This document shows, piece by piece, positions 1-64,000 of a stretch of DNA of 64,000 nt. Origin of the DNA: Salinicola peritrichatus. GTDB taxonomy: Bacteria > Pseudomonadota > Gammaproteobacteria > Pseudomonadales > Halomonadaceae. The stretch covers positions 134,501 to 198,500 of the forward strand of contig NZ_PZJU01000008.1 in assembly GCF_003206715.1 (NCBI RefSeq), read 5' to 3'. How positions within the stretch are numbered: position 1 is the stretch's first letter; each line of letters begins with the position of its first letter. A program made the translations under genes and the position numbers. Under the pieces are notes generated by a model that saw nothing but the letters and a program-made list of their open reading frames with translations, searched no databases and was not told where the DNA came from.

Positions 1-806
<806 letters not shown>

Positions 807-819
807 TCGGCTACGAGCT

Positions 820-855
820 AAAATTGCCAGCGACGATATCGTCGCTGGCAATTTT
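820..855. terminator. perfect 36-bp palindromic terminator after trxB
   Basis: An 18-bp arm (820-837, starting aaaattgccagcgacgat) is followed directly by its exact reverse complement (838-855). The A-rich left end and T-rich right end make it usable in both directions, so it can end trxB from the left and slyX read-through from the right. Confidence 0.85.
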
Positions 856-883
856 GCGTTCAGGGCTGCTGCATCCTGATTTT

Positions 884-960
884 CGCGGCTCGCGGCTCGC
901 GGCTCGCGGCTCGCGGCTCGCGGCTCGCGGCTCGCGGCTCGCGGCTCGCGGCTCGCGGCT
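884..960. repeat. heptanucleotide array, cgcggct x 11
   Basis: Eleven perfect head-to-tail copies of cgcggct fill 77 bp between the trxB terminator and slyX, ending 3 bp from the slyX stop codon, so the array is the immediate 3' flank of slyX. There are no spacers. Other 7-nt-period arrays in the window also lie 3' of genes. Confidence 0.97.
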
Positions 961-963
961 TCA

Positions 964-1242
964 TCAGTAGTGGGGTGGCAGCTCATCTTCCGGACGCGGC
1001 AGATCACCGCCCAGGTCATCAATCGCCTGCCGTTGCTCGCGAAGACGTTCCCGCAGCAGGACATTGACGCGGGTCAGGCGTTCGATTTCTCCCGCCTGCT
1101 CGCGCACCAGCTTATCCAGGGTTTCCAACCAGTCATCCTGAAAGGCCAGGCGACTCTCGAGCGCCTCCAGGCGGTCCTCCAGAGGCGTGCGCGAGGGTAT
1201 GGCTGCCGTGTTAGACTTCGGAAGCTGTGTGTCATCGTTCAT
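964..1242 (-). CDS. slyX: SlyX family coiled-coil protein
   Basis: A 92-residue protein of the SlyX family, whose molecular function is not established. Visible: a heptad-rich segment from about residue 20 to 75 (LEDRLEALESRLAFQDDWLE, then ERLTRVNVLLRERLREQ) predicting a coiled coil, and the characteristic C-terminal PPHY. The length is a little above the family's usual 70-80 residues because of a polar N-terminal tail. It stands alone, leftward, diverging from the cold-shock gene; its 3' flank is a heptamer array. Assignment rests on the coiled coil plus the PPHY ending. Confidence 0.88.
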   Translation of the reverse strand: MNDDTQLPKSNTAAIPSRTPLEDRLEALESRLAFQDDWLETLDKLVREQAGEIERLTRVNVLLRERLREQRQAIDDLGGDLPRPEDELPPHY

Positions 1243-1353
1243 TCACGGCACCTTTGCGCAAGTCAGTATTGAAGTAAGCGTATAACCGTTCCCGCCCGCC
1301 GTCATAGCGGCGGTGCGCTTTCGTTGCTCCGACGTATAGAGATGTGAGAATCC

Positions 1354-1836
1354 ATGAATAGCAAGGTCTTTCTACGCTGCACGCTAATCAGTCTACTCCT
1401 GTCGATACCCTCGCCGCTGTTGATCGGGCTCTTGATCACCCTGATCAGCAGCATGCTGGCGACCGATCTCACCTGGTTTCTGAATGTCGAAGGTGTCTCG
1501 GCCATGTACGCGGCCACGGTGCTGGCAGTCTTCATCATTCTGCTGCTGGGCACCGTGGCGGTAGCGATGCTTGCGCCGCCGACACCCAAGGCGGTAACCG
1601 CAGCCATGCTGGCGGATGTCGAGAACGACGATCGTGAGCTGGGCGAGGTGAAGTGGTTCAACGTCAACAAGGGGTATGGCTTCATTACCCGTGCCAGCGG
1701 CGAGGATGTATTCGTTCACTTCCGTGCCATTCGCGGCAAGGGACACCGTACGCTCGCCGAAGGACAAAAGGTACGTTACCACGTGGTCGAAAACGATCGC
1801 GGCTTGCAGGCCGATGACGTCACCGTCATTACCTGA
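1354..1836 (+). CDS. membrane-anchored cold-shock domain protein
   Basis: A 160-residue protein joining two hydrophobic segments (about residues 8-36 and 50-74) to a C-terminal cold-shock domain (about 95-160). The domain has both nucleic-acid-binding motifs, KGYGFI (RNP1) and VFVHF (RNP2), and opens with GEVKWFN, so it should bind single-stranded RNA or DNA as in the CspA family. Ordinary CspA proteins are about 70 residues and soluble; here the domain is tethered to the inner membrane, presumably facing the cytoplasm. A terminator follows. Domain identity is secure; the role of the anchor is unknown. Confidence 0.93.
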   Translation: MNSKVFLRCTLISLLLSIPSPLLIGLLITLISSMLATDLTWFLNVEGVSAMYAATVLAVFIILLLGTVAVAMLAPPTPKAVTAAMLADVENDDRELGEVKWFNVNKGYGFITRASGEDVFVHFRAIRGKGHRTLAEGQKVRYHVVENDRGLQADDVTVIT

Positions 1837-1878
1837 CGTCCTTGTGCCGGCTGACGCCGGTACTGGATGGACCGCATT

Positions 1879-1910
1879 CGCCCCCGGCGCTCAGGCTTCG
1901 GGGGCGTTTT
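1879..1910 (+). terminator. rho-independent terminator of the cold-shock gene
   Basis: An 8-bp GC stem cgcccccg (1879-1886) / cgggggcg (1899-1906) with a 12-nt loop, followed by tttt. It sits between the cold-shock gene and the convergent transporter gene. Confidence 0.85.
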
Positions 1911-1919
1911 CGTTTGCCG

Positions 1920-2858
1920 TCACTGCAGGGCGTCTGCCGGCGGTATCTCGTCGACTCCCGCTCTGGCCTCGGCCTCGACGAAAATACGTTTGACGATTTC
2001 ATGCTCCTGCTTGATGCGTCGGTCGAGTGCGGCGATGGCGTGCTCGATGCGTTCGGCGGAGGCATCGCGCTGGAATCGCACGCTTAAATTGACCAGCACG
2101 AAATTGGGTCCCATGTGCATGGTCAGCACCTCGTTGACTTCGTCGATGCCCTCCGCTTCGCTCGCCAGGCGTCGAATGCTCGCGACCACGTCGCGATTGG
2201 CGCTTTCGCCGATCAACAGGCCCTTGGTTTCCATCGCCAGCCAGATCGCGGTACCACCGAGGATCAGACCGATGATCACCGAAGCGATGCCGTCGAAGAT
2301 CAGAATGCCGGTCCACTGGCTCAGCGCTACACCGGCCAGCGCCACGAACAGGCCGAGCAGGGCGGCGGAGTCCTCGAACACCACCACGAACATCGAGGGA
2401 TCCTTGCCCCGATGCACCGCCTCGACGTAGCTCCACTTGCCTTTGGTCTTGCGGAATTCGTTGAGCGCGAAGGCCCACGATGCGCCTTCGAACAGAATCC
2501 CCAGGCCGAGCACGACGTAGTTGACCAGCGGAGACTCGATCGGTTCGGGATCGAGGATGTGTATGACGCCTTCGTACAGCGAGACGCCGGAGCCTACCGC
2601 GAAGATCAGCAGCGCGACCACGAAGCTCCAGAAGTAGACTTCCTTGCCGTGACCAAAGGGAAACTTCGGGCTGGGCGGGCGTTTTGCTCGTTGCATGCCA
2701 AGCAACAGCAGGATCTGGTTGCCGGTATCCACCACCGAGTGGATCCCTTCGGAAAGCATCGCCGAGCTGCCGGTGACGGCAGCAGCGACGAACTTAGTGA
2801 CGGCGATCAGCAGATTGCCGCCCATCGCGGCGAAGATGACCGGTTTGGATTCCGCCAT
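1920..2858 (-). CDS. cation diffusion facilitator family transporter
   Basis: A 312-residue inner-membrane antiporter of the CDF family, which exports divalent metals such as zinc, iron or manganese against protons. Visible: about six membrane segments; a TM2 site SEGIHSVVD; GHGKEVYFW after TM2; and VVFEDSAALLGLF in TM5, where ED replaces the HxxxD found in many zinc CDFs, a pattern seen in the ZnT9-like branch; then a cytoplasmic C-terminal domain. The start MAESKP is chosen because ggagg sits 7 nt upstream; the frame stays open much further upstream without homology. It is the last gene of the leftward dap cluster. Metal specificity cannot be read from the sequence. Confidence 0.93.
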   Translation of the reverse strand: MAESKPVIFAAMGGNLLIAVTKFVAAAVTGSSAMLSEGIHSVVDTGNQILLLLGMQRAKRPPSPKFPFGHGKEVYFWSFVVALLIFAVGSGVSLYEGVIHILDPEPIESPLVNYVVLGLGILFEGASWAFALNEFRKTKGKWSYVEAVHRGKDPSMFVVVFEDSAALLGLFVALAGVALSQWTGILIFDGIASVIIGLILGGTAIWLAMETKGLLIGESANRDVVASIRRLASEAEGIDEVNEVLTMHMGPNFVLVNLSVRFQRDASAERIEHAIAALDRRIKQEHEIVKRIFVEAEARAGVDEIPPADALQ

Positions 2859-2919
2859 TGCCAGACCTCCTTGTCTTGGCCGCGTGATTCGCGATGTCTT
2901 TACGGTACCGGAGCGTCGA

Positions 2920-3312
2920 TTACTGGCCGGAATCAGGCCAGTCGATGATTCTTTCCTGGCCATCCGGCAGCACCTGCCAGAAGCGATCCGGATCGTCTCC
3001 CGGTTGCCAGCCACCGAGCGAACAGCGTGCCTCGCAGCCGAGCCTTCTGGCAGCCTCCCGGGCGCAGTCGGTATCCCGCGGCCAGGGCGTGGCATCACAG
3101 TCGAACCACAGGCTGGCGAAACCATCGGCAGCGCGTTCGACCAGCATGATGCCGATACGGCGTGCCTCGCCTTCGGCCTTGCCGCGCCAGATACCCTTGC
3201 CGGCGCGGACCAGCTTCAACTCGTCGTCTCCCAGTGCCTCGCGCAGCCACTGGGTGATGGCCTCGGCGTCGGCCGCGGCGAGATAGATTTCGATGTCGGG
3301 AAAACGCTCCAT
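2920..3312 (-). CDS. small conserved-looking protein of unknown function
   Basis: A 130-residue soluble protein I do not recognise. It starts MERFPDIEIYLA, has an alternating hydrophobic/charged pattern with two tryptophan-rich stretches (SLWFDCDATPW and GGWQPGDDPDRFWQ), and ends IIDWPDSGQ; there is no signal peptide or membrane segment. The start lies 7 bp after dapE, with gagg of its ribosome site at the dapE stop, so the two are very likely cotranscribed and perhaps translationally coupled. Codon use is like its neighbours. Position suggests a link to the dap cluster, but no function can be assigned. Confidence 0.8.
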   Translation of the reverse strand: MERFPDIEIYLAAADAEAITQWLREALGDDELKLVRAGKGIWRGKAEGEARRIGIMLVERAADGFASLWFDCDATPWPRDTDCAREAARRLGCEARCSLGGWQPGDDPDRFWQVLPDGQERIIDWPDSGQ

Positions 3313-3319
3313 GGGTTCC

Positions 3320-4477
3320 TCAGGTAAACAGCCGCTCGAGAATCGCTTCGTACACGCGGCTCAACGTATCGAGGTCGCCGGCACGGATGCGTTCGTTGAC
3401 CTGGTGAATGGTGGCATTGACCGGACCCAGTTCGATCACCTGTGTGCCCAGTGTAGCAATGAAGCGGCCGTCGGAGGTGCCGCCGGAGGTCGACAGGCTG
3501 GGGTGTCGGCCGGTGACATCCGCGCAGGCGGCTTGCGCCGCTTCGAGCAGGGCGCCGCCGGGGGTCAGAAAAGGCTCGCCGTTGAGCGTCCAGTCGAGCC
3601 GGTAGTCGAGGCCATGCTCAACGAGCAGGCGTTCCACCCGCTCGCGCAACTGCTCGTGCGTCACTTCGCTCGAGTAGCGGAAGTTGAAGGTGACTTCGAA
3701 CTCGCCGGGGATGACATTGGTGGCCCCGGTGCCGGCATGGATGTTGGAGATCTGGAAGCTGGTGGCGGGGAAGAAATCGTTGCCGTCGTCCCAGCGTTCG
3801 TCCACCAGTGCCTGCAGGGCGGTCAGCCCCTGATGGATCGGATTGCGCGCCAGGTGCGGGTAGGCAATGTGGCCCTGCACGCCGCGCACGCGCAGCACGC
3901 CGCCGAGGGATCCACGCCGCCCGTTCTTGATCACGTCGCCGAGGTGGCTGGTCGAGGAGGGTTCGCCGACGATGCAGTAGTCGAGCGCCTCGTGACGCTC
4001 GCGCAGGCGCTCGACCACCGCGCGGGTGCCGTGAACCGCAGGGCCTTCCTCGTCGGCGGTGATCAGAAACGCCAGCCGACCGTCATGCTCGGGATGCGCC
4101 GCGACGAAGCGCTCGGCCGCCGTGACCATGGCCGCCAGGCTGCCCTTCATGTCGGCGGCGCCACGGCCGCACAGAAAGCCGTCCTCGTCGATCCGGGGTT
4201 CGAACGGCGGGTATTGCCATTCGCTCTCCGGGCCACTGGGCACCACATCGGTATGGCCGGCGAAGACCAGCACCGGCCCATGTTGACCGCGAGTCGCCCA
4301 GAAGTTGTCGATACCGCCGATGGTCATCCGCTCGACCTGGAAGCCGATGCGTTCCAGGCGTTCGATCATCAATGCCTGGCAGCCGTGGTCGTCCGGCGTC
4401 ACCGAGGGGCGTTCGAGCAGCTCGAGAGCCAGCGCCAGGGTGGCGGAGGGCGTACTCGTCGGCGACGCTTGAGACAT
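3320..4477 (-). CDS. dapE: succinyl-diaminopimelate desuccinylase
   Basis: A 385-residue M20-family metalloamidase that removes succinate from N-succinyl-LL-diaminopimelate in the lysine and peptidoglycan precursor pathway. Visible: first metal ligand in [10 protein letters not shown], bridging Asp in GRGAADMKG, catalytic Glu in TADEEGPA, the dimerisation insertion, and SGGTSDGRF near the C-terminus. The start MSQASPT matches the family N-terminus; the frame is open 114 codons upstream but overlaps dapD. It lies 23 nt downstream of dapD, so the two form an operon for consecutive parts of the same pathway. Confidence 0.97.
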
Positions 4478-4500
4478 GCGGTTCTCCCGAAACGGCTGGA

Positions 4501-5526
4501 TCAGTTGTGCGCGTGGAGCGCTTCGTTGAGCGCCACGGCACTCTTGTTGGTCAGGCACTCGATGCGGCCATTGAGCGAGTTGCGGCGCAGCAACAGGTCG
4601 CTCTGGCCGGCCAGATCCCGACCGCTGACGGTCCCGGCCAGCTGGCCATCGGCATCGAGCACGGCAATCTTGGAGCCGGCGGTGACGTAGAGGCCGGCTT
4701 CGACGATGCAACGATCGCCGAGCGGAATGCCGATGCCGGCGTTGGCGCCGATCAGGCAATTCTCGCCGACCGTGATGACCACGTTGCCGCCGCCGGAGAG
4801 CGTGCCCATGGTCGAGCAACCGCCGCCCAGGTCGGAGCCCTTGCCGACGAAGACGCCGGCGGAGATGCGGCCTTCGACCATGCCAGGGCCTTCGGTGCCG
4901 GCATTGAAGTTGCAGAAGCCTTCGTGCATCACCGTAGTGCCCTCGCCGAGATAAGCGCCCAGGCGCACGCGGGCGGTATCGCCAATGCGGATGCCTTTCG
5001 GCACCACGTAGTCGGTCATCTTGGGGAACTTGTCGACGCAGTCGACCGAGAGTGTGCGACCGGCGAGCCGGGCCTTGAGGCGACGGGCGGGCAGCTCCTC
5101 GACGTCGATCGCGCCTTCGTTGGTCCAGGCGATGTTCTTGAGCAGGCCGAACATGCCGTCGAGCTGGATGCCGTGCGGCTTGACCAGGCGATGCGAAAGC
5201 AGGTGCAGCTTGAGATAGACCTCCGGCACGCTGGCGGGCGCATGATCCTCGCTCAGGAAAACGGCGACCAGCGGACGCTGGGCATCGGCGAAGGCCGCGG
5301 CCAGTTCGGCCTGCTCGTCGGCGCCGGCCTCGCGCAGGGCCTGGGCCAGCCTGGCACAGTGCTCTGGCAGGAAGCTGACAACCTCGGCATCGGCATCCGC
5401 CGCGAGTGCCTGGCGTGCCGCCTGGACGATGGCGCTGTCGGGCTGGTGAAGCGGGGCGGGGTAGTAGACTTCGAGCCAGTCGCCCTGGCTGTTCTGGGTG
5501 CCGATTCCTAGCGCGAAGCTCAGCAT
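4501..5526 (-). CDS. dapD: 2,3,4,5-tetrahydropyridine-2,6-dicarboxylate N-succinyltransferase
   Basis: A 341-residue enzyme of the longer Pseudomonas-type DapD class, which transfers succinyl from succinyl-CoA to tetrahydrodipicolinate. The first half is an alpha/beta region; from about residue 165 on there is a left-handed beta-helix of hexapeptide repeats ([20 protein letters not shown], then [20 protein letters not shown]). The start is MLSFALGIG. It sits between yffB and dapE in the leftward cluster, as in related genomes. Confidence 0.97.
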
Positions 5527-5570
5527 CGCTTTAATCCTCTATGAATGTCGTCGAGTCGGAAATGGGGCGC

Positions 5571-5918
5571 TCAAGCGCTCAGTGCCGCGTAGCGGGCCTT
5601 GTCGAGACCGACGATCAAGCTGTCGTCCTGCTCCAGCAACGGGCGCTTGAGCAATGTCGGGTGGGCCAGCATCAACTCGCCGGCGCGCATGGCATCGAGC
5701 GATTGCTTGTCGGCCTCATCGAGCTGGCGCCAGGTCGTGCTGCGGGTATTGAGCAGCGTCTGCCAGTCGGCGCGGGCCATGAAAGCCTCCAGTCGCTGCC
5801 GGTCGAGGCCGTCCTCGCGCAGGTCATGGTAACGGTAATCGATGCCTTGTGCGTCGAGCAGGCGGCGTGCCTTGCGACAGGTATCGCAGGACTTGATGCC
5901 GTAAAGGGTGATGGTCAT
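5571..5918 (-). CDS. yffB: ArsC/Spx-like thioredoxin-fold protein (YffB family)
   Basis: A 115-residue ArsC-family protein. It aligns along its whole length with Escherichia coli YffB (GIKSCDTCRKARRLLDAQGI, LLNTRSTTWR, LLKRPLL). The pair C11-D-T-C14 forms a CxxC, whereas classical arsenate reductase uses a single Cys, so arsenate reduction is not implied; it may be a glutathione- or thiol-dependent reductase, unproven. Family members commonly sit beside dapD/dapE, as here. It is probably the first gene of the yffB-dapD-dapE unit. Confidence 0.9.
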   Translation of the reverse strand: MTITLYGIKSCDTCRKARRLLDAQGIDYRYHDLREDGLDRQRLEAFMARADWQTLLNTRSTTWRQLDEADKQSLDAMRAGELMLAHPTLLKRPLLEQDDSLIVGLDKARYAALSA

Positions 5919-5959
5919 GACAGCCGGTCGCCAGCGTTTTTATCGAGGGCGACGATTAT

Positions 5960-6046
5960 AGATGCCCGGGTTCGGGGGCTCAAACGACAGATGCCCGGGT
6001 TCGGGGGCTCAAACGACAGATGCCCGGGTTCGGGGGCTCAAACGGC
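5960..6046. repeat. three tandem copies of a 29-bp unit
   Basis: The unit begins agatgcccgggttcgggg and ends gctcaaac. Copies lie at 5960-5988, 5989-6017 and 6018-6046; the first two are identical and the third differs only at its last bases (ggc for gac). There are no spacers. The repeat occupies the 214-bp gap between yffB and the end of glnD, the spot where Pseudomonas carries dapC. Confidence 0.95.
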
Positions 6047-6132
6047 GTGGCACGGGTGCCATTGGAGCGATAGGAGTCGTCATGCACCTCCCGATGTGGC
6101 CGGATGAGCGGATACGTTTCTCGGCTGCCGAT

Positions 6133-8808
6133 TCAGACGTCGAGCGCCTCGCACAGGCGCTCGCGCAGGCGTGCCTGCGCGTCGGGGTCGGTCAACGGTC
6201 GGCCCTGCTTGTCGGTGATGAAGAAGACGTCCTCGACGCGCTCGCCGAGGGTCGCGATCTTGGCCGCCGACAGCGCAATGTTCTGTTCCATGAAGATTCG
6301 CCCGACCCGGGCCAGCAGGCCCGGGCGGTCGGGGGCGACCAGTTCCAGCGCGGTGCGCTCATTGGCCGGGTCCTGCTCGATGATCACTTCGATCGGCACC
6401 TTGAAGTGCTTGAGCTGGCGCGGCGTATGCCGGCTGACGATCTGGGGGTAGTCGTCCGGATCGTCGAGTTCTTCGACCAAGTGGCGGCGAATGTCCTCCA
6501 GGCGGGCGGGATCGCGGATGGCGTCGCCGTCATCGTCGAGCAGGATGAAGGTGTTGAGCGTCCAGTCGTCGCTGGAAGTGGCGATGCGGGCATCGTGGAT
6601 CGACAGCCCCAGCTGTTCTATCGCTGCCGCGGTGGCGGCGAACAGATCGTCCACCGAGCGGGTGTGGATGAAGATCTTGGTGCCGCCTTCTGTCATGTCA
6701 TCGCTCGGCGCGCTGACGAGGATCAGCGGCAAGCGGTGATCGTCGTGGCCGAGAATGCCCTGGGTCTGCCAGGCAATCTCGCTGGGCGTGTACTGCAGAA
6801 AGTAATCCTCGCCGAATGTCCGCCACAGCGCCTGCACCCGCTCGCCGTCCACGCCGATGGCGCGCAGCAGGCCCATCGCCTCCTCGCGGGTTTCGCTGAC
6901 CCAGCCCTGACGGCCCACCGTATTGTCGAGTCCGCGGCGCAGTACACGGCGGGTCTCGGTATAGAGCTGGCGCATCAACGAGGCACGCCAGCCATTCCAT
7001 AGCGACGGGTTGGTGGCACTGATGTCGGCGACGGTCAACACATAGAGATAGTCGAGATGCACTTCGTCGCGTACCGTGCGGGCGAAGGCGTGGATCACGT
7101 CCGGGTCGGAGATGTCGCGTTTCTGCGCGGTCTTGGACATCAGCAGATGATGCTCGACCAGCCAGGCGACCAGGCGGGTATCCCATGGCGACAGCGCATG
7201 GCGGCGACAGAATTCGGCGGCATCGACCGCGCCCAGTTGCGAATGATCGCCGCCGCGCCCCTTGCCGATGTCGTGGTAGAGCCCGGCGATCCACAAAAGC
7301 TCCAGTTTCGGCAGTTTCTGGATCACCTCGATGGCGACGGCGTACTCGTCGTTGTCGCGACCGTCGCGGAAGCGCTGCAAGAATTTGAGAAGATGCAGCG
7401 TATGGGCATCGACGGTGTAGATGTGAAACAGGTCATGCTGCATCAGCCCCACCGCTTCGCCGAACTCCGGCAGATACTTGCCGAGCACGCCATAGCGATT
7501 CATGCGCGAGAGCTGGGCGGGCACGTCGCCGCCGCTGCGCAGCAGCTCCATGAACAGGCTCTGATGGCGCAGGTCCTCGCGGAAGCTGTCGTCGATCAGG
7601 TGGCGATGATCGCGTATCTGGCGAATGGTGTCGGCACGGACGCCTTCGATTTCCGGGTGTTGCGCCATCAGCAGAAAGAGTTCCAGCAGCGCTCCCGGGC
7701 GGCGGATGAAGACATCGGGGCGACGCAGTTGGATGTAGCCACCCTTGGTTTCGAAGCGGGCGTTGATCGGCTTGACCTCGAGGGTCTCGCCGGCGCGCAG
7801 GATCACTTCGTCGAAATGCTGCAGCAGCATGTCGTTGAGCCCGGCCAGGGCGGTGACATGACGATAGTAGGCCTTCATGAACTGCTCCACCGCCAGTCGT
7901 CCTCGCGTGTCGACATAGCCGAACAGCTTGGCCAGCGCGCGCTGATGGTCGAACAGTAACCGGTCCTCGGCGCGGCCGGTCAGCATGTGCAGGGCATAAC
8001 GCACCTGCCACAGGAACGCCTGGCCCTGGCTCAGGATGCGCAGCTCGGCGTCGTTCATGAAGCCTTGGGCGACGACGTCCTCGTAGCGCAGCGGGCCGAA
8101 ATGGCGCTTGGCCACCCAGCCGATCATCTGGATGTCGCGCAGCCCGCCGGGCGCGCTCTTGATGTTGGGCTCGAGGTGATACTCGGAGTCGTTGTGCTTG
8201 TAGTGGCGGGTGATCTGCTCTTGCCACTTGCCTTCGAAGAACGCCGCCGAGGACCACATGTGCTTGGGCGAAAGACGCTCGCGCATGGCCTCGCGCAATC
8301 GCTCCGGGCCGGAGAGCGTGCGGGTTTCGAGCAGGTTGGTGATGACCGTGATGTCGCTGCGGGCTTCGCGTTCGCAATCATTGAGCGAGCGTACGCTCTG
8401 GCCGATCTCCAGGCCGATGTCCCATAAGAAGGTGATGAAACCGGTCAACGGCTCGCGGTAAGGGGTATCGTCGTCGTGCTCGAGCAGCAGCAACAGGTCG
8501 ATATCGGAGTGGGGATGCAGCTCGCCGCGGCCATAGCCGCCGACCGCCAGCAGGGCGACGCCGTCGTCGGGCCAGTCGAAGCGCTCCCAGGCGATCTCGA
8601 GCAGGCGGTCCAGGCACCAGGCGCGGCCGTAGACGAGGTCGCGGATGTCGGCGCCGGCGCGAAAGCGCTCGTCGAGGCGTTCGCGAATCGTGGCGAGTGC
8701 CTGCTTGAACGGCGCGATCGGCTGGCGCTCGCGCGCCAGTTCCCCGCGCAAGGCCGCTGCATCGAAGAGAGTTTCGTCGGGCTGGAAACGGTAGTGATGC
8801 AGCAGCAT
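6133..8808 (-). CDS. glnD: [protein-PII] uridylyltransferase / uridylyl-removing enzyme
   Basis: An 891-residue bifunctional nitrogen sensor that uridylylates or de-uridylylates PII (GlnB/GlnK) according to glutamine. Domains in order: nucleotidyltransferase with GGYGRGELHPHSDIDLLLL around residues 90-108; a uridylyltransferase-associated helical region; an HD hydrolase domain with YHDIGKGRGGDHSQLG; and two C-terminal ACT domains (one near EGGTKIFIHTRSVDDLF, one near LELVAPDRPGLLARVG) that sense glutamine. The start MLLHHYRF fits the family length; upstream codons have no homology. It follows map by 38 nt on the same strand. Confidence 0.97.
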   Translation of the reverse strand: MLLHHYRFQPDETLFDAAALRGELARERQPIAPFKQALATIRERLDERFRAGADIRDLVYGRAWCLDRLLEIAWERFDWPDDGVALLAVGGYGRGELHPHSDIDLLLLLEHDDDTPYREPLTGFITFLWDIGLEIGQSVRSLNDCEREARSDITVITNLLETRTLSGPERLREAMRERLSPKHMWSSAAFFEGKWQEQITRHYKHNDSEYHLEPNIKSAPGGLRDIQMIGWVAKRHFGPLRYEDVVAQGFMNDAELRILSQGQAFLWQVRYALHMLTGRAEDRLLFDHQRALAKLFGYVDTRGRLAVEQFMKAYYRHVTALAGLNDMLLQHFDEVILRAGETLEVKPINARFETKGGYIQLRRPDVFIRRPGALLELFLLMAQHPEIEGVRADTIRQIRDHRHLIDDSFREDLRHQSLFMELLRSGGDVPAQLSRMNRYGVLGKYLPEFGEAVGLMQHDLFHIYTVDAHTLHLLKFLQRFRDGRDNDEYAVAIEVIQKLPKLELLWIAGLYHDIGKGRGGDHSQLGAVDAAEFCRRHALSPWDTRLVAWLVEHHLLMSKTAQKRDISDPDVIHAFARTVRDEVHLDYLYVLTVADISATNPSLWNGWRASLMRQLYTETRRVLRRGLDNTVGRQGWVSETREEAMGLLRAIGVDGERVQALWRTFGEDYFLQYTPSEIAWQTQGILGHDDHRLPLILVSAPSDDMTEGGTKIFIHTRSVDDLFAATAAAIEQLGLSIHDARIATSSDDWTLNTFILLDDDGDAIRDPARLEDIRRHLVEELDDPDDYPQIVSRHTPRQLKHFKVPIEVIIEQDPANERTALELVAPDRPGLLARVGRIFMEQNIALSAAKIATLGERVEDVFFITDKQGRPLTDPDAQARLRERLCEALDV

Positions 8809-8846
8809 GCGAGATGCGTCTCCGATGGCGGGCGTTGGCTGAAGGA

Positions 8847-9638
8847 TCAGGACGCCAGGAAGCTGAAGTCTTCGTCGGCTCTTGCCGTCAGCACCTCGAC
8901 GCCATCGTCGGTCACCAGCAGGGTGTGTTCCCACTGCGCCGACAGGCTCTTGTCCTTGGTCACAGCGGTCCAGCCATCCTTGAGCACCTTGGTGCGATAG
9001 CCGCCGGCGTTGATCATCGGCTCGATGGTCAGGCACATGCCGGCGGCCAGTTCCGCGTCGGCTTCGGGAGCGTAGCCGTCGTAGTGCAGAATCTGCGGCT
9101 CCTCGTGGAAGCCTGCACCAATTCCGTGACCACAGAAGTCGCGCACGACGGAGTAGCCGTGTTTCTCCGCGTGCTTCTGAATGACTCGGGCAATGGTCGA
9201 CAGACGAACGCCGGGACGCACTTCGGCGATACCTTTATAGAGGCATTCCTGCGTGACGCGACACAGCCGCTCACCCTGAATGGTCTCGCCGATGACGAAC
9301 ATCATGCTGGTATCGCCGTGATAGCCGTCCGGCGTCTTCACGGTGATGTCGATGTTCATGATGTCGCCGTTCTTGAGCTTCTTGTCGAAGTCGGGGATAC
9401 CGTGGCAGACGACGTGGTTGATCGAGGTGCAGATCGATTTGGGAAAGCCGTGGTAGTTGAGAGAAGCGGAGACGGAGCCCAGCTCCTTGACGATGAAGTC
9501 ATCGCACAGTTTGTCGAGCTCGCCCGTGGTGACGCCGGCCCGGACATGCGGCGCGATCATCTCCATCACAGCGGCAGCCTGGCGGCCGGCTTCGCGCATT
9601 TTTTCGATTTCGTCGGGTGTCTTGCGTGGAATGTTCAT
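8847..9638 (-). CDS. map: methionine aminopeptidase, type I
   Basis: A 263-residue cytosolic metallopeptidase that removes the initiator methionine. Metal ligands are visible: two Asp (NIDITVKTPDGYHGDTSMMF), His in CGHGIGAGFHEEP, Glu in LTIEPMI and Glu in QWEHTLLV. The start MNIPRKTP gives the normal length. map-glnD is a leftward pair diverging from rpsB, the arrangement also found in enterics. Confidence 0.97.
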   Translation of the reverse strand: MNIPRKTPDEIEKMREAGRQAAAVMEMIAPHVRAGVTTGELDKLCDDFIVKELGSVSASLNYHGFPKSICTSINHVVCHGIPDFDKKLKNGDIMNIDITVKTPDGYHGDTSMMFVIGETIQGERLCRVTQECLYKGIAEVRPGVRLSTIARVIQKHAEKHGYSVVRDFCGHGIGAGFHEEPQILHYDGYAPEADAELAAGMCLTIEPMINAGGYRTKVLKDGWTAVTKDKSLSAQWEHTLLVTDDGVEVLTARADEDFSFLAS

Positions 9639-9729
9639 GCGTTCTCGCAGCGGAATTCGGTGGGTGTCGCGAGCCGTCCTGGATGGCGGCGAGCGGGGCG
9701 CCGGATTGAATGATTCGACGACCGGCGAC

Positions 9730-9758
9730 TTCATCTGGCATGCGTTCTATGGTATAAA
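9730..9758 (+). promoter_or_regulatory. probable rpsB promoter and leader (343-bp map-rpsB gap)
   Basis: The 343-bp divergent gap carries a -10-like tataaa (9753-9758) with a weak ttcatc 17 bp upstream. About 220 nt of untranslated leader follow. It includes a small dyad ttcccg/cgggaa near 9778-9794 and a G-rich stretch just before the ribosome site aggag (9970-9974). In enterics this leader is where protein S2 represses its own operon; whether that holds here is inference. Confidence 0.5.
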
Positions 9759-9981
9759 GCCGCGCGCTCGACTGCAATTCCCGTTACCGGGAACGGCAAG
9801 ACTGGCATGCGATATGCATCTTTCGATGTCGAGCGAGTAGCGACGGCGATGCTGTGCGAGTATCCCGTCATCAAAAACACACACGCACCGGCACATGGTC
9901 CCGGGTGCCGTGACGGTTCTACCGCGCGGTCGGATCCATGGGGTGTGTGGAGGCCCAACCCGATTCTTCAGGAGTCACACC

Positions 9982-10716
9982 ATGGCACAAGTCAATATGC
10001 GTGACCTGCTCAAGGCAGGCGCACACTTCGGTCACCAGACCCGTTACTGGAACCCGAAGATGAGTCAGTACATCTTCGGTGCGCGTAACAAGATTCACAT
10101 CATCAACCTCGAACATACCCTGCCGGCGTTGCTCGAAGCGACGGGCGTGGTCGAGAAGATGGCTTCTTCCAACAACAAGATCCTGTTCGTCGGAACCAAG
10201 CGTTCCGCCAGCAAGATCATCAAGGAAGAGGCTTCGCGCGTCGGTCAGCCGTTCGTCAACCATCGTTGGTTGGGTGGCATGTTGACCAACTACAAGACCA
10301 TTCGTCAGTCGATCAAGCGTCTGCGCGAACTCGAAACCATGCGCGACGACGGCACCTTCGAGAAGCTGACCAAAAAAGAAGTGCTGATGGCGACTCGCGA
10401 GCAGGAGAAGCTCGAGCGCTCCATCGGTGGTATCAAGGACATGGGCGGTCTGCCCGATGCGCTGTTCGTGATCGATGTCGACCACGAGCGCATTGCGATC
10501 AACGAAGCCAACAAGCTCGGCATTCCGGTGATCGGTGTCGTCGATACCAACTCCAACCCGGATGGTGTCGACTACGTCATCCCGGGTAACGACGACTCCA
10601 TTCGCGCCATCCAGATCTACGTGCAGGCGATCGCAGACGCTTGTGCCAAGGCGAAGGAAGGCCGCCCCGACGAGTTCGTCGAGGTCAGCGAAGCGAGCGA
10701 CGTCGCCGCCGATTAA
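9982..10716 (+). CDS. rpsB: 30S ribosomal protein S2
   Basis: A 244-residue small-subunit protein. The start [13 protein letters not shown] has aggag 7 nt upstream. Family landmarks: [51 protein letters not shown], and a short acidic C-terminal tail. It is the first gene of the rightward translation cluster; a terminator-like hairpin separates it from tsf. Confidence 0.98.
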
Positions 10717-10797
10717 GGGCGGACGGAACGGCATCGGGTCTGCGTTGAGCATGCTCCCGCAGGGCGACGACCAGGTCGCCGATATCAGCGCAGACAC

Positions 10798-10820
10798 AGG
10801 GGGCTCAAGAGCCCCCTTTC
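10798..10820 (+). terminator. hairpin between rpsB and tsf
   Basis: A 9-bp perfect stem agggggctc (10798-10806) / gagccccct (10809-10817) with a tiny loop, followed by ttctt. In enterics a partial terminator also separates rpsB from tsf and lowers tsf expression; this one may do the same. Confidence 0.8.
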
Positions 10821-10829
10821 TTACACTCG

Positions 10830-10854
10830 GAGCGGCGCCTGCACGGCGCCGCTC
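10830..10854 (+). promoter_or_regulatory. strong stem-loop upstream of tsf
   Basis: A 10-bp perfect stem gagcggcgcc / ggcgccgctc with a 5-nt loop lies 30 bp before the tsf start, just after the rpsB-tsf terminator. There is no T-run, so it may be an mRNA 5'-end or processing structure for tsf. Function is inferred only. Confidence 0.5.
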
Positions 10855-10884
10855 GTCAGCAACAGCGATTTCAGAGGGACTATC

Positions 10885-11754
10885 ATGGCAGCTATCAGCG
10901 CTTCTCTAGTCAAGGAACTGCGTGAGCGTACCGGTCTCGGCATGATGGAGTGCAAGAAGGCACTCACCGAAGCCGACGGCGATATCGAGCGTGCGATCGA
11001 AGATCTGCGCAAGAATTCCGGCCTGAAGGCCGCCAAGAAGGCCGGTCGTACCGCCGCCGAAGGCGCCATCGTCACCCAGGTCGCCGCAGACGGCAGCTAC
11101 GGTGCGATGTTGGAAGTCAACTCCGAAACCGACTTCGTCGCCCGTGACGAGAACTTCAAGGGCTTTGCCATCAAGGTGTTGGCCAAGGTGTTCGAGACCA
11201 AGTCCGAGAACGTCGCCGAGATCATGGATGGCGAACTGGAAGACGCCCGCAATCAACTGGTCCAGAAGATCGGCGAGAACATTTCCGTGCGTCGTGCGGT
11301 CGTGGTCGATGCGCCGGAAGGTGGCATCGTCGGCGCCTACGTTCACGGTGATCGCATCGGCGTGCTGACCCAGATCAAGGGCGGCAATGCCGAAGTGGCC
11401 AAGGATGTCGCCATGCACGTGGCGGCGATCAATCCGGTCGTGGCGCGTCCCGAGGACATGCCGCAGGAGCAGCTGGACAAGGAGAAGGCGATCATTCTGG
11501 CGCAGCCGGACATGGCGGGTAAGCCGGCCGAGATCGCCGAGAAGATGGTTCAGGGCCGTCTCAAGAAGTATCTGGCGGAGAACAGCCTGACCGAACAACC
11601 CTTCGTCAAGGATCCGAACCAGTCCGTTGCCGAATATGCGAAAGCGGCCGGCGGTGAAGTGGTCGGTTTCACCCGCTACGAGGTTGGCGAGGGTATCGAG
11701 AAGGAAGAGGTCGATTTCGCCAAGGAAGTCATGGAACAGGCTCGCCGCAGCTAA
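10885..11754 (+). CDS. tsf: translation elongation factor Ts
   Basis: A 289-residue guanine nucleotide exchange factor for EF-Tu. Visible: an N-terminal UBA-like domain with [16 protein letters not shown], the core [10 protein letters not shown] (the Asp-Phe contact region for EF-Tu), and the C-terminal module. Length is normal. It is preceded by agaggga and separated from pyrH by a stable hairpin. Confidence 0.98.
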
Positions 11755-11814
11755 GTTTCATGCAGTGCCCGGGTTCGACGTATCGGACGCTTGCCGTCCG
11801 GCGCCGATCCCATC

Positions 11815-11842
11815 GATGGCGTGCGCGAGAGCGCACGCCATC
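11815..11842 (+). promoter_or_regulatory. 12-bp perfect stem with GAGA tetraloop between tsf and pyrH
   Basis: gatggcgtgcgc (11815-11826) pairs exactly with gcgcacgccatc (11831-11842) around gaga, a GNRA-type loop. No U-tract follows, so simple intrinsic termination is unlikely; it may stabilise the upstream mRNA 3' end or mark a processing site. Confidence 0.6.
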
Positions 11843-11915
11843 GCGTATCCGGTGAATGAAGAAATTCATTCGCCCATACCCGCCGACCCGACTCGTAAAC
11901 ACAGGAGAGATCGTC

Positions 11916-12662
11916 ATGTCCGAAACCATCGACCGACCCAATAAACCCGGTGAGAAGTCGAAGTACAAGCGCATCCTGCTGAAGCTGTCCGGTGAAGCGC
12001 TGACTGGCGAGCAGGAGTTCGGTATCGATCCGAAGGTCCTGGATCGCATGGCCCTGGAGATCGGCCAACTGGTAGGTATCGGCGTTCAGGTCGGCATGGT
12101 GATCGGCGGTGGCAACCTGTTTCGCGGCGCGGCACTGCATGCGGCCGGCATGGAGCGAGTGACCGGCGACCACATGGGCATGTTGGCGACGGTGATGAAC
12201 GCGCTGGCCATGCGCGATGCGCTCGAACGCTCCAATATCCGCTCGCGGGTGATGTCGGCCATTCCCATGAGTGGCGTCGTCGAACACTACGATCGGCGTA
12301 CGGCCATCCGCTATCTCACTTCCGGTGACGTGGTGATCTTCTCCGCCGGTACCGGCAATCCGTTCTTCACTACCGATTCGGCCGCCTGCCTGCGCGGTAT
12401 CGAGATCGATGCCGACGTGGTGGTCAAGGCGACCAAGGTGGACGGCGTCTATGACAAGGATCCGATCAAGCATCCCGAAGCTAAGAAGTACGAGCGTCTG
12501 GGTTATGATGACGTGTTGGACCAGAAGCTCGGGGTAATGGATTTGACCGCCATCTGCCTGGTGCGTGACCATGACATGCCGGTTCGCGTCTTCGACATGA
12601 CCAAGCCTGGTGCACTGTTGAATCTGGTGGTCGGTGGGCGAGAAGGCACGCTGATTGATTGA
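11916..12662 (+). CDS. pyrH: UMP kinase
   Basis: A 248-residue hexameric bacterial UMP kinase of the amino-acid kinase family, making UDP from UMP and ATP, usually activated by GTP and inhibited by UTP. Visible: [22 protein letters not shown], the [17 protein letters not shown]-binding region, and [13 protein letters not shown]. The start MSETIDRP is chosen because aggaga lies 7 nt upstream; it gives a 15-20 residue polar N-terminal extension relative to the shortest homologues. Confidence 0.97.
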
Positions 12663-12672
12663 GGTTTAGGAC

Positions 12673-13230
12673 ATGATCGACGATATCAAGAAAGACGCCG
12701 AAGCGCGCATGAAGAAAAGCCTGGAAGCGCTCCAGTCCAATTTTCACAAGATCCGCACCGGCCGGGCGCACCCGAGCATTCTCGATGCGGTGATGGTCGA
12801 GTATTACGGCAGCGACGTACCGTTGAATCAGGTGGCCAATGTCAACGTCGAGGATGCGCGTACATTGGCCGTCACGCCGTGGGAGCGGCCAATGGTGCAG
12901 AAGATCGAGAAGGCGATCATGACTTCCGATCTCGGCTTGAATCCCTCCACCGCAGGAACGGTGATTCGCGTGCCGATGCCGCCGTTGACCGAGGAGACCC
13001 GCCGCAACTACATCAAGCAGGCTCGCGCCGAAGCGGAGAACGCGCGAGTGGCGGTGCGCAACGTGCGCCGCGATGCCAATGGCGATCTCAAGTCGCTGCT
13101 CAAGGACAAGGAGATCACCGAGGACGACGAGCGCCGCGGTGAAGAGGAAGTTCAGAAGCTGACCGACAAGTACGTCGGCGAGATCGACAAGCTGCTGGAA
13201 TCCAAGGAACACGACCTGATGCAGGTATGA
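12673..13230 (+). CDS. frr: ribosome recycling factor
   Basis: A 185-residue factor that splits post-termination ribosomes together with EF-G. It shows the family signature [25 protein letters not shown], the PPLTEETRR hinge and the long helical hairpin ending in [12 protein letters not shown]. It starts 10 bp after pyrH, with aggacatg at the start. Confidence 0.98.
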
Positions 13231-13279
13231 GGATCGGTGGCACCGCCGGTGCCACCGTCCACCTGGCTTGCGAGATATC

Positions 13280-14041
13280 ATGACAGACATGCAGTCGCGT
13301 GACGCTCAGGCGGCGTCGTCGATGCCTCGCCACGTGGCGATCATCATGGACGGCAACAACCGCTGGGCGCGCGCTCGGGGGCTCTCCAGCGCGCAAGGAC
13401 ATCGCGCTGGTGTCGAGTCGTTGCGCTCGGTCATTCGTCGCGCGGCGGAACTGCGCATCGAAACCCTCACGTTGTTCGCATTCTCCAGCGAAAACTGGCG
13501 TCGGCCGACGGCCGAAGTCAATGCGCTGATGGAGCTGTTCATGCTGGTGCTCAAGCGCGAGGTGAAGAAGCTCCACGACAACGGCATTCGCCTCACCATC
13601 ATCGGCGATCGTCGACGCTTTTCGAGCTCGCTGCAGAAGCAGATGGCACGCGCCGAGGCGTTGACCCGGGACAATCCCGGGCTGCATCTCGTCGTTGCCG
13701 CCAACTACGGTGGGCGCTGGGATATCGCTGCGGCGGCACGGCGTCTGGCGCAGCGCGTCGCCAACGGCCAGCTACGGCCCGAGGCGATCGATGAGTCGAC
13801 GCTGGATCGCGAAATCTGCCTGCACCAGGAGCCGCCCGTCGACCTGTGCATCCGCACCAGCGGTGAACAGCGCATCTCCAACTTCCTGCTCTGGCAGCTC
13901 GCCTACGCCGAGTTCGTCTTCACCCCCGAACTCTGGCCCGATTTCGATGGCGAGGCATTCGATGCCGCGCTGTCGGCCTTTCGGCAACGCCAGCGTCGCT
14001 TCGGTATGAGTCAGCAGCAGATCGAGGTCAACGGTGCTTAG
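13280..14041 (+). CDS. uppS: undecaprenyl diphosphate synthase (cis-prenyltransferase)
   Basis: A 253-residue enzyme that condenses eight isopentenyl units on farnesyl diphosphate to make the lipid carrier for peptidoglycan and LPS. Visible: the catalytic Asp in AIIMDGNNRWA, FSSENWRRP, NYGGRWDI and RTSGEQRISNFLLWQ. The ATG at 13280 is preferred over the in-frame TTG at 13268; the ribosome site is weak (gcgaga). Its end overlaps cdsA by 8 bp, so the pair is translationally linked. Confidence 0.96.
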   Translation: MTDMQSRDAQAASSMPRHVAIIMDGNNRWARARGLSSAQGHRAGVESLRSVIRRAAELRIETLTLFAFSSENWRRPTAEVNALMELFMLVLKREVKKLHDNGIRLTIIGDRRRFSSSLQKQMARAEALTRDNPGLHLVVAANYGGRWDIAAAARRLAQRVANGQLRPEAIDESTLDREICLHQEPPVDLCIRTSGEQRISNFLLWQLAYAEFVFTPELWPDFDGEAFDAALSAFRQRQRRFGMSQQQIEVNGA

Positions 14042-14834
14042 GCAGCGCGTCCTCACGGCGCTGGTGCTGGCGCCGCTGGCGCTGGCCGGTCTGTTCGGTC
14101 TCTCCGCTGGTGGTTTCGCGCTGTTCACGGCGCTGGTGCTGCTGCTGGGGGCCTGGGAGTGGGCGCGACTGGCCGGCTTCGATAGCGTGCCGGTCCGGCT
14201 GCTCTATACGCTGGGGCTGGCCTTGCTGCTGTTGCTTACCTGGTGGGGCGACTGGATGACGGCCACTTGGCCGCTGTGGCTCGGCGCCCTGGGCTGGTTG
14301 GCCAACGCCTGGTGGGTTTCGCGCTATCCCCGTGCCACCGAACAGTGGCGCAAGCCGGTCACGCGAATGGCCATGGGGGTGTGGGTGCTGTTCCCGTGCT
14401 GGATCGGGTTCTATCAGTTACGCCAGGAGGGCAGCGAGTGGCTGCTGTTCGTACTGCTGCTGGTGTGGGTGGCGGACATCGGGGCCTATTTTGCCGGCCG
14501 ACGTTTCGGGCGGCGCAAGCTGGCGCCCCATGTCAGTCCCGGCAAGTCCTGGGAAGGGGTCTTCGGCGGCTGGGGGGCCGTGGCGGTGCTGGTTCTCGTC
14601 TATGCGCTGTGGCTGCCGCTCGGCGTGGGACAGGCGCTGGGGCTGTTGCTGTTGGCGCTGGTGGTGGCTTTCATCTCGGTTATCGGCGATCTGTTGGAGA
14701 GCATGCTCAAACGCTTCCGCGGGCTCAAGGATTCCAGCCATTTGCTGCCGGGGCATGGCGGTATTCTCGATCGTATCGATAGCCTGACGGCAGCCGTTCC
14801 GCTGTTCGCACTGATTCGGCCTTGGCTGGGCTAG
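14034..14834 (+). CDS. cdsA: phosphatidate cytidylyltransferase
   Basis: A 266-residue inner-membrane enzyme making CDP-diacylglycerol for phospholipid synthesis. Multiple hydrophobic segments span the protein, and the family signature near the C-terminus is intact: [20 protein letters not shown] followed by GILDRIDS. It begins with GTG inside the end of uppS. Confidence 0.97.
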
Positions 14835-14853
14835 GGTTGAAAATAGGGCTTCC

Positions 14854-16053
14854 ATGACGTCATCCACCGTTCAGAATGTCACCATCCTCGGCGCGACCGG
14901 CTCCATCGGCCGCAGCACGCTGGACGTGATCGCGCGCCATCCCGATGCCTATCGACTGCATGCGGTGACCGCTTACCGCTCGCGGGAAGCGCTATTCGAC
15001 ATCTGCCGTCGCTTCGCGCCCGCGCAGGCGGTGATCGGCACGCGGGAGGATGCCGGCTGGTTGCGCCGACAACTCGACGACGCGGGCCTCGAGCGGATCG
15101 AGGTGCTGCATGGCGACCCGGCGCTGCTCGAGGTGTCGCGGGCGGTCGAGGTCGACGTGGTGATGGCGGCTATCGTCGGCGCGGCCGGCCTGATGCCGAC
15201 CCTGGCGGCGGTCGAGGCCGGCAAGCGGGTGCTGCTGGCCAACAAGGAAGCGCTGGTGATGTCCGGAGGGCTGTTCATGGATGCCGTCTCCCGTCATGAC
15301 GCCACGCTTTTGCCGATCGACTCGGAACATAATGCCATCTATCAGTGTCTGCCTATGCAGCAGCGTGGCGGTCTGTCGCGTCAGGGCGTTGCACGGCTGT
15401 TGCTGACGGCCTCGGGTGGGCCGTTTCGCGAATGGTCGCTTGCCGACCTGGAAAGCGTGACCCCGGCACAGGCCTGCGCCCATCCCAACTGGTCGATGGG
15501 GCAGAAGATTTCGGTCGACAGCGCCACCTTGATGAACAAGGGGCTCGAACTGATCGAGGCATGCTGGCTGTTCGGTGCCGCGCCCGAGCAGGTCGAAGTG
15601 GTGGTCCATCCGCAGAGCATCGTCCATTCGATGGTGGGCTACGCCGACGGTTCGGTGATTGCGCAGATGGGCAACCCCGACATGCGCACACCGATCGCTT
15701 ATGGCCTGGCGTGGCCGGCGCGTATCGATGCCGGAGTGGCGCCGCTGGATCTGTTCGCGGTGTCGCGGCTGGACTTCGAAGCCCCGGACGAAGCGCGCTT
15801 TCCCTGTCTGCGCCTGGCGCGGGAGGCGATGGCCGCGGGTGGCACGGCGCCGGCAAGTCTCAATGCGGCCAACGAGGTGGCGGTACAGGCGTTTCTCGAC
15901 GGGCGGCTTTCGTTCCTGGGTATTGCGCGGCTGGTCGAGTCGACGTTGGAGACGATCGAGGTACGCGCAGCGGATTCCCTCGACGTGATATTGTGCGAGG
16001 ATGCGCAGGCGCGGCGTGTGGCTGAAACACTGCTGCATCAACGATCTTTTTAG
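14854..16053 (+). CDS. dxr: 1-deoxy-D-xylulose 5-phosphate reductoisomerase
   Basis: A 399-residue NADPH-dependent enzyme of the methylerythritol phosphate pathway to isopentenyl units. N-terminal Rossmann motif [24 protein letters not shown]; metal and substrate residues in [44 protein letters not shown]. It lies between cdsA and rseP, feeding the isoprenoid supply used by uppS. Confidence 0.98.
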
Positions 16054-16086
16054 TGTGGTGATTCACACTCCTGGGGGGTGGGCGTG

Positions 16087-17439
16087 ATGGATGCGCTCCA
16101 GAACGTGCTGGCGGTCGTTGTCGTACTCGGCCTGCTGATCACGTTTCACGAGTTCGGGCATTTCTGGGTCGCGCGCCGTTGCGGGGTCAAGGTGCTGCGT
16201 TTTTCGGTGGGTTTCGGCAAGCCGTTGTGGTCGCGCTTCGACCGTCACGGTACCGAGTTCGCCGTTGCCGCCATTCCGCTCGGTGGCTACGTCAAGATGC
16301 TCGACGAGCGCGAGGGGCCGGTGGCGCCCGAGGAGCTCGATCGCGCCTTCAATCGCAAGAGCGTGTGGGCGCGTATCGCCATCGTCGCCGCCGGTCCGCT
16401 GGCCAACCTGTTGTTGGCGCTGGTCGCCTACTGGGCGCTGTTCGTCTATGGTACCGCCACCGTGGCGCCCGTGATCGGCGAGGTGGCGCCGGATTCACCG
16501 GCGGCCCACGGTGGGTTGCTCAGCGGTCAGGAGATCGTCGGCGTGCGAGGTGAGCCGACGCCGTCCTGGAACGATGTCAATCTGCAACTGATCGCGGCGA
16601 TCGGCGCCAATGGTGAGTTGACGATCACCACCCGTGGCGCCGACGGTGAGGCCACGACCCACGAGGTACCGGTCAGTCGCTGGTTGGTGCGCCAGGATCC
16701 GCCGCAACCGATGTCGTCGCTGGGGATCACGCCGTGGCGGCCGGCGGTGCCCGCCGTTCTGGGGCAGGTGCTGGAGGATGGACCGGCGGCGCGGGCGGGC
16801 CTCTCGCCGGGGGATCGTATCGTCAGCGTCGACGGTCAATCGATCTCGGATTGGGAAGCCTTCGTCGATGTGGTGCGTAGCCATCCCGGCCAGGCGCTGT
16901 CGCTTGAGTTCAGCCGTGACGGCGAGACGCGCGAAGTGAGCCTGACGCCGCAGCCGCGCGATGCCGAGGACGGCGAACGCGTCGGTTATGTCGGCGCCGC
17001 TGCCCAGGCGGTGGAGTGGCCCGAGGCGTATCGGCGCGAGATTCGTTACGGCCCCCTGGCGGCGGTCGGTCAGGCGCTAAAGAAAACCGGTGAGATGACT
17101 TGGCTCACGGCGGATTCGATCCGCAAGATGGTCGTTGGCTGGATCTCGCCCTCCAACCTTTCCGGGCCGATCACCATCGCCCGCATCGCCGGTGACTCGG
17201 CACGTAGCGGCGTCGAGACATTCGTCGGTTTTCTCGCCTATCTGTCGATCAGTCTGGGCGTTCTCAACCTGCTGCCGATCCCGGTGCTCGATGGCGGGCA
17301 TCTGGTCTACTACCTGATCGAACTGGTGCGTGGCCGGCCGGTGTCGGAAACGGCGCAAGCCATGGGGCTGCGCATCGGCGTGGCCCTGGTGGGATGCCTG
17401 ATGATGATGGCGCTTTACTTCGACCTGATGCGCTTGTAG
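16087..17439 (+). CDS. rseP: site-2 protease RseP (sigmaE regulator protease, MucP type)
   Basis: A 450-residue polytopic inner-membrane zinc protease that cuts RseA/MucA-type anti-sigma factors after DegS. The first membrane segment carries the HEFGH zinc site (about residues 21-25), two PDZ domains occupy about 110-290 in the periplasm, and the second active-site motif LDGGH follows NLLPIPV. The ATG at 16087 (MDALQN) aligns exactly with Pseudomonas MucP; GTG codons at 16078 and 16084 are alternatives. It precedes bamA, consistent with envelope-stress control of outer-membrane assembly. Confidence 0.96.
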   Translation: MDALQNVLAVVVVLGLLITFHEFGHFWVARRCGVKVLRFSVGFGKPLWSRFDRHGTEFAVAAIPLGGYVKMLDEREGPVAPEELDRAFNRKSVWARIAIVAAGPLANLLLALVAYWALFVYGTATVAPVIGEVAPDSPAAHGGLLSGQEIVGVRGEPTPSWNDVNLQLIAAIGANGELTITTRGADGEATTHEVPVSRWLVRQDPPQPMSSLGITPWRPAVPAVLGQVLEDGPAARAGLSPGDRIVSVDGQSISDWEAFVDVVRSHPGQALSLEFSRDGETREVSLTPQPRDAEDGERVGYVGAAAQAVEWPEAYRREIRYGPLAAVGQALKKTGEMTWLTADSIRKMVVGWISPSNLSGPITIARIAGDSARSGVETFVGFLAYLSISLGVLNLLPIPVLDGGHLVYYLIELVRGRPVSETAQAMGLRIGVALVGCLMMMALYFDLMRL

Positions 17440-17453
17440 CCAGAAACTGATGC

Positions 17454-17482
17454 GCCTTGCGCGACGGGAGGTCGCGCAAGGC
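17454..17482 (+). terminator. 12-bp stem-loop after rseP
   Basis: gccttgcgcgac (17454-17465) pairs perfectly with gtcgcgcaaggc (17471-17482) around gggag. No clear U-tract follows, so it may be only a partial terminator or a 3'-end stabiliser. Confidence 0.55.
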
Positions 17483-17536
17483 ATGCGTCGGCCGGTGCGC
17501 CGATGCCTGAAGCACCCGTGAGTGGCGAGCCGAGCC

Positions 17537-17564
17537 TTGTCAGTCACTGGGGGAAATGTATAAG
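17537..17564 (+). promoter_or_regulatory. promoter upstream of bamA
   Basis: A sigma70-type promoter: -35 TTGTCA (17537-17542), 16-bp spacer, -10 TATAAG (17559-17564). It would start transcription near 17571, about 40 nt before the bamA ATG, and could drive bamA-skp-lpxD separately from the upstream run. Confidence 0.7.
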
Positions 17565-17610
17565 GTGCCTGTTCGAAACGCGGGCGGACCCCAGAGAAGC
17601 GATTGATTGC

Positions 17611-19947
17611 ATGAAACTCAAGACCATCGGATTGGCAGGACTGCTATTGGCTAGCTCCCCCGCGGCGTTGGCGGCACCTTTCGAGATTTCGGATATTCGC
17701 GTGGAGGGGCTGCAGCGCGTCTCGGCCGCATCCGTGTTCAACGCTTTTCCCGTCAGCGCCGATCAGACAGTGGACGACCGGCAGTTGGGCGAAGCGGCTC
17801 AGAAGTTGTTCGACACTGGCCTGTTCGATGACATTCGTCTCTCCCGCGACGGTGACGTGCTGATCATCAACGTCGTCGAGCGGCCCTCGATCGCCGAAAT
17901 CAACATCGAAGGCAATTCGCAGATCTCCGACGACGACCTGCGCCAGGGGCTGCGCGACGCCGGCCTCGCCGAAGGTCAGGTGCTGCAGCGCTCGACGCTG
18001 GAGGAGATGCAGCGCGAGCTGGAGCGGCTGTACCAGTCCCAGGGGCGTTACAGCTCAAGCATCGAGACCTCCGTCGAGCAGCTCGAGCGTAACCGCGTGC
18101 GGGTCAATATCGACATCAACGAAGGCGCGGTGGCGAAGATTCGCCAGATCAACGTGGTCGGCAACGAAGCCTACGACGACGATACGCTGCGCGACCTGTT
18201 CCAGCTCGAGGACAAGCCGGGTTGGTTCTTCGGCTGGTTCTCCGACGACGAATACTCCCGCGAGGCGCTTTCCGGCGATCTCGAGACGTTGCGCTCCTGG
18301 TATCTCGACCGCGGCTACGTCAATTTCGCCATCACCTCGACGCAGGTGTCGATCAGTCCCGACAAGTCGCGCATCTTCGTGACCATCAATGTCGACGAGG
18401 GTAAGCGCTACAAGCTCGACCAGATCCATTTCGACGGCGATTTGAAGATGGACGAATCCACCGCGCGCGAACTGGTCACCGCCAAGCCTGGTGAAGTTTT
18501 CTCCCAGAGCAAGCTGACCGCCTCCTCGGAAGCGCTGCGCCAGAAGCTCGGCGCCGAAGGCTTCGCCTTCGCCGACATCAAGGCCGTGCCCACGGTCAAC
18601 GAGGCCGACGATACCGTCGACATCACCTTCCGCGTCGATCCGGGCCGTCGGGCCTACGTGCGCCGTATCAACTTCGAGGGTAACACCACGACCCAGGACG
18701 AGGTGTTGCGGCGTGAAATGGTGCAGATGGAGGGCGCGCCGGCGTCGACCGACCAGATCACCCAGTCGCGTCAGCGTCTGGAACGCCTCGGCTTCTTCAA
18801 GCAGGTCGATGTCGACACCCGCCCGGTCGCCGGTGAGCCGGACCAGCTGGACGTGACCTACAACGTCCAGGAGCAGCCTTCCGGTTCGATCTCGGCGAGC
18901 GTCGGCTTCTCGCAGACCGCCGGGATCATCTACGGCGCGGCGCTGTCGCAGAACAACTTCCTGGGCACCGGTAACCGCGTCAATATCGGCGCCCAGCGCA
19001 GTGATACCTTCACCAATATCAACTTCGGTTTCACCGACCCGTACTGGACGCTCGACGGCATCTCGCGCGGTTACAACGTCTTCTACCGCGAGACCGATTA
19101 CGAAGATTCCGACATCTCGACCTACTCGACCGACTCCTACGGCGGCAACATCAATTTCGGTTACCCGATCAACGATCTGTCGCGGCTCAATTTCGGCGTC
19201 GGCCTCGAGAACCTGTCGATCGACACCTACGACGACACGCCGGCGGAGATCGTTCACTACACCGATACCGAAGGTGAAGACTTCTTGAATTACAAGTTGA
19301 CGGCGAGCTGGACCCGCAACAACCTGAACCGCGGCATCATGCCGACCGCCGGCAGCTACCAGCGCGTCTCGCTGGAAACCGCCGTGCCGGGGTCGGATGC
19401 CGAGTACTACAAATTGCGCTATCGCGGCCAGAAACTGTTCGAGCTGAACCCTGACTGGTCGCTCAAGTTCAGCAGTAACCTGGGCTACGCCGATACGCTG
19501 GGGTCCAACGATCCCTATCCGTTCTACGAGAACTTCTATTCGGGCGGTCTGGGATCGGTGCGCGGCTACACCGGTAATACTCTGGGACCGAAGACCACCC
19601 AGCGCGGCGACGGTGACGACGATACCCTGGGCGGCAACGTGCTGGTCGAGGGTTCTGCCGAACTGATCTATCCGTTCCCGTGGGTCGAGGATCGGCGCTC
19701 GCTGCAGACCAGCATATTCGTCGACGCGGGCAATACGTTCCTCACCGATTGCTACGACGTGCCGGCAAACTATACGTCGAGCTGTGAAAGCGGGGTCAAT
19801 CTGGACGAGCTGCGTTACAGCGTCGGTCTGGGGCTCTCCTGGCTGACGCCGGTGGGGCCGTTGACGTTCAGTGTGGCCAAGCCGCTCAACGAGAAGGATG
19901 GCGACGACCCGCAGGTATTCCAGTTCTCGCTGGGCCAGACCTTCTAA
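17611..19947 (+). CDS. bamA: outer membrane protein assembly factor BamA
   Basis: A 778-residue central component of the BAM complex that folds beta-barrel proteins into the outer membrane. Signal peptide MKLKTIGLAGLLLAS...ALA; five POTRA domains to about residue 410 (repeated INVVGN, INFEGN-type motifs); then a 16-strand barrel with the conserved VRGY motif in loop 6 (GSVRGYTGNTLGP) and a terminal FSLGQTF ending in Phe. The start is set by the signal peptide; the open frame 36 codons upstream has no homology. Confidence 0.98.
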   Translation: MKLKTIGLAGLLLASSPAALAAPFEISDIRVEGLQRVSAASVFNAFPVSADQTVDDRQLGEAAQKLFDTGLFDDIRLSRDGDVLIINVVERPSIAEINIEGNSQISDDDLRQGLRDAGLAEGQVLQRSTLEEMQRELERLYQSQGRYSSSIETSVEQLERNRVRVNIDINEGAVAKIRQINVVGNEAYDDDTLRDLFQLEDKPGWFFGWFSDDEYSREALSGDLETLRSWYLDRGYVNFAITSTQVSISPDKSRIFVTINVDEGKRYKLDQIHFDGDLKMDESTARELVTAKPGEVFSQSKLTASSEALRQKLGAEGFAFADIKAVPTVNEADDTVDITFRVDPGRRAYVRRINFEGNTTTQDEVLRREMVQMEGAPASTDQITQSRQRLERLGFFKQVDVDTRPVAGEPDQLDVTYNVQEQPSGSISASVGFSQTAGIIYGAALSQNNFLGTGNRVNIGAQRSDTFTNINFGFTDPYWTLDGISRGYNVFYRETDYEDSDISTYSTDSYGGNINFGYPINDLSRLNFGVGLENLSIDTYDDTPAEIVHYTDTEGEDFLNYKLTASWTRNNLNRGIMPTAGSYQRVSLETAVPGSDAEYYKLRYRGQKLFELNPDWSLKFSSNLGYADTLGSNDPYPFYENFYSGGLGSVRGYTGNTLGPKTTQRGDGDDDTLGGNVLVEGSAELIYPFPWVEDRRSLQTSIFVDAGNTFLTDCYDVPANYTSSCESGVNLDELRYSVGLGLSWLTPVGPLTFSVAKPLNEKDGDDPQVFQFSLGQTF

Positions 19948-19965
19948 ACGACCGCGTCGTTCATC

Positions 19966-19994
19966 GCCACGGTCGAAAGCGGTTTCGCCGTGGC
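19966..19994 (+). promoter_or_regulatory. stem-loop between bamA and skp
   Basis: gccacgg + cgaaa pairs with tttcg + ccgtggc around gcgg: a 12-bp stem with one bulged t. It lies in the 114-bp bamA-skp gap with no U-tract directly after it. It may tune the relative expression of bamA and the downstream chaperone. Confidence 0.5.
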
Positions 19995-20061
19995 CGCGAG
20001 TCACGCAAACTCCATTCACCGAGAGAATTTTTCGAGAGTGTTTTTCTCAAGGAGGCGCCGG

Positions 20062-20565
20062 ATGCGCAAAGTAATAGGAGCCCTCGGGCTCGGATTGTTG
20101 TCGATCGTTTCCCTGCCTGTCATGGCGACCGAGGTGGGCGTGCTGGACTGGCGTGAGGCGCTGATGTCGTCGGACTCGGCCCAGGCCTCGATGAACCAAT
20201 TGAAGAACCGTATCAGTTCCCAGCAGCAGCAGGCGCAGTCGCTGAGCGAGGAGCTTCAGCAACTGCAGCAGCGCCTGCAAAAGGACGGCGACGTGATGTC
20301 GGAGTCCGAACGCAACTCGGTGACCCAGCAACTGCGTCAGAAGGGCGGCCAGTTCCAGCAGCTGCGCGGCCAGATTTCGCAGGCGCAGCAACAGGCCGAG
20401 CAGCAGTACCTGAAGAGTGCCAAGCCCAAGCTCGATCAGGCCATCCAGAAGGTGGTGAGCGAGCACGACCTCGACATGGTCATCGACCGCGATGCCGTGG
20501 TCTACTCCGAAGACAGCCTGGACATCACCAGCGAAGTGACCCAGATCTTCAACTCACTCAACTGA
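20062..20565 (+). CDS. skp: periplasmic chaperone Skp/OmpH family
   Basis: A 167-residue OmpH-family chaperone that holds unfolded outer-membrane proteins in the periplasm. N-terminal signal peptide MRKVIGALGLGLLSIVSLP-VMA, then VGVLDWREAL, a long Gln-rich coiled-coil arm (about residues 55-115), and a C-terminal strand with DMVIDRDAVVY. A strong aaggagg sits 6 nt upstream of the ATG at 20062. Placement between bamA and lpxD is the standard one. Confidence 0.95.
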   Translation: MRKVIGALGLGLLSIVSLPVMATEVGVLDWREALMSSDSAQASMNQLKNRISSQQQQAQSLSEELQQLQQRLQKDGDVMSESERNSVTQQLRQKGGQFQQLRGQISQAQQQAEQQYLKSAKPKLDQAIQKVVSEHDLDMVIDRDAVVYSEDSLDITSEVTQIFNSLN

Positions 20566-20588
20566 TGATTTGAGACCGACGTCCGTTC

Positions 20589-21629
20589 ATGAACAGTGCT
20601 GCTCAAGCTTCCTATACGCTCGGTGAACTGGCCGAGCGTATCGAAGCCCGCCTGGTGGGTGACGCGAATCTTCGCGTCAGCGGGCTGGCGACCCTGACCG
20701 ATGCCGGCCCGGGTGACCTGGCGTTTCTGGCCAATCGGGCGTACCTGAAATATCTCGCCGATACTCGTGCCAGTGCCGTGCTGGTTCACCCGGCCCATGG
20801 CGAAGCCTGTCCCTGCCCCCGCCTGGAACTGGAAAACCCTTATCTGGGCTATGCCAGGCTCTCGCATCTGTTCGATCCGCTGGCCAATCAGCCGAGTCGG
20901 GGCGTGCACCCAGCGGCAACGGTGTCGCCGCAAGCCAGCCTCGGCGCGCACGTCGAGGTCGGCGCCAACTGTGTCATCGAGGCCGGCGTCGAGATCGCCG
21001 ACGACTGCGTCATCGGTGCCGGGAGTTTCATCGGTGCCGACACGCGTATCGGCCGCGGCTCGCGTCTGCACGCCAATGTCACGCTCTATCACGGCGTGAC
21101 GGTAGGCGAGCGTGCGATTCTCCACAGCGGCTGCGTGATCGGCGGCGATGGTTTCGGCTTCGCCCACGATGGACAGCGGTGGGAAAAGATCGCGCAGCTC
21201 GGCGGCGTTACGCTGGGTGACGATGTCGAAGTGGGCAGTTGCTCGAGTATCGATCGCGGCGCACTGGGCGACACCGTGATCGGCAACGGCGTCAAGATCG
21301 ACTCTCAAGTGCAGATTGCCCACAACGTGCAGATCGGTGACCACAGCGCGCTGGCCGGATGCGTCGGCATTGCCGGCTCGACCAAGGTCGGCAGGCACTG
21401 TCTGCTCGGCGGTGGCGTGGGGTTGTCCGGCCACCTGACATTGGCCGACGGGGTCCAGATCACCGGCATGAGCCTGGTCACCAACTCGATCCTGGAGCCT
21501 GGTGTCTACTCCTCGGGGACGGGCTCGATGTCCAATAGTCAGTGGCGGAAGAACGCGGTACGCTTCAAGCAACTCGATGAGATCGCCAAGCGTTTGACGC
21601 GGCTCGAACGCGACATGCGCGATTCGTGA
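20589..21629 (+). CDS. lpxD: UDP-3-O-acylglucosamine N-acyltransferase
   Basis: A 346-residue trimeric enzyme adding the N-linked hydroxyacyl chain in the third step of lipid A synthesis. An N-terminal uridine-binding domain (YTLGELAERI) precedes a left-handed beta-helix of hexapeptide repeats with the catalytic-His region in FGFAHDG...KIAQLGGV and VQIAHNVQIGDHSALAG. A promoter separates it from fabZ. Confidence 0.97.
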   Translation: MNSAAQASYTLGELAERIEARLVGDANLRVSGLATLTDAGPGDLAFLANRAYLKYLADTRASAVLVHPAHGEACPCPRLELENPYLGYARLSHLFDPLANQPSRGVHPAATVSPQASLGAHVEVGANCVIEAGVEIADDCVIGAGSFIGADTRIGRGSRLHANVTLYHGVTVGERAILHSGCVIGGDGFGFAHDGQRWEKIAQLGGVTLGDDVEVGSCSSIDRGALGDTVIGNGVKIDSQVQIAHNVQIGDHSALAGCVGIAGSTKVGRHCLLGGGVGLSGHLTLADGVQITGMSLVTNSILEPGVYSSGTGSMSNSQWRKNAVRFKQLDEIAKRLTRLERDMRDS

Positions 21630-21666
21630 ACGGGGCCCGGGCATCGAAGCAGGGCGCCGTGAAAGG

Positions 21667-21695
21667 CTGTCAGCCGGCAAGCTCGCCTGTATAAT
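21667..21695 (+). promoter_or_regulatory. promoter upstream of fabZ
   Basis: -35-like CTGTCA (21667-21672), 17-bp spacer, perfect -10 TATAAT (21690-21695). It lies 38 bp after lpxD and about 95 bp before fabZ, giving the fabZ-lpxA-lpxB-rnhB group its own start. Confidence 0.7.
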
Positions 21696-21732
21696 GCCCG
21701 CCCACACGGGTGAACGCCGTTTTGCCGCTCTG

Positions 21733-21766
21733 TGCCTGCCCTTGCTCATCAGTGTAGGGGCAGGCA
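21733..21766 (+). promoter_or_regulatory. leader hairpin before fabZ
   Basis: tgcctgccc (21733-21741) pairs with gggcaggca (21758-21766), a 9-bp stem with a 16-nt loop, followed by ttcgctatttt. It lies between the fabZ promoter and the ribosome site agaggt, so it could attenuate or stabilise the transcript. Confidence 0.5.
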
Positions 21767-21791
21767 TTCGCTATTTTAGAGGTCGTATTTG

Positions 21792-22235
21792 ATGATAATG
21801 GATATCAACCAGATTCGTGAGTATCTACCGCATCGTTACCCGTTTTTATTGGTAGATCGCGTGATGGAGATCGCGCTAGGCGAATCGATCGTGGCGTACA
21901 AGAACGTCAGCATCAACGAACCCTTCTTCAACGGCCATTTCCCTCATCATCCGATCATGCCGGGCGTGCTGATCATCGAAGCGATGGCGCAGGCCTGCGG
22001 TATTCTGGGCTTCAAGACCGTCAACAAGCTGCCGGCCGACGGCTATGTCTACTATCTTGTCGGTAGCGACAACGTGCGTTTCAAGCGCCCGGTGATGCCG
22101 GGTGATCAACTGCGACTCGAGGCCAACGTCATCAAGGGCAAGCGTGGTATCTGGAAATTTGCCTGTCGCGCGTCCGTCGATGGCGAGCTGGCCTGCGAGG
22201 CCGAAATCATCTGTGCCGAGAGGAAAGTCGCTTGA
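21792..22235 (+). CDS. fabZ: 3-hydroxyacyl-[ACP] dehydratase FabZ
   Basis: A 147-residue hotdog-fold dehydratase of fatty acid elongation. Catalytic His in [12 protein letters not shown] and Glu in [23 protein letters not shown] near the N-terminus. The ATG at 21792 is favoured by agaggt 8 nt upstream; ATG 21798 (MDINQI) is the alternative. Its stop codon overlaps the TTG start of lpxA. FabZ uses the same hydroxyacyl-ACP pool as LpxA and LpxD, which explains the clustering. Confidence 0.97.
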
Positions 22236-22999
22236 TTCATCCCACCGCCATCGTCGATCCCGCCGCCCGCCTGGCCGATGACGTCCAGGTCGGCCCGTTC
22301 AGCGTGATCGGTCCTGATGTCGAAATCGATGCCGGCTGCGTGATCGGGCCGCACGTGGTGATCAAGGGGCCGACCCGGCTGGGCAAGCGCAACCGCATTT
22401 TTCAGTTCGCCTCGGTCGGCGAGGATTGCCAGGACAAGAAGTACGCCGGTGAACCGACCCGCCTCGAGATGGGCGACGACAATGTCGTGCGCGAAAGCGT
22501 GACGCTACACCGGGGGACGGTGCAGGATCGCGGCGTGACCACGATCGGCAATCGCAATCTGTTCATGGCCTACGCCCACGTCGGCCACGACTGCGTCATC
22601 GGTAGCGATTGCATCCTCGCCAATCAGGCGACCCTGGCCGGGCACGTGCACCTGGGCGACTTCACCATCCTGGGCGGCTTGTCGGCAATCCACCAGTTCT
22701 GTCACATGGGCGAGCACGCCATGGCCGGCGGCGGTTCGATCATCACCAAGGACATTCCCGCCTTCATCATGGTCAACGGCAATCCGGCGGCGGCCCATGG
22801 CCTGAATTCGATCGGCCTCAAGCGTCGCGGTTTCTCCAGCGAAGCGGTAAGGGCGCTGGGCGAGGCCTACCGTCTCGTCTATCGCAAGGGGCTGACCCTG
22901 GAACAGGCGATCGGCGAGATCGAAAGCCGCTTCTCGCTCGACGAGACACGCCGTTTCGTCGATTCGTTGAAGGTGTCGCAGCGCGGCATCACCCGCTAG
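22232..22999 (+). CDS. lpxA: UDP-N-acetylglucosamine O-acyltransferase
   Basis: A 255-residue first enzyme of lipid A synthesis. Beta-helix of hexapeptide repeats from residue 2 ([20 protein letters not shown]), catalytic His in [11 protein letters not shown], and a helical C-terminus ending RGITR. The start is TTG, overlapping the fabZ stop by 4 bp with agagga 6 nt upstream; the resulting N-terminus [10 protein letters not shown] aligns directly with Pseudomonas LpxA, so the non-ATG start is well supported. Confidence 0.96.
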
Positions 23000-23009
23000 G
23001 GGCCGCCGC

Positions 23010-24176
23010 GTGCGTGTCTATCTGGTCGCCGGAGAGCTCTCGGGAGATATTCTCGGGGCCGGCCTGATGCAGGCGCTACGTCGCCGTCATGGCGATATCG
23101 AGTTCCGGGGAATCGGCGGTCCGCGCATGCAGGCCCAGGGGCTGGAGTCGCTCTACCCGCTGGAAACCCTCTCCGTCATGGGCCTGGTCGAGGTGCTCAA
23201 GCATCTGCCCGGGTTGATCAAGGTCCGGCGTCATCTCAAACGCGATGCGCTGGGCTGGCGGCCGGACGTGATGATCGGTATCGATGCGCCGGACTTCAAT
23301 CTGGGGCTCGAGCGCCAGTTGCGTGCCCAGGGCATCAAGACCGTGCACTATGTCAGCCCTTCGGTATGGGCCTGGCGGCAAGGGCGGGTGAAGGGCATCG
23401 CCCGGTCCGTCGACGCCATGCTCACTTTCCTGCCGTTCGAGGCGGATTTCTACGCCGAGCATCGGGTACCGGTGGCCTACGTCGGTCATCCGCTGGCCGA
23501 TGAGTTGCCGCTGGTCAACGATCGTGCCGCAGCCAGGCGTGAGCTGGGGCTCGATCCCGGCACGCCGACGCTGGCCGTGTTGCCCGGCTCGCGCGGCAAC
23601 GAAATCCGCTTCCAGGGCGAGATTTTTCTGCACGCGGCGGCGGCGCTGCGCGAACGCCTGGGGGGGCTCCAGGTCGCGATTCCCGCCGCCTCGCCGCAGC
23701 GCCGCCAGGAGCTGGAAGCCCTGGTCGAACGCTTTCCGCAACTGGCCCGGGACACGCTGATCGTCGAGGGGCGCTCGCGAGAGGTGATGACCGCGGCCGA
23801 TGCGGTACTGTTGACCTCGGGGACCGCCGCGCTGGAGACCATGCTCTGTCATCGCGCCATGGTGGTTGCCTATCGCATGGCGCCGGCCTCCCATTGGCTG
23901 GCCAGGCGGCTGGTCAAGACGCGCTGGATCTCGTTGCCGAATCTGATCGCCCAGGAGAGCCTGGTGCCGGAGTTGATTCAGGACGCGGTGACTGTCGAAA
24001 ATATCGTCGATACCTTGCTGCCATGGTTCGAGGACGAACGGGCGCGCTCGGCGCTCGAACAGCGCTTCGCGGCGCTGCATGCCGAGCTGCAGCGGGGCGC
24101 CAGCGAGCGGGCAGCCACGGCCGTCGCGTCGCTGGTTGAGCACGGGGTGCTGGACCCTGAAACTGGAAAGGTTTGA
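23010..24176 (+). CDS. lpxB: lipid-A-disaccharide synthase
   Basis: A 388-residue GT19 glycosyltransferase that joins UDP-2,3-diacylglucosamine and lipid X at the inner membrane. Visible: [22 protein letters not shown], the DAPDFN region, [20 protein letters not shown], and SGTAALET. It starts with GTG, 10 bp after lpxA. Confidence 0.97.
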
Positions 24177-24187
24177 CGAGAGAAGTC

Positions 24188-24850
24188 ATGTCATCGAAGT
24201 CTCCGATTTCCGCTTGGCCGGATATCGTCATCGAGTACGATGGACACCTGATTGCCGGTGTCGACGAGGTGGGGCGCGGTCCGCTCATCGGCTCGGTGGT
24301 CGCTGCCGCGGTGATCCTCGATCCCGCCTGTCCGATCGAAGGGCTGACCGACTCCAAATGTCTCAGCGCCGCGCGGCGTGAATTCCTGGAGGCCCGGATA
24401 AGGGAATGCGCGCTGGCGTTTGCCATCGGCGAGGCAACCGCCGCCGAGATCGACACGCTCAACATCTACCATGCCACCCATTTGGCGATGCGTCGGGCGA
24501 TCGATGCGCTACCGGTACCGGCCGAGTATCTGCTGGTCGACGGCAATCGCCTGCCGGGGCACGCCTGTCCGGGGCAGGCGGTGGTCAAGGGAGATCTGCG
24601 TCATCCGGCGATCAGCGCCGCCTCGATCCTGGCCAAGGTGGCTCGCGATGCGCAGATGGTGGCGCTCGATGCGCGCTATCCGCAGTACGGCTTCGCCCGT
24701 CACAAGGGTTATTCGACACCCGAACACCTCGAAGCGCTGATCCGCTGGGGGCCGCTGGAGGAGCATCGCCGTTCCTTCGCCCCGGTGAGCGCGCAGATCG
24801 AAGCGCAGACTGGGCTGCGGGCTGCGAGCGTCGGTTTCGGGACGCTGTAG
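24188..24850 (+). CDS. rnhB: ribonuclease HII
   Basis: A 220-residue enzyme that removes ribonucleotides misincorporated in DNA. Catalytic residues in [12 protein letters not shown] (Asp, Glu), LLVDGN (Asp) and VARDAQM; the substrate-sensing GRG is intact. ATG 24188 is preferred, with gagaag just upstream; a TTG at 24173 overlapping the lpxB stop is an alternative start. The stop codon is inside a repeat cassette shared with the ubiB 3' flank. Confidence 0.95.
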
Positions 24851-24875
24851 AAAGCAGCTTCGAGCTTCGAGCGAA
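24845..24875. repeat. repeat cassette at the rnhB 3' end
   Basis: ctgtagaaagcagcttcga continuing as gcttcgagcgaag matches the sequence at 47356-47380, downstream of ubiB, with about two differences over 25 bp. The inner part is a short 7-nt periodicity (gcttcga gcttcga). The rest of the 140-bp rnhB-dnaE gap shows nothing I can assign with confidence. Confidence 0.75.
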
Positions 24876-24990
24876 GGGATTGCGAACTTGGCCGACGATT
24901 GCCTTCGCGGCTCGCGGTCCTAGCCGTTAACATACCTGGCAGCAATAACGCTGGTTTCTTCCGATCCGCTAGCCGGAGCGCCATCTCGTC

Positions 24991-28500
<3,510 letters not shown>

Positions 28501-28506
28501 CGCCGG

Positions 28507-28534
28507 TTGCTTACACTCGTGAGGGTGCGATAAT
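28507..28534 (+). promoter_or_regulatory. promoter upstream of accA
   Basis: -35 TTGCTT (28507-28512), 16-bp spacer, -10 GATAAT (28529-28534), beginning 7 bp after the dnaE stop. It would give an accA leader of about 70 nt. Confidence 0.6.
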
Positions 28535-28609
28535 GACGCGCGTTTTTGTCACGCCAGACGCCCGCTTGTCAGATATCGCAGCTTGCCAGGATCACACAGC
28601 AGAAGCCCT

Positions 28610-29563
28610 ATGAATCCCAATTATCTGGACTTTGAACAGCCGATTGCCGAACTTCAGGCCAAGATCGAAGAACTGCGACTGGTCGGCAACGACAGCCGCA
28701 TCAGCCTGAGCGACGAGATCGGCAAGCTCGAGGAGAAGAGCCGCAAGCTCACCGAGCAGATCTTCCGCGACCTGACCGCCTGGCAGGTGACGCAGCTGTC
28801 GCGTCATCCGCAGCGTCCTTACACGCTCGACTATCTGGCCAATATCTTCACCGAGTTCGACGAGCTTCACGGCGACCGCAACTTCGCCGACGATGCCGCC
28901 CTGGTCGGCGGTATCGCCCGCCTCGACGGCAAGCCGGTCATGGTGATCGGCCATCAGAAAGGGCGTGACGTCAAGGAGAAGGTGCGGCGCAACTTCGGCA
29001 TGCCGCGCCCCGAAGGCTATCGCAAGGCGTGTCGGCTGATGGAAATGGCCGAGCGCTTCAAGATGCCGGTGCTGACCTTCATCGACACGCCCGGCGCCTA
29101 CCCTGGCATCGATGCCGAGGAACGTGGGCAGTCCGAGGCGATCGCCTACAATCTGGCGGTGATGTCGCGGTTGAAGACACCGATCGTCGCCACGGTGATC
29201 GGCGAAGGCGGTTCCGGCGGCGCGCTGGCGATCGGCGTGTGCGACGAATTGCAGATGCTGCAGTACTCCACCTATTCGGTGATCTCGCCGGAAGGCTGCG
29301 CCTCGATCCTGTGGAAGAGCGCCGAAAAGGCCTCCGAGGCCGCCCAGGCGATGGGCATCACCGCCGCCCGCCTGAAAGAGCTCGGCTTCGTCGACACGCT
29401 GATCGACGAGCCGCTGGGTGGCGCCCACCGTCATCCCAAGAAGACTTCCGACAATATCAAAGAGGCCCTGCTCGGCAGTCTGGATCGGCTGGAGTCGCTG
29501 GATACCGAAGACTTGCTGGAAAAACGTTATCAACGCTTGATGAGCTACGGCGCTCCTCAGTAA
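28610..29563 (+). CDS. accA: acetyl-CoA carboxylase carboxyltransferase subunit alpha
   Basis: A 317-residue subunit that, with AccD, transfers carboxyl from biotin to acetyl-CoA in the first committed step of fatty acid synthesis. Visible: N-terminal helical part from [17 protein letters not shown], the oxyanion-hole and acetyl-CoA motifs [15 protein letters not shown] and [10 protein letters not shown], and [11 protein letters not shown]. The start MNPNYL gives the normal length. A structured repeat begins 1 nt after the stop. Confidence 0.98.
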
Positions 29564-29685
29564 CGGTGACCGGCTGCGCTCATTCATACTGCGTTGAGCG
29601 CTCGCTCGGCCTGCTCATGTAGCGCACTACACTGCGCGTCCTCGCTCGCGTTCGCCTTGTCTGAATATCGCTCGCGCGGTCACGC
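29564..29685 (+). repeat. dyad-symmetric 3'-end element, copy A (after accA)
   Basis: It begins 1 nt after accA. Outer arms gtgaccg...attca and tgaat...cggtcac pair imperfectly; inner stem GAGCGC (29596-29601) / GCGTTC (29648-29653, one G-U); apical TGCTCATGTAG-cgca-CTACACT; then CGCCTTGTCT. It shares conserved blocks with copies B and C while its stems have different, compensating bases. It fills most of the 223-bp accA-tilS gap; the remainder carries the tilS ribosome site. Confidence 0.85.
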
Positions 29686-29786
29686 GGACGTTGCAGGTTG
29701 TGCTCGAAGCGTCTTCGCCAGTTCTGTTGCGATATGGCGCTGGATGTTCAGCCTGGATCAGGCTATCCGTTCAGGAGGACTCCGCA

Positions 29787-31052
29787 TTGCGCGCAACCCT
29801 CGAAGCGCTCCTCGATGACGCCCTGGCGGAGATTCTGCCGGGGCGTGTCGTTTGGGTGGCGCTTTCCGGCGGTTTGGATTCGACGCTGCTGCTGACGCTG
29901 GCGGTGCCGTCGGCGCGCCGTCATGGCGTCGTGTTGCGCGCGATTCATGTCAATCACGGCTTGCAGCAGGCGGCGGGCGACTTCGAAGCCCATTGCCGGC
30001 GGCTATGCGCCTCCCTCGAAGTGCCATTGACGGTGGCGGCGGTGAGCATGACAGCGGATGGAAAGGGTGTCGAGGCGGCGGCGCGGGAGGCGCGCTACGC
30101 GGCCTTCCGCCAGCATGTCGCTGCGGGCGACGTGCTGTGGCTGGCCCAGCACGCCGACGACCAGGCCGAGACGCTGCTGCTCGCGGCATTGCGCGGCAGC
30201 GGCGTGCGCGGCCTGGCGGGCATGCCGGCGCAACGCGAGTGGCAGGGTATCGTCTGTCAGCGGCCGTGGCTCGAGGTCGAGCGGGCCGCACTGGGAGCGG
30301 AGGCCGAGCGGTTGGGCCTGGCGTGGTGCGACGATCCCACCAACGCCGACACGCAATTCGACCGTAACTATCTGCGTCATCGGGTAATGGTGCCGCTGCG
30401 CGAACGCTGGCCGCATGCCGCCGCGTCCCTGGGGCGCAGTGCCGCCTGGCTGCAGGAAGCCGATGGGTTGCTGGCGGAACTGGCGGCGATCGACCTGGCG
30501 GCCGCCGGCGGTGATCCCGCCTGCCTGCCGCTGGCGCCAATGCGCTCTCTGAGCGAGCCCCGGCGGCGGCTGTTGATTCGTCACGCCCTGTCGCTGTCGG
30601 GATTGCCGCATCCGCCGGCGGCGCGCTTGGCCGAGCTCGTTCAGCAGTCGAGCCTGGCGGCCCGGGATCGGTTGCCCACGCTGCGCTGGCCAGGCGCCGA
30701 GGCGCGCATCTGGCGCGACCGGCTCTACCTGATGGAGCCGCTGGCGCCTCCCGATCCGCGTTGGCGGGTTCGCTGGGATGGCGTCTCGCCACTGACGACG
30801 CCATGGGGGCGCTACACGTCGACGCTACGCCCCGAGGAAGATATGGCCAGCGAGGCGACGCTGCTCGTCACGCTGCGTCGGGGGGGCGAAAGGCTGCGCA
30901 TCGCCGGGCGTGGCAGCCGCGATGTCAAGCGGCTGCTGCAGGAGGCCGAGTTGCCGCCTTGGCAGCGCCAGCGGGTGCCGTTGGTGTGGTGCGGCGAACG
31001 CCTGGTGGCGGTGCTCGGCGTAGCCGTGGGCGAAGGCTGGAGAGAACAGTAA
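29787..31052 (+). CDS. tilS: tRNA(Ile)-lysidine synthetase
   Basis: A 421-residue enzyme converting cytidine 34 of tRNA-Ile(CAU) to lysidine so that it reads AUA. PP-loop motif ALSGGLDSTLLL, HVNHGLQ, AREARYAAF, QHADDQAETLL, DPTN...RNYLRH, and the C-terminal tRNA-binding domain with RIAGRGSRDVKRLLQEA. No ATG lies near the expected start; the TTG at 29787 (MRATLEALL) has aggagg 8 nt upstream and gives the usual length, so it is chosen. A structured repeat begins directly after the stop. Confidence 0.95.
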   Translation: MRATLEALLDDALAEILPGRVVWVALSGGLDSTLLLTLAVPSARRHGVVLRAIHVNHGLQQAAGDFEAHCRRLCASLEVPLTVAAVSMTADGKGVEAAAREARYAAFRQHVAAGDVLWLAQHADDQAETLLLAALRGSGVRGLAGMPAQREWQGIVCQRPWLEVERAALGAEAERLGLAWCDDPTNADTQFDRNYLRHRVMVPLRERWPHAAASLGRSAAWLQEADGLLAELAAIDLAAAGGDPACLPLAPMRSLSEPRRRLLIRHALSLSGLPHPPAARLAELVQQSSLAARDRLPTLRWPGAEARIWRDRLYLMEPLAPPDPRWRVRWDGVSPLTTPWGRYTSTLRPEEDMASEATLLVTLRRGGERLRIAGRGSRDVKRLLQEAELPPWQRQRVPLVWCGERLVAVLGVAVGEGWREQ

Positions 31053-31194
31053 GAACCCGTTTACGATCTGCTGCGCGTCGGCCAAACGTCGTTGAAAACG
31101 CTTTCGGGATGCTCATTTAGCGCTATGTAAACTCTGCTCCCTCACGCGTTTTCGCCTAGTTTGGTTCTAGCTCGCGAGATCGTAAACGGATTCT
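31053..31194 (+). repeat. dyad-symmetric 3'-end element, copy B (after tilS)
   Basis: It starts at the base after the tilS stop. Outer stem GAACCCGTTTACGATCT (31053 on) pairs with AGATCGTAAACGGATTC with one mismatch, then CCAAAC / GTTTGG. The inner stem GAAAACGC (31094-31101) / GCGTTTTC (31146-31153) is perfect. The apical part is TGCTCATTTAG...TAAACTC. Same conserved core as copies A and C. ppx converges on it from the right, so it could end transcription in both directions. Confidence 0.88.
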
Positions 31195-31224
31195 AAGGCC
31201 AGCCACGGTGCAATGGCGATTGGC

Positions 31225-32733
31225 TCAAGCATCGTAGGAAAGCGCCAGCCCGGCCGCGCGCTGATAGTCGGCCTCCTGTTCGAGGTCGTTGAGCAGCAGC
31301 GGATGGAGCCGCGACTTCGGCAGCACGAGATGCAGTGCGTCGCCGTCGGCATGCAACTGGAAGTCGGTGATCGGCTGCTCCGGGCGGGCATGGTTCAACA
31401 TCACCGCCAGGCGCAGCAGTCGCGCCAGCCGCCGGTAGGAAGGCTGCATGGCCTCCGGCAGCGCTTCGAGCTCCTTGTGAGGAAACTTGCGCCGGTGGGC
31501 GCGAACCAGGAATGCCAGCGCCTGCTGCTCCGGGCGGGAGAACCCGGTCAAGTCGGAATACTCCAGCAGGTAGGCACCGTGGCGGTGGAACTGACTATGC
31601 GAGATCGCCAGGCCGATCTCGTGAAGTTGCGCCGCCCAATAGAGAAACAGCCGCTGTTCGTCGCTCAGTTCCCACGCCTCTTTCACCTGGGCGAAGGCTT
31701 CGAGTGCGCTGCGGGCGACATGCTCGGCCTGCGCGCCATCCACGCTGTAACGGCGCATCATCAATTCGACGCTATGTCGCCGGGAATCTTCCGGCGTGTT
31801 GCGGCCGATCAGGTCGTACAACACGCCTTCGCGCAGGGCGCCATCGGAGTAGCGCATGCGTTCGAGATCGAAGGCTTCGAAAACCGCGCACAGAATCGCG
31901 ACACCGGCGGGAAAGACCTTGGCGCGATCCTCCTTGAGTCCCTCCATGGCGACCTTGTCGAGCTGACCGAAGCCGATCAGCTTCTTGCGCAGGTTCCATA
32001 GCGCCTCGCGCTCGATCACCGAGGCATCGCCATCGCCGCTGGCGGCGATCACCGCCGCCGCGGCCTTGATCGTGCCGCTGGAGCCGATCGGGTCCTGCCA
32101 GCCCAACTGACGATACTGGCGCTGAATGTTGGCGAGTTCCGACAACGCCGCCAACTCGGCGCGACGGAAGCGTTTCTCGCTGATCTCGCCATTGGCGAAG
32201 AACATGCCGGTATAGACGACGCAACCCATATGCAGGCTTTCCAGCGCCTGGGGTTCGAAGTCTTCGCCGATGATCAGTTCGGTTGAGCCGCCGCCGATAT
32301 CGACGATGAGACGCCGTCCGTGAACCTCGGCCAGGGCATGGGCGGCACCGAGATAGATCAGGCGCGCCTCTTCGCGACCGCCGATGATCTCGATGGGGTG
32401 GCCGATCACCGCCTCGGCATGATCGATCAGTACGCGTGCGTTGCGCGCGGCACGCAGGGCGTTGGTCCCGACGATGCGCATGTCATGCGGCGCGACACCC
32501 GAGAGAAACGGCGCGAAGCGCTCGAGACATGCCAGTGCGCGCTCCATGGCGGCCGGGGTGAAATTTTCGCCCCCATCCAGGCCGGCGGCGAGTTGGACCT
32601 TCTCGCCCATCTTGGCGACGACTTGCAGCTGACCGTCCCGATGATTGGCGACCAGCAGGTGAAAACTGTTGGAGCCGAGATCGATGGCGGCCAGGCGACG
32701 CGTCGCGTCCTTGGCGGTCGACTTCCCGCTCAT
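31225..32733 (-). CDS. ppx: exopolyphosphatase
   Basis: A 502-residue Ppx/GppA-family enzyme releasing phosphate from polyphosphate ends, possibly also acting on pppGpp. ASKHA-fold motifs AAIDLGSNSFHLLV, IVGTNALRAA, FEDIGGGSTEL-type (VDIGGGSTELI) and GSSGTIKA, then a C-terminal HD-like region (HEIGLAISHSQFHRHGAYLL). The start MSGKSTAK is the family N-terminus; the frame is open far upstream but overlaps trxA. ppk lies about 9 kb away rather than adjacent. Confidence 0.96.
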   Translation of the reverse strand: MSGKSTAKDATRRLAAIDLGSNSFHLLVANHRDGQLQVVAKMGEKVQLAAGLDGGENFTPAAMERALACLERFAPFLSGVAPHDMRIVGTNALRAARNARVLIDHAEAVIGHPIEIIGGREEARLIYLGAAHALAEVHGRRLIVDIGGGSTELIIGEDFEPQALESLHMGCVVYTGMFFANGEISEKRFRRAELAALSELANIQRQYRQLGWQDPIGSSGTIKAAAAVIAASGDGDASVIEREALWNLRKKLIGFGQLDKVAMEGLKEDRAKVFPAGVAILCAVFEAFDLERMRYSDGALREGVLYDLIGRNTPEDSRRHSVELMMRRYSVDGAQAEHVARSALEAFAQVKEAWELSDEQRLFLYWAAQLHEIGLAISHSQFHRHGAYLLEYSDLTGFSRPEQQALAFLVRAHRRKFPHKELEALPEAMQPSYRRLARLLRLAVMLNHARPEQPITDFQLHADGDALHLVLPKSRLHPLLLNDLEQEADYQRAAGLALSYDA

Positions 32734-32909
32734 GGCGTGGCGTCCTCGAAAGCTTGCGATGAAGTGGTAGCGGCTTATGGCGCGTTCCCTGTGCCGGCGG
32801 CCATCATAAGGGGGCTTCGGCCGGTCAAGGTTGCTGTGCGGGCCGGTCCTTGTCAATCGCCGGCGGGCTGGGCATGCTGGAGACTGGCGGGAGGTGAAGG
32901 CTTGGATAC

Positions 32910-33239
32910 ATGACGCAGCGGCAATATCTGGACGGAGAGGCGTTCGAGCATTGGCGCGAGACGCGCGAGGCGCCCTGGATTGCCATCTTCGTCGCCGACT
33001 GGTGCCAGCCCTGTGAGGCGTTGCTGTCGCGTTTGTCGGGCCTGGCAGGGGAGGTGGCGCATGGCATGGACATCGGTATCGTGGATGTGGACCGTGAGCC
33101 GGCGCTGGCTGAGCGTTATGGGGTACGCGGCATGCCGACGCTGATTCTGTTCGTTGACGGGGATTCGAAAGCCACTCGTGTCGGCGCGCTGTCGGAGAGC
33201 CAGCTGCATCAGTTTTGCGATGAAACGACACGGACTTGA
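32910..33239 (+). CDS. trxA: thioredoxin with WCQPC active site
   Basis: A 109-residue thioredoxin-fold protein between ppx and rho, the position of trxA in Pseudomonas. The C-terminal half aligns with TrxA (YGVRGMPTLILFVDG, then RVGALSESQL) with the cis-Pro intact. The active site is WCQPC instead of the usual WCGPC, and the N-terminal half is diverged (DGEAFEHWRETREAPW). The changed dipeptide should alter redox potential and partner choice. It may be the ordinary thioredoxin of this lineage or a specialised paralogue; another trx gene elsewhere would decide. Confidence 0.88.
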   Translation: MTQRQYLDGEAFEHWRETREAPWIAIFVADWCQPCEALLSRLSGLAGEVAHGMDIGIVDVDREPALAERYGVRGMPTLILFVDGDSKATRVGALSESQLHQFCDETTRT

Positions 33240-33265
33240 TAAACCCGTCCAAAGTCGCCATATAT

Positions 33266-33580
33266 CTACTTGCGTTCGTCGAGCAGCTTGTCTACCATCT
33301 GGACGTTCGCCTGTTCCGAATGCTTCTTGACCGCCTCGCGGTCCCCCAAGTCGTCAGTCACCCCAGTTCCGATCACCGGATCGTAGTTATGTCTTGCGAA
33401 TGACGCTATCCGTGAGATTACAGGCGAATCGAACCGCTCTCCCGGCATCATGGCCATTCGGCGTATCTCATGAACGCCGATAGTCCATACGGAAAGCCTG
33501 ACTCTCTGGGACGACTGAACGCGCCGCGCGGCGTTTGAATTGACCGCCTCTTGTCCTTCTTTTTTCTCGGCAACCGCCAT
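33266..33580 (-). CDS. possible small protein antisense to the rho leader (uncertain)
   Basis: A 104-codon open frame in the 374-bp trxA-rho gap, running opposite to rho. The predicted product is hydrophilic, with a charged helical end ([20 protein letters not shown]). I recognise no family. Codon choice in the last 40 codons (GCG, GTC, AAG, CTG, CTC, GAC) looks like neighbouring genes, and no gene on the other strand explains it as a shadow, but the start has only a weak ribosome site. It may be a real small gene, a decayed fragment, or chance. The same gap must hold the rho promoter and leader; its pyrimidine-rich stretch near 33550-33568 could be a Rho-binding site for autoregulation. Confidence 0.3.
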
Positions 33581-33613
33581 TGCCTGCGACACGAGCCATT
33601 TCTGACCGAACTC

Positions 33614-34873
33614 ATGAATCTGACCGAACTCAAGCAAAAATCCGTCCCTGAACTGCTGGATATCGCCCGTGAAATGGGTATCGACAATCTGGCCCGTTCA
33701 CGCAAGCAGGACATCATCTTCGCCATCCTGAAGAAACACGCGAAAAGCGGCGAAGACATCTATGGCGATGGCGTCCTGGAGATTCTGCAGGATGGCTTCG
33801 GTTTCCTGCGCAGTGCCGACTCTTCCTACCTCGCCGGCCCCGACGACATCTATGTCTCGCCGTCGCAGATTCGCCGCTTCAATTTGCGCAAGGGCGACTC
33901 GATCGCCGGCAAGATTCGCCCGCCGAAAGAGGGCGAGCGCTATTTCGCGCTGTTGAAAGTCAACGAAATCAACTTCGACAAGCCGGAAAACGCCAAGCAC
34001 AAGATCCTGTTCGAAAACCTGACGCCGCTGTTCCCGCAGGAACGTCTGGTGATGGAGATCGGCAACGGTTCCACCGAGGACATCACCGCCCGCGTCATCG
34101 ATCTCACCGCGCCCATCGGCAAGGGCCAGCGTGGCTTGATCGTCTCGCCGCCCAAGGCCGGCAAGACCTTGATGTTGCAGAACATCGCCACCTCGATCAC
34201 GCGCAACAATCCCGAGTGCCATATGATCGTGCTGCTGATCGACGAGCGCCCGGAAGAGGTGACCGAGATGTCGCGCACGGTGCGTGGCGAAGTCGTGGCC
34301 TCGACCTTCGACGAGCCGCCGGCGCGTCACGTCCAGGTCGCCGAGATGGTGATCGAGAAGGCCAAGCGGCTGGTCGAGCACAAGAAGGACGTGGTCATTC
34401 TGCTCGACTCCATCACCCGCCTGGCACGCGCCTACAACACCGTGGTGCCGTCCTCCGGCAAGGTGCTGACCGGCGGTGTCGACGCCCACGCGCTCGAGAA
34501 GCCCAAGCGCTTCTTCGGTGCCGCGCGTAACATCGAGGAAGGCGGCAGCCTGACCATCATCGCCACCGCGCTGGTCGATACCGGCTCGAAGATGGACGAA
34601 GTGATCTTCGAGGAGTTCAAGGGTACCGGCAACATGGAAGCCCACCTCGACCGCAAGCTCGCCGAGCGTCGCGTCTATCCGGCCCTCAACATTCGTCGTT
34701 CCGGCACTCGCCGCGAGGATCTGATCGCCTCCGAGGAAGAGATGCAGCGCATGTGGATCCTGCGCAAGCTGCTCAACCCGATGGATGACGTCGCCGCCAC
34801 CGAGTTCCTGATCGATCGCCTGAAGGATACCAAGACCAATCTGGAGTTCTTCGAGGCTATGAAAAGACGTTGA
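33614..34873 (+). CDS. rho: transcription termination factor Rho
   Basis: A 419-residue hexameric RNA helicase, the same length as Escherichia coli Rho. N-terminal helix bundle [15 protein letters not shown], primary RNA-binding cold-shock-like domain with [20 protein letters not shown], Walker A PPKAGKT, Walker [18 protein letters not shown]-loop and R-loop ([13 protein letters not shown]) intact. No clear ribosome site; instead a 13-bp direct repeat (33602-33614 and 33620-33632) straddles the start codon. Confidence 0.98.
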
Positions 34874-34997
34874 TTCTGGCTGGCTGCACTCGATGATATT
34901 GCGTTGGAAAATCGCTCAAGCTGCTCATTTACTTGAGTAAACTCCGCGCTCTCGCGATTTTCCGCCTTGTCTCATCTTCGTTCGCTCAGCCAGCTCT
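34874..34997 (+). repeat. dyad-symmetric 3'-end element, copy C (after rho)
   Basis: It begins at the rho stop. Outer stem GCTGGCTG (34879-34886) / CAGCCAGC (34987-34994); perfect inner stem GGAAAATCG (34906-34914) / CGATTTTCC (34955-34963); apical TGCTCATTTAC-ttga-GTAAACTCCGC; then CGCCTTGTCTC. Same conserved core as copies A and B, with different stem bases that still pair. Confidence 0.88.
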
Positions 34998-35094
34998 CAG
35001 CGCTTCATGATATCTCTGAGGCAAAGCAGAAAATGGAGGGTGGCATGCTATGCTGCCCTTTTTGCATTCTTGGGCATCGGGGTGCGGCAACGGT

Positions 35095-36612
35095 ATGAAA
35101 TATCAGGACTTGCGGGATTTCATCGCGGCGCTCGAGCAACGCGGTGAGTTGATGCGCGTCAACGTCGAGGTGGATCCGTATCTGGAGATCACCGAGATCT
35201 GCGATCGCACCCTGCGCGCCGGCGGGCCGGCGCTGCTGTTCGAGAACGTCAAGGGCAGCGAGATGCCGGTGCTCGGCAATCTGTTCGGCACGCCACAGCG
35301 GGTCGCCATGGGCATGGGGCAGGAGAGCATCGAGGCGTTGCGCGAGGTCGGCAAGCTGCTGGCGTTTCTCAAGGAGCCGGACCCGCCCAAGGGGCTCAAG
35401 GACGCCTGGGAAAAACTGCCGATCTTCAAGCAGGTCATGAGCATGGGGCCGAAAACGCTGCGCTCGGCGCCGTGCCAGGAAGTCGTGCTCGAAGGCGAGG
35501 CGGTCGATCTCGATCGCTTGCCGATCCAGCACTGCTGGCCCGGCGATGTCGCACCGCTGGTGACCTGGGCGCTGGTGGTGACCAGGGGGCCGCACAAGAC
35601 GCGCCAGAACCTGGGGATCTACCGCCAGCAGAAACTGGGCAGGAACCGCCTGATCATGCGCTGGCTGAGCCATCGCGGCGGCGCGCTCGATTTCCGTGAG
35701 TGGCAGCAGGCGCATCCCGGCAAGCCGTTCCCGGTGGCGGTGGCGCTGGGGGCGGATCCGGCGACCATTCTCGGCGCGGTGACGCCGGTACCGGACACGC
35801 TTTCCGAATATGCCTTCGCCGGCCTGCTCAGAGGCTCGCGCACCGAACTGGTCAAATGCGGACATGCCGACCTCGAGGTGCCGGCTTCCAGCGAGATCGT
35901 GCTCGAGGGGTTCATCTATCCGGACGATATGGCGCTGGAAGGGCCTTATGGCGACCATACCGGTTACTACAACGAGGTCGAATCGTTCCCGGTGTTTACC
36001 GTCGAGCGCATCACCCATCGCCGCGATCCGATCTATCATTCGACCTACACCGGCCGTCCCCCGGACGAACCGGCGGTACTGGGGCTGGCGCTCAACGAAG
36101 TGTTCGTGCCGATCCTGCGCAAGCAGTTTCCCGAGATCGTCGACTTCTACCTGCCGCCGGAAGGCTGTTCCTACCGCATGGCGGTGGTGACCATGAAGAA
36201 GCAGTATCCGGGGCATGCCAAGCGCGTGATGATGGGCGTGTGGAGTTTCCTGCGCCAGTTCATGTACACCAAGTTCGTGATCGTGCTCGACGATGACGTC
36301 GACGCGCGCAACTGGGAAGACGTGATCTGGGCGATCACCACGCGCATGGATCCGGCCCGGGATACGGTAATGGTCGAGAACACGCCGATCGACTATCTCG
36401 ATTTCGCCTCGCCCACGGCGGGACTGGGGTCGAAAATGGGGCTGGACGCCACCAATAAATGGCCGGGGGAGACGACCCGCGAATGGGGCGAGCCGATCGT
36501 CATGGACGCCGCCGTCAAGGCACGGGTCGATGAACGCTGGGCCGATTACGGCATCGATATCGCGCCGCCGCCGGCGCGCACCGGAACCTCCTCGGACGGC
36601 GGGGTGGCATGA
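35095..36612 (+). CDS. ubiD: 4-hydroxy-3-polyprenylbenzoate decarboxylase
   Basis: A 505-residue UbiD-family decarboxylase of ubiquinone synthesis, which needs prenylated FMN made by UbiX. Visible family blocks: [51 protein letters not shown], and the active-site region [20 protein letters not shown], with [20 protein letters not shown] at the C-terminal side. The start MKYQDL is chosen over an open upstream extension. Its stop overlaps the fre start (ATGA). Confidence 0.97.
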
Positions 36613-37439
36613 CGGCAAACGATGAGGTGAACATGACGGTCAGAACCCTGACCTGCCAGGTGGAAACGGTCGAAGATCTGACTCCCGATGTGTTCCGGGT
36701 GGTGCTCGAAGGGCGCGCCGAGGCGATTGCCCATGCGCCGGGCCAGTATCTCGAGCTGGCGGTCGACGACGACACCTGGGTGCCGTTTTCGATCGCCTGC
36801 GCCGAGAACGGCGAGGGCCGGCTGGAACTGCATATCCAGCACTGGCCCGAGCGCACTCATTCGGCACGCTTGCGAGAGCTGCTGATTCACCGCAACCGGC
36901 TATCGGTACGCCTGCCCCACGGGGATTGCATTCTGCCGGCGGATCGTCGGGAGCCGCTGCTGCTGATCGCCGCCGGGACCGGTTTTGCCCAGCTCAAGGC
37001 CATCGTCGAGGCGGCATTGGCGGAAAATCCCGAGCGGCGGGTGTCGATCTGGTGGGCGGTGCGCGAGCGCCGTGACCTGTATGCCGAATCGCTGGCGCGG
37101 GAGTGGGCGTTGGCGCATCCGAACGTGGACTTTCACGCCGTGGTGGAAACGCCCGAAGCCGAGTTCGAGTCCCGCCCGGGCATCGTCTGGCACCAGGGGC
37201 GTATCGATGAAGCGCTCGCTGCCGAGTTGGATGCCGTGGCTGGACTCGAGATCTATCTCGCCGGCTCGCCGGGGATGGTCTATGCCTGTGTCGATACGCT
37301 GGCGCCGATGGGGCTGACGGAGGCCCAGGTGCATTCGGACGTCTTCAGCTACGCGCCCAGGGTGCCGTTTCTGCCGCTTCCCGACAGCGATCCCGACCAG
37401 GCCCCGCTGACCCCGGGTGAGGAGCGTGAAAAGTCGTGA
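36609..37439 (+). CDS. fre: NAD(P)H-flavin reductase
   Basis: A 276-residue ferredoxin-reductase-fold enzyme that reduces free flavins, matching Escherichia coli Fre across its length and also placed next to ubiD there. FAD/flavin domain with PGQYLELAV and [21 protein letters not shown] domain with [17 protein letters not shown] and [15 protein letters not shown] 36609 overlaps the ubiD stop; ATG 36633 (MTVRTLTC), with gaggtg close upstream, is an equally good start and aligns better with Fre. The C-terminus has a roughly 25-residue polar extension ([11 protein letters not shown]). Confidence 0.92.
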
Positions 37440-38116
37440 GTCAATCGCCGATCCTGATCACCGGCGGCGCCCAGCGCCTGGGGCGCCACTGTGCCGAGCG
37501 CCTGCTCGACGACGGTCACCCGGTGATCGTCACTTACCGCCGCGAGCGCGAGGCCTTGACTGCGCTACGCGAGCGCGGCGCGATCACGCTGCCGGCCGAC
37601 TTTTCCAGCGTTGCGGGCATCGAGGCTTTCATCGCCCGGCTCGCGGAAACCACATCGAGTCTTCGCGCGATCGTGCATAACGCCAGCGAGTGGCTGGCGG
37701 ATCCCGAGCCTGCCGCAGCGGGCGAGGTCTTCGAGCGGCTGTTTCGCGTTCACATGCAGGCACCGTATCTGATCAATCTCCACGCACGCGAACTGCTGGA
37801 GGCGTGTCAGGAACCGCAGCGCGATATCGTTCACATTACCGATAGCGTGGTCAGGCGCGGGGCTGCGGGGCAGGCGGCCTATGCCGCGACCAAGGCCGGC
37901 CTGGAAAGCCTGACGCGTTCGTTTGCCGCACAGTTCGCACCGCGTATCCAGGTCAACGCGATTGCGCCGGGGCTGGTGATGCTGAACGACGACCGGGTGG
38001 TCGATCAGCGTGTTCCCGGCCCCGGGGTGATCTATCAGACGCTGCGCTATCTGCTCGACAACGACTACGTGACCGGTACCGTCCTGCCGGTGGATGGCGG
38101 CGAGCATCTGGGCTGA
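37436..38116 (+). CDS. folM: dihydromonapterin reductase, FolM-type short-chain dehydrogenase
   Basis: A 226-residue SDR protein aligning with FolM: cofactor motif ITGGAQRLGRHC, VTYRRERE (the arginine pattern for NADPH), HNASEWLADPE, catalytic Tyr/Lys in YAATKAGLESLTRSFA, and TGTVLPVDGGEHL. FolM reduces dihydromonapterin to the tetrahydro form, a cofactor of phenylalanine hydroxylase in some bacteria, and weakly reduces dihydrofolate. It starts with GTG overlapping the fre stop by 4 bp, so ubiD-fre-folM form one tightly coupled unit. Confidence 0.9.
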   Translation: MSQSPILITGGAQRLGRHCAERLLDDGHPVIVTYRREREALTALRERGAITLPADFSSVAGIEAFIARLAETTSSLRAIVHNASEWLADPEPAAAGEVFERLFRVHMQAPYLINLHARELLEACQEPQRDIVHITDSVVRRGAAGQAAYAATKAGLESLTRSFAAQFAPRIQVNAIAPGLVMLNDDRVVDQRVPGPGVIYQTLRYLLDNDYVTGTVLPVDGGEHLG

Positions 38117-38165
38117 GCCTCGGGTCGAATCTCGTAGGCGGGCGGCTCGCTATCGGCCTCGGGAC

Positions 38166-38193
38166 TTGTCAAATCCGGCCAAGACGTTAGGAT
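38166..38193 (+). promoter_or_regulatory. promoter of the DAHP synthase leader
   Basis: -35 TTGTCA (38166-38171), 16-bp spacer, -10 TAGGAT (38188-38193). Transcription would begin near 38200, 21 nt before the leader-peptide ATG. Confidence 0.65.
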
Positions 38194-38220
38194 GGTGGCA
38201 CTAAAACGCGAGAGCCCCTC

Positions 38221-38355
38221 ATGACCCACATCTGCGATTCACATCTGTCGATGGCTGCCGAGACCTTCGGTGGCTTCGTTGCGGTTGTGGAATTCGCTGA
38301 TGGCGGTTATGGCTATTGGTTTAGGACTGGCGTGCCCGCTGGTCGGTCGAGATGA
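38221..38355 (+). CDS. putative aromatic-rich leader peptide
   Basis: A 44-codon open frame starting ATG with agag 6 nt upstream. It contains Phe at 16, 19 and 25 and then the cluster Gly-Tyr-Gly-Tyr-Trp-Phe at 29-34 (tat ggc tat tgg ttt), just before mutually exclusive RNA stems and a terminator. All three aromatic amino acids that inhibit or derive from DAHP synthase are represented, as expected for ribosome-mediated attenuation. No match to a named leader peptide is claimed. Seven aromatic residues in 44, mostly grouped, is far from neutral composition. Confidence 0.7.
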   Translation: MTHICDSHLSMAAETFGGFVAVVEFADGGYGYWFRTGVPAGRSR

Positions 38356-38445
38356 CCTGAACCCGCGAGGCACGCCCGGACCAGGGCTGCCTCCCGCGTA
38401 TCGAGAACCCCCGGATGGCAGCCCACCCGGGGGTTCTCGCGTTTC
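38329..38445 (+). terminator. attenuator-like RNA structures and terminator before DAHP synthase
   Basis: Segment 1 ggcgtgcccgc (38329-38339) can pair with segment 2 (gcg-a-ggcacgcc, 38365-38376). Segment 2 (38367-38377) can instead pair with segment 3 gggctgcctc (38384-38393). Segment 3 gggctgcc (38384-38391) can pair with ggcagccc (38417-38424). The last stem, cgagaacccccgg (38402-38414) / ccgggggttctcg (38427-38439), is a perfect 13-bp terminator stem followed by cgttt. The U-tract is short. Which alternatives are used in vivo is not settled by sequence. Confidence 0.7.
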
Positions 38446-38473
38446 AGGCCGCAACCCTGGAATGAGATCAAAC

Positions 38474-39547
38474 ATGAACGCTGTGACACCTGCCTTATCC
38501 CCCGCGCCGACCGTGAACCGCATTGCGGCAGGAAGGACGCGAACCCTGCCGCTGCCGACTGCCGCCGAACTGCGTGGCCAACTGCCCCTGTCGAGTACCC
38601 TGACGGCACGGATCGAGACCCACCGGCACGCCATTCGCGCGATTCTCGATGGCGAGGACGACCGTCTGCTGGTGGTGACCGGTCCCTGCTCGATTCACGA
38701 TCCGAAAGCGGCACTGGAATATGCCGAGCGGCTGGCGGCACTGAACGAGCGTCTCGGCGACCGCCTGTTGCTGGTGATGCGGGTCTATGTCGAGAAACCG
38801 CGCACCACCGTTGGCTGGAAGGGACTGGCCTACGATCCGCATCTCGACGGTAGCGACGACATGGCGGCCGGGCTGGCGACAGCGAGACGCTTGATGCGCG
38901 ATATCGCCGAGCTGGGGCTGCCGATCGCCACCGAGCTGCTGCAACCGATGGCGGCGGCTTACTTCGACGACCTGCTCAGTTGGGTCGCGATCGGTGCGCG
39001 GACCACCGAATCCCAGATCCATCGTGAGCTGGCCAGCGGCCTGGCGGCAACCGTTGGCTTCAAGAACGGCACCCAGGGCAACGTCGACGTAGCGATCGCC
39101 GCGATACAGGCCGCCGCCCACCCGCATCGTCACTTCGGCGTCAGCGTCGACGGCACGCCGGCGCTGATCGAGACTCAGGGCAATCCATCCACCCATCTGG
39201 TCCTGCGCGGCGGCCATGCCGGTCCCAATCATGGCCCGGAGAGCGTCGCCGCCAGTCGCCGGGCGCTGGAACAGGCCGGCCTCAGGGCACGCCTGATGGT
39301 GGACTGTAGCCACGCCAATTCGCGCAAGGACCATCGTCGCCAGACCGAAGTGCTGCACGACGTCATCGACCAGCGCCTGGCCGGGGACGATAGCCTGATC
39401 GGGGTGATGCTGGAGAGCCATCTGTTCGAAGGCAAGCAACCGCTCAATCCGGCGGCATTGCGTTACGGGGTCTCGATCACCGACGCCTGTCTAGGCTGGG
39501 AGACCACCGAACAGTTGCTGGAACGTGCCGCCGAGCGGCTGCGCTAG
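38474..39547 (+). CDS. 3-deoxy-7-phosphoheptulonate (DAHP) synthase, AroF/G/H type
   Basis: A 357-residue class I-alpha DAHP synthase, the first enzyme of the shikimate pathway. Visible: VTGPCSIHDPKAAL, VMRVYVEKPRTTVGWKGL, VAIGARTTESQIHRELASG, GFKNGTQGN, THLVLRGG and MVDCSHANSRKDH (metal and phosphoenolpyruvate ligands). Tyr, Phe or Trp sensitivity cannot be assigned safely, so no paralogue letter is given. ATG 38474 (MNAVTP) is chosen; ATG 38462 is possible. The attenuator-like leader implies control by aromatic amino acid supply. Confidence 0.96.
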   Translation: MNAVTPALSPAPTVNRIAAGRTRTLPLPTAAELRGQLPLSSTLTARIETHRHAIRAILDGEDDRLLVVTGPCSIHDPKAALEYAERLAALNERLGDRLLLVMRVYVEKPRTTVGWKGLAYDPHLDGSDDMAAGLATARRLMRDIAELGLPIATELLQPMAAAYFDDLLSWVAIGARTTESQIHRELASGLAATVGFKNGTQGNVDVAIAAIQAAAHPHRHFGVSVDGTPALIETQGNPSTHLVLRGGHAGPNHGPESVAASRRALEQAGLRARLMVDCSHANSRKDHRRQTEVLHDVIDQRLAGDDSLIGVMLESHLFEGKQPLNPAALRYGVSITDACLGWETTEQLLERAAERLR

Positions 39548-39592
39548 GGAATGAGTCCTCATGGACATCATTTCGTCATCTTCCCAACCTAG

Positions 39593-39623
39593 CCTCGTCA
39601 CGCAGATCATCACCGTGACGAGG
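39593..39623 (+). promoter_or_regulatory. hairpin sequestering the phoX ribosome-binding site
   Basis: cctcgtcac (39593-39601) pairs perfectly with gtgacgagg (39615-39623) around a 13-nt loop. The right arm contains the gagg ribosome site of the phosphatase gene, 8 nt before its ATG, so folding would hide the site. It could also be an operator in DNA form. Confidence 0.6.
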
Positions 39624-39631
39624 CAAAAATC

Positions 39632-41803
39632 ATGAGTAAAGAAATCGAAGATCATCGCATCCACAATCAAAGTGGTAACGAGCCGTTCTCCGTGATCCTG
39701 GATCGCCGTGTCTCGCGGCGCGGCATCATGCAGGGAGGGCTCGGCGTCACGGCCATGACGGTATTGGGCGGGTTCGGTCTGGCGGGCTGCAGTGACGATG
39801 ACGAGGCCCATGCCGACGACCAGCCGGAGAAGACGCCGCTGGCGCTGGCGTTCGAATCGATCAAGGGGTCGAAGACCGACGCTATCGTCGTTCCCGCCGG
39901 TTATACCGCGCAGGTCTTGATTCCCTGGGGGACGCCGCTGACCAGCGAGGCTCAGGACTGGCATTCCGATCTTGTCATGACCTCGGAGAATCAGGCCAAT
40001 GCGGTTGGCATGCACCACGACGGCATGCACAACTTTCCGTTGGATGAAGACAACGCTTCGTCCGATTTCCTGCTGGCGTTGAATAACGAATATATCGACG
40101 AAAATGCTTTGTGGGCGCCGAATGGCGGGCCGACCAACATGAGCGAAGGCGCACGTCCCGCGGAGGAGGCGCGCACCGAGATCAATGCCCACGGCGTCAC
40201 CATCGTGCGAGTCAGGAAGCAAGATGACGGCAGCTGGGCGCATGTGCCGAACGACACATACAACCGCCGCTTCACCAGCGCCACGCCTATGGAGCTGGCC
40301 GGCCCGGTGGCGGGTAGCGACTATGTCGTTACCAAGTACTCGAAGGACGGTACGAGGACACGCGGTACCAACAACAACTGTGCCAACGGGTACACTCCCT
40401 GGGGCACCTATCTGACCTGTGAAGAGAACTGGCCCGAAGTGTTCGTCCACACCGGCGAGCGCTTCAGTGACGATGCTCGCCTGGGCATCCCCAGCGAGCG
40501 TGGCCGCTACGGCTGGGAAACTGCCGCCGATGGCACGGAAGCAACCGACGACCTGGCCCGTTTCGACATCACGCCGCGTGGCGGCAGCGCCGCGGAGGAT
40601 TATCGTAACGAGGCGCGCACCTTCGGTTATATCGTCGAGATCGATCCCTACGATCCCGCCCGTAGCGCCATCAAGCGCACCCATCTGGGCCGTTTCCGCC
40701 ACGAAGGTTGCTGGCCCGGCAAGCTGGTGGAAGGTGAGCCGATGGTGTTCTACTCCGGCCACGATTCCCGCAACGAATACATCTACAAGTTCGTCTCCGA
40801 AGCGGTGTGGGACCCGGCTGACGCCAACCGCCCGGGCGACAACTATGATCGCCTCGCCATCGGCGCCAAGTATATGGACGAGGGCTCGCTGTACGTGGCC
40901 AAGTTCAACGACGACGGCACCGGTGAATGGTTGCCGCTGACCCCGTATGCCACGATCAAGGATGGCCGCACGCTGGCCGAGGCGCTGGGCCTGGCCGCCG
41001 ATGATCTGGCAGGCGTTATCATCCACACCTGCGACGCCGCCGACCTGATGGGCGCGACGCCGATGGACCGTCCGGAGTGGGGTACGGTGGATCCGAATAC
41101 CGGCGAGGTCTACATGACCTTGACCAACAACACTAATCGTACCGAGGAAGGCAGCGCGGCCACCTACACCAATGATGGCAGTGATGTTGACGACCTGGGC
41201 GTGGGCTATGCCACGGCGCCGGTCAATGGTCCCAACCCGCGTGCCGATAACGAAGGCGGCCAGGTCATCCGCTGGCTCGAACCTTCGCCGAAGGAGACCA
41301 CCTTCGAGTGGGAGATCTTCGTCTGCGGGGGGGCGGCGAGCGATCCTAATGACATCAACCTTTCCGGTTTGACCGATGATAACCAGTTCGCCAGTCCGGA
41401 TGGCCTGTGGTACGACGAGCGCGGCGACGGCAACGGCATTCTGTGGATCGAGACCGACAATGGCTACGAGAACGTCACTGAAGACACCAACGACCAGTTG
41501 TTGGCAGTGGTGCCCCAGGGCGTCAGCCAAGCAAGCGGCGACGCAGCGGTGATCGGTAGCGGCAACCAGGCTCAGCTGAAGCGCTTTGCCGTGGGGCCCA
41601 ATGGCTGTGAGGTGACCGGTATCTTCGCTACGCCGGACAAGACCGCTCTGTTCATCAATATCCAGCATCCGGGTAACTGGCCGGCGGATGGCGATGCGCT
41701 GACCCAGGACGCAACGGTTGCGATCGGGGAGGGAGAAACGGTTCGTCCGCGGGCATCGACTGTCGTTATCTGGAAAGATGACGGTGGCCAGATCGGGCTC
41801 TAA
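39632..41803 (+). CDS. phoX: PhoX-family (DUF839) alkaline phosphatase, Tat-exported
   Basis: A 723-residue PhoX/DUF839 protein, a class of calcium- and iron-dependent phosphatases releasing phosphate from phosphomonoesters outside the cytoplasm. The N-terminus has a twin-arginine signal (VSRRGIMQGG, then a hydrophobic stretch) ending in LAGC, a possible lipobox, so the protein may be a Tat-exported lipoprotein. Family blocks: NNCANGYTPWGTYLTCEENW, ERGRYGW, GRFRHEGCWPGKL, and VTGIFATPDKTALFINIQHPG. tatABC lie 4 kb away. Actual substrate is inferred from family. Confidence 0.93.
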   Translation: MSKEIEDHRIHNQSGNEPFSVILDRRVSRRGIMQGGLGVTAMTVLGGFGLAGCSDDDEAHADDQPEKTPLALAFESIKGSKTDAIVVPAGYTAQVLIPWGTPLTSEAQDWHSDLVMTSENQANAVGMHHDGMHNFPLDEDNASSDFLLALNNEYIDENALWAPNGGPTNMSEGARPAEEARTEINAHGVTIVRVRKQDDGSWAHVPNDTYNRRFTSATPMELAGPVAGSDYVVTKYSKDGTRTRGTNNNCANGYTPWGTYLTCEENWPEVFVHTGERFSDDARLGIPSERGRYGWETAADGTEATDDLARFDITPRGGSAAEDYRNEARTFGYIVEIDPYDPARSAIKRTHLGRFRHEGCWPGKLVEGEPMVFYSGHDSRNEYIYKFVSEAVWDPADANRPGDNYDRLAIGAKYMDEGSLYVAKFNDDGTGEWLPLTPYATIKDGRTLAEALGLAADDLAGVIIHTCDAADLMGATPMDRPEWGTVDPNTGEVYMTLTNNTNRTEEGSAATYTNDGSDVDDLGVGYATAPVNGPNPRADNEGGQVIRWLEPSPKETTFEWEIFVCGGAASDPNDINLSGLTDDNQFASPDGLWYDERGDGNGILWIETDNGYENVTEDTNDQLLAVVPQGVSQASGDAAVIGSGNQAQLKRFAVGPNGCEVTGIFATPDKTALFINIQHPGNWPADGDALTQDATVAIGEGETVRPRASTVVIWKDDGGQIGL

Positions 41804-41910
41804 GGAAGCGCTGAATAAATCATCGAGCAGGATGAAGCGCAAGGCGCCCGGAGCGCTGGACGACGATCGATGCGCCGATGGTTCCATGGGGGCCGTTGCC
41901 GTGGTGATGC

Positions 41911-41957
41911 GCCACCCCCAAGCCGAGGGCCACCAAACGGTGGCTCTCGGTGGGGTG
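41911..41957. terminator. bidirectional hairpin between phoX and ppk
   Basis: ccgagggccacc (41923-41934) / ggtggctctcgg (41939-41950) with loop aaac and one G-T pair, extended by caccccc...ggggtg outside. It lies in the 170-bp gap between convergent phoX and ppk, so it probably terminates both. The first part of the gap (gaagcgctgaataaatc on) holds nothing I can identify. Confidence 0.7.
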
Positions 41958-41973
41958 TCATGCCGTGGCGAGT

Positions 41974-44178
41974 TCAAGCCTGGGCGGCGTAGGCGTAGAG
42001 CAGTGTTTCCTGGGCACTGATCGGCTCGGCGTCGCCACTGCCTTGGAGATGGTATTGGCCTTCGCTGTCCAGCGTCCAGCTCTGGCAGTTATCGAGCAGG
42101 TAGGTGTCGAGGTCCTTGCGTACCTGCTGCGAGGCCTTCTTGTCGAGCAGTGGGAAGCAGGTCTCGACCCGGTGGAACATGTTGCGTTCCATGGCGTCCG
42201 CGCTGGAACACCAGACCTCGTGACCGCCGTCATTGAGGAAATAGTAGACCCGGGTATGTTCGAGGAAACGGCCGATGATCGAGCGCACCCGGATGTTTTC
42301 GGAGATACCCGGTACGCCGGGACGCAGGCAGCACATGCCGCGCACGATCAGTTCACAGCGTACGCCGGCCTGGGACGCACGATAGAGTGCGCGGATCAGC
42401 TTGGGTTCGGTCACCGCGTTGCACTTCACGATCAGGCGCGCCTTCTTGCCGCTCTCGGCGAGTTTGGCCTCGCGATCGATCATCGCCACCAACGTGTCGT
42501 GCAGGGTGAAAGGCGCATGCAACAGCGTCTTGATCTTGCGCGGCTTGCCCATGCCGGAAAGCTGCTGGAACACGCGATGCACGTCCTCGCAGATAGCCTC
42601 GTTGGCGGTCATCAGGCTGTAGTCGGTATAGAGCTTGGCGGTCTTGGCGTGATAGTTGCCGGTGCCGAGGTGGGCATAGTGGCGCAGCTCGCCGCGCTCG
42701 CGGCGTACGATATGCATCATCTTGGCGTGGGTCTTGTAGGCCATCACGCCATAGATGACGATCGCGCCGGCCTCCTGCAGGCGGGATGCCAGCGCCAGAT
42801 TGTCGGCCTCGTCGAAGCGGGCCCGCAGTTCGATGACCACGGTCACTTCCTTGCCGCCGCGGGCCGCTTCCACCAGGGCGCTGACGATCGATGAGTCGGC
42901 GCCGGTGCGGTAGAGCGTCTGCTTGATCGCCATCACGTCCGGGTCGCGCGCGGCCTGACGCAGCAGTTCCTCCACCGGGGTGAAGGACTGGAACGGATGG
43001 TGGAGCAGGATGTCGCCCTGGGCGATCGCCGTGAACAGATTGATGTCGCCGCGCACCTGCTTGGGCAGGCCGGGAGTGAACGGGCGATAGCGCAGATCGG
43101 GGCGCTGGACATCGTCGAGCACCGACATCAGGCGAGTGAGATTGACCGGCCCATTGACCCGATAGAGATCCGCCTCGTCGAGTTCGAACTGCTTGAGCAG
43201 GAAGCCGATCAGGCTGTCCGGACAGTTGTCGGCGACTTCCAGGCGCACGCCGCTACCGTAGCGGCGTGCCAGCAACTCGCCGCGCAGTGCCGAGGCGAGA
43301 TCGGAAACCGCCTCGGGATCGACCGAGAGATCGGCATTGCGGGTCAGCCGGAATTGATAGCAGCCCTTGACCTCCATGCCCGGAAAGACCTCGTGGGCAT
43401 GGGCGTGGATCATCGACGACAGGAACACATAGTCGGTGAAGCCCTCTTCACATAAGGCTTCGGGCAGCCGGATCAGGCGCGGCAACGAACGTGGCGCCGG
43501 CAGGATCGCCATGCCCCCTTCACGACCGAAGGCATCGGTGCCGTCGAGCTCGACGATGAAATTGAGGCTCTTGTTGACCAGACGTGGGAAGGGGTGCGAG
43601 GGGTCCAGTCCGATCGGGCTGATGACCGGGGCGATCTCTTCCTCGAAGTAGTCGGCGACCCAGGCGGCCTGTTCCGGCGTCCACTGCGAACGGCGGCGAA
43701 AACGGATCTTCTGCTCTTCCAGCGCTGGTACCAGGACCTCGTTGAGGATGCGGTATTGGCGCTCGACCTGCTCGTGAGCGATGCGCGATATCTCGCTCAG
43801 CACCTTGGCCGGAGTCATGCCATCGGCGCCCGTCTCGTCATGGCCGAGGATCAATTGATGCTTGAGCCCGGCAACCCGGATCTCGAAGAACTCATCCAGA
43901 TTCGAGGAGAAGATCAGCAGGAACATCAGCCGATCGAGCAGCGGATGGGACGGGTCCAGCGACTGTTCCAGCACGCGGATGTTGAACTGCAGATGTGACA
44001 GCTCGCGGTTGAAGTAGAGTGCCGGATCGCTGAGATCGGCCTGGGGCGAAGGCGTCGTCTTGGCGTGGATCCCCTTGCGGGTGCGATTGACCCGCAGCGG
44101 GGGAGAGGCACTCTCTTCGGTGACGGGAAGCGACGCGGAATCCTGCAATGAATCGGGCGTCTCCGGCGTGTCTGTCAT
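41974..44178 (-). CDS. ppk: polyphosphate kinase 1
   Basis: A 734-residue PPK1 that reversibly makes polyphosphate from ATP. N domain (YFNRELSHLQFNIRVLEQ), head domain, and the two phospholipase-D-like catalytic domains: RFDEADNLALASRLQEAGA, the HLGTGNYHAKTAKLYTDYSL region with the phosphorylated-His area, and KCNAVTEPKLIRALYRAS. A 40-residue polar N-terminal extension precedes the core. ggag lies 8 nt before the ATG. It follows hemB by 41 nt, as in Pseudomonas. Confidence 0.97.
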   Translation of the reverse strand: MTDTPETPDSLQDSASLPVTEESASPPLRVNRTRKGIHAKTTPSPQADLSDPALYFNRELSHLQFNIRVLEQSLDPSHPLLDRLMFLLIFSSNLDEFFEIRVAGLKHQLILGHDETGADGMTPAKVLSEISRIAHEQVERQYRILNEVLVPALEEQKIRFRRRSQWTPEQAAWVADYFEEEIAPVISPIGLDPSHPFPRLVNKSLNFIVELDGTDAFGREGGMAILPAPRSLPRLIRLPEALCEEGFTDYVFLSSMIHAHAHEVFPGMEVKGCYQFRLTRNADLSVDPEAVSDLASALRGELLARRYGSGVRLEVADNCPDSLIGFLLKQFELDEADLYRVNGPVNLTRLMSVLDDVQRPDLRYRPFTPGLPKQVRGDINLFTAIAQGDILLHHPFQSFTPVEELLRQAARDPDVMAIKQTLYRTGADSSIVSALVEAARGGKEVTVVIELRARFDEADNLALASRLQEAGAIVIYGVMAYKTHAKMMHIVRRERGELRHYAHLGTGNYHAKTAKLYTDYSLMTANEAICEDVHRVFQQLSGMGKPRKIKTLLHAPFTLHDTLVAMIDREAKLAESGKKARLIVKCNAVTEPKLIRALYRASQAGVRCELIVRGMCCLRPGVPGISENIRVRSIIGRFLEHTRVYYFLNDGGHEVWCSSADAMERNMFHRVETCFPLLDKKASQQVRKDLDTYLLDNCQSWTLDSEGQYHLQGSGDAEPISAQETLLYAYAAQA

Positions 44179-44219
44179 GAAATCATCTCCAGCGCCGGGG
44201 CAGACACGCCCGCGGGCGC

Positions 44220-45287
<1,068 letters not shown>

Positions 45288-45394
45288 CTATCAGCGTCGG
45301 ATGACAGAACGATGACAAGAACTTGCCCCAGTATAACAACCGTGACGGCCTCATGGCCTGGGGGGCGGATGTCGCAGGTAGAGTCGGCGAAGCG

Positions 45395-46165
45395 CTACTC
45401 GGTTTCGGCCTCTTCGCGCCGCTGACGCCGACGCACCAGGCGGCCGAACACGATACCGACTTCGAACAGCAGCCACATCGGCACCGCCAGCAGGCTCTGG
45501 GAAATGATGTCGGGCGGCGTCAGCAGCATGCCGATGATGAAACAGATCAGAATGACGTAGGGGCGTTTCTTGGTCAGGCTTCTGACGTCGGTGATGCCGG
45601 TCCAGATCATCAGGAAGGTGGCGATGGGGATCTCGAACGCCACGCCAAAGGCGAAGAACATCTTCAACACGAAGTTGAGGTAGGCGTTGATGTCCGTCAT
45701 CACCGTGACATCCTGCGGTCCGGTATGGACGAAGAAGCTGAACAGCAGCGGGAACACGACGTAATAGGCGAAAGCCGCGCCACAATAGAACAGCACGATG
45801 CTCGAGGCGAGCAGGGGAAAGGCGAGAGCCTTCTCATGCTTGTACAGCCCCGGCGCGATGAACGCCCAGGCCTGATAGAGAATCATCGGAATCGCCGCGA
45901 ACACCGAGACGACCATCGTCAGCTTGAACGGCGCCAAAAACGGTGACGTCACCTCGGTGGCGATCATCTGCGAGCCGGCGGGCAGCAACGCCACCAGCGG
46001 ATCGGCAACGAAACGATAGATATCGTTGGAAAAGGCGTAGAGCGCGGCGAAGATCACCACCACGACGATCACCGCCTTCATCAATCGCGAGCGCAGTTCG
46101 ATCAGGTGTTCGATCAGCGGCGCCTGGGCCTGTTCTTCCTCGGGCGGGCGTGATGCGTCACTCAT
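45395..46165 (-). CDS. tatC: Sec-independent protein translocase TatC
   Basis: A 256-residue six-helix inner-membrane protein that recognises twin-arginine signals with TatB. It shows [13 protein letters not shown] (conserved N-terminal cytoplasmic motif), the P-rich first periplasmic loop, FPLLFSFF, and [10 protein letters not shown]. The first 16 residues and the last 18 are charged and cytoplasmic. Its start overlaps tatB by 4 bp. Likely local client: the twin-arginine phosphatase at 39632-41803. Confidence 0.97.
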
Positions 46166-46566
46166 CGGGCATTCGAATCCTTGTCCACGGAGGAGGCGTC
46201 GGCGTCAGGTCGGCGAGAGGGAACGTCGGGGACGCCGGCCGGTCGATCGTCATGCGATGGCGTATCGTCCCGCGGCGGCTCGCTCGATGCCGGGGGAGGG
46301 CTCGAGTCGTTGAAGGAGTTCTCGACATCCCGGCGCACGCGATTCACGCCCTCGTCGAGCTTTTTCTGCTGCTCGGCCAGTTTTTGGCGCAGTTCTTCCG
46401 CCTCCAGCTGGGCGGTGATTTCGCGCTGTATGCTCGAAACGCTGCGCTTGACGCGTCCGATCCAGAGGCCGGCGGTGCGCGCCGCCTTGGGCAGACGCTC
46501 GGGCCCCAGTACCAGCAGACCGACGATGCCGATCAGCAGCAGTTCGAAGAAACCGATATCGAACAT
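46162..46566 (-). CDS. tatB: Sec-independent protein translocase TatB
   Basis: A 134-residue single-span protein: [26 protein letters not shown] is the diagnostic TatB start with a Glu in the membrane entry and the GPERLP hinge, followed by an amphipathic helix (about 22-60) and a Pro/Asp/Ser-rich flexible tail. It sits between tatA (6-nt gap) and tatC (4-bp overlap). Confidence 0.96.
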
Positions 46567-46572
46567 CGCCGG

Positions 46573-46836
46573 TTACTTGCGCTCGGCCTTGTCGTCGGAC
46601 GTCTGCTTGACGTCGTCGTCATGGGCGTCGAACTGGCTATCCTGCGAGTGATCGATACGTTGCTGCGTCGCGCTATCTTTCTTCTCCTTCTCTTCGTCCT
46701 CGCCCATCGCCTTCTTGAAGCCCTTGACGGCGCCGCCCAGGTCGCTACCGACATTGCGCAGCTTCTTGGTGCCGAAAATCAGGATGATGATCCCGAGGAC
46801 GATCAGCAGTTGCCAGATACTGATACCACCCAGCAT
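46573..46836 (-). CDS. tatA: Sec-independent protein translocase TatA
   Basis: An 87-residue pore-forming subunit: short membrane helix [21 protein letters not shown], conserved FGTKKLR hinge and Gly-rich amphipathic helix ([17 protein letters not shown]), then a highly charged, Asp/Lys-rich tail. First gene of tatABC, 47 nt after hisE. Confidence 0.96.
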
Positions 46837-46883
46837 AACTTTCTCCTTAACACGTGCGCCTTGGCGCGATAGCGATAAATGGC

Positions 46884-47225
46884 TTACGACTCTCGTTGAC
46901 GCGAGGCTTTCTCGTCCAGGCCGGAAACGCCGAAGCGACGGGCCAGTTCGTCGAGCACGGCCCGGTGATCGATGTCCAGATGTGACAGCATGACCAGACT
47001 ATGAAACCACAGATCCGCCACTTCGCCGATCAGGTCCTGGCGGCTTCGTGCATCATCCGCCTTGACATCCTTGGCGGCAAGTAGCGTTTCGGTCGCTTCT
47101 TCCCCCACCTTTTCCAGGATCTTGTTGAGGCCGCGGTGATGTAACTGCGCCACGTAGGAGCTTTCGGGGTCGGCGACGCGGCGTGATTCGAGCACGGCGG
47201 CCAACCGTTCAAGAGTATCACTCAT
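46884..47225 (-). CDS. hisE: phosphoribosyl-ATP pyrophosphatase
   Basis: A 113-residue MazG-fold enzyme for the second step of histidine synthesis. Visible: [20 protein letters not shown] and the metal-binding [14 protein letters not shown]. In Pseudomonas hisI normally sits directly upstream; here hisE stands alone between ubiB and tatA, and the expected hisI position is a 170-bp repeat-rich gap. The start MSDTLERL gives the normal length. Confidence 0.95.
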
Positions 47226-47280
47226 AGGATGACATTCCTGGGTATCTGAGGGGAATGTTGGCTTCGAGCCACCCCGACTA

Positions 47281-47392
47281 CGTCGGGAGCTGTAAGCCGT
47301 AAGCTTTAAGCTGTAACAAAACAAGTCGCGAGCTTCGGGCGCCGGCTTCGGGGCGCTGTAAAAAGCAGCTTCGAACTTCGGTCCTTATCATA
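47281..47392. repeat. degenerate 7-nt-period repeats and shared cassettes 3' of ubiB
   Basis: A run of gtaagcc/gtaagct-like heptamers (47291-47316) is followed by a 23-bp cassette (cgggcgccggcttcggggcg..., 47336-47358) repeated exactly but inverted at 60374-60396, then by ctgtaaaaagcagcttcgaa (47356 on), nearly identical to the rnhB 3' end at 24845. The region lies between ubiB and hisE. Confidence 0.8.
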
Positions 47393-47395
47393 CAC

Positions 47396-49018
47396 TCAGC
47401 GCCAGGCGAGCAGGAGCACGCCCAGCCCGGCCGCGACCAGCACCGGCCAGGGCTGGTGCTCCGCCCACCCCAGCATCGGCTGCCAAGCCAATGCCAGTGC
47501 CAGCAGCACGATCCCCAGGCGTAGTCGGCGCGCGCGTCCGCTGGCGCGTTGGAAGCGGGCCTGGAGGCTCGCCAGCGTCTCGGTCTGCTGGCGGCGTTGA
47601 CGGCGCAGCTCCTCGCGGTCGGCCAGCGCCTGATGCGCCAGCACCGGCAGTTCGGGAAGTTGATGCGCCAGTTCCGGCGCATGTTTCTTGAGCGTCTGCC
47701 AGAAGCCCTGTGGGCCGGCGCGCTCGCGCATCCAGCGCTCCAGGTAGGGCTTGGCGGTGCTCCACAGATCGAGATCGGGATAGAGCTGGCGGCCCAGGCC
47801 TTCGATATTGAGCAGGGTCTTCTGCAGCAGCACCAGTTGCGGCTGGACCTCCATGTTGAAGCGCCGCGCGGTCTGGAACAGCCCCAGCAGAACCTGGCCG
47901 AAGGAGATGTCCTTGAGCGGCTTTTCGAGGATCGGCTCGCACACCGCGCGGATCGCGCTGGCGAACTCGTTGGCCCGGGTGCCTTCGCCGACCCAGCCGG
48001 ACTCGATGTGGAGCACCGCGACTTCATAGTAATCCTGGCGGAAGAACGCCAGCAGATTGCGTGCCAGATAGTCCTGGTCCTCGCGGGTCAGGCTACCGAC
48101 GATACCGCAGTCGATGGCGATATAGCGCGGCTCCGTCGGATTGTCGCGGGAGACGAAGATGTTGCCCGGGTGCATGTCGGCATGGAAGAAATTGTCGCGG
48201 AAGACCTGGGTGAAGAAGATCTCGACGCCGCGCTCGGCGAGCTTCTTGAGATCGGTGCCCTGGGCACGCAGCGCGTCCACGTCGGCCACCGGAATACCGT
48301 TGATGCGTTCCTGGACCATCACCTGACGATGCGTCAACGACCAGTAGATGCTCGGTACGTAGAGCAGCGGCGAGCTCTGGAAGTTGCGCTTGAGCTGCGA
48401 GGTATTGGCGGCTTCCTTGTTGAGATCGAGCTCGTCGAACAGCGTGGCCTCGTAGTCCTTGACCACCTCGACGGGACGCAGGCGGCGCGCCTCGGGAACG
48501 CGCCGCAACAGGCGCGCGAAGGTATAGAGCAGTCCGATGTCCTCGCGCATGGTGCGCTCGATGCCGGGGCGAATGATCTTGACCACCACCTGTTCGCCGC
48601 TGTGCAGCTCGGCGGCGTGTACCTGGGCGATCGAGGCCGAGGCCATGGGCTGGGTCTCGAAGGCGGCGAAGGCTTCCTCGACGGTCTTGCCCAGCTCCTT
48701 CTCGACCATTGCCAGGGCGGTTTCGCCGGGAAAGGGCGGCACCTGATCCTGCAAGCGTTTCAGTTCGTCGGCGATATCCGGCGGCAGCAGGTCGCGGCGG
48801 GTCGACAGCATCTGGCCGAATTTGACGAAGATGGGGCCCAGCGATTCCAGCGCCAGGCGCAGGCGTGCGCCGCGCGAGTGGTGACCGGTGGGAATCAGGC
48901 GCACCGGGGCGAAGCGCCATAGCCAGCGGATGATCGCCGGAAGACGCTCCTGGGGGACCAGGGTATCGAGGCGGTAGCGGGAGATGGTCCAGGCGATGCG
49001 AAACAGCCGCAAACTCAT
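47396..49018 (-). CDS. ubiB: ubiquinone biosynthesis protein UbiB (ABC1/ADCK atypical kinase)
   Basis: A 540-residue membrane-anchored atypical kinase-like ATPase required for aerobic ubiquinone synthesis. Family-defining motifs: [21 protein letters not shown], the Ala-rich loop [31 protein letters not shown] and [10 protein letters not shown]; two C-terminal membrane helices (about 490-540). The start overlaps the ubiJ stop by 4 bp. Confidence 0.97.
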
Positions 49019-49638
49019 GAATGCGACTCCCGTTGCCGCTTGAGACGCGCCACGCGTGCGCCGAGACGGTCGACGTCCTGTTGCAGTTGCGTCAACCGAT
49101 CGCGGGCGACCTCGAATTGATTGCGTCCGGCCAGCCAGCGCCGCTCCTCGAACAGATACTCGCGCAGATCCTGCTGCCACTCGCCGCCGGCGAAGCGTGC
49201 CTGGCTGGCGAGGTGACGCAGGCCGGAGGCCACGCCGTGGGCGGTACCGTTACCGAGTCCCTTGGCCAGGGCGCCTTCCCAATCGAGATCGAGATCCAGA
49301 AACAGGGTCTGAATCGGCGTCAGCAGCCCGGTCTGGCCGCGTACCGGCAGTTGGCCGCCGAACAGCAGCCGCTCCAGTGACTCCCCGGCGATCAGTCGCT
49401 GCATCGCGTCCGGCGTGAAGGTGAGTTCCAGGTCATCCGGTTCGTTCCAATCACGAACCCGTGCCAGCGAGACACCGTCTTCGTGAAACGCCACCCGCAG
49501 TGCCAGGCGTGGAGAGGCCAGCGCGACTCGCAACGTCTTGCCGGTCAGCGCTCGAAGCCGCGCCGGCGTGGCCGGGTCGCGGGCGAGCAGCCCGTTGAGC
49601 GCGCGCTCGAAGCCGACCAGCACGAAGGTATCCAGCAT
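49015..49638 (-). CDS. ubiJ: ubiquinone biosynthesis accessory factor UbiJ
   Basis: A 207-residue protein with an N-terminal SCP2 lipid-binding domain ([51 protein letters not shown]) and a C-terminal coiled coil ([20 protein letters not shown]). UbiJ helps hold the soluble Ubi complex and its lipid intermediates. The start [11 protein letters not shown] is chosen; the open frame upstream overlaps ubiE. Its place between ubiE and ubiB is diagnostic. Confidence 0.95.
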
Positions 49639-49651
49639 CGCCTCGGCCACC

Positions 49652-50398
49652 TCAGAGCTTGATGCCGCGATGCAGCGCGACGATACCACCTGTCATATTG
49701 GTATATTCGACCCGCTCGAGCCCGGCCGCCTGCATCATCGCCTTGAGCGTTTCCTGATCGGGATGCATGCGGATCGATTCGGCCAGATAGCGGTAGCTGT
49801 CGGCGTCGTTGGCCACCAGGCGACCCATCTGCGGCAGCAGGCGGAAGGAGTATTCATCGTAGGCCTTCGACAACAGCCCATTGACCGGCTTGGAGAACTC
49901 GAGCACCAGCAGGCGTCCACCGGGCTTGAGCACGCGGGTCATCGAACGCAGCGCGGCGTCCTTGTCGGTGACGTTGCGCAGGCCGAAGGCGATGGAGATG
50001 CAGTGAAAGCTGTTGTCGGGAAACGGCAGGCTCTCGGCATTGGCCTGCACGTATTTGACGTTGTCGCCGATGCCGTGGTCGATCAGCTTGTCGCGGCCCA
50101 CGCGTAGCATCGATTCGTTGATGTCGGCCAGGATGACGCGGCCACTCGGGCCGACGCGGCGAGCGAACTGGCGGGTCAGATCCCCGGTGCCGCCGGCGAT
50201 GTCGAGGACGCGATGGCCGCTGCGTACGCCGCTGCGCTCCAGGGTCAGATGTTTCCACAGGCGATGGATGCCGAACGACATCAGATCGTTCATCACGTCG
50301 TAGCGCGCGGCCACCGAATGAAAGACATCAGCCACGCGGGCGGCCTTCTCGTCGACCGCGACCTGCTCATAGCCGAAGTCGGTCGTGCGCTTGTCCAT
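49652..50398 (-). CDS. ubiE: ubiquinone/menaquinone C-methyltransferase
   Basis: A 248-residue SAM-dependent methyltransferase of quinone synthesis. [20 protein letters not shown] start block, SAM motif [29 protein letters not shown], and [20 protein letters not shown]. The start MDKRTTDFG has ggggagaag upstream and the standard length. It is the first gene of ubiE-ubiJ-ubiB. Confidence 0.98.
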
Positions 50399-50523
50399 GT
50401 GCTTCTCCCCGAGATGACGCGAGTGGCGGCGGGCCGATGTGGATCGGCCGAATCCGCATTGTAGCGTCTGGTCACGGGCTTGTCTTTGCGCGGCGCTGGC
50501 CGTAACCGCCCTGGCGGATCGGC

Positions 50524-50907
50524 CTACACTTGATGGATCTGGATCACGCTGGGTTCGCGCGAGGCACCGGCGCGTTCCAGCCGGGCGAGGTAGTCGTCCC
50601 ACCAGGCTTGCCGGTGGGTGGCCATGTCGTAGAGGTATTCCCAGGTGTAGAGGCCGGTGTCGTGGCCATCGTCGAAATGCAGCTTCAGCGCATAGCGGCC
50701 GGCCTGCGAGATGTCGAGCAGGCCGACATGACGCTTGCCGGTCTGCAGTACCTCTTCACCGGGGCGATGACCGCGCACCTCCGCCGAAGGCGAATAGACC
50801 CGCAACAGCTCGATCGGCAGGCGATAGTTCTCGCCGTTGGGATAGCCCAACTCGAGCTCGCGGTCGCGCTTGTGGTAGTGCACACGGTTGGGGATGGGGG
50901 CGGACAT
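50524..50907 (-). CDS. DUF971 (GBBH-like N-terminal domain) protein
   Basis: A 127-residue protein of the DUF971 family: [30 protein letters not shown] and [20 protein letters not shown] match the small GBBH-like N-terminal fold also found in gamma-butyrobetaine hydroxylase and some Fe-S assembly proteins. No cysteine cluster is visible. The gene commonly lies near hslVU in Pseudomonas. Function is unproven. Confidence 0.9.
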
Positions 50908-50918
50908 AAGAAACTCCT

Positions 50919-51055
50919 AGCTGTAAGCCATAAGCTGTAAGCCGTAAGTTTTGGCCTGCTAGAAGAGTCGCAAAGAAGAGAAGAACGTCATTTTGGAGTT
51001 CTCCTCTTCCAGCCGCGAAGCGGCGCTCTTCCAGCTTAAAGCTTACAGCTCCTCG
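50919..51055. repeat. degenerate 7-nt-period repeat and hairpin cassette 3' of hslU
   Basis: Read on the minus strand from the hslU stop: heptamers gagctgt, aagcttt, aagctgg, aagagcg and so on, including a 24-bp cassette (51004-51027) that matches two copies near 55697 and 55763 with one mismatch. Further heptamers (ctgtaag, ccataag, ctgtaag, ccgtaag) lie at 50921-50948, just upstream of the DUF971 start. Confidence 0.8.
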
Positions 51056-52444
51056 TCAGAGGATATACCGCGACAGGTCTTCGTCCACCGCCAGTTCGCC
51101 AAGTTGCGAGTCGACGTAGGCGGCGTCGATCACCAGCGGGCCGGCGAAGTCGCCGCCCTGATAGGAAGCTTCCTCGAGCAGCCGTTCCATCACCGTGTGC
51201 AGACGGCGGGCGCCGATGTTCTCGGTGCCGTCGTTGACCTGCCAGGCGATTTCCGCGATCCGCGAGATGCCGTCCTCGGTGAACTGGATATCCAAGCCTT
51301 CGGTCGCCAGTAGCGCCTGGTACTGCTTGGTCAGCGCGGCGGAGGGCTCGGTCAGGATGCGCTTGAAGTCTTCCGGCGTCAGTGCGGTGAGTTCGACGCG
51401 AATCGGCAGCCGGCCCTGCAGCTCCGGAATCAGATCCGACGGCTTGGAGAGGTGGAAGGCGCCGGAGGCGATGAACAGGATGTGATCGGTGCGCACCATG
51501 CCGTGCTTGGTGGAGACCGTCGAGCCCTCGATCAGCGGCAGCAGGTCGCGCTGCACGCCCTCGCGGGAGACATCGCCGCCGCTGCCGGACTCGCCGCGCT
51601 TGGCGACCTTGTCGATCTCGTCGAGGAACACGATGCCGTTCTGCTCGACCGCTTCCAGCGCGCGCTGCTTGATCTCTTCCTCGTTGACCAGCTTGGCGGC
51701 TTCCTCGTCCTGCAACAGCTTCCAGGCTTCCTTGACCGTGACCCGGCGGGTCTCGGTCTTCTGCTTGCCCATGTTGGCGAACAGGCTCTGCAACTGGTTG
51801 GTCATCTCCTCCATGCCCGGCGGGGTCATGATGTCGATGCCGTGGCTGGCCGGCGTCACCTCGATGTCGATCTCCTTGTCGTCGAGCTGGCCTTCGCGCA
51901 GTTTCTTGCGGAATACCTGGCGCGTCGAGGAGTCGTCGCGACCGCTGTCGTATTCGCTACCGCGCGGACGCGGCAGCAGCGCGTCGAGAATCCGATCCTC
52001 GGCGGCATCCTGGGCCTTGTGGCGAACCTCGTTCTTGGCCTGTTCGCGCACCATCTTGATCGCCATTTCCATCAGGTCGCGCACGATCGATTCGACATCG
52101 CGCCCGACGTAGCCCACTTCGGTGAACTTGGTCGCCTCGACCTTGAGGAAAGGCGCACCGGCGAGCTTGGCCAGACGGCGCGCGATCTCGGTCTTGCCGA
52201 CCCCGGTGGGGCCGATCATCAGAATGTTCTTGGGCACGATCTCACCGCGCATGTCCTCGTCGAGACGCATGCGGCGCCAGCGGTTGCGCAGGGCGATCGC
52301 CACGGCACGCTTGGCGTCGTGCTGGCCGATGATGTACTGATCCAGCGAGTGGACGATCTCGCGCGGCGTCATGGTCGACTGGGTCAGCGCGGGTTGGGCG
52401 CCGGAGCGTGCCTGAGACGGTTCTTGAGACAGTTCTTGAGACAT
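51056..52444 (-). CDS. hslU: ATP-dependent protease ATPase subunit HslU
   Basis: A 462-residue AAA+ unfoldase of the HslUV (ClpYQ) protease. Core from [17 protein letters not shown]; Walker [13 protein letters not shown]; pore motif VGYVGRD; I-domain (about residues 130-260); Walker [13 protein letters not shown]-terminal EDLSRYIL that docks into HslV. It has about 22 extra residues before the usual start, produced by a 12-bp repeat (52421-52432, 52433-52444, with a degenerate third copy) encoding [12 protein letters not shown]. The internal ATG 52372 is the alternative start, but without a ribosome site. Confidence 0.96.
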
Positions 52445-52459
52445 GGCGATTCGCTCTCG

Positions 52460-52978
52460 TCACAGCTCTTCGAGCGTGATGTGGTGATTGGTGAAGACGC
52501 AGATATCGGCGGCGATGTTGAGTGACTTCTCGGTGATCTCGCGGGCGCCGAGCTCGGTGTTCTCCAGCAGCGCGCGTGCCGAGGCCTGGGCGTAGTGCCC
52601 GCCGGAGCCGATGGCGATGATGCCGCGCTCCGGTTCGACCACGTCGCCGTTGCCGGTAATGATCAGCGAGGCGCTCTTGTCGGCGACCGCCAGCATCGCT
52701 TCCAGCCGACGCAGGGCGCGATCGGTGCGCCACTCCTTGGCCAGCTCGACGGCGGCCTTGGTCAGGTGGCCTTGGTACTTCTCGAGCTGGGCTTCGAAAC
52801 GCTCGAACAGGGTGAAGGCGTCGGCGGTGCCGCCGGCGAAACCGGCCAGAACCTGGCCACGATAGAGACGGCGGACCTTGCTGGCGTTGCCTTTCATCAC
52901 CGTGTTGCCCAGCGAGACCTGGCCATCTCCGGCCAGCGCCACCTGATCGCCGCGGCGTACGGATACGATTGTGGTCAT
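52460..52978 (-). CDS. hslV: ATP-dependent protease peptidase subunit HslV
   Basis: A 172-residue proteasome-related peptidase. After removal of Met the catalytic Thr is exposed ([20 protein letters not shown]). Also [29 protein letters not shown] and the Gly-rich [19 protein letters not shown]. It precedes hslU by 15 nt. Ribosome site ggag lies upstream. Confidence 0.98.
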
Positions 52979-53116
52979 GCAGTGAACTCCCAATGGCGCG
53001 CCATCCAATGACCGATGGCGCCGAAAACGGTGCGCGTTCGCGTTACGGGCGCGAAGCGACATGACATCACAAGTGCGGGCGGGGAAGCGGGAAATCAAGC
53101 AAAAGCGGTAAAGGAA

Positions 53117-53138
53117 GGGCCGGCGGGCTTGCCGGCTC
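53117..53138 (-). terminator. hairpin after ftsN
   Basis: Read on the minus strand: gccggc / gccggc stem with flanking pairs, followed by cccttccttt. It lies just after the ftsN stop in the 166-bp ftsN-hslV gap, and probably partly ends the argS-ftsN transcript. Confidence 0.55.
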
Positions 53139-53144
53139 TCAAGG

Positions 53145-53858
53145 TCAATTCTGGAGGCGGATCATCAGTGGCTCGATGCCCTGTGTCACCATCAGATCCT
53201 GGGCGCGCGAGAGCTCCCGGGTGTCCTCGTAGGGGCCGACCTGGACGCGGTGCCAGATCTGATCGCCGTTGGCGCGCACGTCGGTGATCTTGGCCAGCAG
53301 GCCGAAGTCCTTGAGCCGGTTGGCCAGGCGCTCGGCATCGGCGATATCCCGGAAGGAGGCGGCTTGCAGCATGTAGCGGCCGCTGCTGGGCGCCGGCTGC
53401 CGGGTCTGGTTGGCGGCGTTGTCCGCCGCGGCTTCCTGGCTCGTCTTGGCCGTCGGTTGCGGCGCCGAGGCGCTGCTGCTGGGCGCGATCACTTCGGTCT
53501 CCGGCAGCAGGGTATAGAACTCGAAGGTTGGCGTGGCCGGCTGCGTGGCCGCGCTGCCGGCCTGCGAGCCATTCCCCGCGCCGCCGCTCGATCCTTCCGG
53601 GCTGGCACCGCCACTGCTGTTGGCGGACTGGCTGGAAGTGGGCTTGGGCACCACCGCCGCCACCGGTTCGGGCGAGGAGCGATCGAGATACTGCGACAGC
53701 GCGAAACCGCCGATCAGGCCGGCGATCGCCCACAGCCATCCCGGAATTCCGCCGAGACCGCCGCCACTCGAACTGCGCTGGCGGGATTTCGTCGTGGCCC
53801 CTTTCGGTGCGGAACGGGAGGGCGGCTGGCGGCGGTTCTGTGCGGGACGGCGTGCCAT
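53145..53858 (-). CDS. ftsN: SPOR-domain cell division protein (FtsN)
   Basis: A 237-residue bitopic inner-membrane protein: basic Arg/Pro/Ser-rich cytoplasmic N-terminus, one membrane helix (about 40-57, [17 protein letters not shown]), a Ser/Gly/Ala/Pro-rich periplasmic linker, and a C-terminal SPOR domain (about 158-237: [35 protein letters not shown]) that binds denuded septal peptidoglycan. ftsN next to hslVU is also the arrangement in Escherichia coli and Pseudomonas. It lies 3 nt downstream of argS. Confidence 0.92.
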
Positions 53859-53861
53859 CGA

Positions 53862-55547
53862 TTACATCTCCTCCGGGGCGCTGACGCCGAGCAGCGTCAA
53901 TCCATTGCTGATGACCTGGCGTGTCGCCAGGCCCAGGGCCAAGCGCGCGTTGCGCAGCTCGGCGTCGTCGACCATGACTTTGTGGGCGTTGTAACAGGTG
54001 TGGAAGTCGCTCGCCAGATCGATCAGATACTGGGCGATCTGGTGAGGCTCGCGGGCGCGGGCGGCGCGTTCGACGGTGTCGGGGTAGCGCGCCAGGCGAT
54101 TCATCAGCGCCTTTTCCTGTTCGGCCTCGAGGCGCTCGAGGTGGGCCATGGCGATGGCGTGGTCGAATGCCAGGCCGTCGCTTTCGGCCTTGCGCAGCAC
54201 GCTGCAGATGCGCGCATGGGCGTACTGGATGTAGTAGACCGGGTTGTCGTTGGTCTGCGAGCGGGCCAGGTCGATGTCGAAGGTCAGCTGCGAGTCGGCG
54301 CGGCGCGCGGCGAGGAAATAGCGCGTGGCGTCGCGGCCGACCTCGTCGATCAGGTCGCGCAGGGTGACGTAGCTGCCGGCGCGCTTGGAAAGCTTGACCT
54401 CGACCCCGGAGCGGGTCACCAGCACCATCTGGTGCAGTACATAGTCGGGCCAGCCCTGTGGAATGCCGACTTCGAGCGCTTGCAGGCCGGCCCGCACGCG
54501 GGTCACGGTCGAGTGATGGTCGGCGCCCTGCTCGTCGATCACGCTGGTGAAACCGCGCTGCCACTTGTCCAGATGATAGGCGACATCGGGGACGAAGTAG
54601 GTGTAATCGCCATCACGCTTGCGCATCACCCGGTCCTTGTCGTCACCGAAGTCGGTGGTGCGCAGCCATAGCGCGCCGTCCGCCTCGTAGGTGTGGCCGT
54701 TGTCGATCAACTGCTTGACCGTAGCCTCGACCCGGCCTTCGGCATAGAGCGAGGACTCGAGGAAATAGACGTCGAATTCGACCCCGAACGCCTTGAGGTC
54801 GAGATCCTGCTCGCGGCGCAGGTAGGCCACGGCGAAGGCGCGAATGGCGTCGCCGTCGTCCGGGTCTGCCTTGGCGGTGACTTGGCGGTCGTCGGCGGTG
54901 ACCGTCTCGCCGGCCAGATAGGCCTTGGCGACGTCGGCGATATAGTCGCCGCGATAGCCGTCTTCCGGCCAGCCTTCGTCGCCCGGTGCCAGGCCGCGAA
55001 CGCGGGCCTGCACCGACAGCGTCAGGTTGTTGATCTGGGCGCCGGCATCGTTGTAGTAGAACTCGCGGGTGACGTCATAGCCGGTGGCTTCGAGCAGGCG
55101 GCACAGGCAGTCGCCGATCGCCGCGCCGCGCCCGTGGCCGACGTGCAGCGGGCCGGTCGGGTTGGCGGAGACGAACTCCACCTGGACCTTCTCGCCGGCG
55201 CCGACCAGGCTGCGGCCGAAGGTATCGCCCGCATCCAGAATGTCGCTGACGATGCCGGCGATGGCATCGGTGGCGGCGAAGAAGTTGATGAAGCCCGGCC
55301 CGGCGATCTCGATCTGGCGAATGACGTCGTTCTCGGGCAGCGCGGCGACCACTCTGTCGGCCAATTCGCGTGGTTTGCAGCCGGCCGGTTTGGCCAGTAC
55401 CAGCGCCAGGTTGGTGGCGTAGTCGCCGTGGGCCTTGTCGCGGGTCGGCTCGACCTTGATCGCGGGGCTTACGTCCGCCGGTAGCTCGCCCGCCTGCTTG
55501 AGCGTGGCGACGGCGGTGTCGAGCAGTTGTGTAATCGTCTCTTTCAT
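53862..55547 (-). CDS. argS: arginyl-tRNA synthetase
   Basis: A 561-residue class I synthetase. N-terminal Add-1 domain ([16 protein letters not shown]), HIGH-type motif [13 protein letters not shown], the catalytic core with [13 protein letters not shown], the degenerate KMSKS region [10 protein letters not shown], and a C-terminal DALR anticodon domain. A promoter and two short leader hairpins lie upstream. Confidence 0.98.
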
Positions 55548-55661
55548 TGCCTGATTCGTAGTCGTGGGGCCGTGGTGCCGGGCTGAAGCCCGGGGCCGAC
55601 GCGGGAATCCCGCGGCTCTGGACGCCGTGGAACCACTGCCACGACGCGGAAAAGGGCGGCC

Positions 55662-55690
55662 ATTATCGATGATTGCGGGATGGCTTTAAA
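55662..55690 (-). promoter_or_regulatory. argS promoter with hairpin leader
   Basis: On the minus strand: -35 TTTAAA (55685-55690), 17-bp spacer, -10 GATAAT (55662-55667). The roughly 105-nt leader contains two hairpins, gcgggaatcccgc (55601-55613) and ccgggctgaagcccgg (55578-55593). Confidence 0.6.
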
Positions 55691-55696
55691 GGCATC

Positions 55697-55786
55697 AGCG
55701 CCGCTTCGCGGCTAGAAGAGGGAAGTACGAAGTAAAGCGCGGCTACGCCGCTATAAGGCGTAAGCGCCGCTTCGCGGCTAGAAGAG
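55697..55786. repeat. two copies of a 24-bp hairpin cassette
   Basis: agcgccgcttcgcggctaga + agag occurs at 55697-55720 and, identically, at 55763-55786; each can fold as gccgc-ttc-gcggc. A third copy with one change lies inverted at 51004-51027 after hslU. This and the adjacent array fill the priA side of the 345-bp argS-priA gap. Confidence 0.9.
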
Positions 55787-55827
55787 AGAAGAACAGCGCT
55801 TCGCACCTGGAAGATATAAGACAATTT

Positions 55828-55883
55828 CTTCCCTCTTCCCTCTTCCCTCTTCCCTCTTCCCTCTTCCCTCTTCCCTCTTCCCT
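55828..55883. repeat. heptanucleotide array, cttccct x 8
   Basis: Eight perfect head-to-tail copies of cttccct (56 bp) end 9 bp before the priA stop codon; on the priA transcript the unit reads agggaag. Confidence 0.97.
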
Positions 55884-55892
55884 CTTATTCCT

Positions 55893-58151
55893 TCAGCTCA
55901 ACGTCATCGGGTCGATGTCCAGCGACCAGCGTACCCGCCGCGAGGCCGAGTTCTCCAGCCAGCCGATCAGCCAGGCACCCGTTTCGTGCAGTGCGCTGCG
56001 TTTGTCCGACGATAGCATTAGTTGCAGATGGTAGCGGTTCTGGCGGCGTTCCATCGGCGCCGGCACCGGTCCCAGGCAGTGGACCGCCAGTTGGCGTTTA
56101 TCGAGCCATTGGCGCAACGCCTCGCCGGCGGCTTGCGAAAGTTCCTGCGCATCCGCCTCGCGGACCGCCTCGAAGCGCGCCAGCGCCAGGTGGCGGTAGG
56201 GCGGCAGGCCGGCCAGGCGGCGCTCCTCGAGCAGCTGATAGGCCAGCGCGTCGTAGCCGCTGTCCGCCAGCAGGCGCAGGTTGGGGTCGTCGGGATGCAG
56301 GGTCTGCACCAGCACGCGGCCGGAGCGCTCGGCGCGGCCGGCACGCCCGGCCACCTGGACCAGCAGCTGGGCGCTCTGTTCCAGGGCGCGAAAGTCGCTG
56401 GCGTAGAGTCCGGCATCGGCATTGACCACCACGACCAGCGTCACGTGGGGCAGATGGTGACCTTTCGCCAGCATCTGGGTGCCGACCAGCAGGCCGGGCT
56501 CGCCGCGGCGAACCTCCGTCAGCAGTTGATCGAAGGCTTCCTTGCGGCGGGTACTGTCGCGATCGATGCGATAGACCGGTGTGTCGGGAAACAGCGTGGC
56601 GAGCGTCTCCTCGCTGCGTTCGGTGCCCGCTCCGAGCGGGCGCAGATCGGCACTGCCGCAGGCCGGACAGGCATCCGGCTGGGGAGTCTGATGCTCGCAG
56701 TGGTGACACACCAGTCGCGGCGGCTGGCGGTGCAGCGTCATGCGCGAGTCGCAGTGGCGGCACTCGGCGATCCAGCCGCACTGGTGGCAGGCCAATGACG
56801 GCGCGAACCCGCGCCGATTGATGAACACCAGGACTTGGCCTTCCGCCTTCAGCGCCTGGCGGATGGCATCGATCACCGGCGCGATCAGCCCGCCCTGGCG
56901 CGGGCGGCCGCGCAGATCGACGAGTTCCAGCTTCGCCGGCGCATGGCGGCTGGCGCGTTGGGTCAGGCGCAGATGGCGGTAACGGCCGCTGCGCGCCTGG
57001 GCCAGGCTCTCCAGCGACGGCGTGGCGCTGCCGAGCAGGATCGGTATGGCTTCGCGATGCGCGCGGGCGATGGCCAGATCGCGGGCGTGATAGCGCAGTC
57101 CATCCTGCTGCTTGAACGAGCCGTCGTGCTCTTCGTCGACGATGATCACGCCGGGGCGGGCCAGGGGCGTGAAGATCGCCGAGCGGGTGCCGATGACGAT
57201 CGGCGCGCGCCCGCTGCGTGCGGCCTCCCAGGCGTCCAGACGCTCGAGATCGGTCAGCCCGGAGTGCAGCGCGACCACCGGGGCGCGGAAACGCTTGCGG
57301 AAGCGCGCTAGCGTCTGCGGGGTGAGCCCGATCTCGGGCACCAGTACCAGCGCCTGGCGCCCCTGGGCGAGGACGCCTTCGATCAGTTGCAGGTAGACCT
57401 CGGTCTTGCCGCTGCCGGTGACGCCGTGGAGCAGGCACGGGTGATAGCGGTCCAGGCTCTCGTGGATAGCGGCCAGCGCCGCAGCCTGCTCACGGTTGAG
57501 CGGCAGCGCCGGCTCGGCCAGCAACGGCCCCCGCCAGTTGTCGCCGGCGGTCAGCGGTTCTTGCTGGCAGGCGATCAGCCCTTTGCCGAGCAACCCCTGG
57601 AGTTGAGCGCGGGTAAAGCCCTGAACGGTGATCGCGCTGGTTACCAGGCCGTGGCTATGCTGGGCCAACAATTCGACCAGCGAGCGCTGACGAGGCGCAC
57701 GCTCGAGGCCGGCGAGGGCCTGCTCGAGCGAAGTGGCCAAGCGCCAGCGTTCGCGAGTCCTCGCCTCCAGCGGCCGGCCCTGGCGCAGGGGAGCGGGCAA
57801 GGCGTGGTGCAGCGTATCGCCCAGCGAATGCAGATAATAGCGGGCGGTGAAGCGACATAACCAAAGCCAGTCGGCCGGGAGCGGTTCGTCATCGAGTCGG
57901 CTGCCGATCGGCTTGAGCTGATTGGCGGGCAGCTCGCTATGGTCGTCGCACGCCATCACGATGCCGACCAGTTGGCGCTGACCGAAGGGAACCTTGACCC
58001 GCAGCCCGGGTTGCCAGCCGCCGGACGGTGGCGGCCCTTTGGGTCGATAGTCGAACAGGCGTCTCAGGGGAGTCGGAACGGCGACACGCAGAACACGTGG
58101 GGCGGACGGGGTCGTTGCCACGTTCCGGGATTCGACCTTGGAATCTGCCAA
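55893..58151 (-). CDS. priA: primosomal protein N' (replication restart helicase PriA)
   Basis: A 752-residue 3'-5' helicase that reloads the replisome at stalled forks. N-terminal 3'-DNA-binding domain (LRVAVPTPLRRLFDY), Walker A GVTGSGKTEVYL, DEEH box (IIVDEEHDGSFKQQ), zinc-binding cysteines (CHQCGWIAECRHC, CHHC, CPAC), motif V/VI region VGTQMLAKGHH and QVAGRAGR. No ATG fits; TTG 58151 with ggagg 4 nt upstream is chosen, with GTG at the tenth codon downstream as the alternative. It diverges from rpmE across a very short gap. Confidence 0.95.
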   Translation of the reverse strand: MADSKVESRNVATTPSAPRVLRVAVPTPLRRLFDYRPKGPPPSGGWQPGLRVKVPFGQRQLVGIVMACDDHSELPANQLKPIGSRLDDEPLPADWLWLCRFTARYYLHSLGDTLHHALPAPLRQGRPLEARTRERWRLATSLEQALAGLERAPRQRSLVELLAQHSHGLVTSAITVQGFTRAQLQGLLGKGLIACQQEPLTAGDNWRGPLLAEPALPLNREQAAALAAIHESLDRYHPCLLHGVTGSGKTEVYLQLIEGVLAQGRQALVLVPEIGLTPQTLARFRKRFRAPVVALHSGLTDLERLDAWEAARSGRAPIVIGTRSAIFTPLARPGVIIVDEEHDGSFKQQDGLRYHARDLAIARAHREAIPILLGSATPSLESLAQARSGRYRHLRLTQRASRHAPAKLELVDLRGRPRQGGLIAPVIDAIRQALKAEGQVLVFINRRGFAPSLACHQCGWIAECRHCDSRMTLHRQPPRLVCHHCEHQTPQPDACPACGSADLRPLGAGTERSEETLATLFPDTPVYRIDRDSTRRKEAFDQLLTEVRRGEPGLLVGTQMLAKGHHLPHVTLVVVVNADAGLYASDFRALEQSAQLLVQVAGRAGRAERSGRVLVQTLHPDDPNLRLLADSGYDALAYQLLEERRLAGLPPYRHLALARFEAVREADAQELSQAAGEALRQWLDKRQLAVHCLGPVPAPMERRQNRYHLQLMLSSDKRSALHETGAWLIGWLENSASRRVRWSLDIDPMTLS

Positions 58152-58180
58152 TTGGCCTCCATGAAGAATGCTGCTAAAAT
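58152..58180 (+). promoter_or_regulatory. rpmE promoter
   Basis: -35 TTGGCC (58152-58157), 17-bp spacer, -10 TAAAAT (58175-58180). The -35 abuts the priA start codon on the other strand. It leaves an unusually long rpmE leader of about 185 nt. Confidence 0.65.
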
Positions 58181-58314
58181 ACCGCGCCTTCCGACGTAGG
58201 GTGCGTCTCTTATCCGTGGTCACGGGATCGTCTGCGCGAGTTATCGGCAACGGACTACGGCTTCGGGATTCTAGGCGTGCCGGTCGCGCGGGAGTGAACC
58301 GCGATTCCCTATCC

Positions 58315-58352
58315 GTGTACGGTGCCTGGCAAACGATCAGGTGGCGGTACAC
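58315..58352 (+). ncRNA. candidate ribosomal-protein leader structure upstream of rpmE
   Basis: gtgtac (58315-58320) pairs with gtacac (58347-58352), and inside it cctg with cagg, forming a hairpin 20 nt before the L31 start within a long leader. Gammaproteobacterial rpmE genes are known to carry cis leader motifs bound by L31; I cannot confirm from memory that this matches the published consensus. Confidence 0.4.
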
Positions 58353-58371
58353 CGCAAAGCGAGGCTTCACG

Positions 58372-58587
58372 ATGAAACAGGCTATTCATCCCGAATACAA
58401 GACGGTCACGGCGACTTGTTCCTGTGGCGCGACCCACTCCATCGGCACCACGGCCAGCGAAGATTTCCATATCGACGTCTGCTCGCAGTGCCATCCGTTC
58501 TACACCGGCAAGCAGAAGCAAGCGACCACCGGTGGCCGTGTCGAACGCTTCAACAAGCGTTTCGGTGCAGCGGTACGTCGCGGCTGA
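58372..58587 (+). CDS. rpmE: 50S ribosomal protein L31, zinc-binding form
   Basis: A 71-residue large-subunit protein of the zinc-containing type, with CSCG and [12 protein letters not shown], giving the Cys cluster that paralogous zinc-free RpmE2 lacks, and [11 protein letters not shown]. Ribosome site gagg lies 7 nt before the ATG. A strong terminator follows. Confidence 0.98.
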
Positions 58588-58621
58588 TACGCCCCGCGTC
58601 AGAACCCGATCGGATGTCGAA

Positions 58622-58650
58622 AGGCCCGCTTCAATGAGGCGGGCTTTTTT
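58622..58650 (+). terminator. rho-independent terminator after rpmE
   Basis: gcccgc (58624-58629) / gcgggc (58639-58644) followed by six T. The rest of the 343-bp rpmE-maeB gap is AT-richer, with two near-repeats of tggctgg (about 58774 and 58806) and the maeB promoter, but no gene that I can see. Confidence 0.92.
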
Positions 58651-58865
58651 GTGTCCGCGATTCCTGGCGGATTCCCTTCGGGCCTACCGCTGGCGCGGCG
58701 TAAAAGTCGAAATTGCCGGTAATAAAGCGAAATAAAGCGTCCCGCCTTTCGGTCTCGATAAGGGATGTTTTATGGCTGGAAGGTCAAGTATAAGTGTAGC
58801 CAAATGGCTGGGAAAAGTTTCAAACAGGCGCTTAAAATTCAACAAAGCCAGCAAGTTGGCAAAAG

Positions 58866-58892
58866 TTGTGCGGGTTGGTCTTTTTCTATAAT
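58866..58892 (+). promoter_or_regulatory. maeB promoter
   Basis: A perfect -10 TATAAT (58887-58892) with TTGTGC (58866-58871) 15 bp upstream as the best -35, in an AT-rich pocket ending about 40 nt before the maeB ATG. Confidence 0.6.
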
Positions 58893-58930
58893 CTGGCCTC
58901 GCTCTCCCCGTGAATGTGGAAAAAGATCCC

Positions 58931-60199
58931 ATGAATGACGATAAAAGACAGGCGGCGCTCGATTATCATGCCAAGCCTTTTCCCGGCAAATTGTCGATCG
59001 AGCTGACCAAGCAGACGGAGACCGCCAAGCATCTGTCTCTGGCCTATAGCCCCGGCGTTGCCGAGCCATGTCGAGAAATCGCTGCCGACCCCGAAAATGC
59101 CTATCTCTATACCGGCAAGGGCAATCTGGTTGCCGTGGTTTCCGACGGCAGCGCCATTCTCGGCCTGGGTAACCTGGGTCCGCTGGCGAGCAAGCCGGTG
59201 ATGGAGGGCAAGGGCGTATTGTTCAAGCGCTTCGCCGGTATCAATTCCGTTGATATTGAAGTCGAGGCGGACTCTCCTCAGGCCTTCATCGACACCGTGG
59301 CCAACATCGCCAATACCTGGGGCGGGATCAATCTCGAGGACATCAAGGCACCGGAGTGCTTCGAGATCGAGGCCGCGCTCAAGGAGCGTTGCAGCATTCC
59401 GGTGTTCCACGACGATCAGCACGGCACGGCAATCGTGACCGCCGCCGGCCTGCTCAACGCGCTGGATATCGCCGGCAAGACGCTGGCATCCGCGCGCATC
59501 GTCTGTCTGGGCGCGGGCTCGGCGGCCATTGCCTGCATGAAGCTGCTGATCGAGTGTGGTGCCAAGGCGGAAAACATCTTCATGCTCGACCGCAAGGGCG
59601 TGATTCACAGCGGCCGCAGCGATCTCAACCAATACAAGGCGCAGTTCGCCACCGAGACCGACTGCCGCACGCTGGATGATGCCATTGACGGCGCCGATGT
59701 GTTCGTCGGGCTCTCCGGCCCGAATCTGTTCAAGCCGGAGCAGCTCAAGAAGATGGCGGCCGACCCGGTGGTCTTCGCCTGCTCCAACCCGGACCCGGAG
59801 ATCCATCCCGATCTGGCGCGTGAGACCCGTAGCGACGTGATCATGGGCACCGGCCGTTCCGACTATCCCAACCAGGTCAACAACGTGCTCGGCTTTCCGT
59901 TCATCTTCCGCGGTGCGCTGGACGTTCGCGCCACGGCGATCAACGAGCGGATGAAGATCGCGGCGGTTCACGCGCTCAAGGATCTGGCGCGCGAACCGGT
60001 GACCCGGGAAGTGCTCGATGCCTACGAGATCGATTCGCTGGAGTTCGGGCGTGGCTATATCATCCCGACGCCGGTGGATTCACGTCTGCTCGAGAAAATT
60101 CCGGCGGCAGTCGCACAGGCCGCGGTGGAATCCGGCGTGGCGCGCAAGCCCTATCCCGCGCACTACCCGCTGCAGAGCGTCAAGGCGATCTACGGCTGA
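58931..60199 (+). CDS. maeB: malic enzyme, short form without phosphotransacetylase domain
   Basis: A 422-residue NAD(P)-dependent malic enzyme converting malate to pyruvate and CO2. N-terminal domain [17 protein letters not shown] and [13 protein letters not shown]; catalytic [11 protein letters not shown]; dinucleotide motif [40 protein letters not shown]. Escherichia coli MaeB carries an extra C-terminal phosphotransacetylase-like domain; this one ends after the catalytic part. ATG 58931 is chosen; GTG 58910 is possible. Confidence 0.96.
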
Positions 60200-60220
60200 T
60201 CGCGAGCCTGCCCTCTCCAG

Positions 60221-60254
60221 ACGACGATGCCCCCATGGGCGGCATCGTCGTTTT
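60221..60254 (+). terminator. rho-independent terminator after maeB
   Basis: An 11-bp perfect stem acgacgatgcc (60221-60231) / ggcatcgtcgt (60241-60251) with a 9-nt loop, followed by ttt. Confidence 0.92.
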
Positions 60255-60290
60255 GGGCCTGTTGTAAAGAGGGAGCTAGCCATCATCCTG

Positions 60291-60360
60291 TAGCTCGTAG
60301 CTCGTAGCTCGTAGCTCGTAGCTCGTAGCTCGTAGCTCGTAGCTCGTAGCTCGTAGCTCG
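60291..60360. repeat. heptanucleotide array, tagctcg x 10, with flanking cassette
   Basis: Ten perfect copies of tagctcg (70 bp) lie between the maeB terminator and the convergent DUF481 gene. They are followed by a 23-bp sequence (60374-60396) that ends at the DUF481 stop codon and is the exact inverted match of 47336-47358 near ubiB. Confidence 0.97.
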
Positions 60361-60396
60361 TAGCCGCTTTCTCCAGCGCCCCGAAGCCGGCGCCCG

Positions 60397-61143
60397 TTAC
60401 CAGCTGTAGAGAATCGACACCGAGGTGGTCGTGTCGGTGCGCGCCTCGGCATCCGGTGGCGGATGGGTATTGCTCTTGACGTCGTAGGAGACGCGCAAGG
60501 CCAGGTGCGAGTTCAATTGCGAGGTGATCGTCGACAGCGAGCGGGTAGTGATGTTGATGTGCGTCGCTTCCGCCGACAGTTCCTGGTCGAAGGAGATGTC
60601 TTCGCTGAAGTTGTAGGTATAGTCCAGTGCCGAGTAGGCGAGTGCGAGATCGTCGCTGCCGCCGTCGGCATAGGAGTCATGCCGATAGCCTGGGCCCACT
60701 TCCGCCGATAGCGTGTGTGTCGGGCCGTTCAGCAATTGGCGCCCATAGCCGGCGATGGTGGTGAACTGGGAGTCGTAACCGCTGAAGCGATCCCTTTCCC
60801 AGCGGGCGAAACCGAACAGGTAATTGTTGTCTTCCAGCTCGTAGCGCTCGCGTGCGGCGACCAGGTACTGCTCCGTGGTGGTGCTGTCGTTGTCCTGCAC
60901 GCTGCTGGTCTCGGCACGGAAGGTATGCGTGTTGCGACCGGTCAGCCAGGTCAGCCGGCCCTTGGCGAGCAGCGTCTGGGTATTGCTGTTGCCGGTCAGT
61001 CGCGTATAGCCGAGTTCCGCGCTGCCACTGAAGTTGGGCGCGTTCTCCTCCGGCGCCGGCGGGGCATAGAAGAGGTCGGCAAGCGATGGTGTGGTCAGTA
61101 GACAACTGGTCAGTAACAACCATCGGCGACTTGGCAGGGGCAT
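60397..61143 (-). CDS. DUF481 (YdiY-like) outer-membrane-type beta-barrel protein
   Basis: A 248-residue exported protein: signal peptide (MPLPSRRWLLLTSCLLTTPSLA), then a DUF481 domain of amphipathic strands with the family opening GSAELGYTRLTGNSNTQTLLAKG, and a C-terminal aromatic (SILYSW) typical of barrel proteins folded by BAM. In other bacteria YdiY-type proteins are linked to acid or salt response; no function is proven here. It lies downstream of mrcA, separated by a terminator. Confidence 0.92.
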   Translation of the reverse strand: MPLPSRRWLLLTSCLLTTPSLADLFYAPPAPEENAPNFSGSAELGYTRLTGNSNTQTLLAKGRLTWLTGRNTHTFRAETSSVQDNDSTTTEQYLVAARERYELEDNNYLFGFARWERDRFSGYDSQFTTIAGYGRQLLNGPTHTLSAEVGPGYRHDSYADGGSDDLALAYSALDYTYNFSEDISFDQELSAEATHINITTRSLSTITSQLNSHLALRVSYDVKSNTHPPPDAEARTDTTTSVSILYSW

Positions 61144-61201
61144 GACATCTCTCTCAGCGTCGCTGCGACATACTGTTGCGGTGAAGCGCGAGGATTGAAA
61201 G

Positions 61202-61221
61202 TCGGGGCTCGAAAGCCCCGA
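61202..61221 (-). terminator. terminator after mrcA
   Basis: tcggggct / agccccga 8-bp perfect stem with loop cgaa; on the minus strand it is followed by cttt. It lies 8 bp after the mrcA stop. Confidence 0.85.
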
Positions 61222-61229
61222 CCAATGTA

Positions 61230-63752
61230 TCAGAAGATGGCCTCGAAGGTGCCTGTCCCCTGGGATCCGCTGCGGTCTTCGAGCTCCGGCCGGATGCCTC
61301 TCGGTTGATACTCGGGGAGATTATCCTTGCGGAAGATCTCGCTGATGCCGCCCGGCTGGTCATCGTGTAGCCGCTTGCCGGTATCGGGATCGATGCGCAC
61401 GGTAACGATATCGTCCGGTGCCGGCGGTACCTCTTCCGGGGTCCCTTTTAGCGCCGGGCCCATGAATGCCTTCCAGATCGGCAGAGCCGCCTGGGCGCCG
61501 TATTCGGCGGTGGTGGAATTGTCGTCCTTGCCGACCCAGACGGTGGTCACCAGGGAGTTATTGAACCCGGAGAACCAGGCGTCGCGCTGGTCGTTGGTGG
61601 TGCCGGTCTTGCCGACGATGTCGCTGCGGTTGAGCGACAGGGCGGCACGGCCGGTACCACGCTCGATGACGTCGCGCAGGATGCTGCGCAAAATATAGAG
61701 CGCATCGGGATCGACGACCCGCGGCGCGACGCGGCGAGGCTCGCCGTCGACTTCGGTCTGGATGGCGTCCGGCGCGCAGTCGCGACAGGCGACCAGCGGA
61801 TTGGCTTCTTCGACGACGGTGTTCCGGCTGCCCTGGGTGATCTTGTCGATATACCAGGGCGAGACCTGGAAACCGCCATTGGCGAGCACGGCGTAGGCGT
61901 TGGCGATCTCCAGCGGCGTCAGCGAGGCGCTGCCCAAAGCCAGGGATAGACCGTGAGGCAGGCGGTCGCGCGAGAAGCCGAAACGCTCGAGGAAATTCAA
62001 CGCATTGTCGAGTCCCAGCGATTGCAGGACGCGGATGGTCACCAGGTTGCGCGAGGTGTAGAGCCCGACACGTAGCCGGGTCGGGCCGAGGAAGCGCTGC
62101 TCGGCATTCTCCGGTCGCCAATCCTCGCCGCTGAACTGCTCCATCACCACCGGCGCATCGTTGATGATCGTCGCCGCCGTCATGCCGCCTTCCTGCAGCG
62201 CCGCCAGATAGACGAAAGGCTTGAAGTTGGAGCCGACCTGGCGCTGGGCCTGAATCGCGCGATTGAACTTGCTGGCGGCGAAACTGAAACCACCCTGGAG
62301 CGCCTTGATCGCACCGGTCTGCGGATCGAGCACGACGATCGCGCCCTCGGCTCCCGGCCGCTGGGACAGCCGCCAGTGGTCACCTTCCTTCAGAATGCGT
62401 ACCAGATCGCCGCGGCTGGCGATCGCCTCGGCATTGGCCGGCACGTCGCCGCGCCACTTGGCGCTGTGATAGACCCGCGCCCATTTGAGTCCATCCCAGT
62501 CCAGTGTGACGATCGCGCCGTCGGCGTTCAGCACGCGCATCTGCTTGCCGTCGGTGGAGATCACGATGGCCGGCTCGAGCGGGCCGTAATCCGGCGTGCG
62601 TTCGAGCACCTTGAGCCAGTTGCTGACATCGCCCTCGATACCCTCGATCGTCGCCTGGCTGCTCTGTGCCGCCTGGCGCGCGGTCTGGATGACTTCCGGC
62701 GATTCCGACAGCTCCTCTTCGAGCCCCTGGCGCTCGGTACGGTCCTGGGCTTCGACCAGGCTCGGTGGAATATCCTTCTGTTCGGGGCCGCGCCAGCCGT
62801 GACGCGTATCGTAGTCGATCAAGCCCTGAACGAGGGCGTCGCGAGCCTCGGTCTGCAGGCGGCTGTCCAGTGTCGTGGTGACCCGGATATTGTCGGTGTA
62901 GGCCTTGTCGCCGAAACGCTCGACCGCATAGCTGCGCGCCATCTCTGCCACGTAGGGAGCGTCGACCTCGGTCTGGGCGACGTGACGGCTGGCCGTGATC
63001 GGTGCCTTGACCGCTTCGTCGTAAGTGGCCTGGTCGATCGAACCGAGTTCGCGCATGCGGTAGAGAATCCAGTTGCGGCGGATCAGTGCGCGTTCCGGAT
63101 TCGTCAGCGGGTTGAAGCTCGACGGCGCCTTGGGCAACCCGGCGATCATCGCGAACTGCGGCAGGGTCAGCTCGCTGAGTGGCTTGCCGTAGTAGGTATT
63201 GGCCGCGGCGGCCACGCCATAGGAGCGATGACCCAGATAGATCTTGTTGACGTAAAGCTCGAGGATCTCCTGCTTGCTGAGGATCTGTTCCATCTGCAGC
63301 GCGAGCAGGATTTCGCGAATCTTGCGAGTGAAGGTCTGGTCCAGTGTCAGCAGATAATTGCGCGCTACCTGCATGGTGATGGTGCTGCCACCGGACTGGA
63401 TGTTGCCGCTCGAGGCCAGCTCCACGGCCGCGCGCGCCAGGCCCTTGGGGTCGACGCCGGGATGGGTGAAAAAGCTCGCGTCCTCGGCGGCCAGCAGTGC
63501 ATCGACCAGCGGCTTGGGGATTTCGTCATAACTGACAGGCATACGCCGTTCTTCGCCATATTCGCCGATCAGCTTGCCGTCCTCGGTGTAGATACGCAGC
63601 GGCGTCTGCAACTCATAATTCTGCAGTTGATGAACGTCCGGCAGGCCCGGGGCGAAGTAGAGCGCTGCTCCGACGACCGCCAGCAGCGCGCCGGCGCCGA
63701 GCGACAGCAGCAGCCAGAAGACGGTCGTCAGTAGGCGGGTGAAAAGCTTCAT
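61230..63752 (-). CDS. mrcA: penicillin-binding protein 1A, bifunctional
   Basis: An 840-residue class A PBP in the inner membrane. N-terminal membrane anchor (about 8-34), GT51 glycosyltransferase with AAEDASFFTHPGVD, GGSTITMQVARN and KIREILLALQ, then an OB-like insertion (about 300-450), and the transpeptidase with the serine motif in VGSNFKPFVYL (SxxK), SRN and KTGTTNDQRDAWF (KTG). It polymerises and cross-links peptidoglycan. Its 5' flank to the window end holds structured repeats. Confidence 0.97.
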   Translation of the reverse strand: MKLFTRLLTTVFWLLLSLGAGALLAVVGAALYFAPGLPDVHQLQNYELQTPLRIYTEDGKLIGEYGEERRMPVSYDEIPKPLVDALLAAEDASFFTHPGVDPKGLARAAVELASSGNIQSGGSTITMQVARNYLLTLDQTFTRKIREILLALQMEQILSKQEILELYVNKIYLGHRSYGVAAAANTYYGKPLSELTLPQFAMIAGLPKAPSSFNPLTNPERALIRRNWILYRMRELGSIDQATYDEAVKAPITASRHVAQTEVDAPYVAEMARSYAVERFGDKAYTDNIRVTTTLDSRLQTEARDALVQGLIDYDTRHGWRGPEQKDIPPSLVEAQDRTERQGLEEELSESPEVIQTARQAAQSSQATIEGIEGDVSNWLKVLERTPDYGPLEPAIVISTDGKQMRVLNADGAIVTLDWDGLKWARVYHSAKWRGDVPANAEAIASRGDLVRILKEGDHWRLSQRPGAEGAIVVLDPQTGAIKALQGGFSFAASKFNRAIQAQRQVGSNFKPFVYLAALQEGGMTAATIINDAPVVMEQFSGEDWRPENAEQRFLGPTRLRVGLYTSRNLVTIRVLQSLGLDNALNFLERFGFSRDRLPHGLSLALGSASLTPLEIANAYAVLANGGFQVSPWYIDKITQGSRNTVVEEANPLVACRDCAPDAIQTEVDGEPRRVAPRVVDPDALYILRSILRDVIERGTGRAALSLNRSDIVGKTGTTNDQRDAWFSGFNNSLVTTVWVGKDDNSTTAEYGAQAALPIWKAFMGPALKGTPEEVPPAPDDIVTVRIDPDTGKRLHDDQPGGISEIFRKDNLPEYQPRGIRPELEDRSGSQGTGTFEAIF

Positions 63753-63816
63753 GGTAAAGGCGTGGTTCCTTGACTGGTGGCGGTTGAGGGCCTGTTGCCG
63801 TTTCAGCGCGAACCGC

Positions 63817-63916
63817 GTTGCTGCGTCAAATGGCGTCAGGCCAGGCGCGGGATGCAGAGAATGGTGATTCCCTTGTCAAATCCCGCAACGCCGCATGACG
63901 CCATTTGACGCGCAAC
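63817..63916. repeat. large nested dyad upstream of mrcA
   Basis: gttgctgcgtcaaatggcgt + ca (63817-63838) pairs with tgacgccatttgacgcgcaa + c (63896-63916) with only a 1-nt slip; inside, gcgggat (63846-63852) pairs with atcccgc (63880-63886). The layout of long outer arms, an inner stem and an A/T-rich apical loop resembles the 3'-end elements after accA, tilS and rho, though the core sequence differs. Confidence 0.75.
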
Positions 63917-63949
63917 CCGAAGGGCCGGGCCGGTTTTCGCACGGTGCTG

Positions 63950-64000
63950 CGTTATTCGTCGTTCATTTGAAATGACCAAACTACTCTCCTCATGCCTTGC
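63950..64000. repeat. possible fourth 3'-end-type element, cut by the window edge
   Basis: tgcgtta...gttcattt...ccaaactactctcct...gccttgc resembles the shared core TGCGTT / CTCATTT / TAAACTC / GCCTTG of copies A-C in the same order. The right arm would lie beyond the window, so pairing cannot be tested. Confidence 0.45.

Follow-up and report, generated by a model that had tools for sequence, protein, structure and literature searches.

Leader region upstream of the DAHP synthase gene

The window (the whole stretch of 64,000 nucleotides that was analysed) contains a gene for 3-deoxy-7-phosphoheptulonate (DAHP) synthase; this enzyme controls the flux into the entire aromatic pathway. The protein scores over the cut-off of the NCBIfam models NF009395 (514.9 bits) and TIGR00034 (455.3 bits); in the same profile comparison it fails the AroG and AroH models. 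The gene for dihydromonapterin reductase ends at 38116, upstream of a promoter. The promoter is followed by a leader open reading frame (ORF), a hairpin-rich stretch which runs to 38448 and the DAHP synthase gene. The features are as follows.

38166..38193, + strand: sigma-70-type promoter TTGTCA-16-TAGGAT; the same site type is found in 17/18 Salinicola genomes
38221..38355, + strand: leader peptide ORF, 44 aa, MTHICDSHLSMAAETFGGFVAVVEFADGGYGYWFRTGVPAGRSR; start codon and frame are kept in 18/18 Salinicola genomes
38308..38322, + strand: control codons TAT GGC TAT TGG TTT (Tyr-Gly-Tyr-Trp-Phe)
38329..38336, + strand: segment A, GGCGTGCC, inside the leader ORF; pairs with B
38367..38377, + strand: segment B; alternative partners are A (through 38369-38376) and C
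38384..38393, + strand: segment C; pairs with B, or with D through 38384-38391
38402..38439, + strand: terminator hairpin T, with a 13-bp stem (38402-38414/38427-38439)
38417..38424, + strand: segment D, GGCAGCCC, located in the loop of T; proposed to form the antiterminator with C (C:D)
38440..38448, + strand: poor U-tract CGTTTCAGG, directly after the terminator stem
38474..39547, + strand: DAHP synthase, type I (aroFGH), 357 aa; NF009395, TIGR00034

The promoter is the sole 9-of-12 site in 37000-40000 (shuffled sequences contain a mean of 0.3). In the 17 Salinicola genomes that have it, including that of the window, it is unique on the gene strand across the 710 bases read; L017 has no promoter of this type in the same span. 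The leader has 44 codons, seven of them aromatic, with a cluster at codons 30-34. Only 3 of the 116,103 stop-free five-codon stretches in the window combine Y, W and F with four or more aromatic residues, and Tyr-Gly-Tyr-Trp-Phe is among them. In the 17 other Salinicola genomes read, the ATG, the frame and the aromatic cluster are kept; the first 25 or so codons are variable.

An ORF of 425 aa (38270-39547) is open from inside the leader through the DAHP synthase, as would be expected if the leader region coded for an N-terminal extension of the enzyme in this other frame. The open length is not kept in congeners, where it ranges from 359 to 451 aa, whereas the leader frame is; the probability of such an extension is negligible.

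Downstream of the control codons, segments A to D can form three stems: A:B (38329-38336/38369-38376; 8 bp, or 11 with an inner extension), B:C (38367-38377/38384-38393; 10 bp) and C:D (38384-38391/38417-38424; 8 bp). Since D is the loop of T, A:B is compatible with C:D, which would block the terminator hairpin, while B:C is compatible with T itself. The predicted folding of 38199-38480 beats all 200 shuffles (z -5.9). The promoter, the leader with its aromatic cluster and the alternative A:B and B:C stems had all been described in an earlier reading of the sequence (the original prediction), and each is confirmed. The terminator described there fares less evenly: the 13-bp stem is present, but the tail after it is T-poor, and no terminator is called by a scan which requires 5 T in 8. 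Both the window and the rest of Salinicola have a poor U-tract, and many other genera have longer T-runs; the hairpin is strong and conserved across the aligned leaders described below.

The stretch 38201-38218, just before the leader start codon, is complementary (16/18) to the 3' arm of the terminator at 38430-38447. Pairing of the two after readthrough could shut off leader translation. When the whole leader is folded at equilibrium, its 5' end pairs with the terminator 3' arm and masks the switch; stepwise folding is needed instead.

Occurrence of the leader in relatives

Sixty-two upstream regions of Halomonadaceae DAHP synthases were read, 22 from a first search and 40 hand-picked from a 121-genome search to cover genera. 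These are sites with a DAHP synthase match of at least 54% identity; below that, L029 (50%) alone was examined in the family. In 61/62 regions a leader with its aromatic cluster can be clearly recognised, the exception being L100. The motif TAYTGGTTYAG is absent at eight loci with DAHP synthases 50-54% identical (L023-L030), of which seven are from other families and L029 is from Halomonadaceae.

A scan of named genomes with the pattern TATTGGTTTAGN{4,5}GGCRYGCC gives at least 119 stretches. Among the 80 matches listed, 75 are followed on their own strand by a DAHP synthase at a distance of up to 900 nt; for the other five, the available sequence ends no more than 600 nt away. The genera represented include Pseudomonas, Stutzerimonas, Salinicola, Halomonas, Chromohalobacter and Kushneria. 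The pattern TGGTTYAGN{2,6}GGCRYGCC is found in 85/201 Halomonadaceae genomes; it is too narrow, and as some blanks carry the leader this count is no measure of absence. One DAHP synthase ortholog (G022:C18:70215-71278) appears as two overlapping matches, as if frameshifted.

Relationship to Pseudomonas sRNA P15

At the Rfam gathering score there is no match at the leader locus; elsewhere in the window, at 9860-9959, a t44 RNA (RF00127) is found with 72.5 bits. In a permissive search, the family RF00627 ("Pseudomonas sRNA P15") spans the element over the whole model (1-119). The match to window positions 38298-38433 has 30.4 bits (E 1.5e-4) and that to L081 has 49.8 bits (E 6e-8); both fall short of the gathering score (70). 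When 293 genomes of the order are scanned with the model, 27 give a match, 14 of them over 70 bits. Every one of the 27 has a DAHP synthase downstream on the same strand (20/20 outside Halomonadaceae and 7/7 within). The 20 outside the family comprise 11 in f21, which includes Pseudomonas (L101, Pseudomonas sp. GM50; L107, P. nicosulfuronedens), and nine in f43. The downstream enzymes of these 20 are 59-68% identical to that of the window, and their leaders end in, for example, SFYFGYWFSHWRA.

The model has matches in 0/14 well-known control genomes. A class-level scan gives seven matches in 369 genomes, three of which had been matched earlier. Two are new (L247 and L248); both have a YWF leader, a hairpin and a DAHP synthase, and both belong to the same class as the window but to a different order, so the element extends past the order of the window. 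L249 and L250 are regarded as false matches (E 3e-4 and 9.5e-4), with no DAHP synthase in the stretch examined.

P15 shares with the window element its leader end, alignable helices and downstream gene; it differs in being filed as a small RNA, and the window lies under the gathering score of 70. From the alignment and the gene order we argue that the two are homologous, although the window element scores below Rfam membership. The orphan "sRNA P15" itself appears, from sequence comparison, to be the terminated leader of a DAHP synthase attenuator.

The Rfam entry implies another reading, in which P15 is a free-standing small RNA acting in trans and the DAHP synthase is a chance neighbour. P15 was detected by Livny et al., according to the accessible part of PMC2375449. 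A terminated leader would look like a small RNA, so this detection fits an attenuator too; the same-strand DAHP synthase downstream of all 27 matches and the ORF with aromatic codons inside the conserved part both argue against a chance neighbour, and a purely trans-acting RNA is very unlikely. The terminated RNA or the leader peptide may nevertheless have a role in trans beside attenuation; the portion of PMC7298713 available describes a leader peptide that can act in this way.

Conservation of the leader peptide and helices

To assess the helices, 71 leader cores were aligned by sequence alone (51 from Halomonadaceae and the 20 P15 matches from outside the family), giving 69 unique rows. Nine of the 18 Salinicola genomes were left out as near relatives of those kept. 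Two further leaders were dropped: L075, whose leader reads Phe-Trp-Tyr-Gly-Tyr-Phe and does not have the Trp-Phe anchor, and L100, whose DAHP synthase is only 54% identical and whose leader is not clear.

Y, W and F all fall inside the last six control-region codons in 71/71 leaders. Leader length is 35-54 aa, and a Shine-Dalgarno-like motif of 3-5 letters precedes the chosen start in 70/71; both values reflect a start that was picked partly by that motif. The leader end Trp-Phe, which serves as the alignment anchor, mostly has Tyr before it and a codon starting with AG after it. Such a fixed end might indicate an arrest peptide of the TnaC or SecM kind, in which the nascent chain stalls the ribosome and the same helices serve as the read-out. 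However, what comes after Phe is variable (R, S, T, I, D, M or G) and conservation does not extend to the N-terminal part of the leader, in contrast to known arrest peptides. Arrest by the peptide is quite unlikely.

All four helices are well paired across the 69 unique rows. For A:B, 93.5% of cells are paired and 5/8 pairs show double changes; the corresponding values are 87.6% and 6/10 for B:C, 90.4% and 4/8 for C:D, and 96.1% and 7/10 for T. When the partners are slid by one or two columns, 24-75% of cells are paired; this control is biased towards the structure, since the structure was read from the window. None of 300 shuffles matches the observed pairing percentages or double-change cell numbers of any of the four helices. 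The A:B pair-type count is matched by 8/300 shuffles, and the number of double-change pairs by two for A:B and four for C:D. In the Halomonadaceae rows alone, A:B pair types and double-change pairs are matched by 46 and 29 of 300 shuffles.

The 18 unique rows from P15 matches, taken alone, give a mixed result. C:D and T are paired better than in shuffles; A:B (83.9%) and B:C (75.3%) are no better than shuffles, with one and zero double-change cells respectively. In a separate pair count over 43 of the 71 rows, the set A:B plus C:D is paired in 89.8% of cells with double changes at 8/16 pairs, and the set B:C plus T in 89.0% with double changes at 11/20; below, these are termed the ON and OFF sets.

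Between the helices, sequence and length are variable. This bears on a suggestion in the available text of PMC2527527 that P15 is a possible riboswitch, which was based on synteny with the TPP riboswitch of Listeria. Against a riboswitch for an aromatic metabolite, the regions between the helices vary as described, conservation is highest in a block that reads as Tyr, Trp and Phe codons in frame, and the Rfam matches listed include no riboswitch family. We consider this explanation highly improbable.

At the level of sequence, the comparison demonstrates a leader ORF, aromatic control codons, four conserved helices in two incompatible sets, a terminator hairpin and linkage to DAHP synthase. 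Attenuators are recognised by mutually exclusive helices, one of which prevents the terminator, and by a codon cluster for the end products of the regulated pathway; the aligned leaders have both such a cluster and mutually exclusive helices with double changes, of which C:D would block T. The original prediction of a combined Tyr/Trp/Phe attenuator on a single DAHP synthase is supported in relatives: the leader frame is kept in 18/18 Salinicola genomes, and the leader cluster and helices are conserved, the latter with double changes. The comparison therefore does not refute the prediction, which was to fall if neither frame nor stems were kept in relatives.

Proposed attenuation mechanism

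We consider it probable that the leader is a ribosome-mediated transcription attenuator which makes synthesis of a single DAHP synthase depend on how far tRNA-Tyr, tRNA-Trp and tRNA-Phe are charged, and that its wiring is inverted relative to the trp operon. When one of the aromatic tRNAs is uncharged, the ribosome would stall at codons 30-34, its front edge reaching roughly to where A begins. A would then pair with B once B is transcribed, leaving C free; C would pair with D in the terminator loop, and the polymerase would pass (ON). When all three tRNAs are charged, the ribosome would reach the stop codon and keep A and B apart. B would then pair with C, D would be left to the terminator hairpin, and transcription would stop (OFF).

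The geometry of the leaders is consistent with this scheme. In 71/71 leaders the in-frame stop codon lies downstream of the first base of A and upstream of the first base of B; B starts 9-18 nt after the first base of this codon in 63/71 and 21-45 nt after it in 8/71. A ribosome at the stop codon would either cover A or sit in the gap before B, and B would lie beyond, or almost beyond, the ribosome edge. The usual ribosome footprint extends about 9-10 nt past the A-site codon. The last Phe codon ends 6 nt (41/71) or 7 nt (30/71) before A; because of this gap and the usual footprint, stalls at Tyr or Trp should leave A free or nearly free, and a stall at the last Phe codon should cover its first 2-4 bases.

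In known attenuators the control codon cluster directly precedes segment 1, and in the trp operon the stalled ribosome masks that segment. The codon cluster of the window also directly precedes A, and the original prediction had stated that a stalled ribosome would mask segment 1. The spacing does not support this statement, as A would be mostly exposed at Tyr and Trp stalls if the footprint is as generally known. Furthermore, masking A would give B:C and then the terminator, so that starvation would shut the gene off. Classical wiring of the trp type is therefore unlikely. The prediction had itself pointed to a problem of sign. Hiding A is indeed predicted to give B:C followed by the terminator; the problem itself probably dissolves with inverted wiring, because it would be the unstalled ribosome at the stop codon, and not the stalled one, that blocks A:B.

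Stepwise folding of the window leader agrees with the inverted scheme in most respects. With A exposed, A:B has a probability of 0.84-1.0, and C:D is at 1.0 at 3' ends 38424 and 38430; C:D then drops to 0.31 at 38434 and is at 0 by 38439, T prevailing at equilibrium. When A is hidden, B:C stands at 0.99-1.0 before D is made; as D appears, B:C is at 0.49 versus 0.47 for C:D, and B:C returns to 0.85-1.0 as T forms. The intermediate point is sensitive to position: with the 3' end two bases longer, D having just been made, B:C is at 0.05 versus 0.95 for C:D.

Across species, the probability of B:C after transcription of C is higher by 0.3 or more with A hidden in 66/71, compared with 18/71 when A is shuffled (one shuffle each); the remaining 5/71 do not switch. 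At equilibrium, when A is hidden and D has just been transcribed, B:C is more probable than C:D in 38/71 but not in 33/71, the window being among the latter. In the window folding, T once complete is the equilibrium structure whether A is exposed or hidden. Because of this, ON must be a kinetic state. With no ribosome on the leader at all, the attenuator model predicts ON.

Comparison with known attenuators

Ribosome-mediated attenuation is a textbook mechanism, and single leaders that sense several amino acids of a branched pathway are known from the ilvGMEDA and thr attenuators. These belong to another pathway and have other wiring. The E. coli trp and pheA attenuators respond to one amino acid each and have four segments, segment 1 being masked by the stalled ribosome; the window element has A, B, C, D and T in opposite parity. 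What they would share with it is a ribosome-mediated choice between terminator and antiterminator, as described for them in the accessible part of PMC11802643.

A close parallel is aroR of Corynebacterium glutamicum, a Phe-Tyr-Phe leader before the aroF operon at which stalling raises expression (Neshat et al. 2014, cited in the available portion of PMC11802643). Both have a leader peptide with aromatic codons before a DAHP synthase. C. glutamicum is an actinobacterium, however, and as described in that portion its leader responds to Phe limitation and not to Tyr, with no Trp named; the two are likened in mode of action only, not by homology of sequence or structure. In Shewanella, a table in PMC2659441 lists a predicted "Attenuator sensing tyr-tRNA" for aroF with a 1980 reference (Camakaris et al.). 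This is a prediction likened to the window by description only, and the description, as far as the source is accessible, includes no Tyr-Trp-Phe leader.

The main text of PMC2965389 has no mention of DAHP, heptulosonate or aromatic; the accessible part of PMC1262725 reports no conserved Phe or Tyr elements in Actinobacteria, and that of PMC4263517, on PA1750, mentions no leader. Searches of the open literature, subscription papers being mostly outside their scope, gave no description of this attenuator or of a DAHP synthase role for P15.

If the proposed mechanism is correct, Pseudomonas and halophiles such as Halomonas elongata sense three end products by one RNA switch, and an orphan Pseudomonas "small RNA" gains a function. 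The leader would also be a counter-example to the view that stalling must act by masking segment 1. It would be relevant to the engineering of aromatic production in these hosts.

Second aromatic leader

Many relatives have a second aromatic leader (Tyr..Trp-Arg-Phe-Ser, core TGGCGATTTAGC) between the terminator and the DAHP synthase gene; L019, L020, L070 and L091 are examples. The core TGGCGAT(T/A)TA is found in 38/62 Halomonadaceae regions (L100 included), which is 38/44 outside Salinicola, and the second-leader core is also found in 13 of the 20 P15 matches outside the family. It is absent in 18/18 Salinicola genomes as well as in L022, L067, L068, L095, L098 and L099; TGGCGATTTAG has no copy in the available sequence of the window's genome. 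Sequence comparison suggests that the second leader was lost or never gained in Salinicola, where the first leader alone is kept. Neither leader core motif occurs in the upstream regions of 12 paralogous DAHP synthases. In 4/12 of these regions a YWF run without the core lies about 470-560 nt upstream, alike between genomes.

In Halomonadaceae, two helices whose strands interleave lie downstream of the second leader; those of L070 have 8 and 6 bp, and the loops there are 8, 1 and 9 nt long. Across 37 rows the two helices are paired in 94.6% and 96.4% of cells, with double changes at 6/8 and 2/6 pairs. No shuffle out of 300 matches the first helix on any measure; for the second, 1 to 20 do. The predicted helices have the geometry of an H-type pseudoknot or of two exclusive stems. 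On reading of the sequence, no hairpin with a T-run is seen after the second leader. Our guess is that it provides a second attenuation step, perhaps Rho-dependent or translational; if so, one enzyme has two serial aromatic sensors in many relatives.

The three-aromatic sensor, the inverted wiring, the identity of P15 and the second leader of relatives appear to be new in the open literature. The balance of evidence leans towards a large unrecognised family of three-aromatic attenuators in Halomonadaceae, Pseudomonas, Stutzerimonas and others, "sRNA P15" included, with inverted wiring and often in tandem with the second aromatic leader. L100, from genus g35, has a Trp-Arg-Phe-Ser core before its 54% identical DAHP synthase, together with an upstream frame ending NYWYFTD.
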